A stretch of DNA of 40,625 nucleotides from Desulfobulbaceae bacterium (GTDB taxonomy: Bacteria; Desulfobacterota; Desulfobulbia; Desulfobulbales; Desulfobulbaceae). Positions 1 through 40,625 of the stretch are shown piece by piece. Position 1 is the stretch's first letter; each line of letters opens with the position of its first letter. Location: the NCBI GenBank assembly GCA_029865005.1, contig JAOTSI010000002.1, forward strand, positions 1 to 40,625, given 5' to 3'. The notes under the pieces are model-generated. The model did not search any database and was not told the origin of the DNA. It saw only the letters and a program-made list of their open reading frames with translations. Position numbers and translations under genes: made by a program.

Positions 1-598
1 GAATACTTTTGGCTGTGATAAAAATAAATATCCCAAACAAAAACAACATGACAGCAATTAGGTAGGCATGGGCAGTTTTATAAGTAATTAGTACTATGAT
101 TTGTGGTAACAAAATAACACCAAAAAAAACTTGAAAAAACAACTGATTAGGCGCTAAACTGGTTACACCGCCTGCACATATCATTATCAACGGCAATAGG
201 ATAATCAATCCTTCTGTTGTTAATCCTACCCGTGATAAAACCCAAGCGGCAAAAAAGCTCCACAATGCCGCTGAACTTATCATGCCCAACCCGAACCAGC
301 GGCGCCACAGCCCAGGGCTTTTCCCATACCAATTGTCGTAAAACTTCACCATAAGAAGACGCAGAAGTCCGATGAGCAACAACAGAAGTCCAATAGTATA
401 GACAAAGAGGGGTTGCTGTCGGCTAATATCGGTGCCAATAACCACCAACAGCCATGCAAGGGCATAGGAAAGGACACCAGTAATAGAGCGATGACTTAGA
501 TCACGATCACCCTGCTTGCGCATACGCGCTGACATCGGAACACCTTCCTCAATTTTCCGATGACCATGGTTCAAACCATTCGTTTCACTATTTTCCAT
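1..598 (-). CDS. Polytopic membrane sensor protein, N-terminal part (gene runs off the left edge)
   Basis: Manual minus-strand translation from ATG at 598 (MENSETNGLNHGHRKIEEGVPMSARMRKQGDRDLSHRSITGVLSYALAWLLVVIGTDISRQQ...) is open to position 1, with about 6 hydrophobic segments. It resembles the N-terminal membrane region of histidine kinases or diguanylate cyclases. It is absent from the ORF track because no stop lies in the window. Confidence 0.65.
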   Translation of the reverse strand, partial: MENSETNGLNHGHRKIEEGVPMSARMRKQGDRDLSHRSITGVLSYALAWLLVVIGTDISRQQPLFVYTIGLLLLLIGLLRLLMVKFYDNWYGKSPGLWRRWFGLGMISSAALWSFFAAWVLSRVGLTTEGLIILLPLIMICAGGVTSLAPNQLFFQVFFGVILLPQIIVLITYKTAHAYLIAVMLFLFGIFIFITAKSI

Positions 599-686
599 TT
601 TGCCTGTTACTTTTTTCACTCCAATAGCTCCATCTGAATAACACTTTGGATCTTTTCTAGTTGAGCTTTTTGGCCGTTATTATTTT

Positions 687-826
687 TTTGCCTATAAACA
701 AAACTCAGCAAACCGTCTTAAAAGTTCCGTGGATACAGTACCTTAATTGCGATTTATAAATTACCCTTGAACGTGCCTTCTGCGGGTAATTACCGAATTT
801 TCAGCTGAGTTTTGTTTAGAGGCAAA
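687..826. repeat. MITE-like inverted-repeat element (~140 bp)
   Basis: TTGCCTATAAACAAAACTCAGC (688-709) is inverted at 804-825 as GCTGAGTTTTGTTTAGAGGCAA: 21/22 matches, extendable by one base each side. Confidence 0.75.
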
Positions 827-3800
827 TTATTTATTAATTTCTTTTGTTTTCTCCAATGTATATATTTTCTTTTTAAGAGATTGCACTATTTCTTGCCCCT
901 TGGAGAATTGATATCTTTTCACCAATTCGTTTAAGGTTTCTAGGTCATCGACAAATTCTACCGGCAAGGTAAAATCCCTGATTGTTTTCAGTATGTCCCT
1001 GCATCTTCGCGGCACTCCTTCCTGAAGAAAAGGTTCCAAATTTCCCAAAACACCTTGAAGTTCTTTTAAATTATATTGCTGGACGGAAACATGTTGTTCT
1101 TCCTGTTCCAATATCTTCCTGGTCACCTGCTCATTACTCTTTGCCAATAAACCTTTGGAACTATGTATCTTTTCAAGTCGCTGCACATCTATTTTTGATA
1201 TTGAAAGATCTTTCTTTTTTTCTTTATGACGACCAAAGCATGCTGTGAAATTAAAAGTACTACCAACTCCGAGCTTACTTTCTACCCAGATCTTACCGGA
1301 CATCATTTCAATTAGTTTTTGGGAAATAATCAATCCTAAACCAGTGCCGCCGTATTTCCTTGTAGTAGATGTATCAGCTTGAGAAAATGCCTGAAACAAT
1401 ATACTTCTTTGTTCTTCAGCAAGACCGATGCCGGTATCCTGCACAGAGAACTTTAGAGTTGCTTGCAATTCGGTTTTGGCTATGGCTTTAACCTTTACTG
1501 CAACATTGCCGTGCTCAGTAAATTTAACTGCGTTATTAACCAGATTGGTGAGAATTTGCCCAAGGTGCAAGGGATCTCCTACCAGTCCGGTTGGCACCTC
1601 ATTACTAATGTCAAAAAACAAGGTTAATCCTTTCTTTTTTGCCGACAGCCCCACTGAGTTGTCAAGGTTGGTAAAAACATCCTCCAGATGAAAAGGCACT
1701 GATTCGATAGTAAATTTGTCTGCCTCGATTTTGGAGTAATCAAGAATATTATTGATTATGTCTAGAAGTTTACCAGATGATACTTGTATCTTACTTATAT
1801 AATCATGCTGTTTTGCTGTGAGTTCGCTTTTCAATGCTAAGTAGCTCATACCCATAATGGCATTCATGGGAGTAAGAATCTCATGACTCATGTTGGCCAA
1901 GAACTCACTCTTGGCCTTACTGGCTGTATTCGCCTTTACTGCCATCTCCTCAGCAAACTTAGTCTTTTCTAGAAGAATTTTGTTTAAACGCTCAGTATCA
2001 TTTCTTGCTTCTTCTGCATCTTCCATCATACTCAGCAATACTTCCTGTTTTTCCTCTAAGTTAGCCGCTTGTTCTTCTTGAACGGCCAATAGTCTCTTCA
2101 TTTTTATTTCGTTTTGTTTTTTATTGGTAATATCAGCATGGGTACCAAACATAATCAGGGGTTTTTCGTCATCAGTCCATGTGGAGACCTTGCCATGTTC
2201 GAATACCCAGACCCAACTACCGTTTTTATGTTTCATGCGGCATTCGTAGGCAAAATGACTACTTTTACCAGTAAAGTGTTGTTGTAACAATTCTTTTGCC
2301 TTAGCTACGTCATCGGGATGACAAAGGGTCAACCAGGTATTAATGTTGACAGGTTCCAACTCTTCTAGTGTATAACCAACTATCTCAGCCCATCTTTCGT
2401 TGAAAATAGTCTCGCCATTTTGCACATTCCATTCCCATGTGCCGAGGTTTGTCCCGGAAATAAATAGTTCAATCCGTTTTTTTTCGGTAGCTAACAGTTC
2501 TGCCAGTTGCTGTGATGAGGTGATATCGACCAAATAACCAAAGTAATGGGTAATCACACCCTCATTATTTCTGATTATGGTTGTGTAATCAGCCACCCAT
2601 ATATACTTGCCGCTTCTGGTCAACAACCGATAAGGTTGATGTTGAAAACTATTTTGTCTCTTGTTGCAAGCTTCTGTCACTTCAGCAGCTACCCTGTTTA
2701 AATCATCAGGGTGGACGATCTCAACATATGGCGATTCACCGGAAATGAATTCTTGAGAGTGATAGCCGAGGATTTCTTTTGTATTCTGGGAGACATATTC
2801 CACCGGCCAGCCTTCCTTAGCTGCCCACTTGAAAATCATAGTTGGGCCACGTACGAAAAGGGAATGTTCATGAGCTAGGTTATTCTCCACCTCTTTTTTT
2901 AAACGGCCTCGATGAACAATTAAAAAACTCATAATCACAATCATCCCTGTCACACCAGCAGATAGTAGAACTTTAACGAGAATATTCAGGACCGGTATAT
3001 GATAGGGAAAAAGAATTGCCAGTTGAACATCTGGCAAGAGGGTCGGACTGTTGATGACATTAAAAACCTGGTCTGCAGTGGTGATTTTAGAAGATAACAA
3101 ATTATAATCCAGAGGAGCCAGTGGTTGGTCGGCAAATTGACGACTCTGCCTTATCGTATTGAGTCTATCTTCGGATATGGGCTGACCGACCTTAAAAAGC
3201 CAATCCTCCTGGTTGGTCGCAAAGATAACTCCAGTGGAATTCATAAAGGCGATTGGGTAAGGATAATCATCAAATAACTGGTCAAACAATTCAAGACCTG
3301 TTTTTATTACCATAACACCGAGTACCTCATTACCAATGATAATAGGGGTGCTGTGATATACTCCAAGCTTGCCTGTGGTTACACCAAGTGCGATGTACGT
3401 CGTGTCATCACTAAATTTTACTGCCCTTGTGAAATAGGGACGAAAGGCGTAATTTTTACCTGTCAGTGTTTCTTCTCCATTTTTTCCATATGGGGTGCAG
3501 GCAATGGTCGTTCCTTCCCGGTCCAGAATATATACAAGGGCAGCCCTGGTAATTTGTTGTAAAAATATAAGCTCTTCAATAATTGCTTCATTGTCGGGCA
3601 GGGTCAGGCCTTTTGTCACCTTTATTACTTCGGGATGGGTTGCGAGTTGACTCATCATGTTCTGAATTTTCATAAGGCCCTCTCTATTGAGAGAAGATAC
3701 CTGAATAGCGGCTGACTGCTCTGCTTTTAATCGTGCCTGATCATAGTGGGTGACCATAGCAGTTTTCCAGGCTATAGCCACAGTCAACCCCACGGCCAGA

Positions 3801-3835
3801 ATAAATACGGGCCAGAATAATTTTTCCTTATTCAT
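827..3835 (-). CDS. Membrane sensor histidine kinase (dCache-like sensor, two PAS domains, HisKA, HATPase)
   Basis: N-terminal TM followed by an extracytoplasmic sensor domain and second TM; PAS/PAC stretches; H-box SHEILTPMNAIMGMS; ATP-binding motifs [17 protein letters not shown] and GGTGLGL. The start was reset to MNKEKLFW at 3835, overlapping the upstream stop. Confidence 0.9.
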   Translation of the reverse strand: MNKEKLFWPVFILAVGLTVAIAWKTAMVTHYDQARLKAEQSAAIQVSSLNREGLMKIQNMMSQLATHPEVIKVTKGLTLPDNEAIIEELIFLQQITRAALVYILDREGTTIACTPYGKNGEETLTGKNYAFRPYFTRAVKFSDDTTYIALGVTTGKLGVYHSTPIIIGNEVLGVMVIKTGLELFDQLFDDYPYPIAFMNSTGVIFATNQEDWLFKVGQPISEDRLNTIRQSRQFADQPLAPLDYNLLSSKITTADQVFNVINSPTLLPDVQLAILFPYHIPVLNILVKVLLSAGVTGMIVIMSFLIVHRGRLKKEVENNLAHEHSLFVRGPTMIFKWAAKEGWPVEYVSQNTKEILGYHSQEFISGESPYVEIVHPDDLNRVAAEVTEACNKRQNSFQHQPYRLLTRSGKYIWVADYTTIIRNNEGVITHYFGYLVDITSSQQLAELLATEKKRIELFISGTNLGTWEWNVQNGETIFNERWAEIVGYTLEELEPVNINTWLTLCHPDDVAKAKELLQQHFTGKSSHFAYECRMKHKNGSWVWVFEHGKVSTWTDDEKPLIMFGTHADITNKKQNEIKMKRLLAVQEEQAANLEEKQEVLLSMMEDAEEARNDTERLNKILLEKTKFAEEMAVKANTASKAKSEFLANMSHEILTPMNAIMGMSYLALKSELTAKQHDYISKIQVSSGKLLDIINNILDYSKIEADKFTIESVPFHLEDVFTNLDNSVGLSAKKKGLTLFFDISNEVPTGLVGDPLHLGQILTNLVNNAVKFTEHGNVAVKVKAIAKTELQATLKFSVQDTGIGLAEEQRSILFQAFSQADTSTTRKYGGTGLGLIISQKLIEMMSGKIWVESKLGVGSTFNFTACFGRHKEKKKDLSISKIDVQRLEKIHSSKGLLAKSNEQVTRKILEQEEQHVSVQQYNLKELQGVLGNLEPFLQEGVPRRCRDILKTIRDFTLPVEFVDDLETLNELVKRYQFSKGQEIVQSLKKKIYTLEKTKEINK

Positions 3836-5684
3836 TATCCGCCTCTCCTGTCCCCTTATATTTTGGCGGGTTACCAGCGGCAATGAGTAATTTATTTACC
3901 TCCAGTTTCATTGCCATGATTCTTTTTTCTCGGCCCATGGTTAATTTGTTCAGCCTCTCAGCGCTGAACAAGGCTTGAGCCAGTTTGTCGGCCGCTTTTT
4001 CTGTCACAATGATCTGAGAAACGACTTCTGCCATACGGCTTAGGTGAATATCATCATTGTCCAACTGATGTTTGGCAAACATAGCCATAACACCAACCGT
4101 TTTATAATCTTGATCCATAAGCCTATAACCGGCAAAAGAAACCAGATTATGTTTCCTGGCCCATTGATGGTCATGGATTCTAGGGTCTGTGGAGACTTGA
4201 TTGGTTATAAATTTACGCTGTTCCCCTGTGGCTAATTGACCTATTTTATAAGCCCCCAATGGAATTCTTCCATGAGCACCGTCAAGGTGGGTATACTTGC
4301 CGACACTTGTTTTAAGGTGAAGGCAAGTGGTAGAATGAAAACAATATAATTTTTCCTCAGAGCTGTTAGCATGACAACATCCCTTTTGGCACAGATCTTT
4401 AGGGCCAATTAGCCATATCCGAGCAAAATACAGGCTAAAATTGTCAACTAAACTTTTACAGATCAATGCAAGCTTATCTGTAAGCAGCCCAGGAGCAAGG
4501 AGTCTCATCTGTAGATCATTGATTTCTGTGGTTCTAACAGCATGAGCATCAAGCAGAACCTGGTTTTGTTTAAGTGTACTGATATCAACAAAAGACTCGA
4601 TTATTTTTCGTCCATTTATCGTCTCAATCAGCTTTACGGTTTTCATTATATTAACAGTACTGCCACCAGCGCAACGCAGCACAGTCTCATGACTTTCCAT
4701 TTTCTCGTTGAGGTCAATAATAGGACAGTTCCCCTGCGCTTTTGAACAAACGAGCTGATGACATGGTTTTCCGACAAGATCGGTATACTGATACCCGCTC
4801 ATGGACAAGGCCGCCGGATTTAAATAATCAATATTTTGTGTCTGGAAATCAATTATAAGTATACCGAACTGTACAGTATCAAGGATTTTGCGGTTTCGTT
4901 CTTCTTTGCGCATAAGTTCTTTCTCGGCTTCCTCATGTGCCTGCAAGCCGATTTTAATCTGGTGAAAAGCAAAAAATGCACCAAATAATCCAAAGAGCCA
5001 AAGCAAACTTCCTGCGCCGATAATTCGTATTATTTCTCTTCTCTCAATAATTTGATATTTCTCAAGGGGTAGGGTAATTGTAATACCACCTTGAATACCA
5101 CCGTCCTTGTAGTCCTGGTGGTCATGACATTTAAGGCACTCTTTGATAGTAACCAAAGGTCGCATTAGTCTGAAAACAGACTTTCCATTTAATATTGAAA
5201 CATTGCTAACCTCCTTAGCCCCCTTCACAAATTGGGCTAAGGCCTTTCTTTCCCATTGGTCCGGCAAATTTTCAGGACGCAGTAGATTCAGGCTGGTAAG
5301 ATGTCCGGTAACACCATATTCCTTCGCAAACTCTTCACTTAATTGGCGATAAATATAAGCAGGGTTCATCAATGTCAATTTTTTACCATCGGTACTTACA
5401 ATATCTCGATCTGGAATATGAGAGAGGTAAGGGTTGGGCGGGGTCACTTCGGTGGGCGACACATAGACACCTCCATGCATTGCGGCCCATTTTCTGATAG
5501 ATACATCTTTATGAAAAAATGCGATAGCTTCGGATCGAACAAGCTCTATGGTTGTCGCCCGTTCTTCACTTATCAAAATAACCATAGTTAACACGATAAT
5601 TACTGTCCAAGTACCATACATTAACCATTTCAGACTCTGTACATTGGCTATGGTGAGCATTTTTTGTGTAGTTACCGTTTTCAT
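3828..5684 (-). CDS. DUF3365-type periplasmic heme (CxxCH) sensor protein with PAS and GAF domains, no kinase domain
   Basis: TM, then an HKDVSIRKWAAMHGGVYV...VTIKECLKCH region (DUF3365-like with one CxxCH), TM, PAS (NRKILDTVQFGILIID...), GAF-like region, and coiled tail LNKLTMGREKRIMAMKLEVNKLL. Start taken at MKTVTTQK. Confidence 0.85.
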   Translation of the reverse strand: MKTVTTQKMLTIANVQSLKWLMYGTWTVIIVLTMVILISEERATTIELVRSEAIAFFHKDVSIRKWAAMHGGVYVSPTEVTPPNPYLSHIPDRDIVSTDGKKLTLMNPAYIYRQLSEEFAKEYGVTGHLTSLNLLRPENLPDQWERKALAQFVKGAKEVSNVSILNGKSVFRLMRPLVTIKECLKCHDHQDYKDGGIQGGITITLPLEKYQIIERREIIRIIGAGSLLWLFGLFGAFFAFHQIKIGLQAHEEAEKELMRKEERNRKILDTVQFGILIIDFQTQNIDYLNPAALSMSGYQYTDLVGKPCHQLVCSKAQGNCPIIDLNEKMESHETVLRCAGGSTVNIMKTVKLIETINGRKIIESFVDISTLKQNQVLLDAHAVRTTEINDLQMRLLAPGLLTDKLALICKSLVDNFSLYFARIWLIGPKDLCQKGCCHANSSEEKLYCFHSTTCLHLKTSVGKYTHLDGAHGRIPLGAYKIGQLATGEQRKFITNQVSTDPRIHDHQWARKHNLVSFAGYRLMDQDYKTVGVMAMFAKHQLDNDDIHLSRMAEVVSQIIVTEKAADKLAQALFSAERLNKLTMGREKRIMAMKLEVNKLLIAAGNPPKYKGTGEADNE

Positions 5685-5910
5685 ATTAGTTTCATAAAGA
5701 TAATTTAATTCACCTATAAACAATTATCAGCTTGGTTATCTTTACTTATGAGTAGGTCATTCATATTCGTTTTTTTTTAGTGTAATTGCTTCATTTTTTT
5801 ATAAATATATCTAAAAACAAGATAGTAATAACTATTTATGGACATATACCTAAGGACCTCCTGTAGATTAATGGGTGCAGTAGGTTCTATTTCAATATCT
5901 TTATTAGTTA

Positions 5911-8685
5911 TCAGGTATTTATTTTTGCTGTTAATTGTTTTATTATTTTTGTTACTTCGTCGAATTTATATTTTGCTGCCCGTCTGATCAACTTCTCTAC
6001 ATCTTTATTGAACTCATCTGGCCAGTCAAATTTATCAATCTCTAGTATAATTTCTTTACAGATCTTGAGTTTTCCTTTCCCTATATAATTATTGAGCTTT
6101 GAAAGTAATTCAAGTAACAACTCTGGGTTGCCCACCTCTTTTATGTTTGTTATTTCACATTCAGCTTCTCTCTTTACGAAAGATGACAATGCTGTGAAGA
6201 TTTGCGTTAATTCCCTATCGAAAGAAGCAATTAATTCTCTTGATGGTTGGTCACTTATTACGATGGCGGCTTCTAGCTCAGCGGATTTTTTTTGTAAATC
6301 GTGAGCACCAATGGTACCAGCCAACCCTTTAATAGTATGGACAAGACGTTGTGCTAACTCTATGTCTTTTCTATTAATAGCTTCACGGATCTGGCTCGTC
6401 ACTTCTTGATTGCTATAATAAAATTTAACAAGCAGGTTTCGATAAAGCTTGGTATTGCCCCCAACCATGGCAAGTCCACTTTTAACCGTAATACCAGGCA
6501 GATCAGGGATTGCGAGTCTTTTATTTTTCTGATAAGGGTTAGTTAATTTTTCAACCAGATACTCTGGAATTTTTCGTACTCCTGGTTTAATCCATTTAAT
6601 CAGAGTGTTAAACAGTTCACTCGGGTTAATTGGTTTAGTTAAATGATCATTCATTCCAGCGGAAAGGCTTTTCTTTTTATCTCCAATCATAGCATGAGCC
6701 GTCATGGCAATAATCGGTATAGGGAATGTTGGTTTTTGATTTATATGTTCAAATTTTCGAATTTCTTGGGCTGAATTAAAACCATTCATTATAGGCATTT
6801 GTATATCCATAAGAATGAGATCGTAATTATTTTTACTTGCCATTTCTACAGCTTCCTTGCCGTTATTGGCTATATCCACCATAAAGGCTGCTTGTTCCAG
6901 TATCTCTTGAGCAACTTGTTGATTGATCAAGTTGTCTTCAGCCAAAAGAATTTGAGCACCTCTAATCTTCCTTAGTGCATCATTATCTTTATCCTTTTTT
7001 GTCTTTCGCGAGATATCCCTTATTCCTTTCTTGCCGAATGCTTGCCTGGTGGCGTTTAAGAGCATGGAGTAGATCACTGGTTTAGTCAGACAGCCTTCTA
7101 TTGTGATACCAGTCGCTTGCTGCATCACCTCTTCATGGTAACGTGCTGTAATTATAATGATCTTGGGCTGCAAGGAAAGCTCTAGTTCTTTAATTATTTT
7201 TGAAGTAGCTATTCCATCCAAAACCGGCATGTTGTAGTCCATGTATATTATCTCAAAAGGGTTCCCCTTTTTGTCAGCTAGAATGACATCGGATACTGCC
7301 TCATTACCAGAAGAGGCTTGCTTTACCACAAAGGACATGGACTCAAGTAAGTCTTGCATGATTTCACGAGATATTTGATTGTCATCCACTATTAGGACGT
7401 GTTTGTCACGAAGGGTGGATTCTGGTAAAAGAGGTTTTTTTTCATTATCTTGTAATTCGAATACAGCTGTGAAAATAAAAGTGCTGCCCTCACCGAATGC
7501 ACTTTCGACCCAAATTTCACCACCCATCATCTCACAAAGTTTCTTTGAAATAGTAAGTCCTAATCCGGTGCCGCCATAATTGCGTTGAATGGCAGGGTCA
7601 GCTTGAGAAAAGGGCTGAAATAATTTATTTCGTTGTTTCTTTGTGAGGCCGATGCCACTGTCCTGTACAGCGAACTGGAGAGTGATCTCTGATTTACTTT
7701 TTTCAACTGCAGAGACTCCGACAACAATTTCTCCTGTTTCAGTAAACTTAACCGCATTATTGACAAGATTAATCAAAATCTGATTTAATCGTAAGGGATC
7801 ACCTTTTAGGTCATTTGGTGTATTTTCATCTACATGAAAAAGCAGTTCTAATCCATTTTCCTCCGCCTTGATGCTGGTAAGATCGGCAAGGTTGGTAAGT
7901 ACGTCATCCATTTGAAAGTTTATTGACTCTATGGCAAACTTGCCGGCCTCAATTTTGGAAAAGTCAAGAATGTCATTAATTATAACCAGTAGCGTGTTAG
8001 CGGACCCTTTGATTTTGCTAATATAGTCAGATTGCTTGGGGGAAAGGTTAGTTTTTAAAGCTAAATGGCTCATCCCTATTATAGCATTTAGCGGTGTACG
8101 TATTTCATGACTCATATTGGCTAGGAAATCACTCTTGGCCCTAGTCGCATTTTCTGACTTTTTTTGTGCCGTCTTGAGTTCTTCCAATATATTTTGCATG
8201 GCATGACGGGTCTTGTGGAGTTCCTCGATTTTGTTTTGAAGCTTTTTATTAGTATGGTTCCGTTCTTGGAATGAATCTTCCAATTGCCGAGTCATATTGT
8301 TAAAGGCTATTGAAAAATCACCCATAAAGTCGACTTTCAGGCCGAAATCCCCCTTGGCAATTTGCTGGGTTGTCCAAGTCAAGTGCTGCAAATTAGCCCG
8401 CAGTGTTTTTAAAGATTGTAGAAATAAAAGTGATCCCTTAGGAATATCAATATCCAGTTCTCCGTTTGACAATGTGTAAGCCAAGCCTGAGGCTTTGTTA
8501 TACACTTCAAGAAACCGATTGATATAACCAACAACTTGTTTTATCTCATTATCTGGATAATCTTCAGACAATTTTATGAGAGCAGGCGTTGTTCCTTTAA
8601 GTAAAAAATAAAAAGCCTCTGTAATTTTATCAATATCTTCTTCTTTAACTGTGATCATAGAGGGATAATCCTTATATGAATCCAA
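5911..8685 (-). CDS. Hybrid histidine kinase (HisKA, HATPase, REC, REC, HPt)
   Basis: H-box [39 protein letters not shown]; receivers [15 protein letters not shown]...[11 protein letters not shown] and [15 protein letters not shown]...[11 protein letters not shown]; HPt motif [17 protein letters not shown]. Confidence 0.95.
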
Positions 8686-8696
8686 GCTGTAGTTGG

Positions 8697-9224
8697 CTAA
8701 TCATTGAGTCTAACATCGAACCGGCAAACCCTGTCACCTGAGGCCCAGCAGTCAACTTCCTTTACAATGAAATCTTTACCAGTATAGTCTCCGAGGACTC
8801 CACTGATAAATCCTTCATCATAAGTACAAACTTGTTCATTGCAGACCGGTAGCCCTGAACAATCCAGATCTTCCGCAACTGTTAAAGTAAAAATCATCCC
8901 TTCCACATTAGCCTTTTCAACTCGCAAAACACCTATTTTTAATTTTTTCATCAGTTCTTTAAGCTCTACGATAAAATCATTAAAGCTATTTTTTTTATTT
9001 ATAAACTCCTGGCAAAAAGTTTTGCCTGCAAACTTGCCTGCATTGTAAAAAATTCTGTCTGCGGTCTCGACATCAAACTCTTTTATTAGAACATCTCTTA
9101 AAGTGAATTGCATTAGTCGATATACACTGACATCCATGGTGGTTCCAAGGTTGGGACGACCTTCAATTACATCGCCGATCATATTCCAGGTAAACTTCAA
9201 CTCTTCTCTTTCTTCTTTGAACAT
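8697..9224 (-). CDS. V4R (4-vinyl reductase) domain sensor protein
   Basis: C-terminal [51 protein letters not shown] is V4R-like. The stop lies 11 bp before the hybrid kinase start. Confidence 0.85.
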
Positions 9225-9616
9225 TTTGCTACCTCAACATGATTATTTTACGGCTTTCTTTTCTCAATAAATCCTTTCATTAAGAATAAAAACAATTTTA
9301 TTATATCACACGAATAAAACTACTGTCGAATCAAGAATGCATCAATTGGGTCAAATACAGTTCGTTTGCACTCTGTATCAAGGTAATAGAGATAATTAGT
9401 CATAAAAATTTATTGCATGATGTCTGATATATTTATGTACAAAAAAAAGAGGTAAAAATCTTCCACAACAACACCAAAAAATATAGATTAATCAATCTAT
9501 CAACTACATTTTCTCTAAAAACTTATTAAAACTGTAGATTTATTTACCGACAATCATAGGTCTAAATGTAGATGTTGGGATTATCCGTAAACACCAAACT
9601 TACAGATTTGATTTAT

Positions 9617-9662
9617 CTAACGATAAGGATATTTTCTTACAGGCAACTAACGATAATGATAT
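9617..9662. repeat. Tandem direct repeat of a 16-mer, possible regulatory site
   Basis: CTAACGATAAGGATAT (9617-9632) and CTAACGATAATGATAT (9647-9662): 15/16 identity, 30-bp period. Confidence 0.45.
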
Positions 9663-9666
9663 AGTA

Positions 9667-9706
9667 AAAAGTGGTTTCTCGCTGTTTTGAAAGGGTAACC
9701 ACTTTT
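9667..9706. other. Hairpin / candidate terminator or structured intergenic element
   Basis: AAAAGTGGTT (9667-9676) pairs perfectly with AACCACTTTT (9697-9706). Confidence 0.4.
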
Positions 9707-10144
9707 AAATCACTGGTGGTTAAGTGGTAATAGTTAATCCCTGCTTACTGTGTATCATGAATAGCACAGAAAGAAATAGCTCCAAGACCAAGCCTTAGGG
9801 GAGCTCGCTAGCTCGTAGCCTTGCCCCCTTTCCCTTTCAATGCTTTACCTATCGTTGACGAAAGCGAGAGGGCCGAGTCCTCCAGAGGGAGAGTTCCTTC
9901 TCAAGAGCTGACCAGATATATCGCCGAAGCAAAGGTATTTTTACGAAATTTCCCACTCGATACAGAAAAGAACCAAAAATATTGGGCGATTGCTCTAATT
10001 TTACGATTAAAAAAAAGTATTCAAATCGGTAAAATAATTGTCTCTCAAGAAAACGATCAACGTTTAAGTGGATCAAGTTCAGTCTAAAAATTTAGTAAGT
10101 TATATACCATTGATAAATACCAGGCCGATAACGCCTCGCAATGG

Positions 10145-10302
10145 TAAGCGTTTACCAGCACCACATCTGCGCGCGATCAGGCCGGATTAGCACTGGATTA
10201 ACTATAGCTCACCAGCCTGCTTGCACCCATCCGCAGTACCTGTAAACGCATACTAGATTGATGTTGTGAAACTTTTCTTTTTAACCCGGTGAACGGTTAC
10301 GC
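10145..10302. repeat. Dispersed structured repeat, copy A
   Basis: Aligns along its length with 36418-36577. Shared blocks include AGGATTAACT/TGGATTAACT-TAGCTCACC, TTGCACCCAT, TAAACG and a GTTGAGCAGTTAC/GGTGAACGGTTAC end. GCGTTTAC (10148) and GTAAACGC (10242) form an internal stem. Confidence 0.6.
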
Positions 10303-10757
10303 ACAATGAACATGTGATTACCCATACTCAACCATGACACCACTAGGTATCCGATACGAGCAATTGACACGGCTGGACTTTTACATGCTATATTGCAGCA
10401 TTGTCGGCCGCTACCAAGACCCAGACATGAAGAATCCCCTCATACGGTTCCTCGACACCAAAACCTCTATTTCGATGCCTCTAAGCTGCAAAGCCATATA
10501 TTGTGTTATATTAAAGTGTTAAACTAAAAGTACTTGACTTTCAACCACCTGTTTTGTAATCATTGCTTCGATAATTGTCTTGGCCTGCAAGGTTTTTACA
10601 ATTGCTACGACAAGTAGTGCCTTACTTTAAGCTGCATTTGTCAAAGACACAGTTGCCGGAGGCGACAATCAGTTAAAAATAAGGCCTGTTTTTCCTCATT
10701 CATCCATATTTTTCTTTCCCGGCTGGTCTGGCTGAAAGCGAATTTTTACCACCTTTT

Positions 10758-12308
10758 ATGAAATATTATTTACTATCCATAGCAAAAAAACATGGCATAA
10801 ACATAGCGATCCTTATCATCTTATTTGTGATAAGTATAATTATCAGAAAGCCTTATATTGACAGGCCAATTTCTCATAATTTTGAATGGTCTACTGCACA
10901 TAGTCTCATTGTTCAACAAGTATGGTTTGAAGAAGGAGCAGTAAAAAATTTATTTGCCCAAAAAATGAATTTTAAAAACGAAGCGGATAAATTTATTAAT
11001 AACGCTTCAATGTCTAACAATTACGATGAGTACCCACTAGGAATAGACGACAGTTATTTTTATTTATCAAATTCTTCTTTTGGCCTGATCCCGCCGTATC
11101 TTATATTTAAATTATTCAACGTTTATCCAAGCCCATTGCTTATTGAATGGTTTAACATGTTTTTGCAACTTGCATGTTCAATAGTACTTTATTTAATAAT
11201 AGAAAGAAAAACTAGAATTGACAATCAACCATTCAATATTGCAGCAACTGTTGCCGGAGCAGTTTACCTACTACTACCAACAACCCTCTGGTTTCATTCA
11301 AATGTATATTACATTGAAATGTTTGTTCAATTACCATTTGTTCTCACGGTGTTTTTTACCTCTCTCTATTTTGATGAAACCATAAGTAGTAAAAAAAATA
11401 TCTTTCTTTATCTCTTATCATTATGCTTGATGCTAACCGTACTTACGGAATGGCTAGGGATACTCCTTGGCGCATGTATTTTTTTATATACCTGCACACA
11501 ATGGAAGAAGGGGTTAGACTTTAAATTGCTATTTTTTGTCGCCTCAGCCGTACTTCTTGGAGCTTCCATTTTCATTATGCAAAATTCACTTGTTGTGGGC
11601 TTTAGCAATTTTATCAATCATGAATTACGTCAATTTATATATCAGTCTAATTCATTAGACAATCTGGACGTACAAGAGAAAGCTGATTATCATATAATAT
11701 GGAATAATTATCTAAATGGTGCTTCCGCAGTTTTTTATCTTATTTTTGCTTCAGCAATTGGTGCATTATCAAAAATCAAATGGCATGATTTCAGGCAACG
11801 TTTTGGAATAATATTATTTCTTTTTCTTCTTCCATGTTTACTGCATCATATCTTATTATCAAGATTTACCACTATCCATTGGTTTTCTATCCTGAAATCG
11901 ATATTTTTCTTAGGATCACTTCTAGCTACATTTGTCTATTACAATCAATTTTTGTATTCAACTAAGCTAAAATTTAACATAATTTTTTTACTATTTATTA
12001 TATCTCTTGCCCCGATGACTTACCATAATTATCTCTACCATGCCACCACTGGTGGAAATCCTCACCATTACGAGATATGGGCTAACGCTGTAATAGACCA
12101 TGCAAATAACGACGAGGTGGTATTCTGGGTCAGCCAAGAAGAACCAAGACCACAACTCATCTACTACGCAAGAAGAAACATAAAACGGGTGGATTCTATT
12201 AAAGATGCCAAAAGATGGCTCAAGGAGAGTGAGACTAAGGCTAAAAAAGGTATTGCCTTTACAAATTTACCCCTTAAAAAATTTATTCGATTCTCTGTGG
12301 AAAAATAA
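10758..12308 (+). CDS. Polytopic membrane protein, glycosyltransferase (GT39/ArnT)-like architecture
   Basis: 516-aa ORF with many hydrophobic helices and a polar first loop (DEYPLGIDDSYFYLSNSSFGLIPPYL), AT-rich codons. Family assignment is tentative. Confidence 0.7.
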   Translation: MKYYLLSIAKKHGINIAILIILFVISIIIRKPYIDRPISHNFEWSTAHSLIVQQVWFEEGAVKNLFAQKMNFKNEADKFINNASMSNNYDEYPLGIDDSYFYLSNSSFGLIPPYLIFKLFNVYPSPLLIEWFNMFLQLACSIVLYLIIERKTRIDNQPFNIAATVAGAVYLLLPTTLWFHSNVYYIEMFVQLPFVLTVFFTSLYFDETISSKKNIFLYLLSLCLMLTVLTEWLGILLGACIFLYTCTQWKKGLDFKLLFFVASAVLLGASIFIMQNSLVVGFSNFINHELRQFIYQSNSLDNLDVQEKADYHIIWNNYLNGASAVFYLIFASAIGALSKIKWHDFRQRFGIILFLFLLPCLLHHILLSRFTTIHWFSILKSIFFLGSLLATFVYYNQFLYSTKLKFNIIFLLFIISLAPMTYHNYLYHATTGGNPHHYEIWANAVIDHANNDEVVFWVSQEEPRPQLIYYARRNIKRVDSIKDAKRWLKESETKAKKGIAFTNLPLKKFIRFSVEK

Positions 12309-12592
12309 TCCTATTACCATTTAAAATTATCTTGAAATACACTTTTAACGTATTAACATTTATAATATTTACTATTGCTTGGCTACATATACAGGCTAAA
12401 TCTCCCACGATTATCCCACTTGAGCCAAACCAGGACAACTATACAATATACAATAACAAGTCGACAAACAACATAACCATAAGGGCTTCTTCCTGGCTAA
12501 ACCATTCAAAAGTGTTATTGTGAATAATGGTAAAACTTTGATATTCAGCCGCAAAAGATTATGAGGTCTGGCGAAAAATGCTATTTTATAAA

Positions 12593-13468
12593 TCAATCCC
12601 ATATAGCCAGATTAATACGCTTTGCAGAATTATGTGCTTTCCTCAAACTCCCTCGTACAACAAAATGCTCAGACGAATGGGTATTAAGAAGGACAAGTGA
12701 ATCCCATCCACCTCCAAAATTCGCATACGTGCCGAAGCTGTAATAGGGGGGCGTTTTAGGAACACCTATCATAATCCATTGATTTCTATTAGGTTCCGTA
12801 ATTTGCGCCACCCGTTTTAACGAAATTACTTCACCGACTCGTCTTTCCCAATCAGAACGTATCGGCATATTTTTCAACCAGAAAAATAATTTAACACTTT
12901 GGAAACACATCCCAATAAATACGAATATTCCTATCAATACATAGCCGCCCGGAATAGAGAATACTTTACCAAAAACAATTCCAATTAAAATAACCACTAT
13001 ATCAAAGATATATAATAAAATTGTTTCTAAACTCGTTTCCTTATAATCCGGCCACATGGGTATTCCATACGCTCGTACAATATGTTGTTTATCAGCAAGC
13101 CCCAACACCCCATCGCCTGATTTAATAGCGGCCGGCAACTTCTTAAAATATTGTTTTTTCCCCTTATTCCCCTCTCGAACCTTAGCCAGTACGTTTGGGA
13201 TCGGTTGGTCATAGTAAGATATAATATCAACACCATAATACCATTTGACCCGTTCAATAAGCGCGTCTTTTCCCCCTGAGACATATGATTGCCAGGAATC
13301 TAGAGTACTTTCATTGGAAACAAAACTCGTATCGTATGAGGTCCTTAAAATAAGAGACCAAAACTCGTCTACAAAGGGCCGAAGTTTTTCAACCTGGTCA
13401 TTAGGGGCAAAGGTCACCCTCTTTCCCGTTTTACTACCCGTTTCATCTGACGGTTTCTTTTTACTCAT
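12593..13468 (-). CDS. Uncharacterised protein with two central TM helices
   Basis: 291-aa ORF with a hydrophobic pair (TILLYIFDIVVILIGIVFGKVF, YVLIGIFVFIGMCFQ). No family recognised. Confidence 0.6.
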   Translation of the reverse strand: MSKKKPSDETGSKTGKRVTFAPNDQVEKLRPFVDEFWSLILRTSYDTSFVSNESTLDSWQSYVSGGKDALIERVKWYYGVDIISYYDQPIPNVLAKVREGNKGKKQYFKKLPAAIKSGDGVLGLADKQHIVRAYGIPMWPDYKETSLETILLYIFDIVVILIGIVFGKVFSIPGGYVLIGIFVFIGMCFQSVKLFFWLKNMPIRSDWERRVGEVISLKRVAQITEPNRNQWIMIGVPKTPPYYSFGTYANFGGGWDSLVLLNTHSSEHFVVRGSLRKAHNSAKRINLAIWD

Positions 13469-13704
13469 AAACCCGTTTCATCCCACACTGTATGCGATTC
13501 GACTGAAAATCGATAAAATTATTTTGCTATTTGCTCTTCTTATCATTTTTATAGACCATTTTAAACATCTTTGTATAATTTCATAATATTAGACAAATTA
13601 GCACTTTGTAAATAACGGCATCCGGGGAAAGGGAAGCCCAGGGAGGGGAATCCAGGTACATGCGAAAAATAGAGTTTATCGCTTAGCATCCAGTTAGATA
13701 TATA

Positions 13705-14424
13705 TTAACCCTCAGACTTACGAGTAACCCTTTCCTGCATAAGCAGCTCAGCTCGGTGGAAATCAAGCAGGTCATCTATATCCACTGAATGTTCGGCTTC
13801 CATGATATAGGCGTAGGTTTTAGGGCCGAAAAAGGTATTAGTGTTACGCATGGTGACCGTATCGGACATATATAGTGCTCCGTTGAGGCGATAGTAGGAA
13901 GGTAATTGTTGGCGGGGAGTATTTAGGGCTTTTTCCGGCAAAAAATCTATCATACAGCCATCTGCCGGCAAGGTATTCATCCAGAAAGGATGGTGTTCGG
14001 CCCGGCAGACCGAAACCACAGCTCGGGCGTCTCGCTCGGTGTATAATGTCAAAGCTCGTTTGATATCATGGGCATTGCGCAACGGTGAAGTAGGTTGCAA
14101 TAATACGATAATATCAAAATTTATAGCCCTAGCTCCATACCAATCCAAAGTATGCATAATCACATCCATGATCGGGGTAGTATCGCCGGACATTTTTGCA
14201 TGACGTAAATAGGGAATTTCAGCACCATACTTCTGGCCTATCTCCGCTATTTTCTCACTATCGGTGGATACCATGAGAGTATCGAAACAACCACTTTCCT
14301 TTCCTGCCTCAATGGTCCAGCCGATAAGAGGCTTTCCATGCAAATTGCGTATATTTTTACCGGCCAGACCCTTACTGCCCCCCCTTGCGGGGATGAGACC
14401 AAGAATCCGTTTATCTTTATACAT
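13705..14424 (-). CDS. legF: CMP-N,N'-diacetyllegionaminic acid synthase / acylneuraminate cytidylyltransferase
   Basis: MYKDKRILGLIPARGGSKGLAGKNIRNLHGKPLIGWTIEAG...VVLLQPTSPLRNAHDI is a NeuA-type cytidylyltransferase signature. Start taken at MYKDK, overlapping the ptmE stop. Confidence 0.9.
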   Translation of the reverse strand: MYKDKRILGLIPARGGSKGLAGKNIRNLHGKPLIGWTIEAGKESGCFDTLMVSTDSEKIAEIGQKYGAEIPYLRHAKMSGDTTPIMDVIMHTLDWYGARAINFDIIVLLQPTSPLRNAHDIKRALTLYTERDARAVVSVCRAEHHPFWMNTLPADGCMIDFLPEKALNTPRQQLPSYYRLNGALYMSDTVTMRNTNTFFGPKTYAYIMEAEHSVDIDDLLDFHRAELLMQERVTRKSEG

Positions 14425-15466
14425 CAAAATGTTCCGCGTATTCATTTTGCGCTTGCTCAAACTCGGTGGGACGTCCGATATCGAGCCAATATTCCTTTAC
14501 CGGAAAGGAGCATACCTTTTTCCCCGCATCAATAAGATCCTGATAGAGTTGCGGCATATCATAAAAGCTGTCCTGTGGCACTAATTCAATAGCGCTTGGC
14601 TGCAGAACATATATACCAGCATTAACGTAAAAGTGATGGGACGGTTTCTCTACAATAGTGCGAATTTTGGCCCCTTGGGTGTTAACTACCCCGAAAGGCA
14701 CCTGGAACTCATAATCCCTTACACACATGGTAGCGTCTGCCTTGGCATGAACATGATAATTGAGTAAATGTTCGAAGTTGAGCCCTGTAAGCAGGTCACC
14801 GTTCATAACTAAAATCGGATGTTGGGGGCGCTCTGGCAAAAGGCTCAATGCCCCGGCGGTACCGAGTCGCTTTTTCTCAGTAATATATCGAATGGACACT
14901 CCAAATCGTTTGCCATCATCAAAATATTGCTGGATCTGTTCAGCCCGGTAATTGACACTGAGCAGGAAGTTTCGAAAACCATAACGATTGAAAGATTCAA
15001 TAATAGTTTCCAAAATAGGTTTCTGCCCCACGTTCAACATTGGTTTAGGGGTGGTTTCAGTTAATGGCCGCAGTCGAGTGCCGAGGCCGCCCGCCATCAA
15101 CACTACTAGATTTGGCTTTTCAGATACCCGAAGATAATCATCGATATACTCGATACCTAACAATGTATTTTCTTCATCAACAATAGGTATCTGCTTTACG
15201 CCCCTGGCAAGGGCAAGCTGGATGATATCTTCAGGGTCGTGATTAACAAACCCTTTAACCGGTTGACGATTATAAAGATCTTCGATGGAATCATCCAAGG
15301 TCTTTCCATTTAAAAAACCGCGTCGGATATCACCATCGGTTATTGTCCCGAGCAGTTTACCATTATCCAACACCAGGGCGATTTGCATAACCCCCCGATC
15401 AATAACTGTTATCGCCTCTCTAATGCTTGAGTCGGCGGTAAGTATAATTTTATTTGGCTTTCTCAT
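14417..15466 (-). CDS. ptmE: CBS-pair plus sugar nucleotidyltransferase (PtmE-like)
   Basis: Two N-terminal CBS-like repeats (ALVLDNGKLLGTITDGDIRRGFL; QIPIVDEENTLLGIEYIDDYL), then VVLMAGGLGTRLRPLTETTPKPMLNVGQKPILE. Confidence 0.88.
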   Translation of the reverse strand: MRKPNKIILTADSSIREAITVIDRGVMQIALVLDNGKLLGTITDGDIRRGFLNGKTLDDSIEDLYNRQPVKGFVNHDPEDIIQLALARGVKQIPIVDEENTLLGIEYIDDYLRVSEKPNLVVLMAGGLGTRLRPLTETTPKPMLNVGQKPILETIIESFNRYGFRNFLLSVNYRAEQIQQYFDDGKRFGVSIRYITEKKRLGTAGALSLLPERPQHPILVMNGDLLTGLNFEHLLNYHVHAKADATMCVRDYEFQVPFGVVNTQGAKIRTIVEKPSHHFYVNAGIYVLQPSAIELVPQDSFYDMPQLYQDLIDAGKKVCSFPVKEYWLDIGRPTEFEQAQNEYAEHFDV

Positions 15467-16664
15467 TTCTTACCCGATTGAATGATAAGGATGGGAGGTC
15501 ATAGAAATCTTTGGTCGTTATATTTGTATCGACATGCTGAAGGATTTCCATAATCAAAAAAGTTGTATTTTCCTTTTCATATGGATTAGTAACGCACCCA
15601 GAGCATTGCCTGAAATCAGCAGAAAGAGCTCGCTCACAAGCCTCTTGAACTGCCTTGCTATTGGCCGGAGAATCAATAATATTTTTCGTTCGTACCCTAC
15701 CCTTTTGCCGCTCTCCAATATTAACCACCGGTAGGCCGAAACTGGCAGCTTCAATAATACCACTAGAGCTATTGCCCACCATGGCATCCACTAAACGCAA
15801 CACACTAAAATAGCGATGTTGCCCCAGTGACGGAACATACAATGATTTCTCCGGGTGCTCATTTGTATATTCTTTTATAACCTCATTGATCTCCCGTCCC
15901 CCCGCATCACCATTGGCAGCAGTAAAGATTATCCGCAACTTATCAATTCCATCCAATACCTTTATGATATCCTTCATAACAGTGACTGGTTCCAGGGTAT
16001 CTCTAGTTTCCGGGTGATAAGTGACGATAACTGATGGCTGTGCCAAGGAAAAGTCCAACTCTCTTTCCAACTCGGTACGGCTCATAACCTGTATATTCTT
16101 CGTCGCTTCCACACCTGGTGACCCTACATTGAAGACGGTTTCCGGCTTCTCACCCATTTGGATAATTCTATTCCTATATTCCTCTGTGGCAGCCAAGTGA
16201 AGCTGGCTCATTTTTGTTATCCCATGTCGCAAAGCATCATCATAAGCTCCAAGGGTGAGTTCTCCCCCATGGATATGCACCAGGTAGACTTGAGAGACCG
16301 TGGCAGCAGCTGCAGCAGCAAAGGTTTCGAAACGATCGCCCAGCACAATGAGCATGTCTGGTTTAAATTTTTCTAAGGTTTGGCCCATATTGGCTATAAC
16401 CTTAGCCATGGCTGCGCAGGTGGCTTGCGGGGTATCACCGAGCGTTTCAATGGCAAGTCTTTGTGAAATTGGAATCCCGTCTTTTTCTATTTCCTGAACT
16501 GTATTTCCGAAATTTTGTTCTAGATGGGAGCCTGATACGATGAGTTGCAGTTCAAGTTTTGGATCTTTTTGAACAGCCTTCATTAGGGCGCGCATTAAGC
16601 CATATTCCGCTCGACTACCGGTAAAGAAGCAGATTTTTTTTGAGTTGGTGGTAATTTCACTCAA
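15450..16664 (-). CDS. legG: NDP-N,N'-diacetylbacillosamine 2-epimerase (hydrolysing), NeuC/LegG family
   Basis: KICFFTGSRAEYGLMRALMKAV; MLIVLGDRFETFAAA; HIHGGELTLGAYDDALRHGITKMSQLHLAA; GNSSSGIIEAASFGLPVVNIGERQKGR. Confidence 0.92.
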   Translation of the reverse strand: MSEITTNSKKICFFTGSRAEYGLMRALMKAVQKDPKLELQLIVSGSHLEQNFGNTVQEIEKDGIPISQRLAIETLGDTPQATCAAMAKVIANMGQTLEKFKPDMLIVLGDRFETFAAAAAATVSQVYLVHIHGGELTLGAYDDALRHGITKMSQLHLAATEEYRNRIIQMGEKPETVFNVGSPGVEATKNIQVMSRTELERELDFSLAQPSVIVTYHPETRDTLEPVTVMKDIIKVLDGIDKLRIIFTAANGDAGGREINEVIKEYTNEHPEKSLYVPSLGQHRYFSVLRLVDAMVGNSSSGIIEAASFGLPVVNIGERQKGRVRTKNIIDSPANSKAVQEACERALSADFRQCSGCVTNPYEKENTTFLIMEILQHVDTNITTKDFYDLPSLSFNRVRNEKAK

Positions 16665-16765
16665 AAGTCATTGACTCCTGTTAGATTGGTGCATTTTTAC
16701 TATAAACCCTTAATGTTTTTATCCTAGGAGCAACCCTGATACAATCATGTATCTACTTAAGATTA

Positions 16766-17312
16766 TAACTAACTTAAAGTTTACTTGGATCGCCATTGGT
16801 TTTATCAGATACCCACAAAGGGCAATGTCATTGACTTAAGCTTTACAAGGGATGCTCTCGGTTCAGCCAGGCACCCACAGGGGGGGTGCCCCATAGCCAT
16901 CAGACTAATTTTTACAACAGCTAGATATGTAATGAAAAATGAACTTGCATCTTGCTGTGCGCTGTAGGGGCACCCCTTGTGGGTGCCCGCTGAGCTAATT
17001 GAAAAAATAGAAAATTATTATTTTTATACTAATTGTTATTAATATATAAATATTTGTAGTTTAAAGTGATTAAGGCGGGCACCCACAAGGGGTGCCCCTA
17101 CAGTCCGAGATAGGCTACAAGTTTATTTTACAATAAAATACCATTGCTTTATCCAAATTAGCCTGACGGCTATGGGGGGTACCCCTACCAGCCTGTGCAA
17201 ATCTCAATGTATTGTTGAACAAACATGATTTTTTTAAAATCAATAGTATTGCCCCTCGTGAGTGATTGGCAAAATCTAGTATGATCCTTTGTAAGGTCTA
17301 AGCTAACAACAT
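16766..17312. repeat. Nested foldback (large imperfect inverted repeat) in the legG-legI gap
   Basis: Innermost perfect 29-bp inverted pair CTGTAGGGGCACCCCTTGTGGGTGCCCGC (16962-16990) / 17075-17103. Next layer: CCCCATAGCCATCAGACTAATTT (~16890-16912) versus the inverted 17153-17195 segment. Outer layer: GGGCAATGTCATTGACTTAAG (~16820) versus inverted GGGCAATACTATTGATTTTAA. The loop is AT-rich (16991-17074). Confidence 0.8.
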
Positions 17313-17395
17313 TGAGCACAAGGAGTGTTTCTTACAGCTTTAGCGCAAACAACTTACTGTTGTTAATGGAATACCTATATCCTTTCCCCCAATTT

Positions 17396-18415
17396 TTATA
17401 GATGTTCTATGGGGTCTATACATTCATCAGTTTGATAATCGCGGTTTGCAGGATGACCTATGAGTTCATCCCAGCGCATGGGGCTCAAACCCAAGGCAGG
17501 CCGTTTAGCCGTTAGGTTATCTTCGCCATAGAGTTCTCCTTGCCATATGGGCTTGGCGGCCACGATACTTTTACGAACAATTTCTCTATTTCGTAACTCC
17601 GAGGGGCGAGGTCGCTTTTCACCATTTCCCAAGCCTTTTTCAATATTGCGCACTGCCCGAACCATTTCCTTCAGTTCATCCGGTTCCAGGGATGCCTCAT
17701 GATCCGGCCCCACCATGGTACGATCTAGGGTAAAATGTTTTTCAATAACCGTTGCACCCAAAGCAGCAGCAGCAATTGGCATTTCAATACCGGAAGTATG
17801 ATCAGAATACCCAACCTCCACCTCAAACTGCTCTGCCATAGTCAGCATGGCTCGTAGATTGACATCTTGCATAGGGGTTGGATACTCGGTATTACAATGT
17901 AGCACTACGATATCGCTTTTCTTGGTACCATTAATGGTAAGCACCTTGATAGCCTGCTCCACTTCAGCAAGTTCAGACATCCCGGTGGAGAGCAAAACCT
18001 TGCACTTCAGGGACCCTATTTTTCGCAAATAGGGTAGGTTTGTGATTTCACCCGAAGGAATTTTAAAAATCCGCAATCCCATATCATATAGTAGTGTTAT
18101 GGAATCAATATCAAAGGGAGAAGATAAAAATTGCAACTGATACTCGGTACAAAATAGCTGTAAATCCTCATGAGCATTACGGTCAAGCTCCAATTTTTCG
18201 AGCATTTCCAATTGAGACTCCCCCGAATCCGTGGTCTTCCGCTGGTAAACAGCCTTAGTGGCATAACCACAAGCAATAGCCTCAGCCCGAAAGGTCTGAA
18301 ACTTCACCGCATCCACCTCTGCTTCGGCTGCTGCGACAATCATTTTTTTAGCGATTTCCAAGGAACCATTATGATTCACTCCGGCTTCGGCAATAATATA
18401 TATGGGTCGTTTCAT
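17396..18415 (-). CDS. legI: N,N'-diacetyllegionaminate synthase (NeuB family, SAF domain)
   Basis: PIYIIAEAGVNHNGSLEIAKKMI; AVKFQTF; FLSSPFD; KIPSGEITNLPYL; STGMS; GYSDHTSG; IEKHFTLDRTMVGPDHEASLEP; C-terminal SAF-like segment. Confidence 0.94.
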   Translation of the reverse strand: MKRPIYIIAEAGVNHNGSLEIAKKMIVAAAEAEVDAVKFQTFRAEAIACGYATKAVYQRKTTDSGESQLEMLEKLELDRNAHEDLQLFCTEYQLQFLSSPFDIDSITLLYDMGLRIFKIPSGEITNLPYLRKIGSLKCKVLLSTGMSELAEVEQAIKVLTINGTKKSDIVVLHCNTEYPTPMQDVNLRAMLTMAEQFEVEVGYSDHTSGIEMPIAAAALGATVIEKHFTLDRTMVGPDHEASLEPDELKEMVRAVRNIEKGLGNGEKRPRPSELRNREIVRKSIVAAKPIWQGELYGEDNLTAKRPALGLSPMRWDELIGHPANRDYQTDECIDPIEHL

Positions 18416-18416
18416 C

Positions 18417-19025
18417 TCAACTCACCATGCTTCCGGGTTCCATATTTTTTTTCACAGAAACTCCGCAACCAATTACGCTTCCTTTACCAATGACAATATA
18501 TTCACGTGATACCGCACCGCTGCCCCAAAATGTTTCATCCTCCACTACCACGCCACCGTTAATAACCCCTCCTGTGGCGATATGGCAATGTTTACCAATT
18601 ACCGCATCATGCTCCACTAGTGCCTTTGAATTAACAATACTATTATCTCCCACCACCGCCCCCGCATTCACCAAGGCATGGTGCATAACGATAACCCCTC
18701 TGCCAAGTTGTGCATGGGGCGACACATGGGCAAGAGGTGACACTATAGTCGGCAAAACTCCCCCTAGGGCATTAATTTGCTTAAATAATAACTTACGCGG
18801 CGCAGGATCTTTAATCTGTCCCATGGCAATCAAAAAATGGTGACCTTTCCGAACTAACTCATCCAGCTGATTTTCAGTGGCGAATATTTCATACCCCAAG
18901 ACCTGGTGTCCGAGTTTTTCTGGTAAATCAACAATTCCTGCTACCGAATAACTCCCAGCCTGCTCAATAACATCAATACAGGAGCGACAATGACCTCCGC
19001 CTCCGATCAGTACTATATCATTCAT
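18417..19025 (-). CDS. legH: Sialic-acid O-acetyltransferase-type/PglD-like N-acetyltransferase
   Basis: VLIGGGGHCRSCIDVIEQAG N-terminus and hexapeptide left-handed beta-helix repeats, PglD/NeuD family. Confidence 0.88.
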   Translation of the reverse strand: MNDIVLIGGGGHCRSCIDVIEQAGSYSVAGIVDLPEKLGHQVLGYEIFATENQLDELVRKGHHFLIAMGQIKDPAPRKLLFKQINALGGVLPTIVSPLAHVSPHAQLGRGVIVMHHALVNAGAVVGDNSIVNSKALVEHDAVIGKHCHIATGGVINGGVVVEDETFWGSGAVSREYIVIGKGSVIGCGVSVKKNMEPGSMVS

Positions 19026-20167
19026 GAACGCACCGAACTTGGTAGATTCACAATCCGATCTGCCAAATAATCGGTCTGCTCCAAGGAATCTGTTACAGCA
19101 TCCTTATACATGGGTAAACGGTTAAGGGGCGTCCATACCGGTCTGGTAAATATTCCTGCTTGGTTCGTCTCGGCAAGCAATTTATCTCGTTCTTGGCGAT
19201 TAGACATAATTACTGCATTAAGCCAATAGTTAGAGTGAGTCCCAGCTGGTTCACTCATATGGCGTATGGTCGAATTTTCAAAAAATTTCTGATATCGGGT
19301 AGCAATCTCTCTTTTTTGAGAAAGAAAATCATCCAACCGTTCAAGCTGGGCACAACCTAATGATGCATTAATATTAGACATTCGGTAATTATATCCAACC
19401 TCGGTATGCTCATAAAGGTAAGGGTGAGGCTTTTTAGCGGTGGTGGTGAGATAACGTACCTTTGCGCCGATTTTCAAATCATTGGTAACAACCATTCCCC
19501 CTCCTCCACTCGTAACAATCTTATTACCATTAAAGCTGAAAATACCGGCCGCCCCGAACAGTCCACAAGGTTTACCGTTGGACCTACTGCCTAAGGCCTC
19601 AGCTGCATCCTCCACCACCGGAATACTGTACTCTGAACATATCTCCACGATTTGTTCTATTTTACATGGATGACCAAAGGTATGCATAGGTACACACGCA
19701 GCTATTCTTTTGCCCGTCTGGATATGGCAACAACGGTGGTTATGAAAATAGGTGGAATTTTCCAGGAAATCAGCTACCGCCTGCGGATCAAGCCCAAAGC
19801 TTTGGTTTTCTACATCAAGAAATATTGGTTCAGCACCGCAATACACCACAGCATTGGCAGTAGCCACAAAGGAAAGGCCCTGGGTGATAACCATATCTCC
19901 CTTACCTACCCCAACAGCTAACAGCGCTGCATGAAGAGCCGAGGTGCCATTGACCACCGCAGATGCGTGAGCTGCCCCAGTACATGTGCGCACCATCGCC
20001 TCAAGTTGCCCAACAAATTCACCAATAGATGACACATAACCCGTATCAATGCACTTCTGTAAATATTCCTTTTCATTACCCTTAAAGACAGGAGCATGTA
20101 ATGGTATTTCCCCTTTTGGAGTGCCATATAGATCACGAATAAAATTTATAAGAGGGCCATGCTCCAT
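19022..20167 (-). CDS. legC: PLP-dependent sugar aminotransferase (DegT/DnrJ family)
   Basis: SSIGEFVGQLEAMVRTCTGAAHASAVVNGTSALHAALLAVGVG; VEDAAEALGS; FSFNGNKIVTSGGGGMVVT. It overlaps legH by 4 bp. Confidence 0.92.
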   Translation of the reverse strand: MEHGPLINFIRDLYGTPKGEIPLHAPVFKGNEKEYLQKCIDTGYVSSIGEFVGQLEAMVRTCTGAAHASAVVNGTSALHAALLAVGVGKGDMVITQGLSFVATANAVVYCGAEPIFLDVENQSFGLDPQAVADFLENSTYFHNHRCCHIQTGKRIAACVPMHTFGHPCKIEQIVEICSEYSIPVVEDAAEALGSRSNGKPCGLFGAAGIFSFNGNKIVTSGGGGMVVTNDLKIGAKVRYLTTTAKKPHPYLYEHTEVGYNYRMSNINASLGCAQLERLDDFLSQKREIATRYQKFFENSTIRHMSEPAGTHSNYWLNAVIMSNRQERDKLLAETNQAGIFTRPVWTPLNRLPMYKDAVTDSLEQTDYLADRIVNLPSSVRS

Positions 20168-20362
20168 ACTTTCTCTTCACTCTGTTTATGATTTATACAA
20201 TTTAAGATAATAAAACTTATTATCAGTAATTTTTCACACCAACAATTGAAAACACAATCAACTATTTTCAACAACGATCTTATAATGGAATATTATGTTA
20301 TATATAAAAACAGTCAGTTTATTGCTCAGCAACAAATTCGTCTTAAAAGGTCATTTTATTAA

Positions 20363-21364
20363 TCAGATATTATAAATATCAGTCTTATATTTCATAAGGT
20401 TTTTCGGCTCAGAAAACCATTCCACAGTTTTCTGCAAACCCCGTCTCAACCCTTCTCTACCGCCATAATGCGGTTGCCACCCGATAAGCTCTCTTGCTTT
20501 GGAATTATCAGCCCACAACCTGTTCACTTCACTATTTTCTGGTCGTAATCGCTGTTCATCGCTAATAACTCTAATCTCCTCCCCCATAACTTCACTAATA
20601 ATTGAAACGAGATCCCCAATGGACACTTCGAAATTACTACCGATATTTATAACTTCATTTACGGACTTTTCAGATTCCATAACCTTTATAAATCCGTTGA
20701 CGATATCCTCCACATAGTTGAAATCACGGGTCGGGGTCAAAGAGCCAAGCTTAAGTACTTTTTGTCCTGAGGCTATCTGGGTAATAACCGACGGAATAAC
20801 CGCTCTAGCTGATTGACGAGGGCCATAGGTGTTAAAGGGTCGAATTACGGCCACCGGTAAATTAAAAGCATGATAGTAGGACATGGCCACCTGATCAGCT
20901 CCAATTTTAGAGGCAGAATAAGGTGATTGTGGCTGATACGGATGCTCTTCAGTAATGGGCACAAAACGTGCCGTACCGTATACCTCGCTAGTAGAGGTAT
21001 GAACAACCTTACTCAAACCATGCGCCCTAGCTGCCTGCATAATATTTAAAGTGCCTTGTACATTGGTTTCAATATAAGTGGAAGGTGAGTTGTAGGAGTA
21101 AGGAATAGCGATGAGGGCTGCCAGATGCAAGACCGATTCGCATCCTTCTACCGCTGAAGAAATACCAAAAGGATCGCGAATATCACCGGAAACCACCTCG
21201 ATATCGCTAAGAATTTCCTTATCAAGACTATCGAGCCAGCCCCAGGAATTAAAAGAATTATAGAGAACAAATGCGCGAACCACATAACCTTCACGCACCA
21301 AGCTCTCCACTAGATGCGAACCGATAAACCCATCAGCTCCTGTGACCAAAACTCTCTCCCGCAT
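20363..21364 (-). CDS. legB: NAD-dependent 4,6-dehydratase
   Basis: RVLVTGADGFIGSHLVESL; HTSTSEVYGTA; YSASKIGADQ; RPFNTYGPRQSARAVIP. Confidence 0.92.
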   Translation of the reverse strand: MRERVLVTGADGFIGSHLVESLVREGYVVRAFVLYNSFNSWGWLDSLDKEILSDIEVVSGDIRDPFGISSAVEGCESVLHLAALIAIPYSYNSPSTYIETNVQGTLNIMQAARAHGLSKVVHTSTSEVYGTARFVPITEEHPYQPQSPYSASKIGADQVAMSYYHAFNLPVAVIRPFNTYGPRQSARAVIPSVITQIASGQKVLKLGSLTPTRDFNYVEDIVNGFIKVMESEKSVNEVINIGSNFEVSIGDLVSIISEVMGEEIRVISDEQRLRPENSEVNRLWADNSKARELIGWQPHYGGREGLRRGLQKTVEWFSEPKNLMKYKTDIYNI

Positions 21365-21863
21365 AAAGCCTCCCGGTAAACTATCAAAAATATCATCCTT
21401 TGCTCATCAATCTCTATTTCCTACTGAAAAAATGGACAGTTGCCCAACTTAAGTTTCAGCTTAGCAGCGTCATGGAAAGAAGTCAAATCGACATATTTTA
21501 TAAAAAGTAAGGTCAAGAAGACAAATAAACGTTTACAGAATTCTCGAAAAATGTAGGGAGGCAAGGCATAGCAATGTTTATGGCAACAATATTATTTTTT
21601 CTTAAAGTTCGATGCATTACGCACCGATAATAAAATTAATACCAGGAAAACAACTATAAAGAACGTGAAGCAAAAAATTCGCACAAATCCGTCCAGTCCA
21701 CAGGTTTTCAACGAAAGACCACCGATTAACATCTCAAAATATAACGAAAAAAAGTGAAGACTCGACGTAAATAGATAAAGTATCAATACTTGGAAATCGG
21801 ATGAATATATTTTAGGGATCCGATCTTCATATTTATAAAATAGCTGATCCAGGGAGGAAACCC

Positions 21864-22712
21864 ATGGCCCTTGTAGTCAACACCAATATTGCTTCACTTA
21901 ACGCACAGAGAAATCTCAGCAGTAGTCAGCGGATGCTAAACAAGTCCATGGCCCGACTATCCTCTGGCCTACGGGTCAACAGTGCCAAAGACGACGCTGC
22001 CGGACTGGCTATTTCCGATCGGATGACTTCCCAAATTCGTGGTCTTAACCAGGCGGTACGTAATGCAAATGATGGAATATCTCTTTCCCAAACTGCAGAG
22101 GGTGCCCTACAGGAAACGACCAACCTTTTGCAACGCATGCGAGAGTTATCAGTACAATCGGCCAACGACACTAATACAATAGAAGATCGTTCTTCTTTGG
22201 ACGCAGAATTTCAACAACTTATGGAAGAAATAACCCGTATCTCCCAAAATACAGCCTTTAACAACAGAACCATTCTAACCGGCAGTTATGCTAATCCAGG
22301 CAGCGGCTTTATTTTTCACATCGGTGCCAATGCCGATCAAATCATTTCCATTACCATTGCTGGTGCTTCGGCAGGTGCTCTTGGAAGTGGTGCGGTTTTT
22401 GTGAGTAGCCTCACTGTAAGCCTGAGATCTAATGCTAATACGGCCATTTCGGTAATTGATGCAGCCATCTCCGACATAGACGTAATCCGAGGAGATTTAG
22501 GGGCAGCCCAAAACCGAATGGAAGCAACCATAGCCAATCTCTCCAATGTGGCCGAGAACTTAACAGCCGCTCGTTCCCGAATTTTGGACGCCGACGTAGC
22601 CATGGAAACATCGAATATGACAAGATCAAATATATTGCAGCAAGCCGGAGTTTCTATCTTGGCTCAAGCCAATCAAACACCTCAACTAGCCCTTCAGCTT
22701 CTCCAGGGATAA
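21864..22712 (+). CDS. fliC: Flagellin with a short variable central region
   Basis: MALVVNTNIASLNAQRNLSSSQRMLNKSMARLSSGLRVNSAKDDAAGLAISDRM N-terminus; C-terminal ADVAMETSNMTRSNILQQAGVSILAQANQTPQLALQLLQG. RBS AGGGAGGAAACCC before the ATG. Confidence 0.97.
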   Translation: MALVVNTNIASLNAQRNLSSSQRMLNKSMARLSSGLRVNSAKDDAAGLAISDRMTSQIRGLNQAVRNANDGISLSQTAEGALQETTNLLQRMRELSVQSANDTNTIEDRSSLDAEFQQLMEEITRISQNTAFNNRTILTGSYANPGSGFIFHIGANADQIISITIAGASAGALGSGAVFVSSLTVSLRSNANTAISVIDAAISDIDVIRGDLGAAQNRMEATIANLSNVAENLTAARSRILDADVAMETSNMTRSNILQQAGVSILAQANQTPQLALQLLQG

Positions 22713-22950
22713 AATAAACTTTTAGAAGATCTAGTCAAAAGATTTACAACTAGCTGATTTAACAAACTTCGAGATTGTAAATGGTCACAGATGCGTGCAA
22801 GCAAGAAAAATTTAGAAATGACTGGGTAGATTATCAAGATGCTTGCACCCATACAAAAACCTTTAGAGTCGCGGAAAATAATTGATATCCCAAAATTGAT
22901 TCACCAACAGAGCCATACTGATATAAAAAATGGCAGCTCACAACACTTAA

Positions 22951-22990
22951 AAAAAACCCGATTTCAGTCGTTGCTGAAATCGGGTTTTTT
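22951..22990. terminator. Bidirectional rho-independent terminator
   Basis: AAAAAACCCGATTTCAG-tcgttg-CTGAAATCGGGTTTTTT: perfect 17-bp arms with T-tracts on both strands. Confidence 0.93.
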
Positions 22991-23028
22991 CTTTAATCAG
23001 GTAAAATTATAAGTTAGGGAACTTCCAA

Positions 23029-23160
23029 AAAATAATCTACCCGACTGACTTGTCTATGACTCCGTCTTCTGCGTTGCGCCAAGGATAACATACAACAAGT
23101 ATGCGTGCCTTTGGCACGCCTTTAAGACGAAGCCCCTACGCCATTCGGGTAGATTATTTT
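23029..23160. mobile_element. 132-bp MITE with 16-bp perfect TIRs and 7-bp target-site duplication
   Basis: AAAATAATCTACCCGA (23029-23044) and TCGGGTAGATTATTTT (23145-23160), flanked by direct CTTCCAA at 23022-23028 and 23161-23167. Confidence 0.85.
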
Positions 23161-23182
23161 CTTCCAATTCCCTTATTGAAGC

Positions 23183-24274
23183 TCACCCCATCAGACGAAA
23201 ACGCATTTTCAAGGATCCCAACTCTATCACATCGGAGCTTTTTAATTTAATTGTCCCCTTAACCGTTTGTCCATTTACCGAAGGTTTCGCAAACCCATTT
23301 TGGTAACTAAAATAATACCCATCAGATTCTTCAGCAATTATGGCAGCCGTATCCCCCACCATGAGGCCTTTAACTAAGATGTCTGAATCTTTACTCTTAC
23401 CAAAGGTAATTATTTTTTGATTTAACGGTACCTTGCCTTTGCCTCCTTTAATAAAGGTCAAAGAAGGTTTTTGTATAGATGACACATTAATGACAGTTGT
23501 CCCGCTTATATAATTAGAATCTTCCACACTGGGAGCACAAGTTTCATGAATCGTATAAGTGCCCTCTTCCTCGAAAAGGAGCTCGTGTCGTCCCACCGTT
23601 ATCAGATCACCATTATATAGCTTGTGGTTCTTAATAGATTTATCATTTACCAATGTACCATTTTTACTACCTAAATCTTGAATATAAAAATCATCATTCT
23701 TCCTTACGACCACTGCATGGTCATAGGATACTGCCGTATTATCAATAACAATAGCACTTACAGGATTTCTGCCGATAGTGGCGCTCTCTTTTTTTAATAA
23801 ATGCTTATAAATCACCTTTCCTTTCAGCTTAACAGATATCATTGGCACTCTATTACTAAAGCGATTATGAGTCCGCAACAACTCCTGCTGATTTCTGGTA
23901 TCAAGCACTGCAGTATGAAGATCAGGCGAAAAGGTTGCTGTGGCATTCTTATTCATCATAGACATATCAACTTGGGAAGTCATTCCATGATCATTAAACA
24001 AAAGCTCATGTTTACCCAACTGTATAATATCACAGTTATTTATCCTTCTTGCTTTTACAGGTTTACCATCAATAAATATCCCATTTTTACTTCCCAAATC
24101 CTTGATAATAAAACCTGTTTCATCGGAGACGATCTGGGCATGTATTCCAGAAACAGCTACATTATCGATGACAATATCATTATCATTAAGACGACCGATA
24201 GTGACGGGCTTATTCAGCTCCAATGGATGGATGAATAAAACTTTATTATTAAACTTTACGGTAATCGTAGCCAT
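23183..24274 (-). CDS. Triple FHA-domain protein
   Basis: Two clear FHA domains (VTIGRLNDNDIVIDNVAVSGIHAQIV...KDLGSKNGIFIDG; ATIGRNPVSAIVIDNTAVSYDHAVVV...QDLGSKNGTLVND) and a third degenerate one. Confidence 0.92.
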   Translation of the reverse strand: MATITVKFNNKVLFIHPLELNKPVTIGRLNDNDIVIDNVAVSGIHAQIVSDETGFIIKDLGSKNGIFIDGKPVKARRINNCDIIQLGKHELLFNDHGMTSQVDMSMMNKNATATFSPDLHTAVLDTRNQQELLRTHNRFSNRVPMISVKLKGKVIYKHLLKKESATIGRNPVSAIVIDNTAVSYDHAVVVRKNDDFYIQDLGSKNGTLVNDKSIKNHKLYNGDLITVGRHELLFEEEGTYTIHETCAPSVEDSNYISGTTVINVSSIQKPSLTFIKGGKGKVPLNQKIITFGKSKDSDILVKGLMVGDTAAIIAEESDGYYFSYQNGFAKPSVNGQTVKGTIKLKSSDVIELGSLKMRFRLMG

Positions 24275-24352
24275 TATTCTCTCTTATTACTCTTCTCGTT
24301 TAAAGATAACTGTAGCGGTATTAATTGACACCCAGTCATCATAACCATGTTA

Positions 24353-25963
24353 CTATTTAATAAATAATTCTTTAACATTATGAAGGATAACTTTTTTATT
24401 GCTTGATGTTTCCTTCTCAAGATCACGTAACTGCCTATTCTCCGGGTCGATCTTTATACAGGCCAAAACATAATCACGAGCAGAAGAAACATTAAATATT
24501 CGAATATTATATTGAACCTTCTGGATACAATAGTTAACCGCCTTAGACTTTCCCCTCAAGGCCTGTTTATTATCAGGGTCAATACTTAGCACCTCTTGAT
24601 AATAATCAATGGAACAGTTACCTTTTGGAAATATCACACGTTCCTGCTCAAACTTCTTACCTGCTTCTACCAAGAGATAACTGATATGATCATTTTTTTT
24701 CTGTACTTTTTTATAAAAAGAACCGCCAATCACCCCCATGGACAGTAAGAGTATAATAACAACATAGAAGAATCTTTTTTTCACGGGACGATGCACGGAA
24801 ACAGAGGTCTTTTGTTCATCTAATGAATGTGTATCGGTATTGATAACCTCCGTAGATTCATAAATCCTGTTTTCACTACCAGTTACTGAAGGTGTGTCAT
24901 CGCTTTTCAAAGATTGGTAATGCTTGGTATCGAACACCTCTGTATGCCCAGCGCCAGCAGGAGATGATTGAGCACCTTCTCCAGTCTCCAGTTTGCATCC
25001 CATTCGATCAGCCATTTCCTGCTTTTCTTGATCAAAGCAATCACAATACAATGTCCGCATAAAGCTGGACAATTTCTTAGTATTTGGACGATATTTCAGA
25101 TCATATAGCAAGTTTTCCAAATCAGCGGCCATTTCCTCACATGATTGGTAACGGGTAGAAGGGTCCGACCGTAAAGCCTTTTCGATAATATCACATAAGG
25201 CCATAGGAATATTACCAACTATTTTCTCCGGAGGATCATATTTCGCTTCAATAACCTGTGCAAGCACATGAAAGGTATCTCCTTCAAACATCTTTTTACC
25301 GGTCACTAGCTCATACAGAATAATCCCCACGGAAAAAATATCAGAACGGTAATCGATTGTTCTCCCACTTGCCTGCTCCGGCGACATATATGCTACCTTA
25401 CCCTTAATGATGCCAGCCTGGGTTTTTGTGACTTTAGTTGCCGCTTTGGCTATTCCAAAATCAATGAGTTTCACCTGACCATCATAGGTTATAAATATGT
25501 TTTGTGGACTAACATCACGATGAATAATATTGAGTTTGTTACCTTGGAGATCTTTAAGGTTATGGGCATAACCCAAACCTTCTGCTACTTTCATTATGAT
25601 ATAAAGTATATTCTCGAGCTGTAATGATATATTTTTCTCATTTTTTTTATTAATAACCTGATGAAGATCTTTACCGAACAGATACTCCATTGCGATATAC
25701 AACGTGCCAGATTTATTGCCGAAATCATAAATATGTATTATGTTTTCGTGCTTTAGCTGAGCCGCAAGTCTGGCTTCATCAATAAAAAGATCAACCATCT
25801 CCTTTTCATCAGTAAGATGAGAGTGCATTTTTTTCAAAACTACCGGTTTTTCAAACCCTTTCTCACCAATAAGTTTACCCCGATAAACTTCTGCCATGCC
25901 ACCCACAGCAATACGATCCAAGAGTAAATATTTATCAAATGATATCGGCTTAATAGCAGACAT
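24353..25963 (-). CDS. Membrane-anchored Ser/Thr protein kinase
   Basis: YLLLDRIAVGGMAEVYRGK; VVLKKM; IIHRDVSPQNIFI; KLIDFGIAK; AYMSPEQASG; TM helix FFYVVIILLLSMGVIGGSFY and a short TPR-like C-terminus. Confidence 0.95.
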   Translation of the reverse strand: MSAIKPISFDKYLLLDRIAVGGMAEVYRGKLIGEKGFEKPVVLKKMHSHLTDEKEMVDLFIDEARLAAQLKHENIIHIYDFGNKSGTLYIAMEYLFGKDLHQVINKKNEKNISLQLENILYIIMKVAEGLGYAHNLKDLQGNKLNIIHRDVSPQNIFITYDGQVKLIDFGIAKAATKVTKTQAGIIKGKVAYMSPEQASGRTIDYRSDIFSVGIILYELVTGKKMFEGDTFHVLAQVIEAKYDPPEKIVGNIPMALCDIIEKALRSDPSTRYQSCEEMAADLENLLYDLKYRPNTKKLSSFMRTLYCDCFDQEKQEMADRMGCKLETGEGAQSSPAGAGHTEVFDTKHYQSLKSDDTPSVTGSENRIYESTEVINTDTHSLDEQKTSVSVHRPVKKRFFYVVIILLLSMGVIGGSFYKKVQKKNDHISYLLVEAGKKFEQERVIFPKGNCSIDYYQEVLSIDPDNKQALRGKSKAVNYCIQKVQYNIRIFNVSSARDYVLACIKIDPENRQLRDLEKETSSNKKVILHNVKELFIK

Positions 25964-26254
25964 ACGAGCCTCGTACTACTTATAGTATTTTTAGTTAACA
26001 GGCGAATAACCACCAAAAAAGCAATCTATTATGAATGCCAACCAAGAAAGTTTCTGTTTTTGATTTAAAAAAATGTTTTTTGTTTAGCTAAACGTTAAAT
26101 ATCATAAAAAGCTTCTGGCACTATCCTCTGTGGCCGTCAGATAAAACTGAAAACTATTATTGTAGACCTTAGGGCCTCGGAAAAAAATAAATATCCCAGA
26201 ACCGTATAGAATTTTAAATTATCTTCAGGAAGGGATAACAAGCGAACTGCATCG

Positions 26255-26521
26255 TTATGCAGCTGTTGCCTCGATCAAAAAGACGACTAAAAAAAAACAA
26301 GCAAATAACTGATATACTCCAAGATAAAATGATATATTTTTTCCGAAACCCTTCGTAATTACTTTAAACAGGTAGGCCATGACGGTAATTACATTTATTT
26401 CTAAGAGGAAAAATAACCACACTATACTCTGATAACGATATGGTACGCAAGCTTCTCTCTCAATACCACATCTGCTGATATAGTAGAGCAAAAAATAGTC
26501 CTGTAAATACAGCCTCAACAA
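26255..26521 (-). CDS. Possible small membrane protein downstream of the DsbD-like gene (start and frame uncertain)
   Basis: 88-aa ORF with two hydrophobic stretches, starting 4 bp after the preceding stop (TTG start in the track). Confidence 0.3.
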   Translation of the reverse strand: MLRLYLQDYFLLYYISRCGIEREACVPYRYQSIVWLFFLLEINVITVMAYLFKVITKGFGKNISFYLGVYQLFACFFLVVFLIEATAA

Positions 26522-26524
26522 CCA

Positions 26525-27796
26525 TCAAGAACCAAGAATAAGAGCATCAGGGAAAAATATCATTAAAAGCCCCAACGAATACATCAATACACCGCCAACA
26601 ATGGAGGTAAAGACTCGATACCTGGTAGTCAGTCCCGTAGCCCGCATCGTAAAGAGGGCAGCCAGAAAAATCACCATGTCATCAAGCATATAAAAAAGTA
26701 TATAAAGACCAAGATACAGGTGTTTCACAAGAATGGTCAAGGGATTATTAGCCAGAATTTGGGTGTAAACTGCGGGCAAACCGGCTGTACAGACAAGCTC
26801 TATCATGTTGACAGAAACAGCTAATACGACTGTCCCCCCAAGAATGAACAACCAAGCAGATTGCCTGATTAACTTTTCCATCCGGACAGTTATGCGCTTA
26901 CGCTGCTCATGGCCGGTCACCTTACAGGCGTTAGGATCAGTGCCGAACGCCTGATATAAATAAAACACGCCAGCCCCCACCGCAACGAGACCGATACTTT
27001 TTTGGACCCAAAAATTATAACCAAGAAGTATAAACACGTTTAGCCAAGCGGCTATGAAAAGATAATACATTGCCCCAGAAACAAACAAAAAGGTAAGTCC
27101 GATTATAACCATTTTTCGCATATCATTAAGCGCGAGAAGCAAAGTAAGCAGGGAAACGAGCACCCACATGGCGCAGGGATTAAAGCCATCGAGAAAACCA
27201 AGCAGAATGGAAAGAACAGGCAAAGAGAGTTGCTGTAGATCAGTTTCGCCAAACAGCCAGAGATCAAAAACAAAGCGTTCATCCCGACCACACTCCTCGG
27301 ACGGCGTTTCAAGAGAACAAAAAGTACCCGCAGCAGCTTCTTGCGAAACTGCACTGCCTTGTTCCAAAAGTTCGGCAAAAGGTAGACAACCATTTATACT
27401 GCCACGGCAATCAGTCAGAACTTGATCGAGCTTTTTCCCGATATTTTCCTCATTGTCGTAACCTTGAAAAATATGAGCGTTTATCACAATAGTCGGCGTT
27501 GAATAAGTGAGTTGGGGTACTCTTCCCCGTAATTTTTTAAATACTTCCCGACCATGCTCTTCAGCTATATCGTAATATTCCACCGACCATCCCTGATGTA
27601 GAGCAAACTTTTTAAATGCCCGGCAATGGGAACAATCATATTGGGCAAAAACTACAATATCCGCCCCGGACACCGAATATAACCGTTCTATTTTAGATGA
27701 TTCACGAACCAACCGTTCCGGAAAAAATGCAGCGAGCACCAAAATCGGCAGCATGGATATTATAATGAAATATAAGAACAATCGTTTCTTTTTCAT
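26525..27796 (-). CDS. Glutaredoxin/thioredoxin-fold domain fused to a DsbD/CcdA-like membrane domain
   Basis: DIVVFAQYDCSHCRAFKKFALHQGWSVEYYDI (CxxC, thioredoxin fold), then a multi-TM domain with LGFLDGFNPCAMWVLVSLLTLLLALND. Confidence 0.88.
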   Translation of the reverse strand: MKKKRLFLYFIIISMLPILVLAAFFPERLVRESSKIERLYSVSGADIVVFAQYDCSHCRAFKKFALHQGWSVEYYDIAEEHGREVFKKLRGRVPQLTYSTPTIVINAHIFQGYDNEENIGKKLDQVLTDCRGSINGCLPFAELLEQGSAVSQEAAAGTFCSLETPSEECGRDERFVFDLWLFGETDLQQLSLPVLSILLGFLDGFNPCAMWVLVSLLTLLLALNDMRKMVIIGLTFLFVSGAMYYLFIAAWLNVFILLGYNFWVQKSIGLVAVGAGVFYLYQAFGTDPNACKVTGHEQRKRITVRMEKLIRQSAWLFILGGTVVLAVSVNMIELVCTAGLPAVYTQILANNPLTILVKHLYLGLYILFYMLDDMVIFLAALFTMRATGLTTRYRVFTSIVGGVLMYSLGLLMIFFPDALILGS

Positions 27797-28148
27797 CTAT
27801 TTCCCCTCTCTCAATACCATACCCGACACTAATAATGCTATTCAAGGTTAGAACATCTATTATTACAAACCTACTTCGACAAAATATTAAATGGCATTAT
27901 TTTCACCAGACAAGCCTAATGATAATTATTATCTTTTAAAACAATCATTAAACTGTATTTTTTATTGCAATCAACTCGCCTCTTATCTATATTTAGCTAC
28001 ATTTAGCATAATTTAAGTGTGACTTATTCTCAAAGAGGAATCGGTACTATATCCACTAATCCAATTTTTCTTGTCCACTCGACTGTGATAAAATCTACAA
28101 TTATTATCTAGCTGCTCACGTACAGGCTTCAACATTGGTGATAGACAT

Positions 28149-29156
28149 ATGACTGATTCCACAAAAAAATCGCCACCCTTTTTTGAAGCCCTGCTTCACA
28201 CGGATAACGGCAAACCTTGCGCTATTTTTGCCGATGAACCGGAACAAGTACTTTTAGAACTGGAAAATACTGATCTGGATCATTTTGACAACTTACGGAT
28301 AATCCAAGTTCCACTTGAGCTATCGGTTGTTAACGAAGGAATCAATAAAACCCTGAGCGCCCTTGCCGGGCTTGCTCAAACTCTTCAGCCAGAATGGGAA
28401 TCAAACACAAGCGCTACCGATGAGTCCGTCAATCATCGTTGGCGTAAACGGGGAATCGAGTTGTGCCAACGCGGGAGACCTCCTTTACCGAGCGGATTCA
28501 GTGAAGCGCAACAAGCTCGCCAACTCACTCTATGCCTCAATCAGGGCCCCTTGGTCATCTTGCTTTTTCCCCAACAAGACGAACCAACAGAAACCCAACT
28601 CTACAGCCTTGCCAGGGTAAGTGAATGGCTAGCCATCCAAACCAAAAGTAAAATCGGCCTTCTCCTGCGGGCAAAACATCTCAACCATCCGGCCCTGGAT
28701 TCCATATCCTACGGGGCCGTAACGCTCGCCGCCCCCCGAGTGGATCCAAAAAAAGAAATTCCATCCACCCCGGCGGCCTGGATTTTTCCCTATCTAGGCA
28801 AACCCCACCCCTGCAGTCCGGGAGAACAAATACTGGCAAAGCTCATCCAGGCGGACAACACTATCAGCACCCTATTTCATTATAACTATCGGATTCAAGG
28901 ATGTCGAGGCAGTAACTATATCTGTGATCTTGTATGGCCCTCCGGCCAACTGGTTATAGAAATCGACGGATATGGTTTTCACTCCAGCCAACCGGTATTT
29001 TGCGCCGACAGGAAACGAGATCGGGAACTACTGCTCACCGGTTACCGGGTTATGCGTCTGCCCCATAATGAAGTTATCAACAACCCACAACAGGCTATTA
29101 CTGAAATTAAAGATATGGTCCGCTTCATCCGGAGCCAAATCTCTTCACCTCAATAA
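28149..29156 (+). CDS. Protein with C-terminal DUF559/Vsr-like endonuclease domain
   Basis: C-terminus YRIQGCRGSNYICDLVWPSGQLVIEIDGYGFHSS...DRKRDRELLLTGYRVMRLPHNEVI matches the DUF559/very-short-patch-repair nuclease pattern. The N-terminal ~230 aa are unassigned. Confidence 0.85.
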   Translation: MTDSTKKSPPFFEALLHTDNGKPCAIFADEPEQVLLELENTDLDHFDNLRIIQVPLELSVVNEGINKTLSALAGLAQTLQPEWESNTSATDESVNHRWRKRGIELCQRGRPPLPSGFSEAQQARQLTLCLNQGPLVILLFPQQDEPTETQLYSLARVSEWLAIQTKSKIGLLLRAKHLNHPALDSISYGAVTLAAPRVDPKKEIPSTPAAWIFPYLGKPHPCSPGEQILAKLIQADNTISTLFHYNYRIQGCRGSNYICDLVWPSGQLVIEIDGYGFHSSQPVFCADRKRDRELLLTGYRVMRLPHNEVINNPQQAITEIKDMVRFIRSQISSPQ

Positions 29157-29180
29157 AAAACTCCCAAGGAGATATAACTC

Positions 29181-29834
29181 ATGAGCTTTCAACCAGACTC
29201 TTTGCAAACCCTTTATCTTTGGTCCATACTTTTCAAACATGAGGGAACTGCTTTTTTAAAAGATTTAAAACCGAAACTAGGCAATGCAAAAGGACTCACC
29301 GGGGCCAAAAGACGCAATCAGCTCGTAAAAGAGGGACTATTGGATGAAGAAAAAATCGGTAACAAAATACAATTAACCCTCACTGATTCTGGCTGGGCCT
29401 GGGCTCAAAACAACATGACCAGTGAAATCTCAAGCAAATCACCATCAAGCGGACCAGTCCTCCAAGCCCTATTGACCCGCCTAGGATCGTTTATGGATCA
29501 TAATGAGATATCCTTAGCCGAACTTTTTATTGAACGGACGCAGGAGGATTCACCCCTACAAAATAATCAGGAAATAGATTTAAAAATCCGAATTCGCGAT
29601 TATTGGCAAAAATCAACGGGCGGTCGACGGGATTTACAGGTTCGCCTTACTGACCTACGAGAAGAACTTAACGATATTAACCGACAGCTACTGGATTCAA
29701 CAATTACTGAAATGCACAGCACTGGAAAACTAATTTTATCACCTCTTGAAGATCCTCGAGATGTAACAGATATAGAAAGAAAAGCAGCGATTAGTATTGC
29801 AGGTGAGGAAAACCACATATTCTTTATGGAGTAG
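29181..29834 (+). CDS. Small winged-helix-like accessory protein
   Basis: N-terminal LYLWSILFKHEGTAFLKDLKPKLGNAKGLTGAKRRNQLVKEGLLDEEKIGNKIQLTLTDSGWAWA reads like a winged helix. RBS AAGGAGATATAACTC ATG. Confidence 0.7.
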   Translation: MSFQPDSLQTLYLWSILFKHEGTAFLKDLKPKLGNAKGLTGAKRRNQLVKEGLLDEEKIGNKIQLTLTDSGWAWAQNNMTSEISSKSPSSGPVLQALLTRLGSFMDHNEISLAELFIERTQEDSPLQNNQEIDLKIRIRDYWQKSTGGRRDLQVRLTDLREELNDINRQLLDSTITEMHSTGKLILSPLEDPRDVTDIERKAAISIAGEENHIFFME

Positions 29835-29837
29835 CAG

Positions 29838-32800
29838 ATGACCACAGAATTTTTACAAACCCTTAAAAAAACAAATTTTGATTGGACGCTACGAGTCGAT
29901 AATGTTTGGCATAAACCGCTCTGCAACGTCCCATCTTTACATCAAAACATCAAAACACGGATTCTTGACGAATTAGAAATTTTAAAAGATAGACCGGAGT
30001 ACTCACCCCTCTCTTTACCTATCACCGGTCGAGCTGGTGCCGGTAAAACTCATCTTCTTACTGATCTCAGGCAGCAGGCCCTTGAGCAGGGAGCCAATTT
30101 CGTACTCATTGACATGACTGATGTGGATAATTTTTGGGAAACGGTTCGACAAGGGTTTATCACATCCATACACAAAACATCCAGGACAGGGCAATTACAG
30201 TACATTTATCTATTGGATTATTTTTTTAATCACTATTTGGGTCATAAGAAAATTGCAAACCCCACTGAACAATTTGCTGATTTTCCGCTTGATAAACAGC
30301 TAAATTTTATTAACACCGTACTGCAAAAACTCGGCAAAGAATACCCCATTGAATACAGAAAACATAGAGACACCCTTAAAGCCTTATTTCTTTTTGCAAG
30401 CAATGATAATGAAACTTGCGAGGCCGCTTATAGCTGGCTAAACGGTGGCGATATTGATACAAATGAACAACAAGTCCTTACCATTCGGAGCAGTTCCGGT
30501 GATGCAAAGATGGTTATTTCCGCTTTAAGCTGGTTATTCAGCCTGGCAGGTCCCACGCTCCTCGCCTTTGACCAGTTGGACGCCATAGTCAATGAACATC
30601 ATACCGCCGCAGGTGAAGATGACGACCCAGAGCAATTAAGCAACGAACAACGCGTATCCCTCTCGATAATAGAGGGAATCAGCGGTGGTTTCATGGGAAT
30701 ATGGGACAAACTACAGCGCACCCAGATAGTCCTCTCCTGCCTGACCAAAACATGGGAGATTCTACTCAACCGCGGCCTTCAATCTGCCGCTGATCGATTT
30801 AGGCCAGCTTTCATGTTAAAATCGTTAACAGATCAAGAGATTGCCAGAGATATAATTTATCAACGGATGGACGAATCCTATGAAAAATCCGGAGCTACCC
30901 CTCCCTATCGAGGATACCCCTTCTCACCTGAATCGTTTGACAGGGCTGCGGGGCTCACCCCACGGCAGATTTTGAAAGCATGTGACCAACATAAAGAAAT
31001 ATGTCTAGCCGAAAATAAGGTTACTAACTTTCAAGGCTTTAACGGCATAATAATAAAACCACCCATTATTGATCCGATAATTATCGCTAAAGTTCAACAA
31101 CGTTTTGAAGAACTACATCAAAAAGCCAATTCGCAAACATTAAAGAACAAGCTCACTGATAACGATTTCATGGTGGGCATGCTGCAAAGCGCCTGTCGCT
31201 GTTTACTACTCGAACAAGAGCTGCCGGATGAGGTGGATGGTATCGTTGATCAAGAGTTTTCCTCCAGCAAAACATATGAGACCCTGCACAGCCGTGTTCG
31301 GCTCATTTACCACAACGATAATGACAGGGAACGTCACTACTCTTTCCGGGCCCTCCAAACCCGAAATGCCCGCGCCTTTCAGGTTCGGCTTCAAGCCGCC
31401 ATTGTTGCATCAGGCATTAACCCAAACCTACCCTTCCGCCGCTTAGTTATTTTACGCACGACCCCAATTCCAGGCGGCAAGGTAACTGCAGAAAAGATGG
31501 ATAGCTTAATTAGCGCAGGCGGCGTAACCCACTGCCCAACCAATGATGAACTTCGTGATCTCTATGCCATTTACCATTTGGAAATAGAAAACCCGGACGG
31601 TTTTGAGAGTTGGTTGAAAAAAAATAAGCCGATGCGAGAACTGCCGATTTTCCATCAGGCCAGATTGTCGCGCAAACGCGATCCCCAGTCGGATAACGAA
31701 ACGGATCAAGAAAACACCGCAGCAAATATTGACGAGATAGAGAAAAACGATAAGCAAGCTAAGACACCTACGACTCCCAAACCTGGCATTAACGATGCAG
31801 TTAAAGAACCTAAGGACCAAAGCCCTGAACCAAGACAACAACAACCTGGAGAGATTCTCCTTGGCCGTCGTCTCATTAATAAAACAAACGGTGAAACAAT
31901 CACCCTACCGCTCTCGGACCTCACCAGACATACCGTTATTTTTGCTGGCTCCGGGTCTGGCAAAACAGTTCTCATTCGTCGTCTGGTGGAAGAAGCGGCC
32001 TTAGCCGGAATACCTTCTCTGGTCTTGGACGGTGCCAATGATCTGTCTCAACTTGGAACTCCCTGGCCTGAAACACCAGATGAATGGTCGGAGTCGGATA
32101 AAGAACAGGCGAGCCGCTACCATGAACAGGTCGAAACCATTGTCTGGACTCCTGGTCGCGAAAAAGGCAACCCCCTTATTTTAAATCCAATCCCAGATCT
32201 CAGCGCAGTCATGGATGATCCGGACGAGCTCAATCTGGCTATTAGTATGACCAGCCAAGGTTTACGACAAATCGTTGCACCGGGTAGCCCCACCTCCGTT
32301 CGTAATAAAAACAAAATAGGGCTTCTTTCAAGTTCGTTACGCTTCTTCACCAAGCAAAAGATGAGTACTTTAGATGATCTTATGGATCTACTTTCCGACC
32401 TGCCTCCAGATGCAAGCGGCGGAATAGACAATGCAGAGAAACTAGCTCGGGAAATGGCCAGCTTACTACGCGCGGAAACTCAAACGAATACACTTCTAAG
32501 CCAGAGCGGCACGGCGCTGGACCCAAACATCCTCTTCGGTAACGACGACAAAACCCGAATCTCGGTAATCAACCTTATCGGCCTACCGGGCCTGATAGTG
32601 CAGCAACAATTTATCAGCCAATTGGCAATGACTCTATTTACTTGGATAAAGGCCAACCCCGCTAAAAACAAATATGGTATTCGCGGATTACTAGTGATCG
32701 ATGAGGCTAAAGATTTTGTCCCATCAAACGGAACCCCTTCCAGCAAAGAGCCTATCCTTCGCCTTGCAGCACAAGCACGCAAATATGGTCTTGGACTCAT

Positions 32801-33107
32801 TCTGGCAAGCCAAGGTCCCAAGAGTATCGATCATAATATTGTCGCTAACTGCACCACTCAAATATACGGTAAAACCAATTCACCAACCGCCCTGAAAACC
32901 GTGCAAGATATGCTACAAGATAAAGGGGGATCCGGTAAGGACGTTGCCCGCCTAAAAATAGGTCAATTCTTTCTAACAAATGAGAAACACAACGTTCCCA
33001 TCAAAATCCAAACACCTCTATGCCTATCGCACCACCCGAGCACCCCGCCGGAAGAAAACAGCGTTTTGGCATCAGCACAGAAAAGCAGAGACCTATTGAA
33101 AGAATAA
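29838..33107 (+). CDS. Dual-ATPase protein: AAA/NTPase domain plus HerA/FtsK-type (DUF87-like) ATPase domain
   Basis: Walker A 1 ITGRAGAGKTHLL with TLLAFDQLDAIV; Walker A 2 HTVIFAGSGSGKTVLIRRLVEEAALAGIPSLVLDGANDLSQLG with GLLVIDEAKDFVPS and RKYGLGLILASQGPKSIDHNIVANCTTQIYGK. Starts 3 bp after the previous stop. Confidence 0.9.
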   Translation: MTTEFLQTLKKTNFDWTLRVDNVWHKPLCNVPSLHQNIKTRILDELEILKDRPEYSPLSLPITGRAGAGKTHLLTDLRQQALEQGANFVLIDMTDVDNFWETVRQGFITSIHKTSRTGQLQYIYLLDYFFNHYLGHKKIANPTEQFADFPLDKQLNFINTVLQKLGKEYPIEYRKHRDTLKALFLFASNDNETCEAAYSWLNGGDIDTNEQQVLTIRSSSGDAKMVISALSWLFSLAGPTLLAFDQLDAIVNEHHTAAGEDDDPEQLSNEQRVSLSIIEGISGGFMGIWDKLQRTQIVLSCLTKTWEILLNRGLQSAADRFRPAFMLKSLTDQEIARDIIYQRMDESYEKSGATPPYRGYPFSPESFDRAAGLTPRQILKACDQHKEICLAENKVTNFQGFNGIIIKPPIIDPIIIAKVQQRFEELHQKANSQTLKNKLTDNDFMVGMLQSACRCLLLEQELPDEVDGIVDQEFSSSKTYETLHSRVRLIYHNDNDRERHYSFRALQTRNARAFQVRLQAAIVASGINPNLPFRRLVILRTTPIPGGKVTAEKMDSLISAGGVTHCPTNDELRDLYAIYHLEIENPDGFESWLKKNKPMRELPIFHQARLSRKRDPQSDNETDQENTAANIDEIEKNDKQAKTPTTPKPGINDAVKEPKDQSPEPRQQQPGEILLGRRLINKTNGETITLPLSDLTRHTVIFAGSGSGKTVLIRRLVEEAALAGIPSLVLDGANDLSQLGTPWPETPDEWSESDKEQASRYHEQVETIVWTPGREKGNPLILNPIPDLSAVMDDPDELNLAISMTSQGLRQIVAPGSPTSVRNKNKIGLLSSSLRFFTKQKMSTLDDLMDLLSDLPPDASGGIDNAEKLAREMASLLRAETQTNTLLSQSGTALDPNILFGNDDKTRISVINLIGLPGLIVQQQFISQLAMTLFTWIKANPAKNKYGIRGLLVIDEAKDFVPSNGTPSSKEPILRLAAQARKYGLGLILASQGPKSIDHNIVANCTTQIYGKTNSPTALKTVQDMLQDKGGSGKDVARLKIGQFFLTNEKHNVPIKIQTPLCLSHHPSTPPEENSVLASAQKSRDLLKE

Positions 33108-33148
33108 GAATATCTTGCACAATTTTGCAAACTTACCCAACTAACCTA

Positions 33149-34801
33149 CTACACGGGACGAGGCCCAACCTCCATGAGTGCCATGGCCTCGCTGTTCCCG
33201 GTATAGCTTTGTTCAAATTTCTCTTGGAAGCTCTTTGCCAATCTATTAGCCGCCTGTCGATAGGCGGCTATATTATCCCACGTTTCCCAGGGCTTGAGAA
33301 TATCTTCCGACGATACTCCGCTACATTCGGTGATCATCGCAAAACCGAATTGTTCATGAATCTGGTATCGCGCATGTTCCAACTCACCATTTAAAGCCGC
33401 AGCTATTATTGCCCTACTGTCCCGTATAGCGATTCGGGAACCGACACTATAGCCTCCACCGGACCAACCAGTATTGACCAGATAAACCTGAGCCCCCGAT
33501 TCCTCCAACTTTTTCTCCAACAGCTGAGCATATTCGAACAGGTTTCTAGGCATAAAGGGCAGTCCGTAGCAAGCCGAGAAAAACGGGACCGGTTCTGTGA
33601 TCCCCACTTCAGTCCCCGCCAGTTTAGAGGTATAACCCATCAAAAAATGGTACATGGCCTGTTTCGGATTCAACCTGGAAATAGGCGGCAAAGTACCCGT
33701 GGCATCCGCCGATAGAAAGAATATTGTACGGGGATCTTTTGCAATCCCGGTTTCACTGGGATTGGGCAGGTTTTTCAAAGGGTATGACCCACGTGTATTC
33801 TCCGTGACCGCAGCATCATCATAATTAAATTTCCCTCTGGTCATAACCACATTTTCCGCCAGGGAACCAAACTTTTTCATGGCATTATAGATATCGGGCT
33901 CCGCATTCTTATCAAGCCTGATAAGTTTTGCATAACAGCCCCCTTCCATGGCAAAAAGACCATGCGCCCCCCAAGCTATCTGATCATCTCCCAGCATAAT
34001 CCTATGGGGGTCAGATGAAAGAGTTGTTTTACCGGTACCGGAAAGACCAAAAAAAACTGCGGAATCGAGTTTATCTCCAATATTTGCCCCGCAGTGCATA
34101 GGAAAGATATCCATGGTGGGATAAATATAGTTAAGAAAGGTAAAAACGCCCTTCTTCGGCTCGCCGCAATATTTCATGCCCGCCACCAGAATTCTTCTTC
34201 TTTCTATATCCAAGATAACGGCACCATCTTGCTGTAAACCATATTTTTGGGCATCAAGTTTCAGATCCGGCAACACTATGGCGGTAACGGCATCCTCTTT
34301 CACCTGACCAGCCGGAATCATTTCCACAGGGGGAAGATCACGAAATTGGTTAATAGCAAACAAAGCCCGCGAGGCATGGGAAGTGATAAATTGAAACGGA
34401 AAGGCACATTCCAGATCCGCTCCCAACATCCTATTAACGACGAAAATTTCCTTTTTTTCATTAATATAATTGACCATTTCCTCGTAAATATAATCAGCTT
34501 TTTTACGGGATATTGGTTGATTGAGTTTTGAATTGGAAAAATCAACATCCGGGGAATCATCTATAATGTATCTGGCAATCGGTGTTCGCCCCGTATGTCT
34601 CTCTTCCCCATACTGGTCATCAACCCTGGTGTTAATCACCAATGTGCCACATCTACTCAGTTCGCCTTCTCCTCGCCCAATTGCCTCAGTAACCAACTGA
34701 GAGAAGTGCAGACCCTCTATTCCTTTAGCTTCACCGATATTACAGATGACATCCTTATGTATCCCCAATCTTCCTAAATCAACTAATTCTTCAATGCCCA
34801 T
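33149..34801 (-). CDS. pckA: ATP-dependent phosphoenolpyruvate carboxykinase
   Basis: VFFGLSGTGKTTLSSDPHRIMLGDDQIAWG; EGGCYAKLIRLDKNAEPDIYNAMKKFGSLAENVV; VYLVNTGWSGGGYSVGSRI. Confidence 0.97.
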   Translation of the reverse strand: MGIEELVDLGRLGIHKDVICNIGEAKGIEGLHFSQLVTEAIGRGEGELSRCGTLVINTRVDDQYGEERHTGRTPIARYIIDDSPDVDFSNSKLNQPISRKKADYIYEEMVNYINEKKEIFVVNRMLGADLECAFPFQFITSHASRALFAINQFRDLPPVEMIPAGQVKEDAVTAIVLPDLKLDAQKYGLQQDGAVILDIERRRILVAGMKYCGEPKKGVFTFLNYIYPTMDIFPMHCGANIGDKLDSAVFFGLSGTGKTTLSSDPHRIMLGDDQIAWGAHGLFAMEGGCYAKLIRLDKNAEPDIYNAMKKFGSLAENVVMTRGKFNYDDAAVTENTRGSYPLKNLPNPSETGIAKDPRTIFFLSADATGTLPPISRLNPKQAMYHFLMGYTSKLAGTEVGITEPVPFFSACYGLPFMPRNLFEYAQLLEKKLEESGAQVYLVNTGWSGGGYSVGSRIAIRDSRAIIAAALNGELEHARYQIHEQFGFAMITECSGVSSEDILKPWETWDNIAAYRQAANRLAKSFQEKFEQSYTGNSEAMALMEVGPRPV

Positions 34802-35235
34802 TGATCTGCCCCATGTACTTTTTTATTCAGACACATTTACAGTTTAACAATAACAATCCAAGCCTCACACGGCCCGTCATGCATTTCTTTTCCCATAAGT
34901 ATTCTTAAAACATATTTCCATTTCATTACTCATTATATAGAGAAATGAGAAAATGAGTCCAAAGATAAAAGTTAGAGACGAATATTAAATAAGCAAAACA
35001 ACTCGAATGCAGCAAAAGTAACTAAACAATATTTTAAATAATGATGAATAAAAGACAAACCCTGAGAATTGGTAACTATATACTTATTAATTCCGATTAA
35101 AAATCATACACATAAAACCATCAACGACTGTTGTTTTATACTTCACGTAAATCTGATAATTCAGGCACAGTCATACTCGCTATGAACTCTGTTATTTGGT
35201 TATCAGCAATACCATTTATATAAAAAATGGGGGTC

Positions 35236-35444
35236 TATCCGGGTTTCCCAAATGGTGTATTGCACTAAAAATATGAGTCTAAAGCCCGTGTTGATTTTGA
35301 GCTTAAGGTTGTAGGAATCTACAATCAAAAAACACTACAGTTTTCGAGGCATAGAACCTCGCGATTTCTTGCACAGGATTTATCTCTTCTATGTTCTGTC
35401 ATACTGTTAGGTTTGAAGAAAATGCCGTTTGGGAAACCCGGATA
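35236..35444. mobile_element. 209-bp MITE-like element with TA flanks (IS630/Tc1-like signature)
   Basis: TATCCGGGTTTCCCAAATGG (35236-35255) is inverted at 35425-35444 as CCGTTTGGGAAACCCGGATA, 19/20 matches. TA at both ends could be the target duplication. Confidence 0.75.
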
Positions 35445-35620
35445 TAGCCAAAAAATTTACCCTTAACCAACTCCAACGCCTCTACGAAACAATCCTTGAA
35501 CGCACTATTGATAAACGAAATTTCCGAAAGAAGATTTTAAAAATGGATATCCAGTTGGACCGAAACGAAATCCAAAAGGATGTCTCCTTTCGGGCAACCC
35601 GCCTCTATAGTTTTAATTAA
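35429..35620 (+). pseudogene. C-terminal winged-helix remnant of an NrtR-type Nudix regulator
   Basis: [36 protein letters not shown]...RATRLYSFN matches the C-terminal wHTH of Nudix/NrtR proteins. No Nudix domain lies upstream, and the apparent ATG lies inside the right TIR of the adjacent element. Confidence 0.7.
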
Positions 35621-35788
35621 AAAAATATATGCAACAGGTTAAAGACGGCATTAATTTTGATTTATGAAAGGCACAAGAGTATTACATAACAATTCAAACC
35701 TTTAACCCATAGAAGGCGAGTCACTGAAAAACAAAAATTTACAGTAGTGCCAAAGGTGAACCAACAAAGGTTATGGACCATAGTCCTT

Positions 35789-36301
35789 CTATACAGGATT
35801 TAAAACCCTCCAGCCCTGCGAAGTCTCAGAGACTAAAATTCGCTGTTGGGATAATTCTCCATTAGGTTGGCGGCAAGCCTCAGTTACAATCACTATCTTA
35901 TCGCTATACGGGTCCCGCTTCAAAAAAAATGATTTCACCCCTTTAAAATCAGGCCACTTTTTTTCTAGATGGGATTTAAAATTTACCAACAGAGTATCGG
36001 AAGCTTTTTTAACTATCTCCTCATCCATCCCCTCATGCAAACCTGCTTTTTCTAGCATTAACCTCGCTTCAGTCGTGAAATCCTTGGCTGCAATTACCGC
36101 ATCCATATCACGTTTCCGATAACCATCTTCAAGACATAAAATCGCACCTTCCGGGGTACTAAAATCCTTTACTACTGGCGGCAGTTCGAGAAGTTCCTTG
36201 TAAAAGGCTTCACGACCGTTTCGAAGCCCTCTCTGTTTAGCCCAAAAAAAGATAAGCACGACAGCACCCACCGAAAACAACACGTAAAAAACTAAATTCA
36301 T
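35789..36301 (-). CDS. Uncharacterised protein with N-terminal TM anchor
   Basis: 170-aa ORF, MNLVFYVLFSVGAVVLIFFWAKQRG anchor followed by a soluble domain. Confidence 0.7.
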   Translation of the reverse strand: MNLVFYVLFSVGAVVLIFFWAKQRGLRNGREAFYKELLELPPVVKDFSTPEGAILCLEDGYRKRDMDAVIAAKDFTTEARLMLEKAGLHEGMDEEIVKKASDTLLVNFKSHLEKKWPDFKGVKSFFLKRDPYSDKIVIVTEACRQPNGELSQQRILVSETSQGWRVLNPV

Positions 36302-36417
36302 GTTAAAATATACCCCTTATACCATATTCTATTTCACAAAATATCCGCTATGGATTTCACCTGTTTTCTTTCCAAAAGGAACATAGCCTTGTATATTAAA
36401 AAAAATAAGAAAAAAAC

Positions 36418-36577
36418 ATTAGCGTTCGCCAGCACTACGCCTGGATACGATCAGCCCTAATTCACATAGGATTAACTGTAGCTCACCGGTCTTCTTGCAC
36501 CCATACACAGCACTGGTAAACGTTTAACACTCTGACACTTAATAACTTTTCATTCCAGCCCGTTGAGCAGTTACAAA
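36418..36577. repeat. Dispersed structured repeat, copy B
   Basis: Diverged copy of 10145-10302 in the same orientation. Confidence 0.6.
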
Positions 36578-36907
36578 ACAAAACAAGTCAGTTGAAATAA
36601 TTATATTTTACCCACGACCCCTTACATGCCACACATCAGTTTCCACAACCAGAACAATAAGTGAGCAAAATATCGCACTTGTTTTAATTGAATGAACTTT
36701 TTCTAATCTTGATCAACATAATGATTACTCTTAAAAATTTCTCCCATAAGGAAGGGGTACCCAATGAACCCTTGGGAATATAATTTATTTAGAGTAAAAC
36801 GTGTGCAATCAAGATACAACAATGATAAAGATCAACAGCATGCAACAACAATCGGAAATTTAACGTCCATAACCAAATAATAGCTTGAAGCCATTTGCCA
36901 GGTAATT

Positions 36908-37759
36908 ATGTCATCTCCCAAGAAGAACTCCCTACTTTGCCCCAGCTGTCGTCGATTAATAAGCCGCAGTGAATCAAAATGCCCCTATTGCGAAATCAGC
37001 AATCCCGGCTCCCCTTTGAAAAATAATCCATTCACCGCCCTACTTAACAAACCCGAGGGGCTGATAACAATTTTGGTATATATCAATGTTGCAATATACA
37101 TTATTTCCATATTGATAGACCCCGGTAAATCATCTTTCAATTTAAGCCCCATGCGGTTTCTATCACCAAGCCACAAGAGTCTTTTCTTCCTCGGTTCCAC
37201 CGGCACCATTCCTGTTTTCGAATATGGACGCTGGTGGTCACTAATATCAGCCAATTTCCTTCATGGCAGCTTGTTGCATATCATTTTCAATATGATTGCC
37301 ATTCGGCAAATCGGCCCCCTAGTTATTAATGAATACGGACCGGCCAGAATGCTCGTCATTTATCTTGCAGGTGGTGTAGCTGGCTTTGTGCTTTCCTGTT
37401 TTCCTGGGGGCATCCCTTTCACTATCGGTGCTTCAGCTGGACTTTGTAGCCTAATAGGTGCAACTCTTTATTACGGAAAAAGTCGAGGCGGGATATATGG
37501 TCAAAACATCTACAGCCAAGTTAGCAGTTGGGCCATTTCAATATTTATTTTTGGTTTCATGATTCCCGGCATCAACAACTGGGCCCATGGCGGCGGCATG
37601 GCTGCCGGAGCCTTGCTAGGTCTACTACTTGGATATAGAGAACGTACAAAAGAAAACAGTAGCCACACTTTACTCGCAGCAACTTGTGTTATTGCCTCCG
37701 CTTTAACCATGCTGTGGGCCATCGGAACTGCTTTTTACATCTTCTTCATTTATAGATAA
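36908..37759 (+). CDS. Rhomboid-family protease with N-terminal zinc ribbon
   Basis: LCPSCRRLISRSESKCPYC zinc ribbon; WWSLISANFLHGSLLHIIFNM; FTIGASAGLCSLIGA catalytic Ser region; WAHGGGMAAGALLG catalytic His region. Confidence 0.9.
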   Translation: MSSPKKNSLLCPSCRRLISRSESKCPYCEISNPGSPLKNNPFTALLNKPEGLITILVYINVAIYIISILIDPGKSSFNLSPMRFLSPSHKSLFFLGSTGTIPVFEYGRWWSLISANFLHGSLLHIIFNMIAIRQIGPLVINEYGPARMLVIYLAGGVAGFVLSCFPGGIPFTIGASAGLCSLIGATLYYGKSRGGIYGQNIYSQVSSWAISIFIFGFMIPGINNWAHGGGMAAGALLGLLLGYRERTKENSSHTLLAATCVIASALTMLWAIGTAFYIFFIYR

Positions 37760-37777
37760 AGAGACAGCTGGCAGGGT

Positions 37778-38140
37778 TCATCCCCCTGCCAATTTAACCT
37801 TATACCCCTGCTTGGTCAGTTCGGTTACGAGCAACTCTCGATGATCTCCCTGGATCTCAATGGTTCCATCCTTCACTGTACCTCCCCCGCCACAACGTTG
37901 TTTCAGCTGCTTAGCCAAAACACGCAATTTCCCTTCATCCAAGGGCAGACCGGATATTACGCTAACGCCCTTACCCTTTCGCCCTTTCTTATCCAACGAC
38001 ACCCTCACTATTCCATCGGTTTTTACCTGTTTATCTTTAGCCCGGCAAATACATTCCTGTTTCGGTTTCCCACACTCAGGGCATATACGACCTTGATCAG
38101 TAGAATAAACCAACCGAGTACCACCACCTCTTTTCTTCAT
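37778..38140 (-). CDS. yciH: Translation initiation factor SUI1/YciH family
   Basis: MKKRGGGTRLVYSTDQGRICPECGKPKQECIC; VRVSLDKKGRKGKGVSVISGL; LKQRCGGGGTVKDGTIEIQGDHRELL. Confidence 0.93.
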   Translation of the reverse strand: MKKRGGGTRLVYSTDQGRICPECGKPKQECICRAKDKQVKTDGIVRVSLDKKGRKGKGVSVISGLPLDEGKLRVLAKQLKQRCGGGGTVKDGTIEIQGDHRELLVTELTKQGYKVKLAGG

Positions 38141-38273
38141 ATCACTTTTCCTTATTTTAACTGTTAAAACATAATAATAACTAAATCAAGCACCAACCAC
38201 CGCGATTACAATTAATTAAAAATAACCAATTTAGTTGAAATATCTTGCCGACCATCTTTTATCAGGCTTATAA

Positions 38274-38385
38274 TTGTAAGTGGTCACAGGCACCTCATCT
38301 TCATGCAGTTGCCCCTGCCCGCATAGAAGGGCTATAGCGAGCAGCAGCAACTGCATAAACCTGAACCACCTGTGACCACTTACAA
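38274..38385. repeat. Compound hairpin repeat (~112 bp)
   Basis: TTGTAAGTGGTCACAGG (38274-38290) with perfect inverse CCTGTGACCACTTACAA (38369-38385); inner ATGCAGTTGC (38303) / GCAACTGCAT (38347). Confidence 0.8.
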
Positions 38386-38446
38386 ATGAGCACTGTATCA
38401 AATCAGTTGGTTACGAACCCTGTGACCATATACTTATAATTTAACT

Positions 38447-39403
38447 ATGAAAAGAATACTTGTTACCGGTGCGACCGGTCAAATCGGCTCAGAACTGGTT
38501 CCCTTTCTGCGCTCCCGCTACGGAGCGGATAGAGTAATTGCGATCGGCCATAGCAAAAAGCCAAGTCACGAACTCCAAGATTCAGGTCCTTATATGAGCC
38601 TTGATATTCGCAACCATGCAGCCTTGGACGATATCATATCCCACTTGGAAATTGGTACCGTTTATCACCTAGCAGCACTTTTATCAGCTGTTGCCGAAAA
38701 CCAACCACTCTTTGCTTGGGATATCAATATTAACGGCCTACTCAATGTCCTGGAGAGTGCGAAAAAACACAAATGCAAACTCTTTCATCCCAGCTCCATC
38801 GGAGCCTTCGGGGCCACCACCCCCCATGTGGACACCCCTCAGGAAACCATCCAGCGACCTAACTCCATGTACGGTGTGGCTAAAGTGAGTGCAGAGCTAT
38901 TATGTGATTATTATTTCACCCGTTACCATTTGGATACCAGAGGCGTTCGCTTCCCCGGTCTAATCTCCCACAAAACCATGCCCGGTGGCGGCACCACAGA
39001 TTACGCCGTGGACATCTTCTATGCAGCCCTGCGCAAGAAAAAATACACCTGTTTTCTCCGTCCAGATACCCGGCTTGATATGATGTATATGCCCGATGCC
39101 CTTCGAGCCACCGTGGAGATTATGGAAGCCGACCCCGCCCGGCTATGCTATCGCAACGCATATAATATAAGCGCTATGAGCTTTACCCCGCAAGAGTTGG
39201 CTGCAGAAATTTCAAAACATATTACTGGATTTCAAATCACCTACGAGATAGATCCGGTTCGCCAAGCCATTGCCGACTCTTGGCCCGACAACATGGACGA
39301 TACTCCAGCCCGCGAACAATGGGACTGGAAATCTGAATATAACCTGGAGCAAATGACCATGGACATGCTCAACAACTTAGCCAACCAAGCCCCAAAGAGG
39401 TAA
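38447..39403 (+). CDS. NAD-dependent epimerase-like L-threonine 3-dehydrogenase (SDR family)
   Basis: MKRILVTGATGQIGSELVPFLRSRYG; FHPSSIGAFGATTP; MYGVAKVSAELLCDYY; RFPGLIS...GGGTTDYAVDIFY. It sits directly before kbl. Confidence 0.88.
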   Translation: MKRILVTGATGQIGSELVPFLRSRYGADRVIAIGHSKKPSHELQDSGPYMSLDIRNHAALDDIISHLEIGTVYHLAALLSAVAENQPLFAWDININGLLNVLESAKKHKCKLFHPSSIGAFGATTPHVDTPQETIQRPNSMYGVAKVSAELLCDYYFTRYHLDTRGVRFPGLISHKTMPGGGTTDYAVDIFYAALRKKKYTCFLRPDTRLDMMYMPDALRATVEIMEADPARLCYRNAYNISAMSFTPQELAAEISKHITGFQITYEIDPVRQAIADSWPDNMDDTPAREQWDWKSEYNLEQMTMDMLNNLANQAPKR

Positions 39404-39480
39404 GTGGTACATTAAATCAGCTAATTACAAATCCTGGGATCAGATACCAAAAAGTTTATAATCATCAACTGAGGATCAAC

Positions 39481-40625
39481 ATGGCTCTTACCGGCATAAG
39501 CAAGGTCATTAAACAAGAACTACGCGAGATGGCGGACAAACATATCCTCAAAGGTGCAGAGAAGGTGATCACCGGTATCATTGCAGCCACTGGCAACAAA
39601 GGCCCCCGATACCTCCTGTCCGACTTTCCAGAGCGTGAATTCCTGCGCATGAACTCCAACTCGTATCTCGGGCTATCCCTTGACCCGAGAGTAGTAAGCG
39701 CCGAAGAAAAAGCAACCCACGTTTTCGGCACAGGCCCAGGCGCGGTGCGTTTCATCAGCGGCACTTATCAACCCCATATAGATTTGGAAGCCGGATTAGC
39801 CCAATTTCACAACCGTGAATCATCCATGATCTTCAGCGCCGCCTATGCCGCAGTAATGGGGGTCTTACCCGCCCTCGTCACCCCGAAAACCATTATCATC
39901 ACTGATGCTTTAAACCATAATTGCATTATCAACGCGGTGCGCCTGGCCAATCCGGCTGGCAAAATGATCTATCGCCATCTGGACATGGACGACCTCGAAC
40001 TCAAATTAAAAATAAGCATAGGCATGGCCCAGCGAATCATAGTGATTACCGATGGCATTTTCAGCATGCGCGGCGATCATGCACCATTAGACGAAATAAA
40101 TATACTTTGCGCTCGTTATGAAAACTTTTTCCCCCAAGGAATTATTACGGTGATTGATGATTCCCACGGGGTTGGAGTTTTTGGTGAAACAGGGCGGGGA
40201 GTCGAAGAATATACCCAAACTCAAACCGATCTCCTAATCGGCACCTTGGGCAAGGGTTTTGGAGTTAACGGAGGCTACGTAGTTTCCTCTCAATTGATCG
40301 TCGATTATTTGCGTCAAAAGTCGCCATTTTACGTTTATTCAAACCCTATCACCGCCTCGGAAGCTGCGGCCGCCCATCGGGCGCTTCAAATTGTGGCAGG
40401 ACTAGAAGGAGCCAAACTACTGGCACGCTTGCGTCATCTCACCCTCTCTCTGGAACAGGGTCTTGTGAAACTCGGCTTTGAAATCCTACCCAGCACTCAT
40501 CCCATTGTACCATTGATGATTCGCGACACCAACAAGACTGCAGCCTTGGTGAATTATCTCCTAGAACATGACATCCTGGTCACCGGTCTCAACTATCCTG
40601 TAGTTCCCAAGGGTGATGAGGAGAT
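39481..40625 (+). CDS. kbl: Glycine C-acetyltransferase (2-amino-3-ketobutyrate CoA ligase), partial at right edge
   Basis: Manual translation from ATG 39481 (MALTGISKVIKQELREMADKHILKGAEKVI...) is open to the window end. It contains the PLP-fold motifs MNSNSYLGLSLDPRVV and TVIDDSHGVGVFGETGRG and an LGTLGKGFGVNGG segment. Confidence 0.9.
   Translation, partial: MALTGISKVIKQELREMADKHILKGAEKVITGIIAATGNKGPRYLLSDFPEREFLRMNSNSYLGLSLDPRVVSAEEKATHVFGTGPGAVRFISGTYQPHIDLEAGLAQFHNRESSMIFSAAYAAVMGVLPALVTPKTIIITDALNHNCIINAVRLANPAGKMIYRHLDMDDLELKLKISIGMAQRIIVITDGIFSMRGDHAPLDEINILCARYENFFPQGIITVIDDSHGVGVFGETGRGVEEYTQTQTDLLIGTLGKGFGVNGGYVVSSQLIVDYLRQKSPFYVYSNPITASEAAAAHRALQIVAGLEGAKLLARLRHLTLSLEQGLVKLGFEILPSTHPIVPLMIRDTNKTAALVNYLLEHDILVTGLNYPVVPKGDEE

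Follow-up and report, generated by a model that had tools for sequence, protein, structure and literature searches.

A conserved winged-helix and Orc-HerA gene pair with exchangeable partners, a candidate anti-invader module in a Desulfobulbaceae bacterium

Three adjacent genes, here called A, B and C, occupy part of a 40,625-nucleotide stretch of Desulfobulbaceae DNA (contig JAOTSI010000002.1; hereafter the window) and recur together in distant bacteria, where B-C forms the fixed core; of the several partners exchanged beside it, A is the most frequent. On balance we think it rather probable that A-B-C is a patchily distributed anti-invader DNA-processing machine built on the B-C core and its exchangeable partner, whose proteins, we infer, would form a complex, translocate and cut DNA, select targets and protect against phages or plasmids. 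The three plus-strand reading frames (Table 1) fill positions 28149-33107 with gaps of only 24 bp (A-B) and 3 bp (B-C), and their sizes and spacing are exactly those first described. The neighbouring genes in the window encode, by Pfam, an FHA protein, a Ser/Thr kinase, PEP carboxykinase and a rhomboid protease, together with a 423-aa protein that has no Pfam match. The flanks are of the housekeeping kind. The view of the preliminary description that a self-contained module is set among unrelated genes is supported. Base composition is uninformative here, the GC content of the module (0.41-0.49) overlapping that of neighbouring genes, and an insertion boundary is not demonstrable: the nearest relative of the adjacent pckA (80% identical, genome G066) shares no gene order at this place.

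Table 1. Positions of the three genes and their domains and motifs in the window
Feature	Position	Strand	Description	Basis
Gene A	28149..29156	+	335 aa; N-terminal part of unknown fold (~1-215), C-terminal DUF559/Vsr-like nuclease domain	ORF, Pfam, profile
A, nuclease domain, residues ~215-335	28791..29153	+		Pfam, 47-homologue alignment
Gene B	29181..29834	+	217 aa; predicted winged-helix protein, second small C-terminal domain	ORF, model, fold search
B, predicted winged-helix domain, residues ~7-77	29199..29411	+		model, fold search
Gene C	29838..33107	+	1089 aa; predicted Orc-like AAA ATPase, central domain, HerA/DUF87 translocase	
C, predicted Orc/Cdc6-type AAA ATPase domain, residues 1-391	29838..31010	+		AAA_22/AAA_16 matches, invariant residues
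C, first Walker A, residues 64-71	30027..30050	+	GRAGAGKT	sequence
C, central domain, residues 436-600	31143..31637	+	possible inactive REase from topology	DSSP of model
C, HerA/FtsK-type translocase domain, residues 669-1089	31842..33104	+	four-helix insert at 795-883	
C, second Walker A, residues 704-710	31947..31967	+	GSGSGKT	sequence

The window C sequence alone retrieved no genome matches as a query, and an alignment of four homologues was then used successfully. The GTDB species genomes, scanned by profile, yielded at least 335 relatives of C, the best 80 of which were kept; together with three loci from a plasmid collection and the window they make up a set of 84 loci, biased towards close relatives of the query, that spans Alpha- and Deltaproteobacteria and Actinomycetota. 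B directly precedes C at all 84 loci, its stop codon mostly overlapping the start codon of C; A directly precedes B at 50 of them, never more than 24 bp away and often overlapping. Identity between C of the window and its relatives is only 30-39%, and at this distance the maintenance of gene order and motifs reflects conservation and not chance. Full-length C is also recovered by tblastn in Methylobacterium, Nonomuraea and Tsukamurella records, and the annotated gene order in Tsukamurella reads DUF559, hypothetical, DUF87. The A-B-C order therefore recurs in other phyla and is not a chance neighbourhood; co-occurrence across genomes, the check proposed in the preliminary description, is strong.

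The 34 loci that lack A show what may stand in its place. Four of them (two from Amycolatopsis, one each from Nonomuraea and Umezawaea) carry a DUF4365/PDC-M02A gene and PDC-M02B, together the PADLOC candidate system PDC-M02AB, 3-41 bp before B, and in three (Umezawaea, Actinoplanes and Nucisporomicrobium) C is followed at 14-22 bp by an AIPR/AbiU gene; these links are few, at 4 and 3 of 84 loci. At two more, B is preceded by a gene for a protein of 708-730 aa with a P-loop in its sequence, and the remaining 25 have no recognisable partner. On a FastTree phylogeny of C, the partner labels require 10 changes, compared with about 31 in shuffles; the DUF559 label accounts for 9 changes, at least 6 of which are forced by well-supported branches, while long branches leave the position of the window itself unsure. 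A full-length A elsewhere in the genome was found in just 2 of 19 carriers of A-less loci, and three loci from the phylum Desulfobacterota are likewise devoid of A. The exchange of partners and the general absence of A from these genomes lead us to treat B-C as the fixed unit and the nuclease as its usual but exchangeable companion. The partnerless loci, the scarcity of A elsewhere in most such genomes tested and the three Desulfobacterota loci would also fit a B-C pair with a function of its own, for instance to block or extrude DNA or to guard its ends, with A, AbiU and PDC-M02AB as mere accessory neighbours. We consider this quite unlikely, given that the close or overlapping spacing of A and B is typical of coupled translation and that the same place is repeatedly refilled by nuclease-type genes.

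Several other genes lie near A-less loci. Those encoding DUF7159, reductase and macro domain proteins beside the mycobacterial loci were judged to be ordinary neighbours and not partners. Three Micromonosporaceae loci (L088, L095 and L098) have a divergently oriented gene for a 1300-aa WD40-repeat protein 230-700 bp upstream of B. A Rhodococcus contig (L062:610-9579) contains tandem modules, A-B-C followed by B-C, and its second C is nearly identical to the C of a different Rhodococcus, where the copy includes A.

The nuclease domain of A had been described as apparently intact, and conservation bears this out. Residues 245-324 match Pfam DUF559 (E 3.4e-9), which we take to be a Vsr-like restriction fold, and a profile of A matches the solved 'Endonuclease-Like Protein' 3hrl (E 1.1e-12). 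Eight residues of catalytic type, E226, D260, E271, D273, H278, D287, R290 and D291, do not vary across 47 aligned homologues. The product of B is predicted by AlphaFold (pLDDT 90.9) to consist of a winged helix and a second small domain; its best fold matches in the PDB are winged helices of the ArsR/MarR type, with weak scores (E ~0.03-0.1). The earlier assignment of B as winged-helix-like thus agrees with the model and, more weakly, with the fold matches.

Both Walker A sites reported for C, one of them in a HerA/FtsK-like domain, are kept in 66 homologues, with G64, G67, G69, K70, T71 and H72 invariant in the first and G704, G706, G708, K709 and T710 in the second. The AAA domain further displays invariant D245/D248 and R320 in the same homologues; its residues 60-115 match Pfam AAA_22 (E 1.8e-9), and AAA_16 matches as well. 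The DUF87/HerA match begins at residue 687 (E 1.5e-9). The structure model of C, for which the plasmid-collection loci were left out of the alignment, reaches a pLDDT of 88.5 and has a disordered linker (617-661) before the HerA domain. It matches HerA of the HerA-NurA, SIR2-HerA and DUF4297-HerA complexes in the PDB at E values of 1e-10 to 1e-13; the nearest solved structures are those of HerA subunits from complexes with a nuclease or NADase, of which several act against phages. Between the two ATPase domains, residues 442-539 are modelled in the order alpha-beta-beta-beta-alpha-beta (DSSP), the topology of restriction-endonuclease folds, from which an inactive REase is possible. The conserved residues of this central domain include no D...(D/E)xK site, and its sequence matches neither Pfam restriction families nor the DUF559 domain. 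Two loci from the phylum of the window depart from this architecture: in C of L130:9891-12677 the HerA part is reduced and its Walker A changed, and at L133:7298-11825 the HerA part of C is missing altogether and A seemingly has two nuclease-like halves.

Carriage of the module is patchy. Full-length C is present in one of 97 family and order relatives of the window, namely its own genome. B occurs in 4 of 297 Desulfobacterota-phylum genomes (~1%; one genome has two loci), and carriers number 4 of 298 in Actinomycetota (~1%, centre genome included) and 16 of 61 among Mycobacterium-type genomes (26%); the phylum searches scored few candidates per genome, and the phylum counts may be too low. 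About half of the window's family (within G002-G053, e.g. L002-L015) encodes a protein of ~810 aa with 25-31% identity to C; the match is confined to the HerA domain, and these proteins were set aside as a different HerA family. Copies in the methylobacterial group mostly lie in different places, 123 of 153 locus pairs having no common flanking homologue, whereas mycobacterial B-C copies are syntenic within species groups, which looks like stable inheritance. In Tsukamurella, the annotation places A-B-C between rplN and rpsQ, within the cluster of ribosomal-protein genes, and copies from Rhodococcus and Kitasatospora also have ribosomal-protein flanks, which suggests a shared insertion site; this setting applies to L018 and L062 and, judging by flanks, to L069 and L071.

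A machine for DNA-end processing or repair on the model of HerA-NurA, in which the pump feeds broken ends to A and the benefit is repair and not defence, would be in keeping with the housekeeping neighbours, with the mycobacterial synteny and with the HerA of HerA-NurA being the top fold match of C. It nonetheless seems unlikely to us: the carriage is patchy, loci without the nuclease occur, some with defence-type genes in its stead, and no NurA domain is detected by Pfam scans in A, B, C or the flanks in the window. We also weighed the remnant of an integrated mobile element, in the form of a module for DNA transfer, replication or partition that would combine an Orc-like initiator, a TrwB/HerA-like pump and a partition-type winged helix. 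TrwB is indeed among the fold matches of C, B is weakly similar to the partition protein AspA and has TubR among its fold matches, and copies are found on a Methylobacterium megaplasmid and in a record labelled as a Tsukamurella plasmid. Flank scans, however, revealed no gene family for relaxase, integrase or replication that recurs beside the module, 50,697 phage records contain no match to it, and attached nucleases from several families would be unexpected in such an element, making this origin very unlikely.

Defence-island association, a test set beforehand, was not found as a general rule at 24 loci or in the flanks of the window: the 135 flanking proteins at these loci are mostly metabolic or ribosomal, and few match defence models. 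PADLOC matches in the flanks of the window are of a generic kinase type, and kinase matches to PD-T4-6 in flanks were dismissed as cross-hits of the same generic sort. One module has a gene for a Cas5-6 fusion (Cas56g) among its nearest neighbours. The defence reading accordingly draws on the parts of the module, its patchy carriage and the exchange with AbiU and PDC-M02AB, not on a defence-island rule; the housekeeping flanks, the partnerless loci (25/84), the small number of PDC-M02 and AbiU links and the mycobacterial synteny count against it. If A-B-C is the anti-invader machine we favour, B would bind DNA and/or regulate the operon through its winged helix, helping to choose or grip DNA, the Orc-like AAA domain of C would assemble on DNA and load or regulate, the HerA domain would pump double-stranded DNA, and A would cut the DNA delivered by B-C. 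More tentatively, B-C could be a general immune chassis that finds and pumps invader DNA and drives the DUF559 nuclease, PDC-M02AB or AbiU, with nuclease-free versions acting alone; we hold this broader version to be possible but doubtful.

Should the anti-invader reading be right, the operon would be a version of the predicted Orc-HerA capture machines condensed into three genes. With clear catalytic residues spread over three parts that can be separated, and with effectors exchanged naturally, the role of a HerA pump in immunity would become directly testable. A clear definition would also be gained for a group, unnamed by PADLOC (2023 models), whose members occur in Methylobacterium, Rhodococcus and soil mycobacteria. 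We know of no phage or plasmid phenotype of A-B-C, and found no experimental study of it in open-licence full texts on HerA or DUF87 and defence.

Among known systems, SIR2-HerA and DUF4297-HerA, which are among the top structural matches of C, likewise pair a HerA pump with an effector. Here, by contrast, HerA is fused to an AAA domain, an Orc-like ATPase and a winged-helix protein are added, and Pfam and PADLOC scans detect no SIR2 or DUF4297 effector in A, B or C. HerA-NurA is also a HerA pump with a nuclease, but the nuclease of the present module is DUF559 and not NurA, and the extra ATPase, the predicted winged helix and the patchy distribution set it apart. DndFGH has a HerA/FtsK domain in common with C, seen as a weak DndH match over residues 577-735, and PADLOC finds no DndF or DndG in A, B, C or the flanking proteins. 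The mad8 profile of MADS matches C with 101.7 bits, again confined to the HerA domain, and no other Mad components are present in the operon. BREX/BRC (PMC12839542) share the Orc/Cdc6 ATPase and, in BRC, HerA/FtsK; unlike these, the module adjoins no methyltransferase or BrxC-type gene, and Pfam and PADLOC detect no PglZ in the operon or ten flanking proteins.

The closest counterpart is the class of 'HerA/FtsK capture systems' outlined computationally by Rakesh, Aravind and Krishnan in 2024 (PMC10853773), an account repeated in a 2026 paper (PMC12839542). As described in the former, these are mobile neighbourhoods of an Orc/CDC6 ATPase, an active REase from one of two families, HerA/FtsK and a wHTH in varied arrangements, the Orc/CDC6 ATPase having an inactive REase placed behind its AAA core, and they are proposed to intercept invader DNA. 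The module had been called undescribed, which holds in that no model in PADLOC (2023 models), Pfam or NCBIfam covers the A-B-C set, but not for its general class, which that paper already outlines. All four components appear in one neighbourhood in the window: C carries a HerA/FtsK translocase (DUF87 and PDB fold matches) and, as its motif pattern and Pfam matches indicate, an Orc/CDC6-family AAA ATPase; A probably supplies the active REase, to judge from DUF559 and its invariant residues; and B, by model and fold matches, would be the wHTH. An inactive REase after the AAA domain may also be shared, if the modelled topology of C is read correctly. The differences are that AAA and HerA are fused in C with the wHTH as a separate gene, that the nuclease is DUF559/Vsr-like, a family not named in the main text of the paper, and that this nuclease may be missing or give way to AbiU or PDC-M02AB. 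A-B-C is therefore best placed as a variant within the computationally predicted Orc/CDC6 HerA/FtsK capture class, in which the exact set may already be catalogued.
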